Source of the DNA: Chromohalobacter moromii
GTDB lineage: Bacteria; Pseudomonadota; Gammaproteobacteria; Pseudomonadales; Halomonadaceae
Direction of reading: 5' to 3'
NCBI RefSeq assembly: GCF_023091865.1
Contig: NZ_JAHXDI010000003.1
Location: forward strand, 496,001 to 560,000
Length of the DNA: 64,000 nucleotides
The notes under the pieces were generated by a model. It was not told the DNA's origin and made no database searches. It saw only the letters and a list, made by a program, of their open reading frames with translations. Each line of letters starts with the position of its first letter. Positions within the stretch are counted from its first letter, which is position 1. The translations under genes and the position numbers were made by a program. This document shows, in pieces, positions 1-64,000 of this stretch.

Positions 1-184
1 CCACGATCGTGATCCTGACACCTTGCGTTTCAAGGTAATGTGCATAAGCTGTACAACAGTCGCACCTGGGGTCTTTGTAAAGAATTGCTTCATCAGGTAG
101 GTCGTTTGCCGACACTGCCCCTGTTGCCAAGAAACTACATGCCAGTAGTGAAGCAAGGAGTTGTTTAATGCCTGTATCCTTCAT
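1..184 (-). CDS. DUF411 metal-binding protein, 3' end outside the window
   Basis: Only the first 61 codons are present; the gene runs off the left edge. The protein opens with a signal peptide (hydrophobic stretch near residues 8-22, cleavage plausible after VSA) followed by LPDEAILYKDPRCDCC. The YKxPxCxCC pattern is the hallmark of the DUF411 family, small periplasmic proteins commonly found in copper and heavy-metal resistance loci. The paired cysteines are the likely metal ligands. The start overlaps the end of a small membrane-protein gene by 20 bases, so the two are probably translated together. The metal is inferred to be copper from the neighbouring cop genes; the family's biochemical role is poorly defined. 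Confidence 0.8.
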   Translation of the reverse strand, partial: MKDTGIKQLLASLLACSFLATGAVSANDLPDEAILYKDPRCDCCTAYAHYLETQGVRITIV

Positions 185-314
185 GAGGCCCCCTGAAAAG
201 GTACTTAATAAGAGAAGCAATGCTTAATCCAATAAGCAAAAGTAATGTTAGTGGCATAAGCCACCCTATCCATCCCATTGAGCCCATTAAAGCGAAACAT
301 TCTGAATTCATCAT
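165..314 (-). CDS. small Met-rich membrane peptide (49 aa)
   Basis: A 49-residue reading frame starts at ATG 314 behind a good ribosome site (AGAGGA about 6 bases upstream) and ends inside the DUF411 gene. It begins MMNSECFALMGSMGWIGWLM, continues with one hydrophobic segment (about residues 17-38) and ends in a short basic/histidine tail. The N-terminal part carries five methionines and a cysteine, a composition seen in copper-handling peptides, but I do not recognise the family. Support comes from the ribosome site, the translational coupling to the next gene and the promoter just upstream. Its function, possibly metal handling at the inner membrane, is inference. Confidence 0.6.
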   Translation of the reverse strand: MMNSECFALMGSMGWIGWLMPLTLLLLIGLSIASLIKYLFRGPHEGYRH

Positions 315-349
315 GAAAATCCTCTTGGCAGTGCTATCCTAAGGTAAAG

Positions 350-380
350 AGTACAGCCTTTGTGTAGCCCAAAGGTCAAG
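350..380 (-). promoter_or_regulatory. CueR/MerR-like promoter of the leftward operon
   Basis: Read leftward there is TTGACC (379-374), an 18-base spacer and TGTACT (355-350). The spacer holds a perfect dyad CCTTTG-N7-CAAAGG between the two hexamers. An over-long spacer filled by a dyad that begins ACCTT beside the -35 is the architecture of MerR-family metal promoters such as those of CueR. It lies 36 bases upstream of the small membrane peptide. No MerR-type gene is in the window, so the regulator would be encoded elsewhere. Confidence 0.55.
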
Positions 381-401
381 CTGTAGAAATGATCATGGCT
401 T

Positions 402-415
402 GTTTGTTAGCAAAC
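402..415. promoter_or_regulatory. short dyad in the divergent copper promoter region
   Basis: GTTTG-TTAG-CAAAC forms a 5-base inverted repeat midway between the leftward CueR-like promoter and the rightward cupredoxin promoter. Its position suits an operator, but arms this short can arise by chance. Confidence 0.2.
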
Positions 416-427
416 TAAGTAGATGTA

Positions 428-459
428 TTCAGGATCATTTCAGGTTGTGCCTCTATAAA
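428..459 (+). promoter_or_regulatory. response-regulator direct repeat and -10 of the cupredoxin promoter
   Basis: TTCAG occurs at 428-432 and again at 439-443, exactly 11 bases apart. It is followed after 10 bases by TATAAA (454-459). The repeat therefore covers the -35 region, which is otherwise weak. This is the geometry of OmpR/PhoB-type activators bound head-to-tail on one DNA face. The same motif with the same spacing to the -10 precedes copA. The OmpR-type regulator encoded at 978-1643 is the probable ligand. Confidence 0.6.
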
Positions 460-491
460 GGGTAGACATCCACTTTTGTAGGAGAACACTG

Positions 492-968
492 ATGTATAAG
501 AAGCATCTGGTATCAAGCCTTTTGGCAATCTCGTTGAGTACGCTGGCGGCGGCTTCCTGGGCCTCGGCCGGGCATGGAAATAGCGAAAAGGTGAGTGACG
601 CTGACGTTGATCGCACCATCACGGTGGAAGCGGGAGACATGTGGTTTGATCCTGAGGACATTGAGGCCTCTACCGGGGAAACCATTAAATTCGAGATCAC
701 TAACACGGGTAGTATAGAACACGAGTTCACAATCGGAGACGAGTCTGCTCAAGAGGAACATCGTGATATGATGCAAGAAATGAGTGAAGGCGATGGGGGA
801 CACCATATGTCGGAAGGTGGTGATGGCATGGCTTCGGTGACCATTGAACCCGGTGAGACCAAAGAGCTGGTTTGGACAGCTCCTGACAGTGATAAAAGCT
901 TAGAGTATGCCTGCAACATCCCAGGTCATTATGAGTCAGGCATGTATGGTAATGTTACAGTAAAATGA
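492..968 (+). CDS. periplasmic cupredoxin (CopI-like)
   Basis: This 158-residue protein has a signal peptide (residues 1-26, ending ASA) and a cupredoxin fold with all four type-1 copper ligands: His77, Cys141, His146 and Met151 (spacing C-x4-H-x4-M). Between the first and second ligands lies a Met/His/Asp-rich insert (about residues 88-113) that could bind extra copper. It resembles the CopI group of periplasmic cupredoxins linked to copper tolerance. The start is set by AGGAG 8 bases upstream of ATG 492. The response-regulator gene follows 9 bases later, making a cupredoxin-regulator-kinase operon. The exact CopI assignment is tentative; the cupredoxin fold is clear. Confidence 0.85.
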   Translation: MYKKHLVSSLLAISLSTLAAASWASAGHGNSEKVSDADVDRTITVEAGDMWFDPEDIEASTGETIKFEITNTGSIEHEFTIGDESAQEEHRDMMQEMSEGDGGHHMSEGGDGMASVTIEPGETKELVWTAPDSDKSLEYACNIPGHYESGMYGNVTVK

Positions 969-977
969 TGTGAATAT

Positions 978-1643
978 ATGAGACTGTTGCTTCTCGAAGA
1001 TGATGATCTGCTTTCCGAAAGCCTGGCGGAAAGCTTGAAGGACAACGGTTACCTCGTTGACGTGGCCGACTCTATAAAGGCGGCCACGTCGCTTGCGGCA
1101 ACCGAATGTTATGAACTGGCTGTTGTCGATATTGGGCTGCCTGATGGTTCTGGGCTTGAATTGGTTGCACATTGGCATAAGCAAAATCGTGACATGCCTA
1201 TTTTGGTTCTTACGGCAAGGGATACTTGGGAAGATAAAGTGTCTGGATTAGAAACTGGCGCAGATGATTATTTGACAAAGCCGTTTCATGAGGCCGAGTT
1301 ATTGGCGAGACTTAAAGCATTGCTTAGGCGTCGCTCTGGTAGTGTATCTCAAATATTGACAGTTAACGGGGTTTCCTTAGATGAGGCTGGGCAGTCGGTT
1401 TGTACAGAAAGTCTTCCTTGGCGTTCGCTAACGGCAACTGAATTTCGACTGTTGCGTTATCTAATGCACCATCCCGATCGTGTGCATTCTAAAGATCATT
1501 TGCTCGATCAACTTTATGCGCTTGAACAAGATGCAGCTGAGTCTAATCTGGTGGAAGTGTATGTTGCCCGGCTGCGCCGGTATTTAGGTAAGGCGTTGAT
1601 ACAAACACGCCGCGGCCAGGGGTACTTATTTGTATCGCATTGA
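978..1643 (+). CDS. OmpR-family response regulator, probable copper responder
   Basis: This 221-residue protein has an N-terminal receiver domain with the acidic pocket EDDD (residues 7-10), phospho-acceptor Asp51 (VVDIGLPDG), and the conserved Thr (VLTAR) and Lys (LTKPF). A C-terminal winged-helix DNA-binding domain covers about residues 125-220. It is of the QseB/PmrA/CopR type. Its gene overlaps the kinase gene by 14 bases, so the pair is co-translated. Its position between the cupredoxin and copA, both preceded by TTCAG-N6-TTCAG, suggests it senses copper with its partner. The gene is clearly more AT-rich than the core genes of this window, a sign of acquisition. Confidence 0.85.
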   Translation: MRLLLLEDDDLLSESLAESLKDNGYLVDVADSIKAATSLAATECYELAVVDIGLPDGSGLELVAHWHKQNRDMPILVLTARDTWEDKVSGLETGADDYLTKPFHEAELLARLKALLRRRSGSVSQILTVNGVSLDEAGQSVCTESLPWRSLTATEFRLLRYLMHHPDRVHSKDHLLDQLYALEQDAAESNLVEVYVARLRRYLGKALIQTRRGQGYLFVSH

Positions 1644-2961
1644 TTGGCATAGCTTGCGGTTTCGCCTGCTAGCTTGGCTAGGAAGCGTGGCGCTTATAGT
1701 CGTGGTCGTGACATGGTTGATGCACGGCTTTTTTTTGGAAAGTATCGCCAAGGACTTTCTTGGTGAGCGCCTGCGTAGAGAGGCCGATCATGCTGTTTCT
1801 CAGTTGGGTGAAGAACGTTCCCTGGTCCCTGAGTCATTACAGTCTGTGAGCAAAAGTTATCAGGTTTTTCACCACCTGTATGTGCTGTCTATTGGCGATA
1901 GTGTTAGTGCCTCGGATCCGAAGTGGCAGACAAGACTTTCTCCACTGCTCGCAAGTGACCGTGATTCCTTGGTAGAAGTAGAAGAAGGGGGGCGCCACTT
2001 ACTGGTCTATCGTCGCCATTTTAGCTGGGAAGATAGTAACGGTGTTTTGCTTATTGGGGAAGACTTTTCACAAGTGGAGGCTGGGCTTGCAACCTTGCAT
2101 TGGTGGGTGGGGGCGGTCGCAGGAGCCTTGTTAATAGTATTGATAGTGCTTAACATGTTGGCAGTCAATCGTGGCTTGAAGCCATTGAGGGAACTACGCG
2201 AACAACTTGATGCACTACAAGCGGGGCAGCGTCGGCGGTTCTCAGTATTGGTACCTTCCGAATTGAATGTCCTCGTCGAGCAGCTCAACCGTTTCATGGA
2301 TGATATAGATTCACGCTTAAAGCACTCGCGTGAGTCGGCGGCGAATCTTTCTCACGCGTTGAAGACGCCATTGGCTGCCGTGACACAGGTGCTTCGTGGG
2401 AATCGGCCAATTGATGATGATCGACGCCTCAAGTTGCTCGTAAGGATAGAAAGTATTAATGCTCAGCTTGATGCTGAGCTGCGCCGCTCTCGAATCGCGG
2501 GTCCCAATATGGGGAGGGTGACTCATTTAATGAACGATAGTCCTCGCCTTATAGATATGTTTCGTGGTCTTTACCCGGAAAAAGAGTTCCAAATAACGTA
2601 TTCTAATGTTGACCGGGATCAGATACCCATAGAGCCCCACGACTTTTCGGAAATGCTCGGTATATTATTAGATAATGGAGGTAAATGGGCGAAATACTAT
2701 ATTTGCTGTGATATAAGGTTATTAACAGAAATGCTAGTGATAACCGTCGATGATGATGGCCCTGGTGTGGTGGAAAGCGATTTGCCTAGGTTGGGCGAGC
2801 GGGGCAAGCGTTTGGACGAGCGCCATCCGGGGTATGGCTTGGGGTTGTCCATCTTGACTCAGCTAGCTGCGCGCTATGCTGGATACGCACAATTTTCCCA
2901 TAGCTCACTTGGTGGGTTGCGCGCTAAGGTGACGCTGACCTTGGCAGAGGGGGCGAGGTAA
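1630..2961 (+). CDS. sensor histidine kinase paired with the copper regulator
   Basis: This is a 443-residue membrane kinase. Transmembrane segments lie near residues 13-35 and 157-180 and flank a periplasmic sensor loop of about 120 residues. A HAMP-like linker follows, then the phospho-acceptor His242 in SHALKTPLA. The C-terminal ATPase has an N box (LDNGGKWAKY), a G1 box (DDDGPGV) and a G2 box (GYGLGLSI). The HALKTP form resembles PhoQ/QseC-type kinases. The sensed signal is inferred to be periplasmic copper from the operon context; no classic metal-binding motif stands out in the loop. Low GC content matches the regulator gene. Confidence 0.85.
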   Translation: MYRIDWHSLRFRLLAWLGSVALIVVVVTWLMHGFFLESIAKDFLGERLRREADHAVSQLGEERSLVPESLQSVSKSYQVFHHLYVLSIGDSVSASDPKWQTRLSPLLASDRDSLVEVEEGGRHLLVYRRHFSWEDSNGVLLIGEDFSQVEAGLATLHWWVGAVAGALLIVLIVLNMLAVNRGLKPLRELREQLDALQAGQRRRFSVLVPSELNVLVEQLNRFMDDIDSRLKHSRESAANLSHALKTPLAAVTQVLRGNRPIDDDRRLKLLVRIESINAQLDAELRRSRIAGPNMGRVTHLMNDSPRLIDMFRGLYPEKEFQITYSNVDRDQIPIEPHDFSEMLGILLDNGGKWAKYYICCDIRLLTEMLVITVDDDGPGVVESDLPRLGERGKRLDERHPGYGLGLSILTQLAARYAGYAQFSHSSLGGLRAKVTLTLAEGAR

Positions 2962-2968
2962 CAGTTCG

Positions 2969-3000
2969 TTCAGTTTTGATTCAGCTTGTTCTGGCAGGAT
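2969..3000 (+). promoter_or_regulatory. response-regulator direct repeat and -10 of the copA promoter
   Basis: TTCAG at 2969-2973 and 2980-2984 (period 11) is followed after 10 bases by CAGGAT (2995-3000) as the likely -10. Spacing and motif match the cupredoxin promoter at 428-459 exactly, although the sequences between the repeats differ. The site lies just after the kinase stop codon, so copA-copB probably has its own copper-induced promoter in addition to read-through from the regulator operon. Confidence 0.6.
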
Positions 3001-3031
3001 AGGGCCATGTAAAACCTAACGGGAGTTGTAC

Positions 3032-4828
3032 ATGGCACGCTCACCTGTTGTATCGCGCCCCTTCTCGCGCCGCCAGATATTGAAAGGGGGGGCTGCGCTT
3101 GGGCTGGGCTCCGCAGCCGCTATGGGCATGAGTCCTGCCTGGGCCAATCCCTGGGGGCGCACAAACGTCTATTCCAAAGGCGTTGAAGAAGGGCCAGAGG
3201 TGGCATTAGCCATTCGCCGTGAGTCCATTCCGATTGACGGCAAAGAGGCTCGCCCCTTTAGTATTAACGGCAGCAGCCCCGGCCCGCTGATCCGCCTTAA
3301 GGAAGGCCAGGACGCCGTATTACGCGTCACCAACCTGCTCGACGAACCCACCTCAATCCACTGGCACGGTTTGATTCTTCCTTCCGGCATGGACGGCGTG
3401 CCGGGCGTCAGTTTTGCCGGTATTGAGCCAGGCGAGACCTTTACCTACCGCTTTCCCGTACGCCAGAACGGCACCTATTGGTATCACAGCCACTCGGGCC
3501 TTCAGGAACAGGTGGGGCATGTGGGGCCGCTGATTGTTGATGCCGCCGAGCGTGAACCCTTCCGCTATGACCGCGAGCATGTGCTGCTTTTGACTGACTG
3601 GACTTTCGAAAATCCTGCGTCGGTATTTCGTAATTTGAAAACCATGGAAGGCTATTACAACTTCCAAGAGCGCACGATGGCTGATTTCTTTGCCGATGTT
3701 CGACGTGAAGGCTTTTCAGACACGGTGGAAATGCGCCGAATGTGGTCAAAAATGCGCATGAGTTCGCGGGATATCGCCGATGTGACTGGCAGCACTTACA
3801 CTTACCTGCTAAATGGCCGCGCCCCCGAGGAGAACTGGACGGCGTTGTTCAAGGCGGGTGAGCGCGTGCGCCTTCGAGTGATTAACGGTTCGGCGATGTC
3901 GTATTTCGATGTGCGCATTCCCGGCCTGAAAATGACCGTGGTAGCCGCCGATGGCCAGCCAGTGCAACCCGTGCCTGTGGACGAATTCCGCATTGGTGTG
4001 GCCGAGACCTACGACGTGCTGGTCTCCCCCGAAGACGATCAAGCTTATACGATCTTTGCTGAATCAATGGATCGCAGCGGCTACGCCCGTGCCACCCTGG
4101 CCCCACGTGATGGCATGCAGGCTGAAATCCCCAAGCGCCGCCAAATTGCCGACCGCGGGATGGAAGGGATGGCAGCTGGCGCAATGGTGGGCATGAAAGG
4201 AATGGATCATTCCGGCATGTCCAGAGATGACATGGAGGGCATGGACCACTCCAATATGTCCGGCGGAGACATGGAGGGCATGGACCACGGCAGCGGCGAC
4301 GGCATGGCGAAAGAAAAAGCCAAGACGCGCGAGAATGGCATGCTTGTGGCCGGTGAGGCCCAGCCGGGCTCACGCTATGGCGAGGCAGGCATCGGCATCG
4401 ACCCCGACGAGCGCCGTATGCTGGTCTACCGCGACCTGAAAGCCTTCACCCCATGGCCTGACCGGCGCGGCCCCGGCCGCGAGCTGGAGCTGCATTTGAC
4501 CGGCAACATGGAACGCTACATGTGGTCGTTCGATGGCAAGAAATTCAGCGAAGTCTCAGGCCCTATCCACTTTGAAAAGGATGAGCGTCTGCGCCTGATC
4601 TTGATCAATGACACCATGATGGAGCACCCCATTCATCTTCACGGTATGTGGATGGAGCTGGAAAACGGCCAGGGTGAGTTAATTCCACGCAAGCATACCC
4701 TGAACGTGAAGCCCGGTGAGCGGGTCTCCGCGCTTATCACGGCAGATGCGGAAGGAAGCTGGGCTTTTCACTGTCACCTTCTTTACCACATGGAAGCTGG
4801 CATGTTCCGCGTTGTTCAGGTTTCTTGA
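3032..4828 (+). CDS. copA: CopA multicopper oxidase, periplasmic Cu(I) oxidase
   Basis: The 598-residue precursor carries a twin-arginine signal (SRRQILKGGAALGLGSA), as expected for an enzyme exported folded with its copper. Three cupredoxin domains hold the copper motifs HWHG (His110, His112), HSH (His152, His154), HPIHLHG (532-538) and HCHLLYHMEAGM (580-591); the last supplies Cys581, His586 and Met591 of the type-1 site. A Met/His/Asp-rich stretch (about residues 380-425) includes three 13-residue repeats and probably binds extra Cu(I). ATG 3032 is preferred over TTG 3026 because GGGAG ends 7 bases before it. CopA lowers Cu(I) toxicity by oxidation and sequestration in the periplasm, working with CopB. 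Confidence 0.93.
   Translation: MARSPVVSRPFSRRQILKGGAALGLGSAAAMGMSPAWANPWGRTNVYSKGVEEGPEVALAIRRESIPIDGKEARPFSINGSSPGPLIRLKEGQDAVLRVTNLLDEPTSIHWHGLILPSGMDGVPGVSFAGIEPGETFTYRFPVRQNGTYWYHSHSGLQEQVGHVGPLIVDAAEREPFRYDREHVLLLTDWTFENPASVFRNLKTMEGYYNFQERTMADFFADVRREGFSDTVEMRRMWSKMRMSSRDIADVTGSTYTYLLNGRAPEENWTALFKAGERVRLRVINGSAMSYFDVRIPGLKMTVVAADGQPVQPVPVDEFRIGVAETYDVLVSPEDDQAYTIFAESMDRSGYARATLAPRDGMQAEIPKRRQIADRGMEGMAAGAMVGMKGMDHSGMSRDDMEGMDHSNMSGGDMEGMDHGSGDGMAKEKAKTRENGMLVAGEAQPGSRYGEAGIGIDPDERRMLVYRDLKAFTPWPDRRGPGRELELHLTGNMERYMWSFDGKKFSEVSGPIHFEKDERLRLILINDTMMEHPIHLHGMWMELENGQGELIPRKHTLNVKPGERVSALITADAEGSWAFHCHLLYHMEAGMFRVVQVS
4190..4306 (+). repeat. three 13-codon Met/His repeats inside copA
   Basis: Residues 387-425 of CopA form three tandem units of 13 residues: GMKGMDHSGMSRD, DMEGMDHSNMSGG and DMEGMDHGSGDGM. 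At the DNA level a 21-base segment at 4229-4249 recurs exactly at 4268-4288 (39 bases apart). Exact DNA identity suggests recent duplication. The number of MDH units is therefore likely to vary between strains. Confidence 0.85.
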
Positions 4829-4837
4829 GGAGGCAGT

Positions 4838-5602
4838 ATGAAGATAAAACTTTACCTCGTGGGTGTGAGTGCGGCATTCATCTTTGCTTCCTTGGCTAAA
4901 GCTGATGATGGTTACGATGCTCCTGATGGCTGGCCATCCCCTATCGTGGAGCATAATCAAGGCACGGCACAATTTGATCGGCTTGAATATAGTATTCCGG
5001 AGAATGGTAAGGATGCCATGGTATGGGACTTCCAGGGGTGGTACGGCAGCGACGTTAACCGTATGTACGTAAAATCGGAAGGTGAAAATATTCAGGGAGA
5101 CGGTGAAGACGCCGAGTTTGAGTCCCTGGAGCTACTCTATAGCCGGTTGATTGCCGATTTTTGGGAGCTGCAGGGTGGCGTGGGTTACCAAGGGGGTGTG
5201 TTCTCTGATGATCATGAAGAGCGAACCTACGGTGTCGTTGGGTTGCAAGGGGTTATGCCATATGAAATTGAGACCGATGTAGCCTTGCAAGTGAGTGACG
5301 AAGGAGATGTATCTGCTAGTTTCGAGGGAGAATATGACTTTCGACTTACTCAGCGACTCTATGTACAGCCACGCACGGAAATCGCCATGGCCGCCAATGA
5401 AGTCAAAGAATTTGGCGTTGGCGAAGGGCTAAACTCCGTGCGTGTCGGCATGCGTTTGGGTTATGAGGTGACCCGCCGCGTCGCGCCTTACGTGGGCGCT
5501 TACTGGGAAAAAGAGTATGGCGATACTGCGGATTTTTCCCGTGCAGGTGGGGACAGGACCGAAGATACCGGCGTAGTTGCGGGCGTCAGGTTAATCTTAT
5601 AA
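4838..5602 (+). CDS. copB: CopB copper-resistance outer-membrane protein
   Basis: This 254-residue protein has a signal peptide (about residues 1-22) followed by the CopB signature region (YDAPDGWPSPIVEHN, then FDRLEY and WDFQGWYGSDVNR). The rest alternates hydrophobic and polar residues as in a beta-barrel and ends in a hydrophobic strand (GVVAGVRLIL). Unlike many CopB proteins it lacks a Met/His-rich N-terminal extension. It follows copA by 9 bases behind GAGGAGG. CopB proteins are thought to bind or move copper at the outer membrane alongside CopA. The mature N-terminus is acidic, and GC content is lower than in the genes to its right. Confidence 0.88.
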   Translation: MKIKLYLVGVSAAFIFASLAKADDGYDAPDGWPSPIVEHNQGTAQFDRLEYSIPENGKDAMVWDFQGWYGSDVNRMYVKSEGENIQGDGEDAEFESLELLYSRLIADFWELQGGVGYQGGVFSDDHEERTYGVVGLQGVMPYEIETDVALQVSDEGDVSASFEGEYDFRLTQRLYVQPRTEIAMAANEVKEFGVGEGLNSVRVGMRLGYEVTRRVAPYVGAYWEKEYGDTADFSRAGGDRTEDTGVVAGVRLIL

Positions 5603-5786
5603 GCCCTCCGGCGGATTCAGGGTAATGTCAGATGGTGTTTTGGAAGTGCATGAGCTTTGGCGCAAATACGTCTTGGGGGGACGGTGAGCCGGTGAGGGGC
5701 GCACGGTAGTGTGTGTTCGGATGATGTTGCGCTACCTTGATCACTGCGCTGCCGTCTCGAGCACCATTGCCAGGGGAGAATTTGCC

Positions 5787-6206
5787 ATGACCGTGATGAC
5801 CGCCGCCGCCATAGAGGAGTTCCTCGACGAGGTCTTTCCACAGCGACAAGGCACCATCGAAGGCGTGGGCGAAATGCGCGCGACCATGAGCTTGGCCATC
5901 GAGGATGAACATTTGCGCCCCGGTGGTTGTGTCTCGGGGCCCACGCTGATGGGGCTGGCGGATGTTTGCCTGTACGTGGCGATTCTGGCCCAGATCGGCC
6001 CGGAGCCGATGGCGGTGACCACGGACTTCAACTGCCACTTCCTGCGCCGCGCGCGCGGCGACCGCGATCTCATCGCCAATGCGCACGTCGTCAAGCTGGG
6101 CGAGCGCCTGGCGGTAGGCGAAGTGCGTTTGTTCCCCGCTGGCGACGAGGAACCGGTGGCAACCGTCACCGCGACCTATGCGCTACCCGAGCATGACGAC
6201 GACTGA
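5787..6206 (+). CDS. PaaI-type hotdog-fold thioesterase
   Basis: This 139-residue protein belongs to the PaaI/YbgC-like acyl-CoA thioesterase superfamily. The conserved section reads HLRPGGCVSGPTLMGLADVCLYVAI, corresponding to the family's HxGxxHGGxxxxLAD region but with Ser-Gly-Pro replacing the usual His-Gly-Gly. The second half (TTDFNCHFLRRARGDRDLIANAHVVKLGERLAVGEVRLF) is typical. ATG 5787 is preferred over upstream starts because GGGGAGAA lies just before it. The natural substrate is unknown. It marks the return to high-GC core sequence after the copper island. Confidence 0.8.
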   Translation: MTVMTAAAIEEFLDEVFPQRQGTIEGVGEMRATMSLAIEDEHLRPGGCVSGPTLMGLADVCLYVAILAQIGPEPMAVTTDFNCHFLRRARGDRDLIANAHVVKLGERLAVGEVRLFPAGDEEPVATVTATYALPEHDDD

Positions 6207-6213
6207 CGTCGGC

Positions 6214-6597
6214 TCAATCAGCGAGGCGCTGACGCCAGGCGCATACCGCCAGCGTCAGCCAACCGGCCATCAGCAACAGTCCACCGAACGGCGTGATGGG
6301 CCCCAGCCAAGGGGCGCCGGTCAGGGCCAGTAAATACAGCGAGCCGGAAAACGCCGCCATCCCGATGCTCCATAGCCAGAGCACTGCCCGCTGCCCTTTA
6401 AGCGGTTGCTGTGCTCGCCAGATGAGCACTGCCATGGCGGCCAGGGTGTGCCAGGCCTGGTAACGCACGCCAGTCTCAAAGGCTTCGAGCAAGCGCGGTG
6501 CAACGTGGCCCTGCAGGCCGTGAGCGCCGAATGCGCCCGCCATGACCACGACCAAGCCGCTTAGGGCGACGAGTGTCCATCCACGACGCTTGTGCAT
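6214..6597 (-). CDS. DUF423 inner-membrane protein (YgdD-like)
   Basis: This 127-residue protein has about four hydrophobic segments. The family pattern GAFGAHGL appears near residue 22 and VRYQAWHTLA near residue 43. DUF423 proteins are widespread small inner-membrane proteins of unknown function. The gene converges on the thioesterase gene with 7 bases between the stops and has AGGATGAG before its ATG. No terminator is visible between the convergent genes. Confidence 0.85.
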   Translation of the reverse strand: MHKRRGWTLVALSGLVVVMAGAFGAHGLQGHVAPRLLEAFETGVRYQAWHTLAAMAVLIWRAQQPLKGQRAVLWLWSIGMAAFSGSLYLLALTGAPWLGPITPFGGLLLMAGWLTLAVCAWRQRLAD

Positions 6598-6778
6598 GTC
6601 TCATCCTTTATCACTGACTACGCTGAAACGGTGAGTGAGCGCCGGAACGTCATCCCGGGGCTCGGTATCGCCGCGCTGGCGCTTACCCTATGGCGTCGCT
6701 TACGCCATGACAAGCCTCTCGGGATGGCGTATCGTCGCGGCCTTGCCGATCTCAAGAATCATAATGGAGCATTAATCC

Positions 6779-8260
6779 ATGGACTCTCTCGCCAGTCTCG
6801 TCGCACCGCTGCACGATGCTATCTACGCGGTGATGACCCCTGTCAGCGATTTCATCTGGTCGTATATTCTCGTTTATCTCTTGTTGGGCGCGGGGGTGTT
6901 GTTCACCGTGCTGACGCGTGGCATGCAGTTTCGGCTGTTCGGCCACATGGCGCGCGTGACTTTCAATAGCCGTGGCGCGGGCGAAGGCGTCAGCGGGTTC
7001 CAGGCATTTGCCACGTCGCTGGCGGCGCGCGTGGGCACCGGGAACTTGGCTGGTGTGGCCATCGCGTTGTGGATCGGCGGCCCGGGGGCGATCTTCTGGA
7101 TGTGGATCACCGCGTTGGTCGGGTTCGCCACCTCGTTCGTCGAGTCGACCCTGGCTCAGGTCTACAAGAAGCGCCACGAAGACGGTGTGTACCGCGGCGG
7201 TCCCGCCTATTACATCGAGCGCACGCTCGGCTGGCGTTGGATGAGTCTGCTGTTCGCCTTCTTCCTGCTGGTGGCCTATGGTCTGGCATTCAACGGCGCC
7301 CAGGCCAACACCATCGCCCAGGGCATGAATCAGGCTTTCGGCATGCCCAATTGGGTCACCGGTTTGATTTTGGTCGGTGTCGTGGCCGTGGTCATCTATG
7401 GCGGGCTCAAGTCCATCGCGCGCACGGCGGAGAAGATCGTGCCGATCATGGCCATCGCCTACTTGCTGGTGGCGCTGGTGGTGCTGGCGCTCAACATCAC
7501 CGCAGTGCCGGATATGCTGGCGCTGATCGTCAAGAGTGCCTTCGGCTATGGACCCGCAGTGGGCGGCGCGGCCGGCTATGCCATCAAGACGGCGATGGAG
7601 AACGGCATCAAGCGTGGTCTGTTTTCCAACGAGGCCGGCATGGGCTCGGCACCCAACGCGGCGGCCCAGGCCAACGTCAAGCATCCCGCCGCACAGGGCT
7701 TGGTGCAGTCGTTCGGCGTATTCGTCGATACCCTGGTGATCTGTAGCTGCACGGCGGTGGTGATCCTGCTTTCCGGCGTCTACGAGAAGTTGATGGCCAA
7801 TTCGCCGGGACAGGACATCGTCGGCATCCAGCTCACCCAGGATGCGATGGCGGATCACTTCGGCGGCTTCGGTGAGATCTTCATCGCCGTGGCGATTCTG
7901 CTGTTCGCCTTTACCTCGATCATTGCCAACTTCTCGTTCGCCACGGTCAATATCGAGTACATGTTCAAGCGCCACGCCAAGGGCGCGGTACAAGCGTTGC
8001 GCCTGGCCGTGCTGGCCATGGTGATGATCGGTTCGGTGTCGCAGTTGACCTTCGTATGGGACTTCGCCGATCTGTCCATGGGGCTGATGGCGACCACCAA
8101 CCTGATCGCGATCCTGATCCTGGCGCCGATCGCCATGCGTGTGCTCAAGGACTACGAGCGCCAGCGTCGCGAAGGCGTCAAGGAGCCGCGCTTCGATCCC
8201 AAGATCCTCAAGCGCCCCGACCAGGTGGATGACGACGTATGGCCGTCCAAGGATTCTTGA
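6779..8260 (+). CDS. sodium:alanine (AGCS family) symporter
   Basis: This 493-residue protein has about ten or eleven membrane segments. AGCS hallmarks include GTGNLAGVA near residue 85, the GGPAYYIE signature near residue 140 and KRGLFSNEAGMGSAPNAAAQA near residue 280. Members take up alanine or glycine with Na+, a common arrangement in halophiles. The start follows TGGAG about 12 bases upstream. The gene stands alone between the divergent DUF423 gene and the thi genes. The exact amino acid cannot be fixed from sequence. Confidence 0.9.
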   Translation: MDSLASLVAPLHDAIYAVMTPVSDFIWSYILVYLLLGAGVLFTVLTRGMQFRLFGHMARVTFNSRGAGEGVSGFQAFATSLAARVGTGNLAGVAIALWIGGPGAIFWMWITALVGFATSFVESTLAQVYKKRHEDGVYRGGPAYYIERTLGWRWMSLLFAFFLLVAYGLAFNGAQANTIAQGMNQAFGMPNWVTGLILVGVVAVVIYGGLKSIARTAEKIVPIMAIAYLLVALVVLALNITAVPDMLALIVKSAFGYGPAVGGAAGYAIKTAMENGIKRGLFSNEAGMGSAPNAAAQANVKHPAAQGLVQSFGVFVDTLVICSCTAVVILLSGVYEKLMANSPGQDIVGIQLTQDAMADHFGGFGEIFIAVAILLFAFTSIIANFSFATVNIEYMFKRHAKGAVQALRLAVLAMVMIGSVSQLTFVWDFADLSMGLMATTNLIAILILAPIAMRVLKDYERQRREGVKEPRFDPKILKRPDQVDDDVWPSKDS

Positions 8261-8276
8261 GCACGGCATTTGGCGT

Positions 8277-8316
8277 TATAATGGCGACCTCTCCCCACCT
8301 AATGTGAGAGGCCGCC
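8277..8316 (+). promoter_or_regulatory. thiS promoter -10 and leader stem covering the ribosome site
   Basis: A perfect TATAAT lies at 8277-8282; the -35 is weak. Just downstream CCTCTC (8288-8293) pairs with GAGAGG (8306-8311), and outer GGC (8283-8285) can pair with GCC (8314-8316). GAGAGG is also the Shine-Dalgarno sequence of thiS, 5 bases before its ATG, so the hairpin could mask it. Transcription from this -10 would start near 8289, at the very base of the stem, so the stem may form only partly in that transcript. Confidence 0.4.
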
Positions 8317-8517
8317 ATGCACATTCAGCTCAACGGCGAGCATCGCGAGTTCGCGTCCCAGCTGACGATCAGTGAGTTGATCGATCAGCTCGCCTTGACC
8401 GGGCGCCGCATCGCCGTCGAAGTCAACGAGGAAATCGTGCCGCGCAGCCAGCATGCCGAGACCCGCCTGTCCCCGGGCGACAGTGTGGAAATCGTGCATG
8501 CCATCGGTGGCGGCTGA
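8317..8517 (+). CDS. thiS: ThiS sulfur-carrier protein
   Basis: This 66-residue ubiquitin-like protein carries the sulfur for the thiazole ring of thiamine. It has the typical ThiS beginning (MHIQLNGEHREF) and the functional Gly-Gly C-terminus, here HAIGGG with one extra glycine. The C-terminal glycine is adenylated by ThiF and converted to thiocarboxylate; thiF is not in the window. thiG follows 79 bases later and trmB after that. Confidence 0.93.
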   Translation: MHIQLNGEHREFASQLTISELIDQLALTGRRIAVEVNEEIVPRSQHAETRLSPGDSVEIVHAIGGG

Positions 8518-8596
8518 TGTTACTCGCTCGCCGGTGCGCGGGGCCGCTTAGTGGCTCAGGCGTGTCGGCGGCTCCCTTTACGCCAGGAGGTACGTC

Positions 8597-9397
8597 ATGT
8601 CCGCTGAGCAGCGCCAGGACATCCCATTGACCGTCGCCGGTCGCGTCTTCTCATCACGCCTGCTGGTGGGTACCGGCAAATACCGGGATTTCGACGAGAC
8701 CGCCGCCGCCGTCGAGGCGAGTGGCACCGAGCTCGTCACCGTCGCGGTGCGCCGCACCAACTTGGGCCAGAATCCCGATGAGCCCAATCTGCTCGACGCT
8801 GTGCCGATGAGCCGTTACACGATCCTGCCCAACACGGCGGGCTGCTATACCGCCAAGGACGCGGTGCGGACCTGCAAGCTGGCCCGCGAGCTGCTCGACG
8901 GCCACAACTTGGTCAAGCTCGAGGTGCTGGGCGATGATGGCACGCTTTACCCCAATGTGGTCGAGACCCTCAAGGCCGCTGAGACGCTGGTCAACGACGG
9001 TTTCGATGTCATGGTCTACACCAGCGATGACCCTATCGTCGCCAAGGAGTTGGAGCGCATCGGCTGTTGCGCGGTGATGCCGCTGGGCTCATTGATCGGC
9101 TCGGGGCATGGCCTGCTCAATCCGGCAACGCTTGAGATCATCCTCGGCAATGCCGAGGTACCGATTCTCGTCGATGCCGGTATCGGCACGCCCTCGGATG
9201 CTGCGCTGGCCATGGAAATGGGCTGCGCCGGCGTGCTGATCAATTCTGCCATCGCCAACGCACGACAACCGGTGCGCATGGCGCATGCCATGAAACTGGC
9301 GGTGGAGGCAGGGCGTGAGGCGTATCTCGCCGAACGCATGCCACGTCGGGCATCGGCGAGCCCGTCGTCGCCCTTCGCCGGGCGCATCAACGCCTGA
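8597..9397 (+). CDS. thiG: ThiG thiazole synthase
   Basis: This 266-residue enzyme condenses deoxyxylulose phosphate, dehydroglycine and ThiS-thiocarboxylate into the thiazole phosphate moiety of thiamine. Family marks are the N-terminal [15 protein letters not shown], the Schiff-base lysine in VKLEVLGDD (about residue 98), and the phosphate loops [12 protein letters not shown] and [11 protein letters not shown]. It starts behind AGGAGG (8585-8590). The C-terminal tail ([18 protein letters not shown]) is usual for proteobacterial ThiG. Length matches the family. Confidence 0.96.
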
Positions 9398-9455
9398 ACC
9401 CTTTCGCGGCCCGCACGGCCTGCTTCGCTACCTGATCGACAACGCAGACTTGCCC

Positions 9456-10205
9456 ATGAGTGATTCACCATCGTCTTCCCCCGAGAACGCCCCTGAGGCG
9501 GGCTCGGCGTCATCCTCGCGCCCACCGCGCGGTATCAAGAGTTATGTACTGCGCGCCGGACGCATGACCGTTGCTCAGTCGCGGGGGCTCGAAGAGGTTT
9601 GGCCGCGCCTGGGGCTAAGCGTGGCCGATGGCCGCCAGTCGCTGGAGACTGTGTTCGGTCGGCAGGCACCTTGTGTCGTCGAGATTGGCTTCGGCATGGG
9701 ACAGTCGCTCGTCGAGCAAGCCGCCGCCAATCCCGAGACCGACTTCATCGGCATCGAGGTGCATGCGCCGGGTGTTGGCAAGCTGCTTGATGAAGCGGAT
9801 AAGCGCGGCCTGACCAACCTGCGCGTGTACCGCGAGGACGCGTTGGAAGTGCTCGGTAAGTGTCTACCCGAGTCGAGCCTAACGGGGCTGCAGCTGTTTT
9901 TCCCCGACCCCTGGCCGAAGAAGAAGCACCACAAGCGGCGCATCGTGCAGCCGGCCTTCGTCGAACTGGTACGCACGCGTCTGGCGCCTGGCGGGTATCT
10001 GCACATGGCGACCGATTGGGAAGCCTACGCCGAGCACATGGTCGAGGTCATGGAGGCGGCGCCGGGCTATCGCAACACGGCGTCGGCTGAGAGCGCGCCC
10101 TATGTGCCGCGCCCGGAATTCCGCCCGCTGACCAAGTTCGAGAGCCGTGGCGAAAAGCTTGGCCATGGGGTCTGGGATTTGATCTATGCCCGTGAGGACG
10201 GATGA
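9456..10205 (+). CDS. trmB: TrmB, tRNA (guanine-N7)-methyltransferase
   Basis: This 249-residue enzyme methylates G46 of tRNAs using SAM. The Rossmann core has [11 protein letters not shown] (SAM loop), [16 protein letters not shown], and the TrmB-specific [15 protein letters not shown]. The N-terminal 35 residues are Ser/Pro-rich and probably disordered. ATG 9456 is chosen because upstream in-frame codons overlap thiG and lack family similarity. It is the third gene of thiS-thiG-trmB, an order common in proteobacteria, and is followed by a strong terminator. Confidence 0.93.
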
Positions 10206-10264
10206 GCGCACGTTGCAGCACCGCTCTCACAGAACACTTTCAACATAGAACGCTGATTTCCTCG

Positions 10265-10290
10265 AAAACCGCTGCTTGCAGCGGTTTTTT
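10265..10290 (+). terminator. Rho-independent terminator after trmB
   Basis: AACCGCTGC (10267-10275), a two-base loop and GCAGCGGTT (10278-10286) form a 9-base perfect stem with a run of six T from 10285. It ends the thiS-thiG-trmB unit. Between here and the next signal at 10390 I see no further gene. Confidence 0.9.
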
Positions 10291-10389
10291 CGATTCTGGC
10301 TGATCTGAATCACGTCACGGCGAGCAAGACGCTGGCAAAGTGCTGCCTGCCTTGGTCCTGTTCATTTCATGCCGCTCTGCGATGAACCT

Positions 10390-10416
10390 AAAAAAAGCCG
10401 CCCGGGTGGGCGGCTT
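10390..10416 (-). terminator. terminator of the candidate small RNA
   Basis: Leftward, AAGCCGCCC (10416-10408), loop ACCC and GGGCGGCTT (10403-10395) make a 9-base perfect stem followed by seven U (10396-10390). On the other strand there is no U run, so it acts leftward. It may also stop read-through from the AEC permease gene. Confidence 0.85.
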
Positions 10417-10505
10417 AAAGACCGTGACTAGCTTGATGAGGAGATAACCATGGGCAGGAACCTGACATTCGCTGCTTAGGTCAGTGGCGCTTGGCGGCGC
10501 CACGG
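10390..10505 (-). ncRNA. candidate Fur-controlled small regulatory RNA
   Basis: Read leftward, a promoter (TTGACG, 17-base spacer, TTACCT at 10517-10512) predicts a start near 10505. The RNA would open with a strong hairpin, GTGGCGC/GCGCCAC (10503-10484), pass through a largely unpaired CU-rich stretch GGTTATCTCCTCATC (10449-10435), and end in a perfect 9-base terminator stem with seven U. CTCCTC could pair with Shine-Dalgarno sequences, as many Hfq-type RNAs do. Two Fur-like sequences overlap or flank the promoter, recalling RyhB/PrrF-type iron RNAs. There is no clear similarity to their core sequences, and no plausible protein is coded here. Length about 116 nt. Confidence 0.55.
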
Positions 10506-10511
10506 TTGTTA

Positions 10512-10560
10512 AGGTAAACCATTCTCATTTGAGTCGTCAAGCGTAACGAGAATATTTTTC
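10512..10560 (-). promoter_or_regulatory. small-RNA promoter with two Fur-box-like sequences
   Basis: The promoter hexamers are TTGACG (10540-10535) and TTACCT (10517-10512). TCAAATGAGAATGGTTTAC across the spacer matches the 19-base Fur consensus at 11 positions. On the other strand the sequence at 10541-10559 (containing TAACGAGAAT) matches at 12. The GAGAAT cores are typical of gammaproteobacterial Fur sites. fur itself lies at 58094. Confidence 0.45.
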
Positions 10561-10580
10561 AATTAGTCTCATCGGGAGGC

Positions 10581-11495
10581 TCAACTCGCCAGTGCCATCC
10601 ATGCTGGCAGCGTCACCATGGCCAGCAGGGTCTGGCCGGTAATTAGCGCCGCCATCAGCTCGGCGTCACCGCCTAGCTGGCGGGCGAGGATATACGCCGA
10701 GGTGGCGGTGGGTAAGGCGGCGAACAGAAGAGCGATGTCGCGGCTCACTGGGTCGAGCCCGGTCAGCCAGGCTAGGGCCAGTACGATCACGGGGGTGGCG
10801 ACAAGCTTGAGCGTGGCCGAGTACCAGAACGCATGCCCGCTGCCGACAAGGGCACTGGGTCGCAGTGCCACGCCTACGGCAATCAACCCTAGCGGAAGGG
10901 CGGCACGGCCAGTGAGTTCGACGGCGCTGCCCAGCCAACCCGGCAGACCGATGCCGGTGACATTGAGGGCGATACCGAGTACACAGGCCAGGATCAGGGG
11001 GTTACGCAACAGGGCAGCCAGGCTGCGCCCCAGGCTAGAAGGCCCCAGCGTGCCCGCGGCGATGAAACCGCTCACGCAGAGAATGTTGGCCAGCGGGACC
11101 ATCAATGCAACGGCGACTGCGGCTACCGTCGCCCCAGCTTGGCCATGTAGCGCGGCGGCGCCGGCGACCCCTACGTAAGTATTGAAGCGCAGCGTGCCTT
11201 GTAGCACCGAGGTGAACGCCGATGGCGCCAGCGCGAGGCGATGACGCGCGCACCAGAGCCCCAGCGCGAACAGTGCCATGGTGCCCATCAATACCACGGC
11301 CAGGCGGATGACCGGCACCTGCGCCACATTCGCCGTAGCCAGCGTCGAGACCAGCATGGCGGGGAACAGCAGAAAGTAGATCAGCCGTTCCATCGCGGGC
11401 CAGAAATCGCCTCCGGGAAAACGCCGCCAACCCAGCAGGGCGCCGAGTAGAATCAGTAAAAACAGAGGGCCCAGGGCCCCAGTGACACCGCTCAT
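10581..11495 (-). CDS. AEC-family permease (auxin efflux carrier superfamily)
   Basis: This 304-residue protein has about ten membrane segments in two five-helix halves, the layout of the AEC family. The N-terminus (LGPLFLLILLGALLGWRRF) and the C-terminal region (ALPTATSAYILARQLGGDAELMAALITGQTLLAMVTLP) are characteristic. Bacterial members are usually annotated as malate or other organic-anion permeases; the substrate here is unknown. It is divergent from the next gene to the right and has no terminator of its own before the small-RNA locus. Confidence 0.85.
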   Translation of the reverse strand: MSGVTGALGPLFLLILLGALLGWRRFPGGDFWPAMERLIYFLLFPAMLVSTLATANVAQVPVIRLAVVLMGTMALFALGLWCARHRLALAPSAFTSVLQGTLRFNTYVGVAGAAALHGQAGATVAAVAVALMVPLANILCVSGFIAAGTLGPSSLGRSLAALLRNPLILACVLGIALNVTGIGLPGWLGSAVELTGRAALPLGLIAVGVALRPSALVGSGHAFWYSATLKLVATPVIVLALAWLTGLDPVSRDIALLFAALPTATSAYILARQLGGDAELMAALITGQTLLAMVTLPAWMALAS

Positions 11496-11613
11496 TGTGC
11501 CTCCGCTTGAGCAACTTCATGGACACCGGACGCTGACTGCAGCCAAGCTCGCCGGGACACGAACTGGTAAGCTTAGCGCGATGCCCCTGGGTAATGGGAT
11601 TCGACCTAACGAT

Positions 11614-12105
11614 ATGCAACATCATGATGAAGATCCGGTAAGATCGCCGCTGCTCAATCTACTGACGCTAGTAACGCTGATAACGGTTCTGGTAGCGGCT
11701 GGTTATCTCGCCGACTATTACCTGCGTGATTCGCGCGAGAACGTCACCTGGTATCCCCCGCGTATGCATTGCGATCTACGCGACGGGGCGTGCCGTACCG
11801 ATATCGGCTTGAGTGGGACGTTGCGCTTCGAGATACACGGCGACTTCGCCTCGTACGAGCCGTTGACGCTGGATGTGCAGACATCCGGTATCGAGGTGGC
11901 GTCGGCGGTCGTGGAGTTCGTCGGACGTGACATGAATATGGGCCTTACTCGGGTCGAGCTGGAAGAGGTCGGTGATGGCCACTTCCGAGGCGTGGGCGAG
12001 CTCCGTCCTTGCACGGAAACGGTCATGCCGTGGCGGGCACAAGTGATTCTCACAACCCCTGAGGGGCAAGAGGGGAGCTGGTTCGATTTCGATATTCACC
12101 GCTAG
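11614..12105 (+). CDS. membrane-anchored hypothetical protein, FixH-like layout
   Basis: About 163 residues from ATG 11614: an acidic/His-rich cytoplasmic start (MQHHDEDP), one membrane segment (about residues 12-33), then a periplasmic domain of about 130 residues rich in beta-strand pattern. Two cysteines (MHCDLRDGACR) lie close together in the latter and could form a disulfide. The membrane anchor followed by a small beta domain recalls FixH-like proteins, but there are no cytochrome-oxidase genes nearby and I cannot assign a family. The start is uncertain: ATG 11581 is in frame and neither has a strong ribosome site. High-GC codon use supports a real gene. Confidence 0.6.
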   Translation: MQHHDEDPVRSPLLNLLTLVTLITVLVAAGYLADYYLRDSRENVTWYPPRMHCDLRDGACRTDIGLSGTLRFEIHGDFASYEPLTLDVQTSGIEVASAVVEFVGRDMNMGLTRVELEEVGDGHFRGVGELRPCTETVMPWRAQVILTTPEGQEGSWFDFDIHR

Positions 12106-12126
12106 GCACGGCATACCACGTGACGT

Positions 12127-12396
12127 TTGTCCACATTATGACAATTGCGCTTACCGTGCGGCTTGTGGGTAAGCCAACGCTTACTCCGTGTTTGCCTCTA
12201 GGGAGTGGTGTTTATTAAAAAATTAATTAAAACAATAGCTTAATGTTTAATTTTTGATGCGGTGGTGGGGTGTGCTTGACTACAGGCGAGCGTCATGCAA
12301 GGGCGCAGCGGGGGCAGGAAAGCCGGTTTTCACCGCCGAGCCACAGACGCTCCACAAAACTATCCACAGGCGGTAGTGGCGATGGGGTGTGGAAAA
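12127..12396. other. cluster of four DnaA-box-like 9-mers around an AT-rich core
   Basis: Four sequences differ by one base from TTATCCACA: TTGTCCACA (12127-12135, +), TTACCCACA (12172-12164, -), CTATCCACA (12360-12368, +) and TTTTCCACA (12396-12388, -). They form two facing pairs. Between the pairs 12210-12255 is about 90% A+T in an otherwise GC-rich region. This is the layout of a replication origin or a DnaA-titration site. The neighbours (an unknown protein and an FKBP) are not the usual dnaA/mnmG origin genes. The rest of the 393-base gap holds no convincing gene. Confidence 0.4.
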
Positions 12397-12463
12397 CGCA
12401 CAGCGCGAGCGTCCGGCAAGAAGGCCATGCGTAGAAAGACGAGGACAGCGTGAAGAGAGATGC

Positions 12464-12485
12464 TAGGCGCCCCGCGAGGCGCCTA
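12464..12485. terminator. inverted repeat beyond the FKBP gene
   Basis: TAGGCGCC (12464-12471) pairs perfectly with GGCGCCTA (12478-12485) across a 6-base loop, 13 bases past the FKBP stop. There is no U run on either strand, so if it terminates transcription it would need Rho; it may instead stabilise the mRNA end. Confidence 0.45.
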
Positions 12486-12498
12486 ACGTGACGAGCGC

Positions 12499-13215
12499 TT
12501 ACTCGTCGGTCGACGTTTCTTGGTCGTCGCCGGCTTCGATACCCAGCAGCTCGATCTTGAAGGTCAGTGCCTGGTTGGGACCGATCGGGCCGCCGGTGCC
12601 GCCCTGACCGTAGGCGAGATCGGAGGGCACGTAGAGCATCCAGGTATCGCCGACCTGCATTTTTTGCAGCGCTTCCTGCCAGCCCTCGATGACCTGGCCG
12701 ACCTGGAAGGTGATGGGTTCGCCGCGCTCGTAGGAACTATCGAACACGGTACCGTCGGGCAGCTTGCCCTCGTAGTTGACCTTCACGGTATCGTCGGCGC
12801 TTGGGGTGTCGCCGTCGCCGGATTCGAGAACCTTGTACTGCAGCCCCGAGTCGGTGACCTTCACACCGTCTTTCTTGGCGTTCTCTTCAAGGAATGCCTC
12901 GCTGGCCTTGCGGTTCTTTTCGGCTGACTGCGCCTTTTCCTTCTTCTGCTCAGCCATCTTCTGCTTCTGGAAGTCAGAGAGCGTGGCGGCGATCTCCTTA
13001 TCGCTCATCTGCAGGTCACCGCCGGCGTAAACGTCCTCAACCGCTTGGGTAAAGGCGTCGGTATCGAGATCCGAGATGTCCTGCTTAATGCTCTGGCCGA
13101 GCGTTGCGCCAATGCTATAGCTGAGTTTGGCTTCGTCGCTCTGCGGGGCAGCCATGGCCAGCAGCGGCGTCGCTACGAGGCCGCCGAATGCCACAGCCGT
13201 CATCAAACGTTTCAT
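12499..13215 (-). CDS. FkpA/Mip-like FKBP peptidyl-prolyl isomerase, exported
   Basis: This 238-residue protein has a signal peptide (MKRLMTAVAFGGLVATPLLAMAA) and an N-terminal dimerisation segment typical of FkpA and Mip (LSYSIGATLGQSI near residue 30, charged helices to about residue 115). A C-terminal FKBP domain (about 120-225) contains LPDGTVFDSSYERGEP, VIEGWQEALQKMQVGDTW and the IELLGI ending. It speeds proline isomerisation and acts as a folding chaperone in the periplasm. A short acidic tail (EAGDDQETSTDE) fits a halophile. It is transcribed alone, away from the TRAP gene. Confidence 0.92.
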   Translation of the reverse strand: MKRLMTAVAFGGLVATPLLAMAAPQSDEAKLSYSIGATLGQSIKQDISDLDTDAFTQAVEDVYAGGDLQMSDKEIAATLSDFQKQKMAEQKKEKAQSAEKNRKASEAFLEENAKKDGVKVTDSGLQYKVLESGDGDTPSADDTVKVNYEGKLPDGTVFDSSYERGEPITFQVGQVIEGWQEALQKMQVGDTWMLYVPSDLAYGQGGTGGPIGPNQALTFKIELLGIEAGDDQETSTDE

Positions 13216-13361
13216 GAAAACTCCTTAACAAAATAAACAAACACCGCCCCTCGACTGTACCAGCACCGGTGCCGTTGCGCACCTGCGCGAAGGGCGACGG
13301 CTTGACATCGAAGCGACTTTGCTCTTCTCTGAATCTACATTGATAAGAAAGAGGGAACTCT

Positions 13362-14387
13362 ATGCAACTGCGCAATATCGTTCTGAGTATCACGGCTTTA
13401 GGCTTGGTCGGTGTCGCTTCCACGGCGTCCGCCGATACCTGGCGTTTCGGTCTCGAGGAGACCGAAGGTAGCGTGCAGTACGGCTATGCGGAAGAGTTCA
13501 AGAAGTTGATCGAGGAAAAGAGCGACGGCGACATCACGGTCGAGTTGCTGCCGTATGGCAAATGGGGGTCGAGCTACTCGGCGTTGTATGACGCCATCCA
13601 GAGCGGCGCCATTCCGCTTGGCTTCGGCTCGGGCTTTTTGGGCGGCACCGTGCCGGAAAGCCAGTTGATGAGTCTCAACTTCGTCATGCCGAACGATCAG
13701 TTGGAGACGGCCGAGATTCTCAACTCCGACGACTTCCTCAAGAGTGATGCGTGGCAGGATTCGTTCCGCGAGCGCGGACTGGTACCGCTGGCCACCTTGC
13801 CCGAAGGGTATCAGGTCTGGACCGCGAACAAGGAAGTCCGTACGCCGGAGGACATGGACAACCTGCAGATCCGTGTCATGGATAACAGCCTGCTACGTTC
13901 GACCTATGAAGCCTATGGTGCTTCGCCGATCACCATCGCTTACGGCGAGCTCTATAGCGCACTGCAGCAAGGTCAGGCGGAAGGTAACATTCAGCCGGTC
14001 TTCGCTCATGAGAACATGGGCTTCTACGAAGTACAGGACTACATGATCTTCGCCGATCAGTCGCAGTTCATCGCCAACTTCATCGGCAACGAAGAGTGGT
14101 ACGACGACCTGTCTGACGATCAGCGCGAGATGCTCGAGTCGACGCTCGACGAGATGGTTCAGAAGGGCCACGACATCCAGACTCAGTTCAACTCCGAGCG
14201 TCTCGAGACCATCAAGGAAAAAAGCGACATCAACATCGTCCATCTGGACGAAAATGAGCGTGATGCCTTCCGTAAGCTGGCCGAGCCGGTGCGTCAGACC
14301 TACGTCGACATGGTCGGCGAACGTGGTCAGAAAGCGCTGGACATCGTGCTGGATCATGTCAATCAGTCCGGCGACAAGGCGGAGTAA
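13362..14387 (+). CDS. TRAP transporter solute-binding protein (DctP family)
   Basis: This 341-residue periplasmic protein has a signal peptide ending ASTASA. DctP features include the first strand WRFGLEETEGSVQYGYAEEF, the conserved arginine segment LQIRVMDNSLLRSTYEAYGASP that contacts a carboxylate ligand, and ELYSALQQGQAEGNIQP. Family ligands are C4-dicarboxylates, sugar acids or, in Halomonas TeaA, ectoine; this one cannot be assigned. A TTGACA sequence at 13302 may be the -35, and the ribosome site is AAGAGGGA. Unusually, the membrane subunits lie downstream on the opposite strand and converge on it. Confidence 0.9.
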   Translation: MQLRNIVLSITALGLVGVASTASADTWRFGLEETEGSVQYGYAEEFKKLIEEKSDGDITVELLPYGKWGSSYSALYDAIQSGAIPLGFGSGFLGGTVPESQLMSLNFVMPNDQLETAEILNSDDFLKSDAWQDSFRERGLVPLATLPEGYQVWTANKEVRTPEDMDNLQIRVMDNSLLRSTYEAYGASPITIAYGELYSALQQGQAEGNIQPVFAHENMGFYEVQDYMIFADQSQFIANFIGNEEWYDDLSDDQREMLESTLDEMVQKGHDIQTQFNSERLETIKEKSDINIVHLDENERDAFRKLAEPVRQTYVDMVGERGQKALDIVLDHVNQSGDKAE

Positions 14388-14427
14388 GCCTGACCGTCAG
14401 CGTCTGAAGTACTGACATGCCGCATGC

Positions 14428-14460
14428 AAAACCCCGGAAGCGCAAGCTTCCGGGGTTTTT
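14428..14460. terminator. bidirectional terminator between TRAP genes
   Basis: AAAACCCCGGAAGC (14428-14441), GCAA tetraloop and GCTTCCGGGGTTTT (14446-14459) form a 14-base perfect stem with A and T tracts on its two sides. It can stop both the binding-protein transcript and the oppositely directed dctQ-dctM transcript. Confidence 0.9.
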
Positions 14461-14511
14461 ATGTGCCTAGCGGATGGTGGTGAGTCAGTAATGTCGCGCC
14501 ACGACGTACTA

Positions 14512-14529
14512 GCCCGGCGAAGGCCGGGC
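14512..14529 (-). terminator. GC hairpin just past the dctM stop
   Basis: GCCCGGC (14512-14518) and GCCGGGC (14523-14529) form a 7-base stem with a four-base loop 9 bases beyond the stop. It has no U run, so it may be a stability hairpin, with real termination at 14428-14460. Confidence 0.4.
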
Positions 14530-14538
14530 CGGGCGCAC

Positions 14539-15822
14539 TCAGTCGCCGCCGAGCGAGGGGAGGAGCAGCGATATCTGCGGGAACATGATCAAGATGATCG
14601 TTGCCAAGGCCAGGATGGCAATGAATGGCGGCGTGCCGCGAATGACGTCCATGTAAGGGCGCCGGAATACCGCGATGGCGGTAAAGATATCGCAGCCGAA
14701 CGGTGGCGTGGCCGAACCGATGGCCGCCTGCAGGGTGACGATCACGCCCACATGCACCGGGTCCAGCCCGGTGGCCTCGACCAGTGGCTTGAAGATCGGC
14801 ACCAGAATCAGAATGACCACGATCGGGTCGACGAACATGCAGCCCACGAAGAAGGCCGCCGCGATCAGCAGCAGTGCCAGGAACTGGTTGTCGCCGATCC
14901 CCTCGATGATGGGACCGAGGATCTGCTCTGGAACGCCGGCGGTGCCCAGGGTCTGCGAGAACGCCGCGCCGATGGCGACGAGTATGAAGACCACGGCGGT
15001 GATCATGCCGGTGGAGAGTGCCAGGCTACCGAGGTCACGGATCGATACCTGGCGGTAGATGACGACCTCCAGGAGAAAGGCATAGGCCACCGCAACTGCC
15101 GAGGCCTCCACGGCGCTGAAGAAGCCGCCATAGATACCGCCGACCACCAGCACCGGGAATCCCATCGGCAGGATGACTCTGCGTACTGCCTTGAAGCGTT
15201 CCGGCCAGGTGGCGCGTGGCTCAGGCTCGATGCCTTTCAGGCGTGCGCCGATATAGCAGTACACGGCGAACATGGCCAGGATCAGAAGGCCGGGGAGGAT
15301 GCCGGCGAGGAACAAGTCGCCGATCGAGGTTTTCATGACCACGCCGTAGACGATGAAACCGATGCTGGGCGGAATCAGCAGCGCAATATCGCTGGCGTTG
15401 ATGATGAGGGCCAGAGCGAAACTGTCAGGGTATCCCCGCGCCAGAAGCCGCGGACGCATCGGCCCGCCCATGGCGACTACGGTGGCCTGCGTGGAGCCCG
15501 ACACGGCGCCGAACAGGGCGCACGAGGCGGCGGTGGTGATGGGCAAGCCCCCGCGGACATGGCGGGTGAAAACATCGACGACATCGAGCAGGCGGTTGGC
15601 GGTGTGGCCCTTGGTCAGAATGTCGGCGGCGAAGATGAACATGGGCACGGCAGCGAGTACCCAACTGCCAATGCCATTGATCATCCAGCTTACGGCCTGG
15701 TCGGGCCCGAAAAACGTCATGCCGGTGAACATCATGAACAGCGTGCCCGCCGCCAGGGGAACCATCATGGGGAACCCGAGTAGTAGCAGCACCAGCATGA
15801 TCACGGCTAGCCAAGTTAGCAT
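14539..15822 (-). CDS. dctM: TRAP transporter large membrane subunit (DctM)
   Basis: This 427-residue protein has about twelve membrane segments and is the ion-coupled permease of a TRAP system. DctM marks are the early FPMMVPLAAGTLFMM, LAAVPMFIFAADIL, SGSTQATVVAMGGPM (conserved Gly/Ser loop) and ASDIALLIPPSIGFIVYG. It lies 47 bases downstream of dctQ in the same direction and is expected to form a QM membrane complex fed by the binding protein at 13362. Confidence 0.93.
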   Translation of the reverse strand: MLTWLAVIMLVLLLLGFPMMVPLAAGTLFMMFTGMTFFGPDQAVSWMINGIGSWVLAAVPMFIFAADILTKGHTANRLLDVVDVFTRHVRGGLPITTAASCALFGAVSGSTQATVVAMGGPMRPRLLARGYPDSFALALIINASDIALLIPPSIGFIVYGVVMKTSIGDLFLAGILPGLLILAMFAVYCYIGARLKGIEPEPRATWPERFKAVRRVILPMGFPVLVVGGIYGGFFSAVEASAVAVAYAFLLEVVIYRQVSIRDLGSLALSTGMITAVVFILVAIGAAFSQTLGTAGVPEQILGPIIEGIGDNQFLALLLIAAAFFVGCMFVDPIVVILILVPIFKPLVEATGLDPVHVGVIVTLQAAIGSATPPFGCDIFTAIAVFRRPYMDVIRGTPPFIAILALATIILIMFPQISLLLPSLGGD

Positions 15823-15869
15823 TGTTTTACGTCCTCGCGTTGATGGCGGTCGTGTTTCGGAGAGACAAC

Positions 15870-16499
15870 TCAGGCATCGCGACGTGCGTCATTGCCATTG
15901 CCTTCTTCCGCTTCCGGGGGCACTTCGTCGTATTCCTCTTTTTCGTTGAAGGCGCGATAGATATCGTCACTGACCAGGTTACGCACGGCAGTAAGCAGGT
16001 ATTGCACGCCGGCGAGAATGAAGCCGACGGGCAGGGCGAGGTAGACGACCCAGAGCGGAATGTTGAGCGAAGCACTGCTACGACCGCGATCATGAATGGC
16101 CATGACATAGTCGATGGACTTGTCGGCGAAATAGAACATCAATACGGCGGTGCCCAGACAAATCAGAATGAGGAGGGCCTTGCGCCAGCGTCCGCTGAGC
16201 TGGTCATAGATCGCCGACATGCTGATGTGGCGGGCATTGCGAGCTGCATAGCCGACACCGACGAAGGTGATCACCACGATCAGCATCTCGGTCACTTCGT
16301 AGGTCCCGGGGATGCCTTGGTCGAATAGCAGGTTGCCGACGACGTGGCCGCTCATGAGCACGGCCATGGCGAGTACGCCCCCCGCGATGATCACGCGCTC
16401 GATGATGCCTAGGCCATGATCGATAGTTCCCAGTACACGAAGCAAGGCACTGCGTGATTCAGCCTTTTCATCGCTATTGCCAGGCTGTGAAGGTGTCAT
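15870..16499 (-). CDS. dctQ: TRAP transporter small membrane subunit (DctQ)
   Basis: This 209-residue protein has four membrane segments and the DctQ pattern (IDHGLGIIERVIIAGGVLAMAVLMSGHVVGN and FVGVGYAARNARHISMS). The start at 16499 has AAGGA 9 bases upstream; longer in-frame starts lack a ribosome site. The C-terminus is an acidic cytoplasmic tail of about 40 residues. The 212 bases upstream must hold its promoter, but I see no convincing -35/-10 pair. Confidence 0.9.
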   Translation of the reverse strand: MTPSQPGNSDEKAESRSALLRVLGTIDHGLGIIERVIIAGGVLAMAVLMSGHVVGNLLFDQGIPGTYEVTEMLIVVITFVGVGYAARNARHISMSAIYDQLSGRWRKALLILICLGTAVLMFYFADKSIDYVMAIHDRGRSSASLNIPLWVVYLALPVGFILAGVQYLLTAVRNLVSDDIYRAFNEKEEYDEVPPEAEEGNGNDARRDA

Positions 16500-16711
16500 G
16501 TCGTAGAGTCCTTTTTGTGATGGCCGATTCGTCGTGCGAATGGCATGGATCTCGACGTCCGTACCGCGTCGTGAAGGTGTCGCGATCAATCGGACTGGCT
16601 TCTATAAAACCTACAGAGTTTGCGGGGTGAGCGCCACTCGTCAATGGGCGTGTCCGCACATGCGTGATATACGCTTTTCGAGGGTTGAGCTGATTGCGAA
16701 GCGATAGCGTA

Positions 16712-17227
16712 TTATGGATGGTGCGCCGTGTTTTGGGTGGTCAGCGTTGCCAGCGCGGCTTCCTGCGTTGGCTCGTGTATGGTCAAGCAGCGTGTTAGCT
16801 GCATTGTCAGGCTGGCGTCGTCCGCCCGGCGCTTGCGGACGGCATGCAACGTCTCGCTGAGTGCCTGAAACTGGCGCAGTGTTTCGCGTTCGGCGAGTAG
16901 CTCGGCTTCCTTGAGATGATCGCGCAGCGTCGCCACGTCATGTGCATGTCGCGCCCGCGGCTTGAGCATGCGGCGTAGGTAGCGGATCGGCTGTGTGACC
17001 TCGGCTTGCCAGGCACGGATCTCATCCAGCGTGCTGTACGCCTGCTCGGTGGGCACGAGAGCGTGATGATCGAGCCAGCAGCGCCACAACAATTCGCAGA
17101 CATCCGCCCCTGCCGTATCTTGTAGCTGCAAGCAGGCGTCGGCGACCCCGGGGCGCTGGTACAACGCCAAGGCATGATCCCAAAGCGGTGGGTTCCGCAG
17201 GACATCGCACAATTGGGTAGAATGCAT
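16712..17227 (-). CDS. TIGR02444-family conserved protein (DUF2390)
   Basis: A 171-residue, mostly helical soluble protein. The segment PLWDHALALYQRPGVADACLQLQDTAGADVCELLWRCWL matches the TIGR02444/DUF2390 family, found in pseudomonads and relatives and of unknown function. ATG 17227 is chosen; a TTG at 17233 sits closer to the ribosome site (GGAGA) and is possible. It is divergent from the ABC-F gene with 65 bases between the starts, an arrangement also seen in Pseudomonas. Confidence 0.75.
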   Translation of the reverse strand: MHSTQLCDVLRNPPLWDHALALYQRPGVADACLQLQDTAGADVCELLWRCWLDHHALVPTEQAYSTLDEIRAWQAEVTQPIRYLRRMLKPRARHAHDVATLRDHLKEAELLAERETLRQFQALSETLHAVRKRRADDASLTMQLTRCLTIHEPTQEAALATLTTQNTAHHP

Positions 17228-17292
17228 GGGCAATCTCCAGCCGTCCTGGCAGGCATGGCGGCGGAACTCACCGAATCACCACCGGAGCGGGC

Positions 17293-19227
<1,935 letters not shown>

Positions 19228-19264
19228 TACGTGGAGAGTGACGTCTGCCGCCAGCCACCGGCCT

Positions 19265-19702
19265 TTATGTCTCGACGATAAAGGTCACGGGGCCGTCGTT
19301 AAGCAGCGAGACCTGCATGTCGGCGCCGAATTCGCCGGTGGCGACGCGTGACCAAGCCTGCTGCGCTCGCGCCACCAAGTAATCGAATATCGCCTCGCCA
19401 TGGGCGGGTGTCGCGGCGCCATCGAAACCTGGTCGCAAGCCCTTGGCGGTGTTGGCCATGAGGGTGAATTGCGGCACCAGCAGCAAGCCGCCTTCTACCT
19501 GCTGCACGTTGAGGTTCATCTTGCCTGCCTCGTCGCCGAATATGCGCAGCTTGAGCAGTTTATGCAGCATCTTGTCAGCGTGGACCTGGGTATCCTCGGG
19601 CGCCACGCCGATCAAGGCCATTACGCCTTGCTCGATGGCGCCCGTGGTGCGGTCGCCGACATCGACGCTGGCATGGCTGACACGTTGAATGACGGCTCGC
19701 AT
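19265..19702 (-). CDS. dtd: D-aminoacyl-tRNA deacylase
   Basis: This 145-residue enzyme hydrolyses D-amino acids from mischarged tRNAs. It begins [13 protein letters not shown] as the family does and carries the active-site motifs PQFTL (about residue 77) and the Gly-Pro motif in LNDGPVTF near the C-terminus. The usual Ser of SQFTL is Pro here, a tolerated variant. It follows the Usp gene by 27 bases on the same strand. Confidence 0.95.
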
Positions 19703-19729
19703 GGTGAGGATCCTTGTGGGCGTGGGTGG

Positions 19730-20587
19730 CTACCAGGCCCGGCATACCATCATGTCCACATGCGCTTCGGCAAGCAGTCGTTCGATCAAGGGCGCCGGTT
19801 GATGCCGGCCGAAGAGCGCCAAATCCTGATGGCCGAGTGCTAACAGGTCGGGCGGTTGGCGACGCAGATAATCCATCAGGACCTCGCCGGGATCGCCTTG
19901 TTCGAGGACCAGCTCGAGCTCCGGTACATCGCCCACTTCTTCCATGAGTTTGTCGATTTCCGCTTCCAAGCGGATGCGCCGTGCGGCGAGTTCACGCTCG
20001 CGCCAGCGGGCATAGCCGCTGTCGGAGCCCATTTCATCGTCGCCGGGTAAGTGCCAGGCATGCAGCAGAGTCAGGCGTGCCTGTGGGAAGTGGGTCAGGA
20101 CGTCGCGCAAGGTATGGCGGCTGGCCAACGAAAAATCCACCGGCACCAGCACGTCTTGCCACGCCTGCTCGGGGCTGTGGCTCACGGTGAGTACCGGGCA
20201 CGGCGCGCGGCTCAGCACGCGGGCCAGGGTCGTGCCGCCGACCAGTGCGTGTTGGCCGCGTTTACGGTGGGTACCGAGCACGATCATAGTGGCATCGCGA
20301 TCATGCGCTTCGCGAATTATCTCGGCATAGGGTGCCCCGGTGACCGTCTGTATCAAGGTTTCAGGTGCGGTAAGCGCATAATCCTCGCGAATGTCGGTCA
20401 ACTGACGCTCGAGCTCGTGGACGACGCCGGCCTCCAGATCGTGCAGCGCCTGATGCGGCAGATAGGGATCGAGGACGTGGAGGATGTCCAGGCGGCAGCC
20501 ACTGGCATGAGCCAGTTTCACGGCACGTGCGAAAGCGGCACGGTTTTCGGCGGACAGGTCGCAAGCCAGCAATAAGGTCTGAGGCAT
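19730..20587 (-). CDS. universal stress protein with two tandem Usp domains
   Basis: A 285-residue soluble protein made of two UspA-like domains (about residues 1-145 and 150-285). The first has LLACDLSAENRAAFARAVKLAHASGCRLDILHVLDP and the nucleotide-loop region LGTHRKRGQHALVGGTTLARVLSRAPCPVLTV. The second has DVLVPVDFSLASRHTL but a weaker ATP loop (ALGHQDLALFGR). Tandem Usps occur in stress responses; the target is unknown. It heads a leftward pair with dtd. Confidence 0.88.
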   Translation of the reverse strand: MPQTLLLACDLSAENRAAFARAVKLAHASGCRLDILHVLDPYLPHQALHDLEAGVVHELERQLTDIREDYALTAPETLIQTVTGAPYAEIIREAHDRDATMIVLGTHRKRGQHALVGGTTLARVLSRAPCPVLTVSHSPEQAWQDVLVPVDFSLASRHTLRDVLTHFPQARLTLLHAWHLPGDDEMGSDSGYARWRERELAARRIRLEAEIDKLMEEVGDVPELELVLEQGDPGEVLMDYLRRQPPDLLALGHQDLALFGRHQPAPLIERLLAEAHVDMMVCRAW

Positions 20588-20777
20588 GATACGTCCCTCC
20601 TACGAGAAGGCGGCGTGCGAATGCAGGCGACACCGCGCTGACGTCGAGCCGGATGGTCGTGACCGCGACGCCATGGGGGCATTGCGGTGAAGCAAAGCAT
20701 GGTTGCCCTCGGCGCTCTCTGCAAGTACGGGCTGCAAGTACGGGGTGACGATAAGCGCAGCGTACGCCTATGCGCTC

Positions 20778-21611
20778 TCACCACCAGGCGTGAAAATGAT
20801 GCACCGGTCCCCGTCCCTGGCCGACATCGAGATGCACGCTGGCATCCAGCGCGGTATGCAGCCAGCGTTTGGCGTCGCCGATGGCCGCGTGGATATCGGC
20901 GTGGGCGCTGGCCTCGGCAGGCAGGCGGGCGAGATAGGCGGTCACCGCCGAGGACAGCGCACAACCGGTGCCATGTAGGTTCTGGGTAGCGATGCGCGGT
21001 GCCTCGAGCCATTCTACACCCTGCGGTGTCGCGAGCAGGTCGGGGCAGTGCTCGCCGCTGAGATGCCCGCCCTTGAGCACCACATACGGGGCGCCGAGAC
21101 GCGCCAGTTCGGGCAGTAATGTGGCCATCGCCTGGGTGGAGCGTGGGGTGTCGGTGCCCAGTAGCACGGCAGCCTCCGGCAGATTGGGCGTGATCACGTC
21201 GGCCAGGGGAACCAGGACGTCACGCACCGCGCGAATGCCGGCATGATCGACCAGGATGTCACCGCTCTTGGCGACCATCACCGGATCGAGCACGATCCAG
21301 CGTGGCCGATAGCGGGTCAGGGCGTCGCGAATCGTCGTGGCGACGTCCATGCTGGCCACCATGCCGATCTTGACCGCGTCGATGCGCACATCGCCGAGCA
21401 GATTGTCGAGTTGTTCGGCGATCATCTCGGCGGGGACCGGGTGCACGGCACGTACGCCTTGTGTGTTTTGGGCGATGACCGCCGTGATGACGTTGGTGGC
21501 GTAGGTGCCCAACGCTGAAAACGTCTTGATATCCCCCTGTAGCCCGGCGCCACCCGAAGGATCGGAGCCGGCGATGGTGAGGACATTGGGTGGTGTCTGA
21601 GGGGTGGACAT
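20778..21611 (-). CDS. thiD: ThiD hydroxymethylpyrimidine (phosphate) kinase
   Basis: This 277-residue enzyme phosphorylates HMP and HMP-P for thiamine synthesis. It has the ribokinase-like features of ThiD: NVLTIAGSDPSGGAGLQGDIKTFSALGTYA at the start, VLDPVMVAKSGDILVD in the middle and the C-terminal anion hole GTGCALSSAVTAYLA. It stands apart from thiS-thiG. The 190 bases to its left, before the Usp gene, hold nothing I can assign. Confidence 0.95.
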   Translation of the reverse strand: MSTPQTPPNVLTIAGSDPSGGAGLQGDIKTFSALGTYATNVITAVIAQNTQGVRAVHPVPAEMIAEQLDNLLGDVRIDAVKIGMVASMDVATTIRDALTRYRPRWIVLDPVMVAKSGDILVDHAGIRAVRDVLVPLADVITPNLPEAAVLLGTDTPRSTQAMATLLPELARLGAPYVVLKGGHLSGEHCPDLLATPQGVEWLEAPRIATQNLHGTGCALSSAVTAYLARLPAEASAHADIHAAIGDAKRWLHTALDASVHLDVGQGRGPVHHFHAWW

Positions 21612-21888
21612 GGACTAACCTTCAGTATTCTGGCGTGGTGCGTAGGATACCGGCAAAGCGTTCGGTGAGCAGAGCATGGGGTGCGGCAACTTGGGATGTG
21701 CCTGGGTAACTTAGACTTTCGTTGACGCCTGGCGAGAGGTGAGACTACCCCGTAGGACCCTGTTCAATTAAAACAGTCTTTATTGAATAACGCTTCCGAC
21801 GTAAGTGATGACTTACGGACTAAGTCCGGCGAGTGGTGATCATGGTGCTCGACATGGCGTTAACTTACTAACTTTATCGTGGGTCTTC

Positions 21889-21917
21889 CTGACAGGCGCT
21901 GCTAAATCCCCTAGAAT
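21889..21917 (+). promoter_or_regulatory. predicted promoter of the nuo operon
   Basis: CTGACA (21889-21894), a 17-base spacer and TAGAAT (21912-21917) each match five of six consensus bases, the best sigma-70-type signal in the 424-base gap before nuoA. Start would be near 21924, giving a leader of about 112 bases. Farther upstream are two small hairpins (CGTAAGT/ACTTACG and GGAC/GTCC near 21800-21828) and no gene. Confidence 0.6.
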
Positions 21918-21957
21918 CGTAGGGACTCGCCACACGCTGGCAACGTGAATGGCGCTA

Positions 21958-22015
21958 CGAGGTGCGCGCACCTCGATGATAACGAATATTGGGATAGCGC
22001 CCTACCGCGCTATCC
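21958..22015 (+). promoter_or_regulatory. two stem-loops in the nuoA leader
   Basis: CGAGGTGCGCGCACCTCG (21958-21975) is an 18-base perfect palindrome. It is followed by GGATAGCGC (21992-22000), a 6-base loop and GCGCTATCC (22007-22015), ending 9 bases before the GAGG ribosome site of nuoA. The first could be a protein-binding operator or an RNA hairpin; the second would sit right beside the ribosome-binding region. Confidence 0.5.
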
Positions 22016-22035
22016 GCTGCTTGTGAGGCATGGCA

Positions 22036-22455
22036 ATGACCGATGAGGCAACCGCGCTGATCGCTGAATATTGGGCCGTGGGGCTATTCATAATAGCCGT
22101 GTTCACGTTATGTGCCTTGATGATCGGTGCCGCGAGTCTGCTCGGTGGTCGTAGCCGTGGTCGTAGCAAGTCCCTCCCCTTCGAATCTGGCATTGTCGGT
22201 ACAGGCAATGTCCGCCAACGCTTTTCCGTCAAGTTCTATCTGGTTGCGATGCTGTTCGTGATCTTCGATATCGAAGCCGTGTTCCTGTTCGCTTGGGCCG
22301 TATCGGTCCGCGAGGTGGGCTGGGAAGGCTTCGCGGGTGCCGCCGTCTTCATTTTCATCCTGTTGGCGGGGTTGATCTACGATAGTCGTGTCGGTGCCCT
22401 GGAGTGGGCGCCACGCAAGCGCGGTCAATCGCCCGATATCGTGACGGATCGATGA
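22036..22455 (+). CDS. nuoA: NuoA, NADH dehydrogenase I subunit A
   Basis: A 139-residue inner-membrane subunit of complex I with three membrane segments and the conserved loop [40 protein letters not shown] 22036 is preferred to ATG 22030 because the GAGG ribosome site (22025-22028) would be only one base from the earlier start. It opens the 13-gene nuo operon, which codes for the proton-pumping NADH:ubiquinone oxidoreductase. Confidence 0.95.
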
Positions 22456-22545
22456 GCGTACCGCCCTAGAGGCGGTGTTGAGCCGGCGCCGACCGGCATA
22501 GCGCCAGATACCCGAATTTTCTTTTTCAGAGCTTCGAGGCGCATC

Positions 22546-23226
22546 ATGCAATATACCCTGACGCGAGCGGATAGTGAGCCAGCGCCGGGTAGCGCAAGCT
22601 ATCCGCTGGACAAGCGCGAAACCACCGATGACCCGATGAAGGAGCAGGTTCACCGCAACGTCTTCACCGGCAAGCTGGAAGATGTACTGAACGATAGTGT
22701 CAACTGGGGGCGCAAACATTCCCTGTGGCCATACAACTTCGGTCTCTCCTGCTGCTATGTGGAAATGACTACGGCCTTCACCGCGCCGCATGATGTGGCG
22801 CGTTTCGGGGCTGAGGTCATCCGCGCTTCCCCGCGTCAGGCCGACTTCATGGTCATTGCTGGCACTTGCTTCATCAAGATGGCGCCGGTCATCCAGCAGC
22901 TCTACGATCAGATGCTCGAACCCAAGTGGGTGATCTCGATGGGCTCCTGTGCCAATTCCGGGGGCATGTACGACATCTACTCAGTGGTGCAGGGCGTCGA
23001 CAAGTTTCTCCCGGTGGACGTCTACGTGCCTGGCTGCCCGCCGCGTCCCGAGGCGTTTCTACAAGGGTTGCAACTGCTTCAGGACTCCATTCAGCAAGAA
23101 CGTCGTCCGCTCTCCTGGGTGGTTGGCGATCAGGGGGTATATCGCGCCGAGATGCCCTCGCAACGTGAGGCGAATCGCGATCGGCGTATTGCCGTGACGG
23201 AACTGCGCTCCCCGGACGAGGTGTAG
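22546..23226 (+). CDS. nuoB: NuoB, complex I Fe-S subunit (cluster N2)
   Basis: This 226-residue protein is the N2-cluster subunit at the quinone site. The ligands are visible as adjacent cysteines in LSCCYVEM, the cysteine in GTCFIKMAP region and CPP in [27 protein letters not shown] is typical. An N-terminal extension of about 30 polar residues precedes the core. It lies 90 bases after nuoA. Confidence 0.97.
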
Positions 23227-23294
23227 GCTCTGTGTCGGATGCCGTCGCCTGTTATTCGAAGTCGATCCACCTTGCCGGGGAATGAAAACCGATC

Positions 23295-25073
23295 ATGAGC
23301 GCAGTCCAATCGCCATACGCCAATCACTCGCACGCCGATGACCCGGTGGTCCAGGCGTTATTCGCGCGCTTCGGAAACCACGTGTTCGTCGAACAATCGA
23401 CGTACACCGGCATGCCGGTCTTGTGGCTCGACCGCGAGCACCTGCTCGAGGTGCTCGGTTTCCTGCGGGACATGCCCGAGCCCTTCGAGATGCTCTTCGA
23501 TCTGAATGCCATCGACGAGCGTCTGCGTAGCCATCGCGCGGATTTGCCCCCTGCGGATTTCACGGTCTTTTATCAGTTGATGTCGGTGTCGCGAAACCGA
23601 GATCTCATGCTCAAGGTGGCGCTGTCCGAGCGCGATCTCGAGGTGCCCAGCGTCGCTGGCCTCTACCCCAATGCCAACTGGTACGAGCGCGAAGTCTGGG
23701 ACATGTTCGGCATCGACTTCCGTGGGCACCCGCATCTGACGCGTCTGCTGATGCCGCCGACCTGGCACGGGCATCCGCTGCGCAAGGATTATCCGGCGCG
23801 CGCCACCGAGTTCGACCCTTATACACTGACCGTGGAAGGCCAGGACACCGAGCAGGAAGCGCTGCGTTTCGATCCTGAATCCTGGGGCATGAAGCGCAAG
23901 GACGAGAACACGGACTACATGTTTCTCAACCTGGGGCCCAACCACCCCTCCGCGCATGGTGCCTTCCGCATTGTCCTGCAGCTCGACGGTGAGGTCGTGG
24001 TCGATTGCGTCCCCGATATCGGCTACCACCATCGCGGCGCCGAGAAGATGGCCGAGCGCCAGTCTTGGCACAGCTACATACCCTATACCGATCGTATCGA
24101 CTATACCGGCGGGGTAATGAACAACCTGCCGTATGTGATGGCGGTGGAAAAGCTGGCGGGTATTCAGGTCACCGATCGCGCCAAGACCATTCGTGTGATG
24201 ATGGCGGAAATGTTCCGCATCAACAGCCACTTGCTGTTCCTGGGAACCTATCTGCAGGACCTTGGGGCGATGACGCCGGTATTCTTCACCTTCACCGATC
24301 GTCAGAAAGCCTATGAGGTCATCGAGGGCATCACCGGTTTTCGAATGCACCCGGCGTGGTACCGGATCGGCGGCACCGCGCATGATCTGCCCAATGGTTG
24401 GGACAAGCTGGTTCAGGGTTTTCTCGACTGGATGCCCAAGCGACTCGTCGAATACGAGCGCGCCATGATGGAAAACGCCGTCATTCGCGAGCGCACCAAA
24501 CAGGTGGCTGCCTTCACTACCCGTGAGGCGCTCGAATGGGGGGTTACCGGGCCCAATCTGCGTGCCACCGGCTGCGACTTCGACCTACGCAAGAAGCGCC
24601 CTTATTCCGGCTACGAGAACTTCGATTTCGAGGTGCCGTTGGGTGCCAATGGCGATGCCTTCGATCGGGGCCAACTGCGCATCGACGAGATGCGTCAGAG
24701 TCTGCGCATCATCCAGCAATGTGTAGATCATATGCCGGCCGGCGACTACAAGGCCGATCATCCGCTGACCACGCCGCCGCCGCGCGAGAAGATGCTCCAG
24801 CACATCGAGACCCTGATCACGCACTTCCTGCAGGTCTCCTGGGGCCCCGTGCTCAAGCCTAACGAGTCGCTGTCGATGATCGAGGCGACCAAAGGTATCA
24901 ATAGTTATTACCTGACCTCGGATGGCAACACCATGAGTTATCGCACGCGCATCCGCACGCCCAGTTTTCCGCATCTGCAGCAGATCCCCGCGGCGGTGCG
25001 CGGTGCTTTGGTGCCCGATTTGATCGCCCATCTGGGGAGTATCGATTTCGTGATGGCCGACGTGGACCGCTGA
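23295..25073 (+). CDS. nuoC: NuoCD fusion, complex I peripheral-arm subunits C and D
   Basis: A 592-residue fusion. The NuoC (30 kDa) part covers about residues 1-190 ([24 protein letters not shown]) and the NuoD (49 kDa) part about 200-592 ([36 protein letters not shown]-terminal DFVMADVDR). Fusion of the two, sometimes called nuoCD, is usual in enterobacteria, Pseudomonas and relatives. NuoD forms much of the quinone pocket with NuoB. Confidence 0.97.
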
Positions 25074-25074
25074 C

Positions 25075-25590
25075 ATGACACACGCTTCGACTTCTACCTC
25101 CGTGCCCATCGCCACCGACGGTTTCGTGCTGCACGACGAGGACCGGGCGGCCATCGCCAATGAGCGCGACCACTACCCGCATCCGCAGGCAGCGAGCATC
25201 GAGGCGCTCAAGATCGTTCAGAAACGCCATGGTTGGGTGCCGGACGCGGCTATCGAGGCCATCGCGCGTGAACTCGGTGTGCCGCCGGCGAGCGTTGAGG
25301 GCGTGGCGACGTTCTATAGCTTGATCTTCCGCCAGCCGGTGGGACGCCACGTGATCCTGATATGTGACAGCAGCTCGTGCTTTCTCACCGATTACGAAGC
25401 CCTGCGTGATGCCTTCTTCGCGCATCTCGGCATCGGCTTCGGGCAGACCACGCCGGATGGTCGGTTCACGTTGCTGCCAGTGTGTTGTCTCGGCGCCTGT
25501 GACCGTGGTCCGGCGTTGATGATCGGTGACGATACCTACGGGCCGGTGACGCCCGAGGAGATCCCCTCGCTGCTGGAGGCGTACGCATGA
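25075..25590 (+). CDS. nuoE: NuoE, complex I 24-kDa subunit
   Basis: A 171-residue thioredoxin-fold subunit carrying the [2Fe-2S] cluster N1a; the four ligands lie in ICDSSSC and CCLGACD. N-terminal helices precede ([24 protein letters not shown]). ATG follows the nuoCD stop by one base, indicating translational coupling. Confidence 0.96.
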
Positions 25591-25606
25591 ACTGGGAGAA
25601 CGAGGC

Positions 25607-26947
25607 ATGAGCCGAATTCTGCAAGACCGCGACGAACGCCGCCCTGAAACGCATCCGCTGACCTTCCGGCTCAACGACGACGGCACGCCGGTGATGCTCG
25701 ATGACTATCGCGAGCAGCAGGGCTACGCCAGCGTCGAGCGGGCCTTTCGCGATCTGACCTCGAAGACGCTGATCGATGAGCTCAAGACCGCCAATCTGCG
25801 CGGACGCGGTGGCGGCGGGTTCTCCGCCGGGCTCAAGTGGAGCCTGACCATGCAGGGTGAGGGCATCCCGCGCGGTTATATCGTCTGCAACGCCGACGAA
25901 ATGGAGCCCGGCACCTTCAAGGATCGCCTGTTGCTCGAGCAGCAGCCGCATCTGCTCATCGAGGGCATGATCCTGGCCGGCTTCGCCAACAATGCCTACC
26001 AGGGCTATATCTTCATGCGCGGCGAATACGTCGACGCCGCGCGTACGGTGCAACGCGCCCTGGACGAGGCCCGTGCCGCCGGCTGGCTGGGCCGTGACGT
26101 GGCCGGTAGCGGTTGGGATTTCGATATCGCCCTGCATACGGGCGCCGGGCGCTATATCTGCGGCGAGGAAACCGCGCTGATCAACTCGCTGGAGGGCAAA
26201 CGCGCCAACCCTCGGGCCAAGCCGCCCTTTCCCGGGCAAAGCGGCGCCTGGGGCAAGCCCACCGTGGTCAATAACGTCGAGACGCTGTGCAACGTGCCGT
26301 CCGTCGTGCTGCACGGTGCCAATTGGTATCAAGGCTTGTCTCAGGGCAAGAGCAGCGATGGCGGCACCAAGCTGTACGGCGTCTCCGGCAAGGTCAAGCG
26401 GCCCGGCCTGTGGGAGTTGCCGATGGGCACCACGGGCAACGAGCTGATGGAGCGCGCCGGCGGCATGCGCGATGGCCATACGCTCAAGACCTGGCTACCC
26501 GGTGGCGGGAGTACCGGCTTTCTGCTGCCCGAGCATCTCGAGTTGGCGCTGGATTTCGACACCATCGGCAATGCCGGTAGCCGTCTGGGCACCGGGCTCA
26601 TCGCGGTGGTGGCCGACGATCAAAGCGTGGTATCGCTGGCGCGCAACCTGGAAGAATTCTTCTCCCGCGAGTCTTGCGGCTGGTGCACGCCGTGCCGCGA
26701 TGGCCTGCCGTGGAGCGTCAAGCTCCTGCAGGCGCTGGAAGCCGGCGAGGGCGAGCGCGGCGATATCGACTTGCTGGAATCGCTGGCGGTGGACCTGGGG
26801 CCGGGACGGACTTTCTGCGCGCATGCGCCAGGCGCGGCCATGCCAATGGCGTCGGCGATTCACTATTTCCGCGATGAATTCGAGCGTGGTGTCACGCGTG
26901 GCCAGGGCAAGGCGCATGCCGACCCGATCCCGGTGGGTAGCGTATGA
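25607..26947 (+). CDS. nuoF: NuoF, NADH-binding subunit of complex I
   Basis: This 446-residue subunit binds NADH and FMN and carries [4Fe-4S] cluster N3. Visible are the glycine-rich NADH loop ([15 protein letters not shown]), the FMN segment ([17 protein letters not shown]) and the cluster motif [11 protein letters not shown] with a fourth cysteine in FCAHAPGA. It starts 16 bases after nuoE and works with NuoE and NuoG as the NADH-dehydrogenase module. Confidence 0.97.
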
Positions 26948-26981
26948 ACGACGTGACGATGACGACGGGCGAGGAGCGATA

Positions 26982-29744
26982 ATGGCAACGATTCACGTGG
27001 ATGGCCGGGATTACGAGGTCGACGGCGCCGATAACCTGCTGCACGCTTGCCTGTCGCTGGGGCTGGATATCCCATATTTCTGCTGGCACCCGGCCATGGG
27101 CAGCGTGGGTGCCTGCCGCCAGTGCGCGGTCAAGCAGTACAAGAATGCCGACGACACTCAGGGCATGCTGGTCATGTCGTGCATGGCGCCGGTGCAGGAC
27201 GATGCCTATATCTCCATCGAGGATGATGAGGCCAAGGCGTTTCGCGCCAATGTCATCGAATGGTTGATGATCAACCACCCGCATGACTGCCCGGTCTGCG
27301 AGGAAGGTGGCCACTGCCATTTGCAGGACATGACGGTGATGACCGGCCATGACAGCCGCCGCTATCGATTCCGTAAGCGTACCCACCAGAACCAGGATCT
27401 GGGGCCGTTCATCGGACATGAGATGAACCGCTGCATCACTTGCTACCGCTGCGTGCGCTTCTATCAAGATTATGCCGGCGGCGGGGATCTGGGCGCCTTC
27501 GGGGCGCACGACAACGTCTATTTCGGGCGCTTTCAAGAAGGCACGCTGGAGAGCCCTTTCTCTGGCAATCTCACCGAGGTTTGCCCGACCGGGGTATTCA
27601 CCGACCAGACCCACTCCGAACACTACACCCGTAAGTGGGACTTGCAGTTCGCCCCCAGCGTCTGCCATCAGTGCGCGGTGGGTTGCAATATCAGCCCCGG
27701 CGAGCGCTACGGCGATATCCGGCGTATCGAGAACCGCTATCATGGTGAAGTGAATCACTACTTCCTGTGTGATCGCGGGCGTTTCGGCTACGGCTACGTG
27801 AATCGCGAGGATCGTCCGCGCGTTCCCGAATGGCGCGAGCGCCAGCGTGTCGGCGCCGAGCCCGGCGAAACGAGCGTGGTCGCCGGCACCATCAGTTTGG
27901 AAATCGACGATGCGCTGGATCGTGCCGCCGATGGGCTGCGTAACGCGCGCCGCGTGATAGGTATCGGCTCGCCACGGGCGAGCCTGGAAAGCAACCATAT
28001 GCTGCGCACGCTGGTGGGGGAGGCCAACTTCTCCACCGGCATCGCCGCCCGTGAGTTCGAGTTGCTGGTACGCATGAACGAGCTCAATACTCGCTGTGGC
28101 TTGCCGTCGCCGAGCCTGCGCGAGATCGAACGTTGCGATGCGGTGTTCGTACTCGGCGAGGACCTCATCAACAGTGCCGCGCGCATGGCGTTGGCCATTC
28201 GCCAGGCGGTCAACGCCAAAGGCGAGGCGTTGGCCGCCGAGCGCGGCATCCCGTCCTGGAACGCCGAGGCGGTGAAAACGCTGGCGCAAGAAGCGCATCA
28301 TCCCTTTTTCCTGGCCACGCCGGATGCGACCGAGCTGGACGCATTGGCGGAGCAGACCTACAACGCCGCGCCGGACGACATCGCGCGGCTGGGCTTCGCC
28401 GTGGCGCACTACATCGATCCCGAGGCGCCGTGCCCGGACGCGCTCGACGACGTGACTACAGCGCTGGCAAGCCGTATCGCCGAGGCTTTGATGGCGGCTC
28501 AGCGTCCACTGGTGGTCTCGGGTGGCTCGCTGGGAACACCGGCGGTGCTCGAGGCGGCCGGCAACGTGGCGCGCGCCCTGGCGCGGCGGACACGGCCCGG
28601 AGCGTTATCGTTGGTGCGCCGTGAGGCCAACAGTACCGGCCTGTCGCTACTTGGCGGGCAATCGCTGGATTGGGCCCTGGAATGCTTGAACAGCGGCGAG
28701 GCCGATGGCGTGGTGATTCTCGAAAACGACCTGTACGTACGCGCCGAAGCGGGTCAGGTCGATGCCGCCCTGCAGCGTGCCGACTGCATCGTCACGCTCG
28801 ACCATCAGCGCACCGCGACCTGGGACAAGGCGGATATCGGACTCCCGGCGGCGAGCTTTGCCGAAAGCGATGGCACCCTGGTCAGCCTGGAGGGCCGGGC
28901 GCAGCGTTTCTATCAGGTCTTCGAGCCCAGCTATATTCGCCCCGAAACGCGCATCCGCGAAAGCTGGCGGTGGCTCAACGCGCTCAAGGTCAGCGTCGAA
29001 CGTCAGTCGATGACGCCGCTCACGCTCGATGAAGTGACGCGTGACATGGCCATGACGTACCCCGCTCTGGCGCCGGCCGGGGATGCCGGTTTGAGCGCCG
29101 CCTATCGCGTACATGGACTGCGTTTGGCGCGTGAGCCTCATCGCTATAGCGGTCGCACGGCGATGCGCGCCAATCTCGATGTCAGTGAACCCCGCGCACC
29201 GCAGGACGCCGACACGCCATTCGCGTTCTCCATGGAGGGTTATGCCGGTTACGCCGAACCGCGCCGCGAAGTGGCGTTCGCCTGGGCGCCGGGCTGGAAC
29301 TCGCCGCAAGCCTGGAACAAGTTCCAGGACGAGGTCGGTGGGCATCTGCGGGCCGGCGATCCCGGCGTGCGATTGTTGGGACCGCTGCCCGGGGATTACG
29401 ACTACGCGCGAACGCTGCCGGCACGCTTCGCTGTTCGTGACGATCAATGGCTGGCGGTGCCGCAGGCGCGGTTGTTCGGAGGTGACGAGACCTCGACGCG
29501 GGCCGAGCCGATCCAGACACGTATGCACGAGACGCGCTTTACCGTGTCGCGCGCTGCTGCCGAGCGGTTGCGGATGTCGTCGGGCGCTACGTTGACGCTC
29601 AACCTAGGGGAGCGACAGCTCACGCTACCGGTAGAGATCAGCGATGCTTGGCCCGATGGCGTGATTGGCGTGCCAGATCAGTCGGGGCTGCCTTTGGCCG
29701 AGCCTGAGTGGGCCCATCTCGAACCCCAGGAGGTGCGCGCATGA
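26982..29744 (+). CDS. nuoG: NuoG, large Fe-S subunit of complex I
   Basis: A 920-residue subunit, close to the usual 900-910. The N-terminus holds a [2Fe-2S] ferredoxin-like domain ([15 protein letters not shown]), then HxxxC/CxxC cluster motifs ([26 protein letters not shown]) and the extra N7 cluster ([10 protein letters not shown]). The rest is a molybdopterin-oxidoreductase-like domain without cofactor. ATG 26982 follows GAGGAG; an open frame continues upstream inside nuoF but is only a shadow. Confidence 0.96.
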
Positions 29745-30727
29745 GCTGGTGGACGCCACAGGTCGAGGCGATCGCGTTCGCACTTTTTCAAGCATTGGTG
29801 ATCCTGATCGCTGCGGTGGGGGCAGGGGCGCTGCTGACCATGGTGGAGAGGCGCCTCTTGGGTCTATGGCAGGATCGTCATGGTCCCAACCGCGTGGGGC
29901 CGTTCGGGGTGCTGCAGATCCTCGCCGATATGCTCAAGATCCTCTTCAAGGAGGACTGGATCCCGCCGTTCGCCGACCGTACCTTCTTCGTGCTGGCGCC
30001 GGCGATCGCCATGGCGTCATTGTTATTGAGCTTCATGATCATCCCCATCACCCCCAGTTGGGGGGTGGCCGACCTGCACATCGGCTTGCTTTTCTTCTTT
30101 GCCATGGCGGGCATCAACGTTTATGCGGTGCTCTTCGGCGGATGGTCGAGCGGCAACAAGTATGCCTTGCTGGGGGCGATGCGCGCCTCGGCGCAGACGC
30201 TTTCTTACGAAGTCTTCATGGGCTTGTCGCTGATGGGTGTGGTGGCTATGGCCGGTTCGTTCAACATGCGCGAGATCGTGGCCGCGCAGGAAACGATATG
30301 GTTCATCGTGCCGCAGTTCTTCGGCTTCTGTACTTTTCTGGTCGCCGGCATTGCCGTGACGCACCGTCATCCGTTCGACCAACCCGAGGCCGAGCAGGAG
30401 CTGGCCGACGGTTATCACGTCGAGTACTCGGGCATGAAATGGGGCATGTTCTTCATCGGCGAGTACGTTGGCATCGTGCTGGTATCGGCGTTGATTGTGA
30501 CGCTTTTCCTGGGTGGCTGGCACGGCCCGTGGCTGCCGCCTATCGTGTGGTTCCTGCTCAAGACCGCCATATTCGTGGGCTTTTTCGTGCTGCTGCGCGC
30601 GGCATTGCCGCGTCCTCGCTATGACGCGGTGATGAGCTTTGGGTGGAAGATCTGCCTGCCACTGACCCTGATCAATCTACTGGTGACCGGCGCGCTGATT
30701 CTGATATTCAGCCCTGCCGGTGGCTAA
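29741..30727 (+). CDS. nuoH: NuoH, complex I membrane subunit at the quinone entrance
   Basis: A 328-residue protein with about eight membrane segments. It has the conserved [21 protein letters not shown] and the charged loop [27 protein letters not shown] that lines the quinone channel. Its ATG overlaps the nuoG stop (ATGA) behind AGGAGG. Confidence 0.97.
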
Positions 30728-30748
30728 GCGTCGAGACTGGAGGAGACC

Positions 30749-31291
30749 GTGACGATTAAATCACTGCTCGCGGGGACATGGTCGCAGCTACGGACGTTGG
30801 GCATGGTTTTCATGCACGCCTTCCGCAAGCGCGAGACCCTGCAGTACCCGGAAGAACCGGTCTATCTGTCGCCGCGCTATCGCGGACGCATCGTGCTGAC
30901 CCGCGATCCCGATGGCGAGGAGCGCTGCGTGGCGTGCAATCTGTGTGCGGTGGCGTGTCCGGTGGCGTGTATCTCGCTGCAGAAGGGCGAGCGCGACGAT
31001 GGCCGCTGGTATCCGGAATTCTTCCGCATCAATTTTTCGCGCTGCATTTTTTGCGGGCTGTGCGAGGAAGCCTGCCCGACCTCGGCGATCCAACTCACGC
31101 CGGATTTCGAGATGAGCGAGTTTCGGCGCCAGGAACTGGTCTACGAGAAAGAAGATCTGCTGATCTCCGGGCCGGGTAAGGACCATAACTACAACTTCTA
31201 TCGCGTGGCGGGGCTGTCGATCGCCGGAAAAGACAAGGGTGAGGCACAGAACGAAGCCGAGCCGATCAACGTCAAGTCGTTGATGCCCTGA
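30749..31291 (+). CDS. nuoI: NuoI, complex I ferredoxin-like subunit
   Basis: A 180-residue subunit with two [4Fe-4S] motifs, [12 protein letters not shown] and [12 protein letters not shown], forming clusters N6a and N6b that pass electrons to NuoB. It uses a GTG start behind GGAGGAG. An N-terminal amphipathic segment anchors it to the membrane arm. Confidence 0.97.
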
Positions 31292-31324
31292 TCAGGGATG
31301 CCCTTACTAGGATAGGGAGACACC

Positions 31325-31936
31325 ATGGAAATCGCCTTCTATCTCAGCGCCGTGGTCGCCGTGCTCGCGACGCTTGGGGTGGTCACCGGGCGGCACCCGG
31401 TACATGCCTTGCTTTATCTGATCGTCTCGTTGATCGCGGTGGCGATGGTGTTCTTTGCGTTGGGGGCACCCTTCGCCGGGGCGCTGGAAATCATCGTCTA
31501 CGCCGGCGCGATCATGGTGTTGTTCGTGTTCGTGGTGATGATGCTCAACCTGGGGGAGGCCGCTGCGCAGCAGGAGCGTGCCTGGTTGCGTCTGAGCACC
31601 TGGCTAGGGCCGGCAATACTCAGCGGGGTCTTGCTGCTGGTGCTGTTGGTGACCTTGATCGGCACCGATGTGGGCGGCCGTATCGAGGGCGAGACCTTGA
31701 CCGCCAAGGCGGTGGGCACGTTGCTGTTCGGGCCTTATCTGATCGTCGTCGAACTCGCTGCGATGCTGCTGTTGGCGGCGTTGGTGGCGGCGTCTCATCT
31801 GGGGCGCAGCGAGGCGCATGACGAGTCACATGCAGTACGCCAAGTGCCGAGCAAGCGCACCGCAGATGGCCGCGGGCGCGCCGCCAGCGAGCGCTCGCTC
31901 GGTGACGACACCTCAAGCGAGGAGAATTCACGATGA
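31325..31936 (+). CDS. nuoJ: NuoJ, complex I membrane subunit J
   Basis: A 203-residue subunit with about five membrane segments, including the distinctive [23 protein letters not shown] helix with its pi-bulge region. The C-terminal 40 residues are a polar, charged tail ([20 protein letters not shown]) that is probably disordered. Its stop overlaps the nuoK start. Confidence 0.95.
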
Positions 31937-32241
31937 ATGGCGTTCCCATGGAACACGGCCTGATCCTGGCGTCGATCCTCTTCGCGCTGGGGCTGGTGGG
32001 GCTGATGATGCGCCGTAATATGCTGTTCGTGCTGATGAGCCTGGAAGTCATGATGAACGCGGCGGGGCTCGCCTTCATCGTCGCGGGGACGCGCTGGGGG
32101 CAGCCCGACGGCCAGGTGATGTTCCTGCTGGTGATTACCCTGGCAGCGGCCGAGGCAAGCGTGGGCCTGGCGCTGCTGTTGCAGCTCTATCGGCGCTTCA
32201 AGACCCTTGATATCGATGCGGCAAGCAGGTTGCGCGGATGA
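31933..32241 (+). CDS. nuoK: NuoK, complex I membrane subunit K
   Basis: A 102-residue protein with three membrane segments, very close to E. coli NuoK in pattern, with the buried glutamates in [13 protein letters not shown] and [15 protein letters not shown] that take part in proton transfer. The start overlaps nuoJ (ATGA); an internal ATG at 31948 is a possible alternative. The stop overlaps the nuoL start. Confidence 0.96.
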
Positions 32242-34091
32242 ATCTACTCACACTGACATTCTTGTTTCCCCTATTGGGGTGTCTCGTCCTGGCGCTGAGC
32301 GGTGACCGCCTGTCGCTGCGTGGCGCGGCGACGGTGGGGGTCACCGTGCTGGGACTGGCGGCGGCCACGACCGTGTGGGTGGGCCTCGACTTCCTCGAGC
32401 ATGGCTCGGCGGCACAGGTCATGGAACTTTGGACCTGGATCGACGTGGGCGATTTCCAGTCGTCGATGGGGCTGCTGGTCGATGGGCTGTCACTGACGAT
32501 GCTCGGCGTGATCACCGGCGTGGGCTTTTTGATCCATCTGTTCGCGGCCTGGTACATGCGCGGCGACACGGGGGTGCGCCGTTTCTATGCCTACATGAAC
32601 CTGTTCGTGTTCAGCATGGTGCTGCTGGTGCTGGGCGACAATCTGTTGCTGCTGTATCTCGGTTGGGAAGGCGTCGGCCTGTGCAGCTATTTGTTGATCG
32701 GCTACTACTACCATGAATCGGCCAATGGCTGGGCGGCGTTCAAGGCCTTCCTGGTGACGCGTATCGGCGATGTACTGATGGCGATCGGGCTATTCATCCT
32801 GTTCGTCGAGCTGGGCACGCTGAATATCCAGACGCTGTTGGCGCGGGCGCCGGAGGTCTGGGCACACGGCGATCTGATGGTCGAACTGGCCACGTTGATG
32901 CTGCTTGGTGGGGCGCTCGGCAAGTCCGCACAGTTGCCGCTCCACACTTGGTTGGCCGATGCCATGGCCGGCCCCACGCCGGTATCGGCGCTGATTCACG
33001 CGGCTACCATGGTCACCGCCGGGGTGTATCTGATCGCGCGTATGCATGGCCTGTTCCTGCTGGCGCCGGATGTTCTAACGCTGGTGGGCTGGATCGGTGC
33101 GGTGACGCTACTGATGGCTGGGTTCGCCGCCTTGGCGCAGACCGATATCAAACGCGTTCTGGCTTATTCGACGATGAGCCAGATCGGCTACATGTTCCTG
33201 GCGCTGGGGGTGGGCGCCTTCGATGCGGCCATTTTCCATCTGATGATTCACGCCTTCTTCAAGGCGTTGCTGTTCCTCTCGGCCGGCTCGGTGATCGTCT
33301 CCTGTCATCACGAACAGGATATGCGGCGCCTCGGTGGGCTGTGGCGCAAGTTGCCGCTGGCCTATGCCGGGTTCGTGGTCGGTGGCTCGGCGCTGGCGGC
33401 ATTGCCACTGGTGACGGCTGGCTTCTACAGCAAGGACGAAATTCTCTGGGAAGCGCTGGCGTCTGGGCATATCGGCTTGCTGATGGCGGGTTTGGTCGGC
33501 GCGCTGCTGACCTCGCTGTATACAGTGCGCTTGATCGTCGGCACCTTCCACGGCACACCGGGAAGCGATCATAGTCGCCATGCCGAGGGCGGGCGCGGTC
33601 TGGTGCATGGCCTGCCACTGGTCGTGCTGATCGTGCTTTCGACTCTGGTCGGTGCCTGGATTCATCCACCGCTCGACGAGGTGCTGCCGGCGAGCCCCGG
33701 CGCGGCGAAGGAAGCCGGACGCCATGCGCTGGAGATCGGTGCCATGCTGGTTGCCGTGGGCGGCGTGGCGGTGGCGCTGTGGCTGTTCGCGTGGCGGCGC
33801 GAGTTGGTGGCGCGCCTGGTCGCCCTGCCCGAAGGCGCACGTCTGTGGCGCTTGTGGCATCACGCCTGGGGCTTCGATGCCCTGTTCGACGCGGTGCTGG
33901 TCAAGCCCTTCCGTGGCCTCGTGTGGCTGTGGCGTAGCGACTGGATCAATGGATTGTGCAATCTGGTGCCGTTGCTGGCGCGCGGCCTGCGCTGGTTGTT
34001 GACGCGATCCCAGACGGGGCGGCTGCGCCACTATGCCGTTTCGATGACGCTGGGCGCGACCGTGGTGCTGATCTTCCTGGCTTTGGGGTAA
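32238..34091 (+). CDS. nuoL: NuoL, antiporter-like proton-pumping subunit
   Basis: A 617-residue protein with about sixteen membrane segments and the long C-terminal lateral helix. Conserved features include [15 protein letters not shown] with the key glutamate, and [27 protein letters not shown] in the form [21 protein letters not shown]. It is related to Mrp-type Na+/H+ antiporters. It overlaps nuoK by 4 bases; a 77-base gap follows before nuoM. Confidence 0.97.
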
Positions 34092-34168
34092 GCGATGTAC
34101 GACTTGAAGAAAGACACCGGTGGCGGGGATAGAAGGCTAACGTGGCAAGCTGAGGGGGCGCAGCGCTG

Positions 34169-35710
34169 ATGATTCTTGTCTGGTTGATTCTGATTCCCTT
34201 CATCGGCGGATTGCTGTGTTGGCAAGCCGAGCGTTTCGGCGAGCAACCGCCGCGCTGGATTGCCCTGGGCACCATGCTGCTCGAGTTGGCGCTGGTCTTG
34301 GGCGTGTGGTGGCATGGCGATTACGGTTTGAACGCCGCGCAGGGGGCTTCGGACTGGGTGCTTGAGTGGCGTGCCGCTTGGATCCCGCGTTTCGGCATTG
34401 AGGTCCACTTGGCGCTGGATGGCCTGTCGTTGATCATGATCGCGCTCACCGGGCTACTTGGCGTGCTGGCGGTGGTGTGCTCATGGCACGAGATCTCGCG
34501 CCGCATCGGCTTTTTCCATCTCAATCTGTTGTGGATTCTGGGTGGCGTGGTCGGCGTCTTCCTGGCCATCGATTTGTTCCTGTTCTTCTTCTTCTGGGAA
34601 ATGATGCTGGTCCCCATGTACTTCCTGATCGCGTTGTGGGGGCATAGCGGTTCCACGGGTAACACGCGCATTCAGGCGGCGACGAAGTTTTTCATCTACA
34701 CCCAGGCCAGTGGGCTTTTGATGCTGGTGGCCATTCTCGGCCTGGTGTTTGCACATCACGCCGCCACCGGAGAATACAGCTTCAGCTACGAGGCCCTGCG
34801 CCATACTGCGCAGAACGAGCTCTCCCCTCAGATGGCATGGTGGTTGATGCTGGGCTTCTTCATCGCCTTCGCGGTCAAGATGCCGGTGGTGCCGCTGCAT
34901 GGGTGGCTGCCCGACGCGCATGCCCAGGCACCCACCGCGGGGAGCGTCGACCTGGCGGGGATTCTGCTCAAGACCGCCGCCTACGGCATGCTGCGCTTCG
35001 CCTTGCCGCTGTTTCCCGAGGCCTCTCAGGCTTTCGCGCCGGTCGCGATGGGGCTTGGCATCCTGGGGATCTTCTACGGCGCGATCCTGGCTTGCGGCCA
35101 GCATGACCTGAAACGCTTAGTGGCCTATTCCAGCATTTCCCACATGGGGTTCGTGCTGATCGGCATCTACAGTGGCACCGAACTGGCGTTGCAGGGCGTG
35201 GTGGTACTGATGGTCGCGCATGCCTTCTCGGCCTCGGGACTCTTCATTATCAGTGGCCAGCTCTACGAGCGTCTGCATACCCGCGACATGCGCCTGATGG
35301 GTGGCCTATGGGGCCGCATCAAGGGGCTGCCGGGCATTGCGCTGTGCTTCGTGGCAGCCTCGATGGGCATTCCGGGGACGGCCAATTTCGTGGGTGAGTT
35401 CCTGGTATTGTTCGGTACCTTCGATACCTGGCCTTGGGTGGTCGTGGTCGCCAGTGGCGGCTTCGTACTGGCGGCGATCTATTCGCTCTTCATCATGCAA
35501 CGCGTCTACTTCGGCCCGGCCAAAGAAGACACGCCGCTGGGTGGGCTCGATGGCCGCGAAATCGTGATGATGCTCGGCCTGCTGGCCCTGGTGTTGTGGG
35601 TTGGGCTCTACCCTGGCCCGTTGTTGCATACCTCGGAGGCAGCGATGCAAAACGTTGAGCGCATCATGACGCTGGAAGAAACGCCTGCCATGCCTGAGGA
35701 AACGCCATGA
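34169..35710 (+). CDS. nuoM: NuoM, antiporter-like proton-pumping subunit
   Basis: A 513-residue protein with about fourteen membrane segments. FFFWEMMLVPMYFLIALWG holds the essential glutamate, and KMPVVPLHGWLPDAHAQAPTAGSVDLAGILLK the conserved lysine and loop. It is followed with a 4-base overlap by nuoN. The gap upstream (34092-34168) shows no gene and a purine-rich ribosome region (GAGGGGG). Confidence 0.97.
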   Translation: MILVWLILIPFIGGLLCWQAERFGEQPPRWIALGTMLLELALVLGVWWHGDYGLNAAQGASDWVLEWRAAWIPRFGIEVHLALDGLSLIMIALTGLLGVLAVVCSWHEISRRIGFFHLNLLWILGGVVGVFLAIDLFLFFFFWEMMLVPMYFLIALWGHSGSTGNTRIQAATKFFIYTQASGLLMLVAILGLVFAHHAATGEYSFSYEALRHTAQNELSPQMAWWLMLGFFIAFAVKMPVVPLHGWLPDAHAQAPTAGSVDLAGILLKTAAYGMLRFALPLFPEASQAFAPVAMGLGILGIFYGAILACGQHDLKRLVAYSSISHMGFVLIGIYSGTELALQGVVVLMVAHAFSASGLFIISGQLYERLHTRDMRLMGGLWGRIKGLPGIALCFVAASMGIPGTANFVGEFLVLFGTFDTWPWVVVVASGGFVLAAIYSLFIMQRVYFGPAKEDTPLGGLDGREIVMMLGLLALVLWVGLYPGPLLHTSEAAMQNVERIMTLEETPAMPEETP

Positions 35711-37140
35711 CGTCGCTGCTTGCTCTTTCACCACTGATTCTCGTCTGCGCTACGGCCATCGTGGTAATGCTGACCATTGCGTGGCGTCGGTGTTATGACC
35801 TGACGGCCACATTGACCGTGATTGGCCTCAATCTGGCGCTGGCGGCACAGCTTTTGGCCTGGTGGCAGGCGCCGCTCGACGTGACGTTGCTGATGACGGT
35901 AGACGGTCTGTCGATCTTCGGCGGTGTATTGATTCTCGTCGCTACACTGGCCTGCGCCACGCTGGGACATGCTTACCTCGAAGGCGCGCGCGGTCCACGC
36001 GAGGAATATTACCTGCTGCTGTTGTGTGCTGCCGCTGGTGGGATTGCGCTGGTGAGCAGTCGCCACTTGGCCTCGCTGTTCTTCAGTCTGGAACTGTTGT
36101 CGATGCCACTTTACGGCATGCTGGCCTACACCTATCGCGAGCGTGGTGCCTTGGAAGCGGGCGTCAAGTACATGGTGCTCTCCGCGGCGGCCTCGGCCTT
36201 CTTGCTGTTTGGCATGGCACTTCTGTACGCGCGCACCGGGCATCTCGATTTCGCCGGACTTGGTGAGGCATTGGCGTCGGCAGGGAGCGATGGATGGCTG
36301 CTGGCCGGCATGGGCATGATGCTCATCGGGCTGGGCTTCAAACTCTCCATCGTGCCGTTCCATTTGTGGACGCCGGACGTCTATGAAGGTAGCCCTGCCC
36401 CGGCGGCCACCTTTCTGGCCTCGGCAAGCAAGGTGGCGGTGCTGATCGTCTTGCTGCGCCTACTGCAATCCGCCCCGGCGACCCAGGATGCCTGGTTTCA
36501 CAGCCTGCTCGCCGTACTCGCCTTCGTGACGATGCTGGCCGGTAACCTGCTGGCGTTGATGCAGCAAGATCTCAAGCGCTTGCTGGGTTATTCCTCGATC
36601 GCGCATTTCGGCTATTTGTTGGTAGCGCTGGTGATCAACGAGGGGCTGGCGGTGGAAACCGCGGGTATCTATCTGGTGACCTATGTACTGACGACGCTGG
36701 GCGCGTTCGGCGTGGTGACGCTGCTGTCGAGCCCTTATGGTGGCGCCGATGCCAGCCGTTTGCACCATTATCGAGGCTTGTTCTGGCGGCGGCCCTACCT
36801 GACGGCGGTGCTGACGGTAATGATGCTGTCGCTGGCCGGCATTCCCCTGACTGCGGGCTTCATCGGCAAGTTCTACATCGTGGCGGTGGGGGTCGAAGCC
36901 AGTCGTTGGTGGCTGGTCGGCGCCGTGGTGGCCGGGAGCGCCATCGGGCTTTTCTACTATCTCCGCGTGATGGTGACGCTCTTTTTGCCCGAGCCGGGCA
37001 TGCAGCGCCGTGACGCCACCACTGACTGGGCGCAACGCGCCGGTGGCGTGGTGGTGCTGGCGCTGGCGGCCTTGGTCGTGCTGTTGGGGGTCTATCCGGC
37101 ACCGATGATCGACTGGGTGCGTCTCATGGCCGCAACGTAA
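35707..37140 (+). CDS. nuoN: NuoN, antiporter-like proton-pumping subunit
   Basis: A 477-residue protein with about fourteen membrane segments and the NuoN marks FFSLELLSMPLYGMLAY, KLSIVPFHLWTPDVYEGSPAPAATFLASASKVA and LLGYSSIAHFGYLLVAL. It closes the operon. It converges with the gene to its right with 33 bases between stops; no clear terminator is visible. Confidence 0.97.
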   Translation: MTSLLALSPLILVCATAIVVMLTIAWRRCYDLTATLTVIGLNLALAAQLLAWWQAPLDVTLLMTVDGLSIFGGVLILVATLACATLGHAYLEGARGPREEYYLLLLCAAAGGIALVSSRHLASLFFSLELLSMPLYGMLAYTYRERGALEAGVKYMVLSAAASAFLLFGMALLYARTGHLDFAGLGEALASAGSDGWLLAGMGMMLIGLGFKLSIVPFHLWTPDVYEGSPAPAATFLASASKVAVLIVLLRLLQSAPATQDAWFHSLLAVLAFVTMLAGNLLALMQQDLKRLLGYSSIAHFGYLLVALVINEGLAVETAGIYLVTYVLTTLGAFGVVTLLSSPYGGADASRLHHYRGLFWRRPYLTAVLTVMMLSLAGIPLTAGFIGKFYIVAVGVEASRWWLVGAVVAGSAIGLFYYLRVMVTLFLPEPGMQRRDATTDWAQRAGGVVVLALAALVVLLGVYPAPMIDWVRLMAAT

Positions 37141-37173
37141 GCGTCGCGGTCGTATCGGCGTGGTGCCAGTCGC

Positions 37174-37992
37174 TCATGAGGCGGCATGATCGTCGGGCAT
37201 GCTGCGCAGGCAGGCGGTGGGCAGTTGAATGTCCACTGCCACTGGCAGGTGGTCGGAAAACAACCGGTCGAGTACCTCGAAGCGTTCGGCGTGCAAGGCG
37301 TCGGAGATCAGAATATGGTCGAGCGCGCGACGCGGCTGCCAGGCGGGATACGACAACGGCATCACCACCGGGTGCAGCGGCAGCGCATGGCAGAAGCGCT
37401 GGTGGGCGTTGATCTGGTCCGGCGTGCAGTTGAGGTCGCCCATCACAACCACGTGGCGTAGCGGTTGAATAAGCTCGCTCAAGTAGTCGAGTTGCCGGGT
37501 ACGCGCGCGATGTCCCAGAGCCAGGTGCGCCACGACCAGGTGCAAGGCATCGGGACCGTCGCCGAAGCGCGCGTGAATGGCGCCGCGCCCCGGTAACGTG
37601 CCGGGCAAGCGATACTCGTCTATTTGACGCGGCGTCAGGCGCGACAGCAGGCCGTTGCTGTGCTGGGCGACACGCCCCAGGTTGCGGTTGAGCTGCTGGT
37701 AGTAGTGAGGAAACTCGGCCCGCATGGCGAGATACTCGACCTGATTGACGTGCCCCGAGCGGAAACTGCCCCCATCGACCTCCTGAAGGCCGACGATATC
37801 GTAGTCGCGTAGTGTATCGCCGATCAGATCGAGGCGTCCCTGACGCTTGGGATGCGGCAACAGGTGCTGCCAACTGCGCGTCAGGTAGTGATGGTAGGCG
37901 GAGGTATGAATACCGACCTGCAGATTGCAGGTCAGCAGGCGTAGCGAGCGGGGCGCCTGGGAAGCAGGCGCCGCGGCGGTAGCATTACTCAT
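37174..37992 (-). CDS. endonuclease/exonuclease/phosphatase-fold protein
   Basis: A 272-residue soluble protein of the EEP superfamily (DNase I-like fold). Active-site motifs are LLTCNLQVG, VGLQEVDGG (metal-binding Glu), VVAHLALGHRARTRQL, VVMGDLNCTPDQ (Asp/Asn) and the final SDHLPVAVDI (catalytic Asp-His). The substrate (nucleic acid, phosphoinositide or other phosphodiester) cannot be told. It has no signal peptide. Its start overlaps the dsbA stop by 8 bases, so it is co-translated with dsbA, as in several pseudomonads. Confidence 0.85.
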   Translation of the reverse strand: MSNATAAAPASQAPRSLRLLTCNLQVGIHTSAYHHYLTRSWQHLLPHPKRQGRLDLIGDTLRDYDIVGLQEVDGGSFRSGHVNQVEYLAMRAEFPHYYQQLNRNLGRVAQHSNGLLSRLTPRQIDEYRLPGTLPGRGAIHARFGDGPDALHLVVAHLALGHRARTRQLDYLSELIQPLRHVVVMGDLNCTPDQINAHQRFCHALPLHPVVMPLSYPAWQPRRALDHILISDALHAERFEVLDRLFSDHLPVAVDIQLPTACLRSMPDDHAAS

Positions 37993-38617
37993 TGCGTTCG
38001 CTGCGTACCTTGTCGATCAGGGCATCGGCGATCTTGGGCATGTTCTCCAGCGAGCCGGCGCTGCTGGGCGTGATCACGTAATGACCGTCGACGATCAGGG
38101 CGGGAACTCCCATGATCTTGTAGCTACGCATCTTGGCGTTGGCGCGATTGATCTGGCTTTTCACGCCGAAGGACTCGAGGGCCTCGAGCGCATCGTCCTT
38201 GCTAACGCCGTAGTGCGTGAAGAATTCGGCGATGGCGTCCGGTTCGGTGAGGCGCTGGCCTTTCTCGTGAATGGCATCGAAGAAGTCACTGTGCATTTCT
38301 TTTTGGATGCCCAATGCCTTGGCGGCGTAGAAGGCGCGCGCATGCTTGGTCCAAGTATCGCCCATGGTGGCCGGAATGCGCTGAAAGGCAACGTCGTCGG
38401 GCAGCTCGTCGACCCAGGCATTGAGCGGCTCTTCAAGGGCGTAGCAATGCGGGCAACCGTACCAGAACACCTCGTTGACCTTGATCTTGCCATCCGGGAC
38501 TTCGGTCTTCACGGGTTCGTCGAGCACCTTATAATCTTCTCCCGCGACCGGGCCGGCGGCCATGACCAGCGTTGACATACCCAGACCGGCGACCAGTACT
38601 AACAACGACTTCAACAT
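37985..38617 (-). CDS. dsbA: DsbA periplasmic thiol:disulfide interchange protein
   Basis: This 210-residue protein has a signal peptide ([22 protein letters not shown]) and a thioredoxin fold interrupted by the DsbA helical domain. The active site is [12 protein letters not shown], the CPHC typical of DsbA, and the cis-proline loop reads GVPALIVDG. It introduces disulfides into exported proteins. The start at 38617 is set by AAGGAGAG upstream and the signal peptide. The 282 bases to engB hold promoters for both but no gene. Confidence 0.95.
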
Positions 38618-38899
38618 GCATCTCTCCTTGCCTTGCATAAACAGCAGAAAAACAGACGGCGAGCGTTCGTCGCCCATCATGATGAACGTTTGAACCGCGA
38701 CGGCAACCAGGGTTCCCGAACGGCCAATGTGAACACATGCTTTAGTGATACCACTCCAAGCATCGCCATGGAAAGGGCGCGAGGGCTATCGGTGGCGGCT
38801 TGCCCGCATGCGCGGCGTCCACGCAATGATACACTGTGGCGCAAACGTCCTTCATGGATCATTCGCCGCTCATGGGCGGCAGCTCAGTCGAGAACCAAC

Positions 38900-39523
38900 A
38901 TGCAAGATGGCAAGATCAACTATCAGACCGCGCGTTTTTTGATCAGTGCACCGCGCTTGGCCTTGTGTCCGCCTGACACGGGCGCGGAAGTGGCGTTTGC
39001 CGGGCGCTCCAATGCCGGCAAATCGAGCGCTATCAACACGCTCACCCGACAGAAGGCATTGGCGCGCACCTCCAAGACGCCGGGACGTACGCAACTGATC
39101 AACTTCTTCACCCTCGCGAACGACGAGGCGTATCGGTTGGTGGACTTGCCCGGTTACGGCTTCGCCAAGGTGCCGGATCAGGTCAAGTTGGAGTGGCAGC
39201 GTCACTTGAGCGAGTATCTGTACCAGCGCGAGGCGCTCAGGGGCTTGATGTTGGTCATGGATGTACGGCATCCGCTGAGCGAATTCGACCAGATGATGCT
39301 GGGCTGGGCCGACGAGAAAGCGATGCCCGTGCACATCCTGTTGACCAAGGCCGACAAGCTCAAGCCCGGTGCGGCCAAGTCTTCGCTTCTGGCGGTGCGT
39401 CGCCAGCTCGCCGAGTGGGAAGACCTGGTCAGTGTGCAGCTCTTCTCTGCGCTCAAGCGGCAAGGCGTCGACGAGGCATGCGCGCGCATGGATGCCTGGC
39501 TATGCGCGAGGGATGACGCGTAA
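38900..39523 (+). CDS. engB: EngB (YihA) ribosome-assembly GTPase
   Basis: A 207-residue GTPase for 50S ribosome maturation. G motifs are GRSNAGKSS (G1), a threonine in KTPGRTQ (G2), [10 protein letters not shown] (G3) and LLTKADKL (G4). The start ATG 38900 gives [20 protein letters not shown], matching the family N-terminus; longer in-frame starts run through the dsbA-engB intergenic region. It converges on yigB with 2 bases between stops. Confidence 0.93.
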
Positions 39524-39525
39524 AC

Positions 39526-40251
39526 CTAGCCCGCCAGTCTAGCGAGTAGGGTGGGTAGTTCACGCACATGCGTGAGGCGATGCACGCCGGATGGCAGCTC
39601 GCACGGACCTTCGTTCTTGGCGTCGATCCAGGCTACCTGCATGCCCAGGCGATGCGCGGGTAGCACATCCTCGCGCCAGGAGTCGCCGACATGGAGACCC
39701 TGCGCCGGCTGGGCACCGAGCCGTGCCAGCGCCGCGAGGAAGGCGCGTGGGTCGGGTTTGGGGGCATGCAGCTCGCCCGCGGCGATCATGACGCTGAAAT
39801 GGTCGGCCAGCTCCAGGCGCTTGAGATCGGCGTTGCCGTTGGTGATCGCGGCGATCCGATAGCGTCGGCGTAGCGTGTCGAGCATGGCCGCTACCTCGGG
39901 ATAAGGCGTGAGGTCATGGCGCAGGTCGAGGAAATGCGCAATGGCGTGTGCTGCCCACAGGCGCGCCCGAAGGCGCGGCAGCCCATAAGCTTCCACCATT
40001 TCGAACAACGCACGTTCGCGAATCCAGGTGAAATCGCCCCGTTTGAGCGGAAAACGCTGCGCTACATCGGCGCGGTGCTGCTGATATGCGTTCAAAGGAT
40101 AGTGCGTCATGAACGCGCTGTCGGTGTCGGGCGAGGCGGCGGCGAGTGCGTCGCTGAGCCATTGATAATGACCGGCTTCGGCACGTTCGAGAACCGGACG
40201 GTTGTTCCAAAGCGTGTCGTCAAGATCGAAGGTCAGCGTGGTTATCGCCAT
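39526..40251 (-). CDS. yigB: HAD-family phosphatase YigB
   Basis: A 241-residue haloacid-dehalogenase hydrolase. Motif I is TFDLDDTLW, motif II AAITNGNADL, motif III the lysine in HAPKPDPRAFL, and motif IV VGDSWREDVLPA. Length and position next to xerC match YigB, a phosphatase of the riboflavin-pathway intermediate ARPP in E. coli. It is the last gene of the argH-lptM-lysA-dapF-DUF484-xerC-yigB cluster, 26 bases after xerC. Confidence 0.88.
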   Translation of the reverse strand: MAITTLTFDLDDTLWNNRPVLERAEAGHYQWLSDALAAASPDTDSAFMTHYPLNAYQQHRADVAQRFPLKRGDFTWIRERALFEMVEAYGLPRLRARLWAAHAIAHFLDLRHDLTPYPEVAAMLDTLRRRYRIAAITNGNADLKRLELADHFSVMIAAGELHAPKPDPRAFLAALARLGAQPAQGLHVGDSWREDVLPAHRLGMQVAWIDAKNEGPCELPSGVHRLTHVRELPTLLARLAG

Positions 40252-40277
40252 GTGGATTGTCTCCAGAGCCTTGTGTT

Positions 40278-41174
40278 TCAGCCGTCGCCGGACGTTTCGT
40301 GCCGTCGAGCACGCGGGTGAGCCTGATCGTAGGCGTCGGCGAGATGCTGCCAGTCGAGACGCGTATAGACCTGCGTGGTGGATAGATTGGCATGGCCCAG
40401 CAATTCCTGGACGGCGCGCAGGTCCTGGCTCGATTCGAGCAGGTGGCTGGCGAAGGAATGGCGCAGGCGATGCGGGTGCAGGTGTTCGGGCAGGCCGCGT
40501 TCGCGGGCAAGATGCACGAGACGCTTTTGCACCGCGCGATGCCCGAGTCGTACGCCGCGTTGACCGACGAACAGCGCGCGTTCTTCGGCGTCGGCCAGTT
40601 GGCCACGGACCTTGAACCATGCCGCCAGCGCCACCTGGGCACGGCCGCCGAGGGGCATCTGGCGCGACTTGCTACCCTTGCCGACGACCCGCACACGCCG
40701 CGCCTCTAGATCCGTGATGTCCAGTGCCGTCAACTCCGCCAAACGCAACCCGCAGGAATAGAACAGCTCCAGCATGGCCTGATCGCGCACGCCGAGCGGG
40801 GTGTCGTCATGAGGAGTGTCCAGAAAGCGCGATAACTGATCGACATCCACCGGGCGCGGCAAGTGCCGAGGCTGACGCGGGGTCTGAGTCAAGGCCACGG
40901 GATTGTGAGCGAGCACGCCGCTGCGCACCAGATGATCGGCGAAGCGCGATAGCGCGGCGCGGCGCCGGGCGAGACTGCGTGGGGCCAGGCCACGGGTGCG
41001 CTCGGCGCCCAAGAAGCGACGCACCAGGGCGACATCCAGCGTGGACCAGTCGTCGATGTCGTGCGCCTCGAGGAAATGCGCCAGCGCGGCCAAGTCGCGC
41101 CGATAGGCATCCAGCGTCGCGGGGCTGGCATGCCCCGCTAGCCCGCGCAGAAAATTGTCAATCGCGGCGTGCAT
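40278..41174 (-). CDS. xerC: XerC tyrosine recombinase
   Basis: A 298-residue recombinase that with XerD resolves chromosome dimers at dif. The N-terminal SAM-like domain covers about residues 1-90. The catalytic domain shows the first arginine in SCGLRLAELTAL, HPHRLRHSFASHLL (His-x-x-Arg), and LGHANLSTTQVYTRL with the nucleophile tyrosine. It is a housekeeping recombinase, not an integron or phage integrase, as shown by its place in the dapF-DUF484-xerC-yigB cluster. It overlaps the DUF484 gene by 17 bases. Confidence 0.96.
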   Translation of the reverse strand: MHAAIDNFLRGLAGHASPATLDAYRRDLAALAHFLEAHDIDDWSTLDVALVRRFLGAERTRGLAPRSLARRRAALSRFADHLVRSGVLAHNPVALTQTPRQPRHLPRPVDVDQLSRFLDTPHDDTPLGVRDQAMLELFYSCGLRLAELTALDITDLEARRVRVVGKGSKSRQMPLGGRAQVALAAWFKVRGQLADAEERALFVGQRGVRLGHRAVQKRLVHLARERGLPEHLHPHRLRHSFASHLLESSQDLRAVQELLGHANLSTTQVYTRLDWQHLADAYDQAHPRARRHETSGDG

Positions 41175-41877
41175 GTGCGGTATCCAGCCGAATCAGCAAA
41201 CGCCCGACGATTTCGCCGAGGTAATCGGTGAACAGGGTGTCGAGCGTGGCACGAAAGTACTCGCTCTCCTGGCTGGCAAGCAGCAGATAGCCGAGCGGCT
41301 CGCCCATGGTCAGGCGCGTGACGGCGCATGAACCGCTGTTCTCGGGTGGCTCGGAATGCGGCAGGAGCTGATGCCACGCGTCTCGCGAGAGCTGGGTGCA
41401 GCGGCTGTTGTGACCGTCGAGAAGCGCCTCCAGTGTCGCGCGCGCGGCGTCATCGAGACGCAATTGGGGTGGCTGTACGGCACTGTCGTCGTGGGGCGAG
41501 TCCAGCCACAACGCGACCGCCTGGGTGCGAAATTGCTCGCTGAGTTGGGTCGAAAGGGCCTCGCCCAGCGCGTCGATGTTTTCCGCTTCGAGCAGCGCCA
41601 GGATAAGCGAGCGTGTGCGTTGGTACTGCGCCTCGTTGTGGCGCGCCGTCTCCAATAGATGCTCGAGGCGCCATTCGGCGGTCTCGGCGCGCTCGCGCAG
41701 GTCGTGCACGAGGCGTTCGAGCAGAGAAATCGCGCCCTGGGTGTGGGGATGCGGCACCTTGAGCTGTTGGAGCAGTCCCTCTCGGCCGACGAAGAAGTCG
41801 GGATGACGGGCCAGCCAATGCGCGACACGCTCGGGGTCGAGCGTAGTGCGTGGCTCGGGCGCCTGGGCTTGGGACAT
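41158..41877 (-). CDS. DUF484 protein
   Basis: A 239-residue protein of the DUF484 family, with a short N-terminal domain (VAHWLARHPDFFVGREGLLQQLKVPHP), a coiled-coil (about residues 50-90) and a GAF-like C-terminal domain. It usually sits between dapF and xerC and its function is unknown. ATG 41877 is chosen for AGGAGA 9 bases upstream. Confidence 0.9.
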   Translation of the reverse strand: MSQAQAPEPRTTLDPERVAHWLARHPDFFVGREGLLQQLKVPHPHTQGAISLLERLVHDLRERAETAEWRLEHLLETARHNEAQYQRTRSLILALLEAENIDALGEALSTQLSEQFRTQAVALWLDSPHDDSAVQPPQLRLDDAARATLEALLDGHNSRCTQLSRDAWHQLLPHSEPPENSGSCAVTRLTMGEPLGYLLLASQESEYFRATLDTLFTDYLGEIVGRLLIRLDTAHARRD

Positions 41878-41952
41878 GCGTATGTTCTCCTGTGTTTCCG
41901 TCTTGCGTGCCGTGTCGTTGTTTGAAGGATCTCCGGGCACTCGGCAATGCTG

Positions 41953-42786
41953 CTAAGGTAGCGCGATGCGCCCCTCGAAGACGCTGGTGGCGGGGCCGAT
42001 CATCACCATGGGGGCATCCTCGGCGGGCCATTCCAAGGTTAGCGTGCCACCGGGTAGATGAACATCGACGGGGCTCTCGAACAACCCGCGCCGGATGCCG
42101 TTGGCCACTGCCGCGCAGGCGCCGGTGCCGCAGGCCAGCGTTTCGCCGCTGCCGCGTTCGAAAACCCGTAGGCGCGCTTCGTGACGCGAGACGACCTGCA
42201 AGAAGCCTACATTGACGCGCCGGGGAAAGCGCACGTGGCCTTCGATGAGCGGCCCTAGGCGTTCCACCGGCGCGGTAGCGACATCGTCGACCACGAGGAC
42301 AGCGTGCGGGTTGCCCATCGAAACCACGCCGATCTCCCAGCGTGCGTCGTCGACCTCCAAGGTATGCGTGGGCGCATCGGTCGGGGCGTCGAAGGGCACG
42401 GCTTCGGGCGCGAAAAGTGGCACCCCCATGTCCACGCGAACCCGCTCGTCTTCCTCGACGCGGAGGGTCAGGGGCCCGGCCTGGGTTTCGACGCGAATCT
42501 CGCGCTTGTGGGTCAGGCGCGCCTCGCGCACGAAACGCGCGAAGCAGCGGGCGCCATTACCGCAATTCTCCACCTCATGGCCATCGGCGTTGAAGATGCG
42601 GTAGCGGAAATCCATCTCGGGGTCGCGCGGCGGCTCGACCAGCAGCAACTGATCGAAACCGATGCCCAGATGACGATCGGCCAATTGCTGAATGCGCGCG
42701 GTGTCGAGCCGCGCTCGCTGGGTGACCAGGTCGACCACCATGAAGTCGTTGCCGAGTCCGTGCATCTTGGTGAAATGCAGCAGCAT
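41953..42786 (-). CDS. dapF: DapF diaminopimelate epimerase
   Basis: This 277-residue enzyme converts LL- to meso-diaminopimelate for lysine and peptidoglycan. The two catalytic cysteines lie in [14 protein letters not shown] and [15 protein letters not shown]-terminus [19 protein letters not shown] is diagnostic and fixes the start; the ATG shares one base with the lysA stop (TGATG), so the pair is translationally coupled. Confidence 0.97.
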
Positions 42787-44042
42787 CAGGAGGTCTCCGC
42801 CAGGCGATGCTCGCCAGCCCACAAGGCGGCGAGCGTCTCGCGTTCGCGCACGATTTGCGCGCTATCGCCGTCGACCATGATCTCGGCCGGACGTGGCCGG
42901 CTATTGTAGTTGGAGGCCATCACGAAGCCGTAGGCCCCCGCCGAGCGTACCGCGAGCAGGTCGCCTGGCGCGATGGCCAGTTCGCGCGCCTTACCCAGGA
43001 AGTCGCCGGTTTCACAGACTGGGCCGACCACATCGTAGAGTGCCGTCTCGCGCGGCGCTCGGGTATCGACCGGGACGATGCGCTGCCATGCCTGATACAG
43101 CGCGGGGCGAATCAGGTCGTTCATGCCGGCGTCGACGATGGCGAAATGTTGAGTCTCGCCGGGCTTCAGGTACTCGACCCGGGTAAGCATGACGCCGGCA
43201 TTGGCGGCGATCGAACGGCCCGGCTCGAAGAGCAGCGTCAAGTCGCGGCCGTCGAGGCGCTCGAGCAGGGCCCGGGCGTAATCGTAGGGCGCGGGCGGTT
43301 GCTCGTCTTGATAGGGCACGCCGAGGCCGCCGCCCAGATCGAGATGCTCGATGGTAATGCCCGACTCGTACAGGCGGTCGAGCAGCACCAGCAGGCGGTC
43401 CAGGGCGTCGAGGAAGGGCGCCAGCTCAGTGAGCTGCGAACCGATGTGGCAATCCAGGCCGACGACCTCGAGATTCGGCAGTTCGGCGGCGCGCTGATAG
43501 ACCTCGAAGGCATCGTCGACGGCGATACCGAACTTGTTGGCCTTGAGGCCGGTGGAAATGTAGGGGTGCGTCCGGGCGTCGACGTCGGGATTGACGCGCA
43601 ACGAGACGCGCGCCACCCGACTGCATTCGCCCGCCACCTGGTTCAGGCGCTCGAGTTCCGGCAGCGATTCCACGTTGAAGCACTTGATGCCGACTTCCAG
43701 CGCGCGGGCCATTTCACCGGCCTGCTTGGCGACGCCGGAAAACACCACCTTGGCGGGATCGCCGCCGGCAGCCAGCACACGCTCGAGCTCGCCTTGGGAG
43801 ACGATATCGAACCCCGCGCCGAGGCGCGCCAACAGGTCGAGCACGGCGAGGTTGGCATTGGCCTTCACCGCGTAGCAGATTAGGTGCGGATGCTCGCCCA
43901 GTGCGTCACTGTAGGCCTTGAAGTGGCGCGTGAAGGTCGCCCGCGAATACACGTAGCACGGCGTACCGAAGCGCTCGGCGATGTCGGCCAGCGGCACGTC
44001 TTCAGCGTAGAGTTGTCCGTCGCGGTAGTTGAAATGATCCAT
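42786..44042 (-). CDS. lysA: LysA diaminopimelate decarboxylase
   Basis: A 418-residue PLP enzyme making lysine from meso-diaminopimelate. The PLP lysine is in [12 protein letters not shown], with HIGSQ, the phosphate loop GGGLGVPY and the [12 protein letters not shown] segment; the C-terminal domain holds CETGDFLGK and [16 protein letters not shown]. It lies 2 bases after lptM. Confidence 0.97.
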
Positions 44043-44044
44043 CG

Positions 44045-44254
44045 TCAGTCTGCGTCGCTGTCGGATTGAGAAGAAGCGTCGCCTGCGGCGGCGTCTTCGT
44101 CCTGGTCGGCGTCGTCTTCATAGGCGTCCGCCGGATCGTACTGCTCGCTGGCCTGTTCGTCATCGGGCATGTAAAGCGGCCCCTTCTGGCCGCAACCGGC
44201 GAGCGCGAGCAGGGCTATGCCGAGGGCGGCCGTTATCGGAAGTAAGCGCATCAT
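44045..44254 (-). CDS. lptM: LptM (YifL) small outer-membrane lipoprotein
   Basis: A 69-residue lipoprotein with a signal peptide and lipobox LAGC, followed directly by the family signature [10 protein letters not shown]. In E. coli LptM helps the LptD-LptE lipopolysaccharide translocon mature. Beyond the signature the protein is almost entirely acidic and Ser/Gln-rich, as often in halophiles. Its ATG overlaps the argH stop, and lysA follows at once; the yifL-dapF neighbourhood is conserved. Confidence 0.9.
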
Positions 44255-45654
44255 GCCTCCTGTTGCAGCGTAGCGAGCGCATCGCGAGCACGTTGGGCAG
44301 CCGCGCGGACCTGATCCGGCGCGGTGCCGCCGATGTGATTGCGCGCCGCCACCGAGCCTTCCAGCGTCAGCACTTCGAAGACGTCGGCCTGAATGGCGTC
44401 AGAAAACTGGCGCAATTCGTCAAGCGACATCTCCGAAAGGTCCTTCTGCTCGCGCAGGCCCAACGCCACGGCTTGACCGACGATTTCATGCGCATCGCGG
44501 AAGGCCACGCCAGCACGCACCAGATAGTCCGCCAGATCGGTGGCGGTGGAGAAGCCCTTGCGCGCGGCCTCGAACATATTGCCTGTCTTGGCCTCGATGG
44601 CCGGCACCATGTCGGCGAACGCCTTGAGACAGCCCTGCACGGTATCGAGGGTGTCGAAAAGCGGTTCTTTGTCTTCCTGGTTATCCTTGTTGTACGCCAG
44701 CGGCTGCGACTTCATCAGCGTCAAAAGCCCCATCAGGTGGCCGTAGACGCGGCCGGTCTTGCCGCGCACCAGCTCTGGCACGTCGGGATTCTTCTTCTGT
44801 GGCATGATCGACGAGCCGGTACAGAAGCGATCGGGCAGATCGATGAAGTCGAACTGGGCACTGGTCCACAGCACCAATTCTTCGCTCATGCGTGACAGAT
44901 GCATCAGCAGGGTGCTGGCGAAGGCGCCGAACTCGATGGCGAAGTCGCGATCGCTGACCGCGTCGAGGCTGTTCTCGGCGGGGCGCTCGAAGCCCAGCAA
45001 TTCGGCGGTGACGTGGCGATCGATGGGGTAGGTGGTGCCGGCCAGCGCGGCGGCCCCCAGCGGCATCACGTTGACGCGCTTGCGGCAGTCCAGCAGGCGC
45101 TCGTGGTCGCGGGTGAGCATTTCCTGCCAGGCCATTAGGTGATGCCCGAAGGTCACCGGCTGGGCGGTCTGCAGGTGCGTGAAGCCGGGCATGATGGTAT
45201 CGGCCTCGCGCGTGGCCAGCTCGATTAGCCCCTCGCGCAGGCGGGCGATCTCGGCCGCGACGACATCGATCTCGTCACGCAGATAAAGCCGGATATCGGT
45301 GGCGATCTGGTCGTTGCGCGAGCGCCCGGTATGCAGCTTCTTGCCGATGACGCCGATTTTCTCGGTCAGCCGGGCCTCGATGTTCATGTGCACATCTTCG
45401 AGTTCCACCGACCAGGGAAACTGCCCGGCCTCGATTTCCCGCTCGACTTCACCGAGGCCTTGCACGATGGCCTCGCGTTCATCAGAGGTGAGTACACCGA
45501 CACGCTCGAGCATGGTGGCATGCGCGATGGAGCCGCGAATGTCGTGATGATAGAGGCGTCGGTCGAAGTCCACCGATGCCGTGAAGCGCGCGACGAAGGC
45601 ATCGGTGGGCTCGCTGAAGCGTCCGCCCCAGGATTGGTTGGTCGTATTGCTCAT
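44251..45654 (-). CDS. argH: ArgH argininosuccinate lyase
   Basis: A 467-residue enzyme cleaving argininosuccinate to arginine and fumarate. Signatures include [26 protein letters not shown] at the start, [24 protein letters not shown] and the superfamily stretch [19 protein letters not shown]. Start 45654 matches the family N-terminus. It leads the lptM-lysA-dapF cluster and is divergent from hemC. Confidence 0.97.
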
Positions 45655-45836
45655 CGGGCGTGGCGTCCTGCTTGGTCGAGATGGTGATGCCCTGAGTGTA
45701 CCAGAGTCGGCGCCGCTGGCGAGGTGGGGTAGGGCACGGGAACGCTGGGGGCGGGATTTTTCCTCGACCGGGGACTGCTTTATGATGATAGTCATACCCG
45801 CCGCCGAATCGGTGTGCGCCCATTTAGGAGAGTTCA

Positions 45837-46781
45837 ATGCCCGCCATGCAGACACTGCGCATCGCCACCCGACAGAGCCGCCTTGCATTATGGCAGGCCG
45901 AGCACGTCAAGGCTCGTCTGATGGCGCTACATCCTGGACTCGAGGTGGAGCTGGTCGCATTGACGACGCGCGGCGACAAGATCCTCGATTCGCCGCTGTC
46001 CAAGGTCGGTGGCAAGGGGCTGTTCGTCAAAGAATTGGAGGAGGCGCTGCTGGACGGGCGCGCCGATATCGCCGTGCACTCGATGAAGGATGTGCCGATG
46101 CACTTCCCCGAGGGATTGGGGCTATCGGTGATTCTGGAGAGCGGCGCACCCACGGATGCCTTCGTCTCTAACGATTACGCGACCCTGGACGCTTTGCCCG
46201 AAGGTGTGCGCGTCGGGACGTCGAGCCTGCGCCGGGGCCTGCAGGTCAAGGAGGCGCGCCCCGATCTGGAGGTGCTCAACCTGCGTGGCAACGTGCAAAC
46301 CCGCTTGGGCAAGCTGGACAGTGGCGAGTTCGAGGCGATCATTCTGGCGACCTCGGGACTCGAACGTCTCGAGCTTGGCCACCGCATCTCCCAGGAGCTG
46401 CCGCCGGAAGTCAGTCTGCCGGCCTGCGGCCAGGGCGCGTTGGGTATCGAATGTCGCTATGACGATGAAGCGCTGCTCGAAATCCTGGCGCCGCTCGATC
46501 ATTCGCAGACGGCGACTCGCGTGCGCGCCGAACGTGCCATGAATACGCGCCTGGACGGCGGTTGTCAGGTGCCCATCGGCGGCTATGCCGTGCTCGAGGA
46601 TAACGACCGTACGCTATGGCTGCGGGCGCTGGTCGGTGATCCGGATGGCTCGCATGTGTTACGTGCCGAGGGGCGTGGTTCGGCTTCCGAACCCGAGGCC
46701 TTGGGGGTGCGTATCGCCGAGTCGCTGCTCGAGCAGGGGGCCGGCGAGATTCTCGCGGATATCTACGGCCAAGGTGAATGA
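45837..46781 (+). CDS. hemC: HemC hydroxymethylbilane synthase
   Basis: A 314-residue enzyme that polymerises four porphobilinogens into hydroxymethylbilane. The dipyrromethane-cofactor cysteine is in [12 protein letters not shown]; the N-terminus [17 protein letters not shown] and [10 protein letters not shown] are diagnostic. AGGAGAG precedes ATG 45837. A TATGAT at 45781 may be the -10 of its promoter. First gene of hemC-hemD-hemX-hemY. Confidence 0.97.
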
Positions 46782-47533
46782 GCGTCGCGTCACGCATCCT
46801 GGTGACGCGCCCTGGCGAGGGCGGCGAGCGGCTGGCTAAGGCTTTGTCGGAGGCGGGGTTCGCGCCCGCCCGCCCGGCGTTGATGCACTTGCAGCCGCTC
46901 GACGTCGACGAGGTCAAGCGCACTCCCTTGCTGGATGTCGATCAGTACGACGTGGTGGTCGTGACCAGCCCTTTCGCCGCCGAGTGTTTGGTCGAGTGGC
47001 TCGATCGCTATTGGCCGCAATTGCCGCAGGGGCCGCGTTTCTATGCACTGGGGGTGGCGACGGCGGCGACGCTTTACCGTGGTCTAGACATCAAGGCGAG
47101 TGTGCCCGATCCCGGCTTGGGCACGACCAGCGAGGCGTTGTTGGCGATGCGCTCGCTGGCTCGGCTCAGCGGTCAGCGTGCGCTGGTCGTCGGCGGAGTG
47201 GGTGGGCGTCAGGCGCTTGCTCAGACGCTCGAAGCACGTGGCGCACGGGCCACCAAGCTGGCACTCTATCGGCGCGTTTATACGGCGCCGGACACGACCG
47301 CTGCCGACTGGCTCGCCACTGGCGATTTCGCGGCCATGACCGTGACCAGTGGCGAATTGCTCGAGCATCTGGTTATCTGGTGCGGACAGGCGGCGTTGAA
47401 CAAACCGCTAATCGTTTCCAGTCAGCGTTTGGCTACACTGGCAGACACGATGGGCTTCGCTTCGCTACACGTAGCGCAGGGTGCAACCCCCGAGGCCTTG
47501 GTGACCGCCGTACAGGAAGTAGGCGACACGTGA
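46778..47533 (+). CDS. hemD: HemD uroporphyrinogen-III synthase
   Basis: A 251-residue two-domain enzyme closing hydroxymethylbilane to uroporphyrinogen III. The family is poorly conserved; recognisable parts are [38 protein letters not shown] and [34 protein letters not shown]. It overlaps hemC by 4 bases (ATGA), which strengthens the call. Confidence 0.92.
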
Positions 47534-47578
47534 CGCGCCGACGTTGATCACGATGAGTTTGAAAAGGGCTAGCGACAC

Positions 47579-49153
47579 ATGAGCAAACGACAGGATCAGG
47601 ATGACAAGAACACGCCCACCGATGCGTCGACGTCCGCCGACGAGACGCCTCAGTCGCCGGCCTCCTCCGAGACTCACAAGGCCGACACCGACGCCGGCGG
47701 CGAGGTAGCCGACGAGACGCGCGGTGCCTCGGACAAGGCGGCGGACGCCGCGTCGTCCAAGGCATCGACGACCGGCGCCGCGGCGTCCCAGGCCTCTTCC
47801 GATGCGACGCCGAAGACGGATGAAAAGTCGGACGCTGCGTCGCGCAAGGCGAGCGCATCGACGTCCACCGCCCAGCGTGACGCTAAATCCCGGCAGAGCG
47901 CCCAGTCCCAGCAAAAAGCCACGGACACCCCGGCCAAGGATACGGGCAAGACCCGGACCGGCGGCACGCGCGCATCATCGTCGGCCGGCGGGACATCGGC
48001 AGGCACTACCGCGCATGACAAGACGGCCGCGCATGACAAGACGACGTCGAGTAAAGCCGGCGGTGCCGGCAATGGCACCTCGCCTCCCCCCACTCAAGCG
48101 TCGCAAGGTGGCGGCGGTGGCAACGGGCGTGGCTTGGCCATCGTGGCGCTGATCATCGCCGTGATCGTTGCCATCGTCGTGGCGCTGGGGCTTGGGTATG
48201 GCTGGAAACGCTTGCAGACGCAACAGGCCGAACTGGCCAGCGCCAGCGATGAGAACGCGCAGACGCTCGCCACGCTGCGCGAGCGTCTCGACCAGCGGCA
48301 ACAAGCGTTCGAATCGCTCAAGGGCGATTTTCAGGACTATCGTCAAGACATCGACAAAAATCTCGACAAGGTACTCTCCGAGCTGGCCGACGAGCAGGAG
48401 GCCGACCCGCGTGAGTGGTTGCACGCCGAGGCCGAGTATCTGCTGCGCCTGGCCAATCAGCGTTTGCAGCTCGAGCGTGACGTCAAGGGCGCCAAGGCGT
48501 TGCTCAAGGCCGCTGATGAACGTTTGACCGATGCCGACAACCCGGCCTTGATTCCGGTGCGTCGGGCGATTCAGTCAGAGCTGGCGGCGCTTGATTCGGT
48601 GCCCACGGTGGATCGCACCGGGCTGTATCTGGCGTTGATGGCGCAGCAGGAACAACTGGCGGGGTTGCCGCTCAAGCAGGATGTAGAAGAGATGGCCGCT
48701 CAGAACGACGACGATTCCTCGCTCGAGGGCGGCTGGCAACAACAGCTCTCTCGTCTGGGCGGCGAGCTCAAGGATCTCGTCGTCATACGCCGTCACGATG
48801 AAGCGCTGGAGGCCTTGGTGACGCCCGAGCAGGAGTCCTATCTGCGCCAGAACGTGCGTCTCTTGCTCGAGCAGGCTCAATTGGCCTTGCTCAAGACCGA
48901 GCCCAAGCTTTACCGAGCCAGCCTCGACAAGGCGATCACGCTGATCGACCGCTACTACGACACCGAGCGCGATGCGGTGAAAACCTCCCTCGAGCGTCTT
49001 GAGTCGTTGCGTGACAAGACCATTCGGCCCGAGCTGCCGGATATCAGCGAGTCGCAGCAGACGCTCAAGGCCTTCATCGAGAAGCGTTTCCAGAATGGCA
49101 ACGATGACGGTGGCGGCGAGCAACGTCAGGGCGATGAAGGAGACAGTGAATGA
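47579..49153 (+). CDS. hemX: HemX membrane protein
   Basis: A 524-residue protein. The first 180 residues are a low-complexity Ala/Ser/Thr/Lys/Asp tail facing the cytoplasm, then one membrane segment (GLAIVALIIAVIVAIVVALGL), a coiled-coil (about 205-265) and a HemX domain with WLHAEAEYLLRLANQRL and LLLEQAQLALLKTEPKLYRASLDKA. HemX follows hemD in many gammaproteobacteria and is sometimes called a uroporphyrinogen methylase, though that activity is not evident here. Confidence 0.88.
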   Translation: MSKRQDQDDKNTPTDASTSADETPQSPASSETHKADTDAGGEVADETRGASDKAADAASSKASTTGAAASQASSDATPKTDEKSDAASRKASASTSTAQRDAKSRQSAQSQQKATDTPAKDTGKTRTGGTRASSSAGGTSAGTTAHDKTAAHDKTTSSKAGGAGNGTSPPPTQASQGGGGGNGRGLAIVALIIAVIVAIVVALGLGYGWKRLQTQQAELASASDENAQTLATLRERLDQRQQAFESLKGDFQDYRQDIDKNLDKVLSELADEQEADPREWLHAEAEYLLRLANQRLQLERDVKGAKALLKAADERLTDADNPALIPVRRAIQSELAALDSVPTVDRTGLYLALMAQQEQLAGLPLKQDVEEMAAQNDDDSSLEGGWQQQLSRLGGELKDLVVIRRHDEALEALVTPEQESYLRQNVRLLLEQAQLALLKTEPKLYRASLDKAITLIDRYYDTERDAVKTSLERLESLRDKTIRPELPDISESQQTLKAFIEKRFQNGNDDGGGEQRQGDEGDSE

Positions 49154-50379
49154 GAAAGCTGATTCTTCTCATCGTCGTGGGGCTGGCCGTCGGTGCGCTA
49201 TTCGGCCAGTTGATGCAGTCGATGCCCGGTTACTGGCTGGTACGCGTGGGGGACACCTCGATCCAGACCTCGTTCTGGTTGGGCTTGGTGATATTGCTGG
49301 CGGTATTTCTGGCCCTGCATTTCCTGCTGCGCGTCCTCCATCGCCTGCGCCGTCCGGTGAGCCGGCTCAAGGTCTGGAATAGCCGCACGCGCAATCGCAA
49401 TGCCATGAAGCGTACCGTAAGGGGCCTGGTGGCGCTTGCCGAAGGTCGTTGGAAGCGTGCCGAGAAGGATCTGGTCAAGGCGGCGGACGATTCCAGTACG
49501 CCGCTGGTCAATTACCTTTCTGCGGCACTGGCGGCGCATTATCAGGGGCGTTTCGAGCATGCCGATACGCTACTCAAGCGTGCCCATCACAGCACCGAGG
49601 GGGCCGATAACGCGGTGGGCATGGTGCAAGCGCAGCTAATGCTCGATCGCCAGCAGTTCGAGGAGGCGCTGGCGACGCTGACGCGCCTCGAAAAGCAGCT
49701 GCCCAACCATCCGCAGGTGCTCAAGCTGCTGCGTCAGGCCTATCTCAGCGTCAATGACTGGGAAGGGCTGCGTCACCTGTTGCCCAAGCTCGACAAGCAG
49801 CAGTTGATCACCGAGGAGGAGCGCCAGGAACTGGAGCAGCGTGCCTATCGCGAGTTGATCCTGCAGGCGGTCCAACGCCAGCCTAATGCCGACGCCAACC
49901 GCGTGCGCAACTTGTGGGCCGATATGCCCGACTATCTGCGTAGCGATGTCGAGCTGGTGGTCTTGTATACCGAAGCGCTGGTCAAGGATGGTGAAGAAGC
50001 GATGGCCGAACGCTTACTGCGTCATTCCCTCAAGGAGCACTGGGACACGCGCTTGGTGCTGCGTTATGGCTTGCTCAACGTGGATGCCGGGCGCCAGTTG
50101 GCGTATGCCGAGAAATGGCTGCAGGAGCGCCCCAACGATCCCGATTTACTGCTGAGCCTGGGGCGTTTATCGTTGCGCAACGCTTATTGGGGCAAGGCGC
50201 AGGAATACTTCGAAGCCAGTCAGCGTCAGCGCCCCAGCGGGGTGGTATGTGCCGAGCTGGCGAGGCTTTACGCCAATTTGGGCGAGCACCAGAAGAGCCA
50301 GCTCTTCTATCGCCAGAGCGTGGAGCTGCTAGATCGCTCGTTGCCGGCGTTACCGCAGCCTAGCGAACGTACGCGCTAG
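49150..50379 (+). CDS. hemY: HemY tetratricopeptide membrane protein
   Basis: A 409-residue protein with two N-terminal membrane segments (about residues 3-20 and 40-62) and a periplasmic or cytoplasmic TPR domain of helical repeats. Family marks are SFWLGLVILLAVFLALHFLLR and the repeats from ALAEGRWKRAEKDLVKA onward. It is the gammaproteobacterial HemY linked to haem synthesis, not the protoporphyrinogen oxidase of the same name. It overlaps hemX by 4 bases and ends the operon. Confidence 0.92.
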   Translation: MRKLILLIVVGLAVGALFGQLMQSMPGYWLVRVGDTSIQTSFWLGLVILLAVFLALHFLLRVLHRLRRPVSRLKVWNSRTRNRNAMKRTVRGLVALAEGRWKRAEKDLVKAADDSSTPLVNYLSAALAAHYQGRFEHADTLLKRAHHSTEGADNAVGMVQAQLMLDRQQFEEALATLTRLEKQLPNHPQVLKLLRQAYLSVNDWEGLRHLLPKLDKQQLITEEERQELEQRAYRELILQAVQRQPNADANRVRNLWADMPDYLRSDVELVVLYTEALVKDGEEAMAERLLRHSLKEHWDTRLVLRYGLLNVDAGRQLAYAEKWLQERPNDPDLLLSLGRLSLRNAYWGKAQEYFEASQRQRPSGVVCAELARLYANLGEHQKSQLFYRQSVELLDRSLPALPQPSERTR

Positions 50380-50399
50380 CCAACGTTTTTTGCTCTCCT

Positions 50400-50423
50400 G
50401 GGCGCCTGCGGGCGCCCTTTTTT
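50400..50423 (+). terminator. Rho-independent terminator of the hem operon
   Basis: GGGCGCC (50400-50406), TGCG tetraloop and GGCGCCC (50411-50417) with six T (50418-50423). It lies 21 bases after the hemY stop. Confidence 0.93.
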
Positions 50424-50430
50424 ATCGTCC

Positions 50431-50551
50431 GTCATGAAGGGCGAGTTGCGGCCTGCAGGCGCCTTATCAGGGTGGCTTGTGGGCCGTTGGCGTTTTTACC
50501 CCCTTGTCCAATCGGTCAAGGTGTGCGAAACCTCAGGACGTCCTTCATGAC
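50431..50551 (+). promoter_or_regulatory. long-range inverted repeat before the purine permease
   Basis: GTCATGAAGG (50431-50440) and CCTTCATGAC (50542-50551) are perfect 10-base complements separated by 101 bases. The enclosed sequence can form further small stems, for example CCTTG/CAAGG around 50513-50532. It ends 27 bases before the permease start. It could be a structured leader RNA or paired operators. I see no convincing promoter upstream of the left arm. Confidence 0.35.
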
Positions 50552-50578
50552 AATAATGACACATATAGGAACGACATC

Positions 50579-51940
50579 ATGGCGCAGACTCCCCACCGAC
50601 GTGCTGCTACGTCATCGACCACGCAACAGGACAGCGCCCTGGAGCGTTACTTCGGCATCCGCCGCTATGGCTCGACCCTGCGCACCGAGCTGTTGGCTGG
50701 CTTGGCGACCTTCCTGGCGGCGATGTACATCATCGTGGTCAATCCCTCGGTCCTGAGCGATGCGGGCATTCCTTTCTCGGCGGGGCTCTCGGCGACCGTT
50801 TTGATCAGCTTCCTCAGCAGCTTGGCGATGGGGTTGTACGCGCGTAACCCCATTCTCGTCGCGCCCGGCATGGGCATGAACGCGCTGTTCGCCTACACCC
50901 TGGTGCAGGGGGCGGGGCTACCTTGGCAGGTGGCGCTGGGCTGTGTGTTCTGGTCGGGCGTGCTGTTTGCGCTGCTGGCATTTTTCAATGTGCGCAAGGC
51001 GATCGTCGAGGCGATTCCCGATTCGTTGCGTTCTGGGATCACCTGCGGGATCGGGTTGTTCATCACCTTCATCGGCTTCAAGAACGCGGGTTTCGTCGTC
51101 GACAATGGCGCGACGCTGGTGTCCCTGGGCGAACTGACGCCTGCGCTGATCACCTTCATCGCCGGGATGCTGTTGACCGCGATTCTTGTCACGTTGCGGG
51201 TCAACGGCGCGCTGGTATTGGGCATTGTCATCACCACGCTGGTGGCGATACCCATGGGGCGCCTGTGGGGTACGGATGTGGTCGTGGCATGGAGCGGCCT
51301 GGCGGCATGGCCGGATTTCAGCGTCATGTGGCAGGTAGATCTGTGGGGAGCGCTCAAGGTGGCCTATTGGCCGTTCATCTTCGTGATGCTGTTCACCAAT
51401 TTCTTCGATGCGCTGTCATGCTTCCTGGCGCTCTCGGAAGCCGCCGACCTCAAGGATGACAATGGGCAACCGCGTAATCTCAAGCGCTCGATGACCGTGG
51501 ATGCCTTCGCCTCGATGATCGCTGCGCCACTTGGGACCAGTGCCGCGCAGACGTTCATCGAATCTGGCGTAGGCGTTGCCCAGGGTGGGCGCACGGGCAT
51601 CGTCGGTGTCGTCTGTGGGCTGCTGTTTCTCCCGTTCCTGTTCCTCTCGCCGTTGTTGTCGCTGGTGCCGGCGATCGCCACCGCGCCGGCCTTGGTCATG
51701 GTCGGCGTCTTCATGCTAGCGCCGGTGGGACGCATCGAGTGGCAGAAGATGGATCAGGCCTTCCCGGCGTTCTTGGCGATCATCGTCATGCCGCTGACCT
51801 ACTCGATCACGCTGGGCATTGCCTTCGCGTTCTTGAGCTTCGTGGCGATCAAGCTGTGCACGGGGCGCCTGACCGAGATCAAACCCGCCATGTGGGTGAC
51901 GGCAGTGCTCTGCGCGATCATGCTGGTGACGACGCAATAA
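50579..51940 (+). CDS. NCS2-family purine permease (AzgA type)
   Basis: A 453-residue permease with about twelve to fourteen membrane segments. AzgA-branch marks are FLAAMYIIVVNPSVLSDAGI, APGMGMNALFAYTLV, NFFDALSCFLALSEAADL and ESGVGVAQGGRTGIVGVV. Such proteins import adenine, guanine or hypoxanthine with protons. ATG 50579 (MAQTPHRRAA) follows AGGA; in-frame codons upstream lie in the untranslated leader. Confidence 0.9.
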   Translation: MAQTPHRRAATSSTTQQDSALERYFGIRRYGSTLRTELLAGLATFLAAMYIIVVNPSVLSDAGIPFSAGLSATVLISFLSSLAMGLYARNPILVAPGMGMNALFAYTLVQGAGLPWQVALGCVFWSGVLFALLAFFNVRKAIVEAIPDSLRSGITCGIGLFITFIGFKNAGFVVDNGATLVSLGELTPALITFIAGMLLTAILVTLRVNGALVLGIVITTLVAIPMGRLWGTDVVVAWSGLAAWPDFSVMWQVDLWGALKVAYWPFIFVMLFTNFFDALSCFLALSEAADLKDDNGQPRNLKRSMTVDAFASMIAAPLGTSAAQTFIESGVGVAQGGRTGIVGVVCGLLFLPFLFLSPLLSLVPAIATAPALVMVGVFMLAPVGRIEWQKMDQAFPAFLAIIVMPLTYSITLGIAFAFLSFVAIKLCTGRLTEIKPAMWVTAVLCAIMLVTTQ

Positions 51941-52007
51941 GCCGTTGAGCGATCATTGACGCCCTTGGTGCCTCCGGGGGCGGCAATGACGAGAAAGGCC
52001 GTGACCG

Positions 52008-52039
52008 AAAAAAGGGCCGCCCCGGTAGGGCGGCCCTTT
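52008..52039 (-). terminator. terminator of the mechanosensitive-channel gene
   Basis: AAAGGGCCGCCC (52011-52022) pairs with GGGCGGCCCTTT (52028-52039) in a 12-base perfect stem. Read leftward it is followed by six U, so it ends the channel transcript; it can also stop the permease transcript from the left. Confidence 0.9.
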
Positions 52040-52079
52040 GACGTCGAGGCGTCGCCGTGAAGGCGACGACGCCTTGGGC

Positions 52080-54452
52080 TCAGTTCGGGTCCTCGTCGTT
52101 GTCCGGCTTGGTGTGCTCCGGATTGGTATTGCTGTCGGCCGGCGCATCGGGTGTGAGCTGCGTGTTCCGCGATTCCGGCTGCTCGTCCACGACTTCGCCC
52201 TTCTGGGACAGGATGCGTAGGTTGGCGGGCGGTGCGTTGCCATCCTTTTCCTGCCCGAAGTAAAGCGTGGTGTGCGGGAACGGAATCTCGATGCCGGCAG
52301 CGTCGAAGTACATCTTGACCAAGCGGTTGTAGGCACGGCCCACGCCCCACTGATCGCCTGGCGTGGTCTTGATGATCACGCGGATGTTGACTGAACTGTC
52401 GGCCAGCGCGGTCACACCCGCGACGCTGAGCGGCTCGAGCAGCTTGTAGCCGTGCTCGCTTTCCTTGAGGGCGTCGAAGGCGGCCTGCAATTGCTCGATG
52501 GCATCGTCAATGCTCTCACGGTAGGCGATACCGTATTCTCCGACATGGTTACCGAATTCACGCATATAGTTGGAGACGGTGTCCACCGAGGAGAACGGTA
52601 CGATGTGGTAGGTGCCCGACAGGTCGCGAATCCCCACCGAGCGGATGCCGACACGTTCCGCCGTACCGGTGGTGCCGCCGACGGTGACGACATCGCCAGT
52701 GTTCATGGCGTTTTCCAGCTGGATGAAGACCCCGGTGATGACGTCTTGTACCAGCTTCTGCGAGCCGAAACCGATGGCGAGGCCGAGAACCCCGGCACCG
52801 GCGATCAGTGGACCGATGTTGATGCCGATTTCCGCCAATATGATCATCACCGTCATGGTGATCAAGGCGATCGCCAGGGCATTGCGGAATAGAGACAGCA
52901 GTGTCTTGGCGCGGGCTGAAGGCTCACCGGCACCGGCATCCGCATTCAGGCGATGCTCGATTAGGCTAGCGAGACCGATCCAGGCGGCGATGGCCACCAG
53001 CAGGATGATGATCACATTCAGCGTGGTACCCACGACATGTATGCCGGCCTCGGAGGCGTACCAGGCGGCGAGGTCGAAGACCTGCCAAGCGCTGAGCACG
53101 AACATCGCGACCGCGATCAAAATGATCGCGCGAATCACCTTGAGGCTGGTCGGCACGTAGGCGTTGAGACGTGTTTCCAGCAGGGGCAGGCGACGCTGAA
53201 TATCTTCGGAAAGGCGAATGCGGCGGCCGATAAGCTGGGTAAGCACACCCGAGACCAACATACCGATGCCGATGATGATGACGGTCTTGAGTGTGGCCAG
53301 CAGCACGAAGGGCAGCGCCGTCTGCGGATGCAGCACGGTAACGGCGAATACCACCAAGGCATAGGCCAAGGCCAGCATATGCCAGGTGCGTCCCAGCAGG
53401 CGTAGCGCAAAGCGCGTGGCGCTCATGTCGGCATTATCGGCACGTTGCATCAGGGCGTCGCGCAGTGGAACGCGGTTCTTGAGGATCACCGTGGCAGCGT
53501 AGATCAGCGCCAGCAGCATGATCAGCGTGCCGAGCCCTTGGCCGAGCGCCGGCGACAGGTTGTAATTGATGATGGGCACGGCCACCAACATGCCATAACC
53601 GATGAAGCCGGCCAGGCGTGCGAGGAAGCGATTGCAGTACGACGCCTGTGGCGCAGCGATGGGCATCAAGCGCAGGCCATCGTAATGCGACGAGAACAGC
53701 ATGCGCAGCGCCGCCTTGAACAGCTCGATCATCAAGAAGGCGTTCAGGAACAGCGAGAAACGCGTTTCCATGCTGCCCGCTTCACCGATAGCAAAGGTCG
53801 CGACTAGATTGCCAACGACATAGGCCAGTATGACGACGACGACATCTACGATGGCGGCCAGCACGACGGCGACGAGAGTGCGCAGCAAGGCGCTTTTCTC
53901 GGTACGCTGAGACGACCATTGGCTGAGCTTGCGGAATAGCGGTGACGCAATACGTCGCAGAACGAATAACGCCACGAAGGCCCCGATGACCACCAGCGCG
54001 AAGTTGAGTGCGGCCATCAGGAACGCGCCGGTATCGAGGCTCGGCCCGCTGGCGCTAGCGTTGCTACTGCTGAACAAGCCACCCAAGGCCGCGGCCAGGC
54101 TCTTGAACTGACCGCCGAGATCTCCCGCGATTTGGCTGGTGGCATCGGCTAGGCGGCGAGGAAAGGAAACCTCTTCGGCCGTCTGATCGCTGGGTGCATC
54201 CTCGGCGATCTCTGCGGGAGAGGATGCGCCTTCGACATCCAGAGCGTTTTCCTGGGCCGCCTGGGCGCGTAGTTGGTCGATGATCGTCTGGCGTGTCTGC
54301 TCGTTTTCGAGCATGTCGGCCAGGCTCGAGTAGGCAGGGGTATCGCCGTCCGTGGGCGTCGCGTCCTGTTGCGCCAGGGCTGGCGCCATCACGAAAAGCA
54401 GACACAGCAATAACCAGCGGCTGAGCCACGTATCGAGGCGTAGAGTCGGCAC
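52080..54452 (-). CDS. MscS-family mechanosensitive channel, YbiO-like
   Basis: A 790-residue protein with signal peptide (WLLLCLLFVMAPALA), a periplasmic domain of about 140 residues, about ten membrane segments and the MscS core (pore helix region LIAGAGVLGLAIGFGSQKLVQDVITGVFIQLENAMNTGDVV, beta-domain, then C-terminal segment ending IPFPHTTLYFG). Size and layout fit YbiO/MscM-like channels that release solutes on hypo-osmotic shock. A GTG start at 54452 is chosen because AAGGAGG lies 7 bases upstream; longer frames have none. The acidic tail is rich in Asp, Asn and Pro. Confidence 0.9.
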   Translation of the reverse strand: MPTLRLDTWLSRWLLLCLLFVMAPALAQQDATPTDGDTPAYSSLADMLENEQTRQTIIDQLRAQAAQENALDVEGASSPAEIAEDAPSDQTAEEVSFPRRLADATSQIAGDLGGQFKSLAAALGGLFSSSNASASGPSLDTGAFLMAALNFALVVIGAFVALFVLRRIASPLFRKLSQWSSQRTEKSALLRTLVAVVLAAIVDVVVVILAYVVGNLVATFAIGEAGSMETRFSLFLNAFLMIELFKAALRMLFSSHYDGLRLMPIAAPQASYCNRFLARLAGFIGYGMLVAVPIINYNLSPALGQGLGTLIMLLALIYAATVILKNRVPLRDALMQRADNADMSATRFALRLLGRTWHMLALAYALVVFAVTVLHPQTALPFVLLATLKTVIIIGIGMLVSGVLTQLIGRRIRLSEDIQRRLPLLETRLNAYVPTSLKVIRAIILIAVAMFVLSAWQVFDLAAWYASEAGIHVVGTTLNVIIILLVAIAAWIGLASLIEHRLNADAGAGEPSARAKTLLSLFRNALAIALITMTVMIILAEIGINIGPLIAGAGVLGLAIGFGSQKLVQDVITGVFIQLENAMNTGDVVTVGGTTGTAERVGIRSVGIRDLSGTYHIVPFSSVDTVSNYMREFGNHVGEYGIAYRESIDDAIEQLQAAFDALKESEHGYKLLEPLSVAGVTALADSSVNIRVIIKTTPGDQWGVGRAYNRLVKMYFDAAGIEIPFPHTTLYFGQEKDGNAPPANLRILSQKGEVVDEQPESRNTQLTPDAPADSNTNPEHTKPDNDEDPN

Positions 54453-54642
54453 GCGGTAACCTCCTTGTACGGAATGAACTGAGTGGCATGCTGCCACATC
54501 GTTTATGATTAATTTGCCTGGCAATACTAACACTAGGTGGCTCATTGCCGAGCGTCGAGCGATGAACGCAGCGTTTTAACGGCTAGGCATCGCGAAGGAA
54601 GACAAGCCACCGTTAAAAGGATGATAACGGCTTCATGCTTTT

Positions 54643-54659
54643 TTGTACCATACTTGTAC
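54643..54659 (+). promoter_or_regulatory. TTGTAC direct repeat upstream of the betaine-binding gene
   Basis: TTGTAC at 54643-54648 recurs at 54654-54659, period 11, the spacing used by OmpR-type regulators. The 339-base gap (54453-54791) also holds a perfect dyad CTCGAT-TTGC-ATCGAG (54726-54741) nearer the gene, and no open frame I believe. It must contain promoters for both divergent genes. Confidence 0.35.
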
Positions 54660-54791
54660 GAATCTGGACTGCCTAGCCTTTGGTCAATACATGGCTTGTT
54701 GACGTTGCCTCCTGCAAGGCGGTGCCTCGATTTGCATCGAGTATCTCTTCTCGGCATGCTTAAGTCACACTTCCAATAAAAGGCATTTCTC

Positions 54792-55652
54792 ATGACTCAG
54801 TCATCGATGCGTCTCGCCGGTCTGGCCTTGATTGTCGGTGCTGGCTTGGCGGCCACTACTGCGCAGGCTCAAGATAAGGGCACCGTTAATCTATCCTACG
54901 TCGAGTGGTCTTCTACGGTCGCCTCCACCAACGTAATGCGGGCTGTACTCGAACAAGCCGGTTACGAGGTTAAGATGTCCTCGCTGTCCGCTGCCGCCAT
55001 GTGGCAGTCCGTGGCTACTGGCGACACTGATGCGTTTCTGGCTGGGTGGCTTCCGACCACGCATGAGGATTACTACGCCAAGCTTCAGGATCAACTGGTC
55101 GATACGGGCGTCAATCTGGACGGGACCAAGCTGGGTCTGGTGGTTCCGGCTTACACCGAGGTCGACTCGATTGCGGACCTCAATGCGCATGCCGATGACT
55201 TCGATAACAAGCTCACTGGTATCGACCCAGGCGCCGGCATCATGCGTCTTACCGACAAGGTCATCGATGCATACGATCTTGATCTGGATTTGCAAAGCGG
55301 GAGCGGTGCTACCATGACCGCAGCGCTGAAAAGCGCCATCGACAACCATGAAGATATCGCTGTCACGGGGTGGACGCCGCACTGGATGTTCGCGCGCTGG
55401 GATCTCAAGTACCTGGACGACCCCAAGAATGTCTATGGTGGTGCCGAGCAGATTCATACCATCGTTCGCCAGGGGCTCAAGGAGGACATGCCGGAGGCTT
55501 ACGCCATCCTGGATGCCTTCGAGTGGACCGCCGAAGACATGGGCGAAGTCATGCTGATGAATCAGAAAGAAGATTCCGACCCTTATGAAAATGCCAAGCA
55601 GTGGGTCGAGGACCATCAGGATATGGTCCAAGAGTGGCTCCCCGAGTCATAA
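54792..55652 (+). CDS. glycine-betaine/choline-type ABC substrate-binding protein
   Basis: A 286-residue periplasmic protein with a signal peptide (cleavage near AQA, residue 26) and an OpuAC/ProX-type fold. Typical parts are VNLSYVEWSSTVASTNVMRAVLEQAGYEV, AFLAGWLPTTHEDYY, GIDPGAGIMRLTDKVI and TGWTPHWMFARWDLKYLDDPK; the conserved tryptophans form the aromatic cage for a quaternary ammonium. There is no lipobox. No ATPase or permease gene is near, so it is an orphan binding protein. The ligand is inferred from family. Confidence 0.88.
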   Translation: MTQSSMRLAGLALIVGAGLAATTAQAQDKGTVNLSYVEWSSTVASTNVMRAVLEQAGYEVKMSSLSAAAMWQSVATGDTDAFLAGWLPTTHEDYYAKLQDQLVDTGVNLDGTKLGLVVPAYTEVDSIADLNAHADDFDNKLTGIDPGAGIMRLTDKVIDAYDLDLDLQSGSGATMTAALKSAIDNHEDIAVTGWTPHWMFARWDLKYLDDPKNVYGGAEQIHTIVRQGLKEDMPEAYAILDAFEWTAEDMGEVMLMNQKEDSDPYENAKQWVEDHQDMVQEWLPES

Positions 55653-55694
55653 GCCGCCTCGGCTAAGCTTAAGGGCATTTGGCCCCGGCAACGA

Positions 55695-55724
55695 AAAAAG
55701 CCAACCCCGTGGGGTTGGCTTTTT
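55695..55724. terminator. bidirectional terminator shared by the binding-protein gene and ssrA
   Basis: AAAAAGCCAACCCC (55695-55708), a two-base loop and GGGGTTGGCTTTTT (55711-55724) make a 14-base perfect stem with T runs in both directions. It lies 42 bases after the stop on the left and 8 bases past the CCA end of tmRNA on the right. Confidence 0.93.
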
Positions 55725-55731
55725 CGGTGTT

Positions 55732-56111
55732 TGGTGGAGGCGGGGGGAATTGAACCCCCGTCCGCCGGCACTCACCCATCGGCTCTACATGCTTAGGTCC
55801 GTCTTTTAATTTAGCGCCTCTGGCTCCGACGGGCAGGATCCAGCGACGCGATTCCTCTAAGTTTTAGCGGCTGACGCGAGGACAAAGCCAGCCGCGATCC
55901 CATCAATCTGAGCTCGTATCCCATCGGTGATGAATGGGCACATCACCTCCGGGCCGGACTAGAAGCTAGCAGTTGTTACGCTGCCAGCGCGCCCTGAGCG
56001 TAGTTGTCGTCGTTTGCGACTATTTTATCGTAACGTTGGATTTACGAGATACGTTACGCTCTCGGCATGCACCTCAGGGATTGTCACCGGCGTCGAAGCC
56101 ATGTCGCCCCC
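55732..56111 (-). ncRNA. ssrA: tmRNA (ssrA), tag ANDDNYAQGALAA
   Basis: The 380-base RNA starts GGGGGCGACATGGCTTCGAC and ends with a TpsiC-like arm (GGTTCAATTCC) and CGCCTCCACCA. The acceptor stem pairs GGGGGCG with CGCCTCC (one G-U). The tag frame runs from the resume codon GCA at 56017 to TAA at 55976, encoding ANDDNYAQGALAA, whose LAA end directs proteolysis. tmRNA frees stalled ribosomes together with SmpB, whose gene lies 110 bases upstream on the same strand. Confidence 0.97.
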
Positions 56112-56221
56112 GTAAGCGTTTCTACAGTCTAACAGGTTGGGACGTCCCGAGGCTAGTTCAACCCCGTCGCCACGGCTTTTCGTGGTTAGGCGTCTTTTTT
56201 CTCGGTGTGCCCTTGTCGCGT

Positions 56222-56695
56222 TCAGTGGGCGCGCATGATACGCGCCTTTTCGCGATTCCAGTCGCGGGCCTTTTCGGTGGCGCGCTTGTCATGCATTTTC
56301 TTGCCGCGCACTAGTGCAAGCTCGCATTTGACGAGATTCTTCTTCCAGTACAATTTAAGCGGCACGCATGTATGCCCCTTGTCCTGGGTACGCGAGAAGA
56401 TCTTGGCGATCTCTTTGCGGTGCAGCAGCAGCTTGCGCGTACGCGACGGATCCGCCACGACATGCGTGCTCACGGTGTTGAGCGGCGTGATATGACTGCC
56501 CAGCAGCCATGCCTCGCCATCCTTGATCAGGATGTAGGTATCGGTGAGCTGTGCCTTGCCGGCACGCAGGCTCTTGACTTCCCAACCGGCCAGCGACAAG
56601 CCAGCCTCGAAGGTCTCGTCGATATGGTATTCGAAGCGAGCCTTTTTGTTTTGCGCGATGGTGCTCGAGCCGATATTGCCCTTTTTCTTGGCCAT
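56222..56695 (-). CDS. smpB: SmpB tmRNA-binding protein
   Basis: A 157-residue OB-fold protein. Family marks are [32 protein letters not shown], the central LLHRKEI and the basic C-terminal tail [19 protein letters not shown] that mimics mRNA in the ribosome. It binds the tRNA-like part of ssrA, encoded immediately downstream. Confidence 0.97.
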
Positions 56696-56832
56696 GGAAC
56701 CTCTACATTACTATGCACTATGCGCCTAATCCGCTAGCCCCATGACATGGGGGAAGGCGTGATATCATTCAAGGCCTTGATGTTAACCTTCCATCATACG
56801 CGCACGGCGCAACAAAGTCAGCGGAGTGATGA

Positions 56833-57273
56833 ATGCCTACGGTCAACCGGTCTGCCTTGGTAAGACATTCATGCAAGGCGATGTTCGATCTGGTCAACGA
56901 TTTCGAGAGTTACCCTGAGTTCTTGCCAGGGTGCCGTCATGCACGAGTCATCGAGCACGAAGAGGGGCGCTATCTGATAGGAGAGATGACTCTGGGCAAG
57001 GGGAGCGTGGAGCAGACGTTGGCCACGCGTAATGATCTTTATCCCCATGAGCGCATCGAGCTGTCCTTGGCCGAGGGACCTTTCAAGCGTCTCAACGGTC
57101 GCTGGCTATTCACACCGATGGGCGAGTCGGCCTGTCGGGTGAGCCTGGAAATGGAGTTCGAATTTTCCAATCGCTTGTTGGGAATGGCGTTTGGCAAGCT
57201 GTTTCAGCAAGTGGCTGGCCAGTTGGTCGACGCATTTACGCGTCGCGCGGATGCGCTTTATGGCCCACAGTGA
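56833..57273 (+). CDS. ratA: RatA (YfjG) START-domain protein
   Basis: A 146-residue START/polyketide-cyclase-fold protein with the family start VNRSALVRHSCKAMFDLVNDFESYPEFLPGC and ending LVDAFTRRADALYG. Known as a coenzyme Q-binding protein homologue and, in E. coli, as a translation inhibitor. It is divergent from smpB and overlaps ratB by 14 bases. Confidence 0.93.
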   Translation: MPTVNRSALVRHSCKAMFDLVNDFESYPEFLPGCRHARVIEHEEGRYLIGEMTLGKGSVEQTLATRNDLYPHERIELSLAEGPFKRLNGRWLFTPMGESACRVSLEMEFEFSNRLLGMAFGKLFQQVAGQLVDAFTRRADALYGPQ

Positions 57274-57577
57274 CATTGAGCAAACGCGTATCAACGTTGA
57301 GGTCGCCTTCGCGGAGCCTCATCGTCAGCATGTCGTCGCGCTTACGGTGCCGGCGGGGACGTCGGCGCGCGACGTGGTCGAAGTGGCCGACTTGTCGACC
57401 CTGTTTCCCGAGCGTGGGGCCGACTTCTTCAGTCATGCACCACTAGGCATCTATGGGCAGGCATTGCGTGAGCCGGCCCGACATGTGCTAGTGGAAGGGG
57501 ACCGCGTCGAGGTTTATCGCCCATTGGAAGTCGACCCCAAGCAAGCGCGTTTGGCGCGGGCCCGGGGAGGCGACTAA
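57260..57577 (+). CDS. ratB: RatB (RnfH family) ubiquitin-fold protein
   Basis: A 105-residue protein of the RnfH/RatB family, beta-grasp fold: INVEVAFAEPHRQHVVALTVPAGTSARDVVE and GIYGQALREPARHVLVEGDRVEVYRPLEVDPKQAR. ATG 57260 matches the family start and overlaps ratA. It converges on bamE, 6 bases between stops. Confidence 0.92.
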   Translation: MAHSDIEQTRINVEVAFAEPHRQHVVALTVPAGTSARDVVEVADLSTLFPERGADFFSHAPLGIYGQALREPARHVLVEGDRVEVYRPLEVDPKQARLARARGGD

Positions 57578-57583
57578 GCACGT

Positions 57584-58015
57584 TTACCCTTCTGGTGCGT
57601 AGCTGGGGCCCGCTGCAGGGGCGCCGCCGCTTGATCCAGTACCTTCCACTGCCGGGCCGGGACCGCCTTGCGTCGAGAGTTCGACATCGTCCTCAATGTT
57701 GCCCTCACGCTCGATGTCGGTCAGCTTGTCGTCCTTGAAGGTCAGCGTCACGCGCTTTTCTTCCACATCGGCATAGGCTTCGTCGAGGTAGAAGACGTAG
57801 TCCCAGCGATTTTCGTCGAACGGGCCTTGCAGCAAGGGGCTGCCCATGACATAGCGCACCTGCTCCTTGGTCATGCCAGTCTCGAGTTGCGAGACCATGT
57901 CCTTGGTGATGAGGTTGCCCTGTGCCAGGTCGCGTTTGTAAACGCCGACGTAGCTGCACCCGCTGACGAGCGCCAGGGCGACGGAAAAGGTGACTGTTTT
58001 AATCAAGTTTTGCAT
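57584..58015 (-). CDS. bamE: BamE (SmpA) outer-membrane assembly lipoprotein
   Basis: A 143-residue lipoprotein with lipobox VSGC, then the BamE core (KRDLAQGNLITKDMVSQLETGMTKEQVRYVMGSPLLQGPF, WDYVFYL). It supports the BamA complex that inserts outer-membrane beta-barrels. A Gly/Pro/Ser-rich tail of about 35 residues after the core is longer than in E. coli. It is divergent from fur, as in Pseudomonas. Confidence 0.95.
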   Translation of the reverse strand: MQNLIKTVTFSVALALVSGCSYVGVYKRDLAQGNLITKDMVSQLETGMTKEQVRYVMGSPLLQGPFDENRWDYVFYLDEAYADVEEKRVTLTFKDDKLTDIEREGNIEDDVELSTQGGPGPAVEGTGSSGGAPAAGPSYAPEG

Positions 58016-58046
58016 TTGCGCCTATCATTCACTATCGTTGCCTGGA

Positions 58047-58074
58047 TTGATCATACCTGACCTACCACGATACT
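58047..58074 (+). promoter_or_regulatory. possible fur promoter
   Basis: TTGATC (58047-58052), 16-base spacer and GATACT (58069-58074), ending 19 bases before the fur ATG. No obvious Fur box overlaps it, so autoregulation is not evident. Confidence 0.35.
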
Positions 58075-58093
58075 GCGAAGAGCAACCGCAACC

Positions 58094-58546
58094 ATGGCCG
58101 ATCAGAACCATGAACTGCGCAAGGCGGGGCTAAAAGTCACCTTGCCGCGTGTCAAGATCCTGCAAATTCTCGAAAGTACGCAGGACCAACACCATCTGAG
58201 CGCCGAAGATGTCTACAAAGCTCTGCTCGACGCAGGTGACGATGTCGGTCTGGCAACTGTGTATCGTGTCTTGACCCAGTTCGAGACGGCGGGGCTGGTG
58301 ATTCGTCACAATTTCGATGGCGGCCATGCCGTGTTCGAATTGTCGCAGGAAGAGCACCATGATCATATGGTGTGCTTGGAAAGCGGCGAGATCATCGAGT
58401 TCTTCGACGACACCATCGAGCGGCGACAACGCGAGATTGCCGAGGAGCACGGTTTCGAGCTCGTTGACCATGCGTTGGTGTTGTACGTACGTCCCAAGGG
58501 GTCTAGCGTGACGCGTCAAGAAGGCTCGGGGCCCGGCAAGAAGTAG
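58094..58546 (+). CDS. fur: Fur ferric-uptake regulator
   Basis: A 150-residue metal-dependent repressor. The winged-helix domain covers about 1-82 (AEDVYKALLDAGDDVGLATVYRVL), then the metal-binding and dimer domain with HHDHMVC (88-94). Only Cys94 is present; the second cysteine of the E. coli CxxC is Ser97, as also in Pseudomonas Fur, so it lacks that structural zinc site. It represses iron uptake genes when Fe2+ is bound, and could control the candidate RNA at 10.4 kb. Confidence 0.97.
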   Translation: MADQNHELRKAGLKVTLPRVKILQILESTQDQHHLSAEDVYKALLDAGDDVGLATVYRVLTQFETAGLVIRHNFDGGHAVFELSQEEHHDHMVCLESGEIIEFFDDTIERRQREIAEEHGFELVDHALVLYVRPKGSSVTRQEGSGPGKK

Positions 58547-58568
58547 CCTGAGTATTTAGCGTACACCG

Positions 58569-58606
58569 ACGACGAAACCGGCCTTCATGGCCGGTTTCGT
58601 CGTTTT
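58569..58606. terminator. terminator between fur and recN
   Basis: A 15-base perfect stem: 58569-58583 pairs with 58589-58603 around a TTCAT loop (core AAACCGGCC/GGCCGGTTT), followed by TTTT in the fur direction. It lies 22 bases past fur and serves convergent recN too, although no long U run is seen leftward. Confidence 0.85.
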
Positions 58607-58646
58607 GTATCCTCGTCATCGAGGGTAGCCACAGAACCCGGGACGC

Positions 58647-60320
58647 TCAATGCTGGGCGTGTTGGCTGGCGTCGAGCATTTCGCGAGCGTGTGCCAGTGT
58701 GCGGTCGGATAGTTTGACGCCACCGAGCATGCGGGCCAGCTCGCGTACGCGGCCGGCATCGTCGAGCAGCGCCATGTGCGTCAGGGTCGTATCGTGTTCG
58801 GCACGCTTTTCGATATGCAGATGATGATGCGCCTGAGCGGCGACTTGCGGCAGATGCGTCACGGTCAAAATCTGTCCTTGAGCACCGAGGCGCCTCAGTA
58901 GCTGGCCGACGATTTCTGCGATGGCGCCGGAAACGCCGACATCGACTTCATCGAAGACCATGCTGGGAACGCTGCTATGCTGCGCGGCAACGACCTGGAT
59001 CGCTAGGCTGATGCGTGACAGCTCGCCGCCCGAGGCAACCTTGCTCAGTGGGCGTGACGGCTGGCCGGGGTTGGCGCTGATCATGAAGCGTACCTGGTCG
59101 AGCCCCTCGGCCTGGGGCGTCTCGCGCGGTGAAATGGCAACCTCGAAAGTCGCTTTGCCCAATCCCAGGAAGGCCAGTTGCGCCTGAACGGCTTCGCCGA
59201 AGCCGCGCGCCGCCTCAAGACGTGCCTCACTGATCGCTCGCGCCTGCTGTCTGTAGGCGTCACGCGCCTGTTCCACTTCTTCGCCGAGTGCTTCCAGATC
59301 ATGTTCGCCGCCTTCGAGGCTCGCCAGTTCGTCGCTCAGGCGCTGATGCAGGTCGCGAAGTTCCTCGGGCATGACATGATGCTTACGTGCGATGCGGTGC
59401 ACTTCGCCGAGGCGGGCATCGACCTCCGCCAGGCGTTGGGGATCGAGCTCGGTGGTGTCGACGAAGCGATGCAGTTCGCGTGCCGCTTCCTCGATCTGGA
59501 TTTGCGCCTCGCTCAGCATGCCGAGCGCGTCTGCCAGTTGGTGGCGAATCTGCTCGGGTGCGTTCCCCAGGCGAGCGTTGGCGTGATGCAGTAATGACAG
59601 TGCACCGTGCTCGTCTTGATCGCAGCAGTCAGCGGCGAACTGCGCGTCACCCAGGATTTCCTCAAGATTGGCCAGTTGGGTCTGCTCGTTCTCCAGCGTC
59701 TCGAGTTCACCTTCGGCGAGCGCCAGTTGATCCAGCTCCTCCACCTGATAACGCAATAGCTGACGCCGTGCCTGCACTTCATCGCCGCTCTCTTGCAGGT
59801 CGCGCAGTCGCCGTCGGCGCGCACGCCAGTGATGGAAGTGCTCGCCGAGGGCCGCTACGGCCTCGGTCTGGCCGGCATAGGTGTCAAGCAGGCGCAGGTG
59901 AGTGTCTTCGCGCAAGAGTGCTTGGTGGGCGTGTTGGCTGTGGACCTCGATGAGATGTTCGCCGAGCGCTCTCAGGTCGCTCACCGTGACCGGTTGGCCG
60001 TTGATCCAGGCCTTGGAGCGCCCCGAAGCAGTGACGACACGCCGTAGCAGGCATTCGTCTTGCGGCAACTCGCGCGCGGCGAGCCAGGCACGGGCATCGG
60101 CGAGCCGGGCGATATCGAAGCGTGCACTGATGTCTGCACGTTCGCAGCCGTGGCGCACGCTGCCCACGTCGGCGCGCTCTCCCAAGCATAACCCTAAGGC
60201 GCCAAGCATGATCGATTTGCCGGCGCCGGTCTCACCGGTGATGGCCGTCATGCCATCGTGCAGGTCCAGATCGAGGCGCTCGACGATGGCGTAGTCGCGA
60301 ATGGCAAGCTGTATCAGCAT
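58647..60320 (-). CDS. recN: RecN DNA-repair ATPase
   Basis: A 557-residue SMC-like protein for double-strand break repair. Walker A is TGETGAGKSIML, the ABC signature KVASGGELSRISLAIQV, Walker B MVFDEVDVGVSG, and a coiled-coil occupies about residues 150-370. It starts MLIQLAIRDYAIVERLDLDL as the family does. Upstream is an exact LexA box, so it belongs to the SOS regulon as in E. coli. Confidence 0.97.
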   Translation of the reverse strand: MLIQLAIRDYAIVERLDLDLHDGMTAITGETGAGKSIMLGALGLCLGERADVGSVRHGCERADISARFDIARLADARAWLAARELPQDECLLRRVVTASGRSKAWINGQPVTVSDLRALGEHLIEVHSQHAHQALLREDTHLRLLDTYAGQTEAVAALGEHFHHWRARRRRLRDLQESGDEVQARRQLLRYQVEELDQLALAEGELETLENEQTQLANLEEILGDAQFAADCCDQDEHGALSLLHHANARLGNAPEQIRHQLADALGMLSEAQIQIEEAARELHRFVDTTELDPQRLAEVDARLGEVHRIARKHHVMPEELRDLHQRLSDELASLEGGEHDLEALGEEVEQARDAYRQQARAISEARLEAARGFGEAVQAQLAFLGLGKATFEVAISPRETPQAEGLDQVRFMISANPGQPSRPLSKVASGGELSRISLAIQVVAAQHSSVPSMVFDEVDVGVSGAIAEIVGQLLRRLGAQGQILTVTHLPQVAAQAHHHLHIEKRAEHDTTLTHMALLDDAGRVRELARMLGGVKLSDRTLAHAREMLDASQHAQH

Positions 60321-60354
60321 GAAAACCTCCGGGCGTCGGAAACGAAGCTGATCT

Positions 60355-60390
60355 CTGTGTGTTTATACAGTAGTTGGGTGGGGGCTTCAA
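60355..60390 (-). promoter_or_regulatory. recN promoter with LexA (SOS) box
   Basis: Leftward -35 TTGAAG (60390-60385), 17-base spacer, -10 TATAAA (60367-60362). CTGTGTGTTTATACAG (60355-60370) is an exact CTGT-N8-ACAG SOS box that covers the -10, so LexA would block polymerase directly. Confidence 0.88.
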
Positions 60391-60419
60391 TTGCCAGTCA
60401 TCGCAAGCGATATGAATGG

Positions 60420-60447
60420 CTTGAGATCGTTCATCGCATCCCCATAT
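60420..60447 (+). promoter_or_regulatory. grpE heat-shock (sigma-32) promoter
   Basis: CTTGAGA (60420-60426), 13-base spacer and CCCCATAT (60440-60447) match the sigma-32 pattern CTTGAAA-N11-16-CCCCATNT at all but one position of each box. It is 58 bases before grpE and back-to-back with the recN SOS promoter. Confidence 0.85.
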
Positions 60448-60505
60448 AGGAGGCAATCGCTTATTAGATGCGGCTTCGGGCCGCGCCAGCTGTCAGGAGA
60501 AACTC

Positions 60506-61138
60506 ATGGCCAAAGACCCGCAGACCCCGACCGAGGAAGAGCTGGCTCGCGCTGAGCGCGATGCCGAACCCCAGCCGGACGATACCACCGGAGACGATGC
60601 CGAACTCGAAGGCGTCGTCGAGGATGTCGAGGCCAGCGAGGCCGATGCCGAGGCGCTCGAAAACCCGGAAGCCGACGCGCTGGCTGTGCGTGTCGAAGAG
60701 CTGGAGCAAGCCTTGGCGGAGTCCAAGGATCAGGCGGCGCGTGCCGCCGCTGAAGCGCAGAATGTGCGTCGCCGCGCGGAGCAAGATGTCGAGAAGGCAC
60801 GCAAGTTCGCCTTGGAAAAATTCGTCAAGGAACTGCTGCCGGTCATCGATAGCTTGGAAAAGGCGTTGGAGTCGATGCAGGAAGGCGCTAGCGAGGTGCA
60901 TCGCGAAGGGGTCTCGATGACTCTGAAGCTGCAACTCGACGTGCTTAACAAGTTCGGCGTGGAAGCCGTCGATCCGCAAGGCGAGCCGTTCGACCCTCAG
61001 GTGCATGAAGCCATGACCATGGTGCCTAACTCGGAGGTTGAGCCCAACACCGTGATCGAGGTCATGCAGAAGGGGTACCTGTTGAATGGACGTCTGGTGC
61101 GTCCGGCGATGGTAGTCGTCAGCCAAGCCGCCAATTGA
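60506..61138 (+). CDS. grpE: GrpE nucleotide-exchange factor of DnaK
   Basis: A 210-residue protein. The first 55 residues are strikingly acidic and disordered, followed by the long dimerising helix (about 60-135) and the C-terminal beta domain ([44 protein letters not shown]). It releases ADP from DnaK. CAGGAG precedes ATG 60506. Confidence 0.97.
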
Positions 61139-61169
61139 TGCGGCAGGGGAGGGATGTGATGCCAATGCC

Positions 61170-61198
61170 CTTGAAAGGCGTTACCCCACCCCCCAAAT
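61170..61198 (+). promoter_or_regulatory. dnaK heat-shock (sigma-32) promoter
   Basis: CTTGAAA (61170-61176), 14-base spacer and CCCCAAAT (61191-61198). The extended -35 CCCTTGAAA is a full sigma-32 match. It lies 70 bases before dnaK, giving dnaK its own heat-shock start in addition to any read-through from grpE. Confidence 0.85.
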
Positions 61199-61268
61199 AG
61201 ACGAACAACGAGGCGGTAATGCCGCCGACGAACACGAAACAGTCAAGCAACGATTTTGAGGTATTCCA

Positions 61269-63203
61269 ATGGGACGCATCATCGGTATTGATTTGGGGAC
61301 CACCAACTCCTGTGTTGCCATCCTTGACGGCGGCAACGCGAAGGTGATCGAAAACGCGGAAGGTGCTCGCACCACGCCGTCCATCATCGCTTACACCGAC
61401 GATGGTGAGACGCTGGTTGGCCAGGCCGCCAAGCGCCAGGCCGTCACCAACCCGAGCAACACGCTGTACGCGATCAAGCGTCTGATCGGCCGCAAGTTCA
61501 AGGACGATGTCGTTCAGAAAGACATCAAGATGGTGCCTTACACCATCGCTGAAGCCGATAACGGCGATGCTTGGGTCGAGGTCAAGGGCAGCAAGTTGGC
61601 ACCGCCGCAGGTTAGTGCGGAAGTGCTGAAGAAGATGAAGAAGACCGCCGAAGACTATCTCGGTGAAGAAGTCACCGACGCGGTGATCACCGTGCCGGCT
61701 TACTTCAACGATAGCCAGCGTCAGGCCACCAAGGACGCGGGGCGCATCGCCGGTCTCGAAGTCAAGCGTATCATCAACGAGCCGACGGCGGCCGCGCTGG
61801 CCTATGGCATGGACAAGGCGCGTGGCGACAAGACCATCGCGGTCTATGACCTGGGCGGTGGTACCTTCGATATCTCCATCATCGAAGTGGCCGATGTCGA
61901 TGGCGAAACTCAGTTCGAGGTGTTGGCTACCAATGGTGACACCTTCCTGGGCGGTGAAGATTTCGATCTCAAGCTGATCGACTATCTCGTGCAGCAGTTC
62001 AAGAACGATTCTGGCATTGACCTGTCTGGTGACAGCCTCGCCATGCAGCGTCTGAAGGAAGCCGCCGAGAAGGCCAAGATCGAGCTTTCCGCCGCGCAAC
62101 AGACCGAAGTCAACCTGCCGTACATCACAGCCGATAACACGGGACCCAAGCACCTTAACGTCAAGGTGACGCGTGCCAAGCTGGAGTCGCTGGTCGAAGA
62201 GCTGGTGCAGAACTCGTTGGCGCCTTGCAAGACCGCTCTGAGCGATGCCGGTCTATCCGCGTCCGAGATCGATGACGTCATCCTGGTGGGTGGCCAGACG
62301 CGCATGCCGCTGGTGCAGTCCAAGGTGGCTGACTTCTTCGGTAAGGACGCTCGCAAGGACGTCAATCCGGATGAAGCCGTGGCCGTTGGCGCGGCAATCC
62401 AGGGCGGCGTACTGGGCGGCGACGTCAAGGACGTGCTGCTGCTCGATGTCACGCCGCTGACGCTGGGCATCGAAACCCTGGGTGGCGTGATGACGCCGCT
62501 GATCGAGAAGAACACCACCATCCCGACCAAGAAGACGCAAACCTTCTCGACGGCGGATGACAACCAGACGGCCGTGACCATTCACGTGCAGCAGGGTGAG
62601 CGCAAGCAGTCCAGCGGCAACAAGTCACTGGGTCGCTTCGATCTGGCCGACATTCCGCCGGCGCCGCGTGGCGTGCCGCAGATCGAAGTCGCCTTCGATT
62701 TGGACGCCAACGGCATTCTCAACGTGTCCGCCAAGGACAAGGCTACCGGCAAGGAACAGTCCATCGTCATCAAGGCCTCTGGTGGTCTTTCCGACGAAGA
62801 GATCGATCAGATGGTCCAGGACGCCGAAGCGCATGAGGCCGAGGACAAGAAGTTCGAGGAACTGGTGCAGCTGCGTAACCAGGCCGATGGCATGGTCCAT
62901 GCCGCGCGCAAGACCCTCGAAGAAGCCGGCGACAAGGTCGAGGCCAGCGAGAAAGAGCAGATCGAGACCGCGATCAGCGAACTCGAGGAAGCCACCAAGG
63001 GCGACGACCAGGAGCATATCCAGGCCAAGCTCGACGCGCTGACCGAAGCCTCCGGCAACCTGGCGCAGAAGATGTACGCCGAACAAGGCGATGCGAGCGC
63101 CGAGGGTGGTGAGCAGCAAGCCGACGATGGCGCCCAGAAGAAAGAAGACGACGTGGTTGACGCCGAGTACGAGGAAGTCAACGACGACCAGAAAAAGCAG
63201 TAA
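61269..63203 (+). CDS. dnaK: DnaK (Hsp70) chaperone
   Basis: A 644-residue Hsp70. The ATPase domain starts [17 protein letters not shown] and has phosphate loops [15 protein letters not shown] and [13 protein letters not shown]; linker [18 protein letters not shown] leads to the substrate domain and helical lid, ending in a disordered acidic tail ([16 protein letters not shown]). It folds and refolds proteins with DnaJ and GrpE. Confidence 0.98.
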
Positions 63204-63233
63204 CCACGACGTCTGATGCTCGCATGACGGCAG

Positions 63234-63254
63234 CGCGGGGGATGCTCTCCCGCG
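63234..63254 (+). other. hairpin between dnaK and dnaJ
   Basis: CGCGGGGGA (63234-63242), loop TGC and TCTCCCGCG (63246-63254) form a 9-base stem with one G-U. There is no U run, so it probably sets the dnaK:dnaJ mRNA ratio by stability rather than ending transcription. Confidence 0.5.
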
Positions 63255-63293
63255 TTGCTGTTTGCGCAGCGCCGACACGGAGGCGGACCATCC

Positions 63294-64000
63294 ATGTCCA
63301 AGCGTGACTATTACGAAATATTGGGCATCGAGCGGGGAGCCGATCAGAAAGAGATCAAAAAGGCTTACCGTCGACTCGCCCAGAAGTACCATCCGGATCG
63401 CAACCCGGATGATGACACCTCGGCGGAGAAGTTCCGCGAAGTCTCCGAGGCTTATGAAGTCCTCGCCGATGAAGAAAAGCGTGCTGCCTATGACCAGTTC
63501 GGCCATGCCGGCGTCGACGGTCAAGGGGGCGGCGGCTTCGGTGGCGGTGGCGCCGGAGCAGGCGGATTCAGCGATATCTTCGGCGATGTGTTCGGCGATA
63601 TCTTCGGGGGCGGTGGTCGTCGCAACCCCAATGCGCCGCAGCGTGGTGCCGACCTGCGCTACAACCTCGAGATCGATCTAGAGGACGCCGTTGCCGGTAC
63701 CACGGTCGATATTCGCGTACCGCGTCACGTCGCATGTGAGCATTGCGATGGCGATGGTGCCGAGCCGGGTTCCAGTAAGGAAACCTGCCCGACCTGTCAT
63801 GGTCAGGGTCAGGTGCGCATGCAGCAGGGCTTCTTCGCCGTGCAGCAGACCTGCCCGACCTGTCATGGTGCTGGTCAGAGCATCAAGGTGCCGTGCCGCA
63901 AGTGTCATGGTGAAGGTCGCGTGCGCGAAACGCGGACCTTGTCGGTGAAGATTCCGGCTGGGGTCGATACTGGCGATCGGATTCGTCTCAACAACGAAGG
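63294..64000 (+). CDS. dnaJ: DnaJ (Hsp40) co-chaperone, 3' end outside the window
   Basis: The first 235 or so codons are present. The J domain ([37 protein letters not shown]) has the HPD motif that stimulates DnaK; a Gly/Phe-rich linker follows ([15 protein letters not shown]), then four zinc-binding CxxC motifs: [24 protein letters not shown] and [14 protein letters not shown] precedes ATG 63294. It is the third gene of the grpE-dnaK-dnaJ group. Confidence 0.97.

Follow-up and report, generated by a model that had tools for sequence, protein, structure and literature searches.

What kind of RNA, if any, is encoded in the gap between trmB and the AEC permease gene of Chromohalobacter moromii? 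The original prediction, made from the sequence letters, saw there a complete transcription unit with no protein, a previously unlisted RNA that it could recognise neither as PrrF nor as RyhB, the Fur-repressed, Hfq-assisted, iron-sparing RNA. We analysed the 64,000-nucleotide stretch of contig NZ_JAHXDI010000003.1 that holds this gap (positions 496,001 to 560,000; hereafter the window, to which coordinates refer unless a contig is named), together with related loci and genomes. Judged by sequence comparison, the RNA appears to be a diverged relative of the Pseudomonas PrrF iron-sparing RNAs; it is a known kind of RNA, and what is new is an under-annotated, family-wide PrrF homologue in Halomonadaceae.

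The transcription unit and its conservation

The predicted promoter was found as claimed, on the minus strand, with 17 bases between TTGACG and TTACCT and a poor -10 element; a consensus promoter scanner reported none in 9000–12000. Both Fur-box counts of the original prediction were also correct (11/19 at 10514–10532 on the minus strand and 12/19 at 10542–10560 on the plus strand), and the proximal box gives a second register, 13/19 against the Fur consensus, at 10508–10526 on the plus strand. Scores of at least 11/19 occur at 172 window positions, so that box counts alone are unremarkable, and the Fur-like boxes stand above chance because they are conserved across relatives, not by their score. 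Of 101 distinct upstream regions, 86 contain the pattern AATG[AC][GT]AA, against a mean of 1.1 and a maximum of 4 after shuffling; the distal-box pattern occurs in 68 of 103 (mean 0.2 and maximum 2 after shuffling). Both patterns were picked after the alignment was seen, and the upstream regions are mutually related. With box scores so common and no promoter from the scanner, the sequence alone is therefore no proof of a gene, which comes instead from comparison. A plus-strand terminator-like hairpin after trmB (10271–10285) opposes the terminator of the small RNA, an arrangement of convergent units.

Table 1. Features of the proposed PrrF-type RNA gene and its probable regulator in the window.
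Feature	Coordinates	Strand	Basis
-35 element, TTGACG	10535..10540	-	Direct reading; TTGAC aligned to PrrF model positions 1–5
-10 element, TTACCT, weak; TTATCT in many relatives	10512..10517	-	Direct reading and alignment of relatives
Proximal Fur-like box, core AAATGAGAATGGTTTACC, between -35 and -10	10508..10532		Aligned to the Fur box within RF00444
Distal Fur-like box, AACGAGAATATTTTTC on the plus strand	10542..10560		12/19 match; equivalent in relatives
Small RNA, PrrF homologue, ~117–119 nt	10389..10507	-	RF00444 and R1 matches; ends predicted
5' hairpin, GTGGCGC-loop-GCGCCAC, 7 pairs	10484..10503	-	Folding; A1 helix 1
Middle stem-loop, GAAU/GUUC around GUCAG	10458..10470	-	A1 helix 2
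Pairing core GGUUAUCUCCUCAUCAAGCUAGUCACGGUC, CU-rich	10420..10449	-	Alignment A1; RF00444 consensus
Intrinsic terminator, 9-pair stem (10416–10395) and T run	10389..10416	-	Terminator scan; A1 helix 3
fur gene, probable regulator	58094..58546	+	Open reading frame; PF01475, E 1.4e-44

The RNA itself, whose start we place from the position of the -10 element (10517–10512), is predicted to fold far better than shuffled sequences (z of -4.7 and -4.3, with none of 200 shuffles reaching so low a value in either case). The strong hairpin announced at its 5' end is present at 10503–10484, and the terminator is likewise as described, with a 9-base stem, seven of its nine pairs G-C, and seven T, two of which lie inside the stem. 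The CU-rich stretch said to be exposed gave a divided result: in the consensus fold of 25 sequences it is open but for two G-C pairs towards its 5' end, whereas it is partly paired when the window RNA is folded by itself at minimum energy, a fold in which the middle stem-loop is not seen as such.

These 25 sequences, from which alignment A1 and model R1 were built, comprise 24 assigned to Halomonadaceae by title or kinship and one from an unassigned gammaproteobacterium whose locus has the same neighbouring genes. Both sides have changed in 13 of the 17 pairs of the A1 helices, namely in 5 of 8 pairs of the 5' hairpin (97.5% of cells paired), in all 4 pairs of the middle stem (90.8% of cells paired) and in 4 of 5 pairs of the terminator. 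Overall, 93.9% of A1 cells are paired; shuffling gives 82.8%, with none of 500 shuffles reaching the observed value, and sliding the structure gives 35–51%. The comparison is favoured by a structure derived from the same alignment, and its shuffles ignore relatedness. Conservation of the terminator and the CU-rich core in relatives, which the original prediction had named as a check, was looked for, and both are conserved; TCTCCTCATCAAGCTAGTCACGGTC is invariant in 25 of 25 rows, an invariance that is partly by construction, 15 rows having been found by the exact core pattern and the remaining rows cut out around it. The conservation of the RNA gene in relatives supports the proposed plan of an iron-repressed, trans-acting small RNA.

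Relationship to PrrF and other readings of the locus

At curated thresholds, an Rfam scan of the whole window found only the tmRNA gene, at 55732–56111 on the minus strand. With the threshold opened, PrrF (RF00444) was the best of 4227 families, matching 10388–10540 at 54.9 bits (E 5.6e-9) over model positions 1–150 of 150, with the next lowest E at 0.037. The RF00444 model itself takes in promoter and Fur box (Rfam), and both elements of the window align within the match. The score lies 35 bits short of the gathering cut-off of 90 bits; a default Rfam scan therefore misses the RNA, and we name it a PrrF homologue and not a formal member of the family. By sequence and predicted structure, it combines the full-length model match and a Fur box in the promoter with a 5' hairpin, a middle stem, an intrinsic terminator and a core that is unpaired in the consensus (partly paired in the single fold), and this core, UUAUCUCCUCAUCAGGCUAAUCACGGUU, is identical to the RF00444 consensus at 25 of 28 positions, with 3 differences. 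The other Rfam families matched with the threshold opened were rejected, all lying below their own cut-offs with E of at least 0.037, most of them over the terminator.

The match also holds in the reverse direction. R1 finds the window RNA at 10392–10506 with 120 bits, the window being one of its 25 training sequences, and it matches 10 of 10 Pseudomonas-type loci and one from Stutzerimonas (L093) at E 8e-10 to 2e-5; in 299 kb of sequence from 89 loci retrieved on account of other genes, it gave no match at E ≤ 1. In the home genome (3.47 Mb, 6 contigs) there is one clear PrrF copy, the second match having an E of 1.3. The full-length alignment and these reciprocal matches overturn the statement that the RNA is not recognisably PrrF, and with it the claim of a new, previously unlisted RNA; with regard to RyhB the statement stands, since its model (RF00057) does not appear in the list of 16 families with E of up to 10.

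Across 151 Halomonadaceae genomes, RF00444 gave matches in 121 at E ≤ 0.1, against 0 of 14 control genomes, and reached its cut-off in none of the 151. At E ≤ 0.01, R1 was positive in 143 of 151 genomes, covering 23 of 24 genera; some of these genomes had supplied its training sequences. Taken together, one or other model detects 148 of 151 family genomes, and only G018, G054 and G076 gave no match in both searches. In the wider order, 47 of 293 genomes match RF00444 at E ≤ 0.001; the 12 that pass 90 bits all belong to one family (f21, presumably Pseudomonadaceae), with best scores of 127–162 bits, while the families outside it score 34–84 bits, several with intermediates at 60–84. The 90-bit cut-off thus shuts out the Halomonadaceae copies and all order families but f21. 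Hidden in this way, PrrF is a candidate iron-sparing regulator for the whole of Halomonadaceae, and some 150 genomes are on offer for studying the evolution of PrrF-type RNAs.

A scan of named sequences with the core pattern gave 81 stretches of 8 kb, in some of which neighbours are cut off. We take 71 of the 80 listed to be from Halomonadaceae; the others are six Oceanospirillum, one Stutzerimonas, one Oceanospirillaceae metagenome-assembled genome and one unassigned gammaproteobacterium. An AEC permease is present in 52 of the 81, within 373 bases of the core in 43 and at 1.1–1.4 kb in 9, and trmB in 53, within 470 bases in 28; both neighbours occur in 43 stretches and neither in 19. The closest named relatives of the window at this locus are Chromohalobacter. 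In four Chromohalobacter loci (L035, L049, L068, L083), the permease lies ~1.15 kb from the core instead of ~0.15 kb, indicating extra DNA in between. Two to four PrrF-type copies stand in tandem in several genera (examples are L003, L004, L007, L014–L017, L028, L034, L038, L063, L067, L109 and L287), and the first copy in L015 is without an obvious Fur-like box.

These data bear on three other explanations of the locus. The terminator and the structure upstream of it could belong to the 3' untranslated end of the permease mRNA, in keeping with a same-strand permease gene whose end, at 10581, precedes the terminator stem by 165 bases, and with the shared strand in 50 of 52 named loci that hold permease and RNA. 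We regard this as improbable, as a conserved promoter and Fur-like boxes sit between permease and RNA, the permease match is 1.1–1.4 kb from the core in 9 of the 52 loci, three Kushneria loci (L076, L079, L100) have the RNA beside trmB without a permease match, the tandem copies in L003, L004 and L007 each carry their own upstream TTGAC and Fur-like box, and the PrrF homology spans promoter and RNA alike. Slightly less probable still is an unrelated, new Fur-regulated RNA whose PrrF-like core arose by convergence: colinearity with the PrrF model along its whole 150 positions, which take in promoter and Fur box, the reciprocal R1 matches and the 60–84-bit intermediates in several other order families speak against it, although the sequence from hairpin to core aligns poorly with Pseudomonas PrrF and the score is under the cut-off.

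We give least credence of all, and almost none, to a small protein, encoded either by a 62-codon GTG frame that overlaps the RNA (10503–10315, minus strand) or by a plus-strand frame at GAGGAG-ataacc-ATG. Both frames exist in the window sequence, and the sense frame is open to the row end in several A1 rows; however, among the 25 rows, window included and all ending near the terminator, the reading frame across the invariant core varies, all three being used and some closing after 2–9 codons, the antisense frame runs for 4–23 codons in 16 rows and has no such start in 9, and base changes follow the RNA pairing. The claim that the unit holds no protein is in this way upheld: a frame overlaps the RNA, but frames are not conserved among relatives.

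Set beside PrrF1 and PrrF2, the proposed PrrF homologue is alike in its promoter with embedded Fur box, 5' hairpin, middle stem, core (25/28), terminator and predicted aconitase target, as well as in length, the P. aeruginosa RNAs measuring 114–116 nt in the available text of PMC2851614. It differs in the sequences of hairpin and middle stem, in its score 35 bits below the cut-off and in the second, distal Fur-like box, and it is single in the Chromohalobacter home genome, unlike the tandem pair of P. aeruginosa, from which a read-through RNA, PrrH, is made according to the same partial text. Pseudomonas-type 3-kb loci, unlike that of the window, are without a trmB or AEC match. In that available text, PrrF features as a Pseudomonas RNA with named iron-repressed homologues in Azotobacter vinelandii (ArrF) and Neisseria meningitidis (NrrF), and a title in its reference list links ArrF to sodB; our likening to ArrF and NrrF is by description only, and for the window RNA sod is unsupported as a target as regards the C4 copy of the home genome. 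RyhB of enterobacteria and Vibrio is alike in presumed logic, being Fur-repressed, Hfq-assisted and iron-sparing (PMC2851614, available part), and differs in that the window RNA has no RyhB model among its matches up to E 10.

Our survey of open-access papers turned up no report of a native PrrF in Halomonadaceae or in Oceanospirillales. The P. aeruginosa PrrF1 scaffold serves for synthetic repression in Halomonas bluephagenesis, according to the available parts of PMC12164125, PMC13101641 and PMC13414033, and a native PrrF network could compete with such a tool in Halomonas.

Predicted regulation and targets

We consider it highly probable that this PrrF homologue is a Fur-repressed, low-iron RNA whose core, probably with Hfq, blocks the ribosome-binding sites of iron-enzyme mRNAs, first of all acnA. 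When iron is plentiful, Fur-Fe(II) would cover the promoter and the gene would be silent; when iron is scarce, an RNA of ~117 nt would be made, and its core CUCCUCAUCAAGCUAGUCACGGUC, probably presented by Hfq, would pair with the ribosome-binding sites of iron-enzyme mRNAs, acnA foremost. By analogy with Pseudomonas PrrF and RyhB, this pairing would block translation and expose the mRNA to decay. Each of these steps, from transcription through binding by Fur and by Hfq to repression, is one that we infer for the window RNA. A fur gene lies in the same window, with its PF01475 match at G000:C3:554121–554486 (window 58121–58486), and an hfq gene is present in the home genome.

The 10-base seed complement TGATGAGGAG has 5 exact sites in the genome and the reversed pattern 0. 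These sites are the RNA itself, the Shine-Dalgarno region of acnA (TTGATGAGGAGggggcccATG), that of an ArsC-family reductase and two without a nearby start. For the 9-base complement, there are 24 sites, including the RNA's own, versus 3 for the reversed pattern; an ATG lies 6–7 bases downstream only at the acnA and ArsC-family sites, and at two more a start codon is 3 or 9 bases away. As GATGAGGAG spells Asp-Glu-Glu codons, most 9-base sites are probably coding, and we used only the two start-site cases as leads. The ArsC-family site (G000:C1:57435–57444, L214; NF008107 above its cut-off) is a ribosome-binding site and a possible extra target.

At acnA, the core is predicted to form 11 contiguous Watson-Crick pairs over the Shine-Dalgarno sequence. 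The duplex energy of -30.1 kcal/mol is below that of any of the 59 start regions in the window, whose lowest value is -26.8, and 1 of 1000 mononucleotide-shuffled cores reached it; such energies ignore accessibility, and the background start sites are those of predicted open reading frames. Within the genus, 8 of 10 genomes keep all 11 bases of the site and the other two keep 9 and 8. Outside the genus, the predicted pairing site weakens: seven other family acnA genes, 75–80% identical, keep 6–9 bases; in six of these genes, 7–53% of the background start regions pair equally well, and for the seventh, that of G003, no background region does. In three order genomes without an RF00444 match (acnA 60–71% identical), 27–97% of the background is as good. 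Two further sets lie outside the main comparison: the G002 acnA, at 63% identity and from a genome with a weak PrrF match, for which 81% of the background is as good, and nine aconitases that are 37–43% identical (L240–L248), with 5–100%, the 5% case being the second aconitase of G006, which carries TTGATGAG.

Pairing with sdhC is moderate (-23.8 kcal/mol, 5% of the background as good). In this calculation, two sdhC loci (L180, L182) gave no start, having been entered on the wrong strand, and start sites are unsure in three short loci (L177, L201, L210), none of the five being from the home genome. In P. aeruginosa, acnA, acnB, m-acnA and sdhCDAB were identified as prrF-affected (available text of PMC2851614), and for brnD, complementarity of PrrF to the Shine-Dalgarno and start region is reported (available text of PMC13104616). 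The sod gene was not supported as a target as far as its C4 copy is concerned, which shows no special pairing (-12.9 kcal/mol, 78% of the background as good); a second sod copy lies at G000:C3:411266 in the home genome.

Seed-switched copies in two genera

Two genera, g10 and g20, account for 27 of the 30 genomes missed by the RF00444 family scan under strict filters; with laxer filters, loci from G010, G069, G139 and G150 match RF00444 at 42–48 bits, and L284 (G020) gave no match at E ≤ 0.01. The g10 and g20 loci keep the promoter, boxes, hairpin and terminator; their core is GGTTTCTCC(C/T)CTCATTGCTAGTCACGGTC or a close form, and their 5' loop TTGATGAG or near to it. Among 31 copies from 26 loci, one locus per genome, CTCATT is found in the core of 30 and the loop motif in all 31, the latter occurring in 1 of 88 distinct canonical copies. 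The loop could pair with the CTCAT stretch of the core in the same RNA, and it is similar to the target site at acnA. In loci L276–L284, L287 and L319–L334, a seed CTCC(C/T)CTCATTGC or a close form replaces CTCCTCATCAAGC.

A tentative reading, which we hold to be possible and on balance doubtful, is that PrrF is old in the order of Pseudomonas and Halomonadaceae and that the g10 and g20 orthologue swapped its seed from CUCCUCAUCAAGC to CUCC(C/U)CUCAUUGC or a close form, the loop becoming UUGAUGAG or near to it, a putative self-masking or target-mimic element, and the targets being partly re-tuned. As g10 and g20 may share one ancestor, the variant may be a single event. Co-variation of seed and acnA target gave a mixed result: compared with the foreign core, taken as the better of two core forms, the native core is the stronger partner in 17 of 22 canonical, 9 of 12 g10 and only 3 of 12 g20 genomes, a further g20 genome, G114, being without an acnA match. 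In addition, the 8-base sequence ACCGTGAC recurs in 7 of 12 g20 acnA start regions and is the complement of that half of the core which has not changed. Both observations are leads only, because they come from a raw comparison without a background. The seed-switched genera offer a natural experiment on the joint change of a small RNA and its targets. An AEC match lies close to the RNA in 10 of the 10 g10 and g20 loci inspected.
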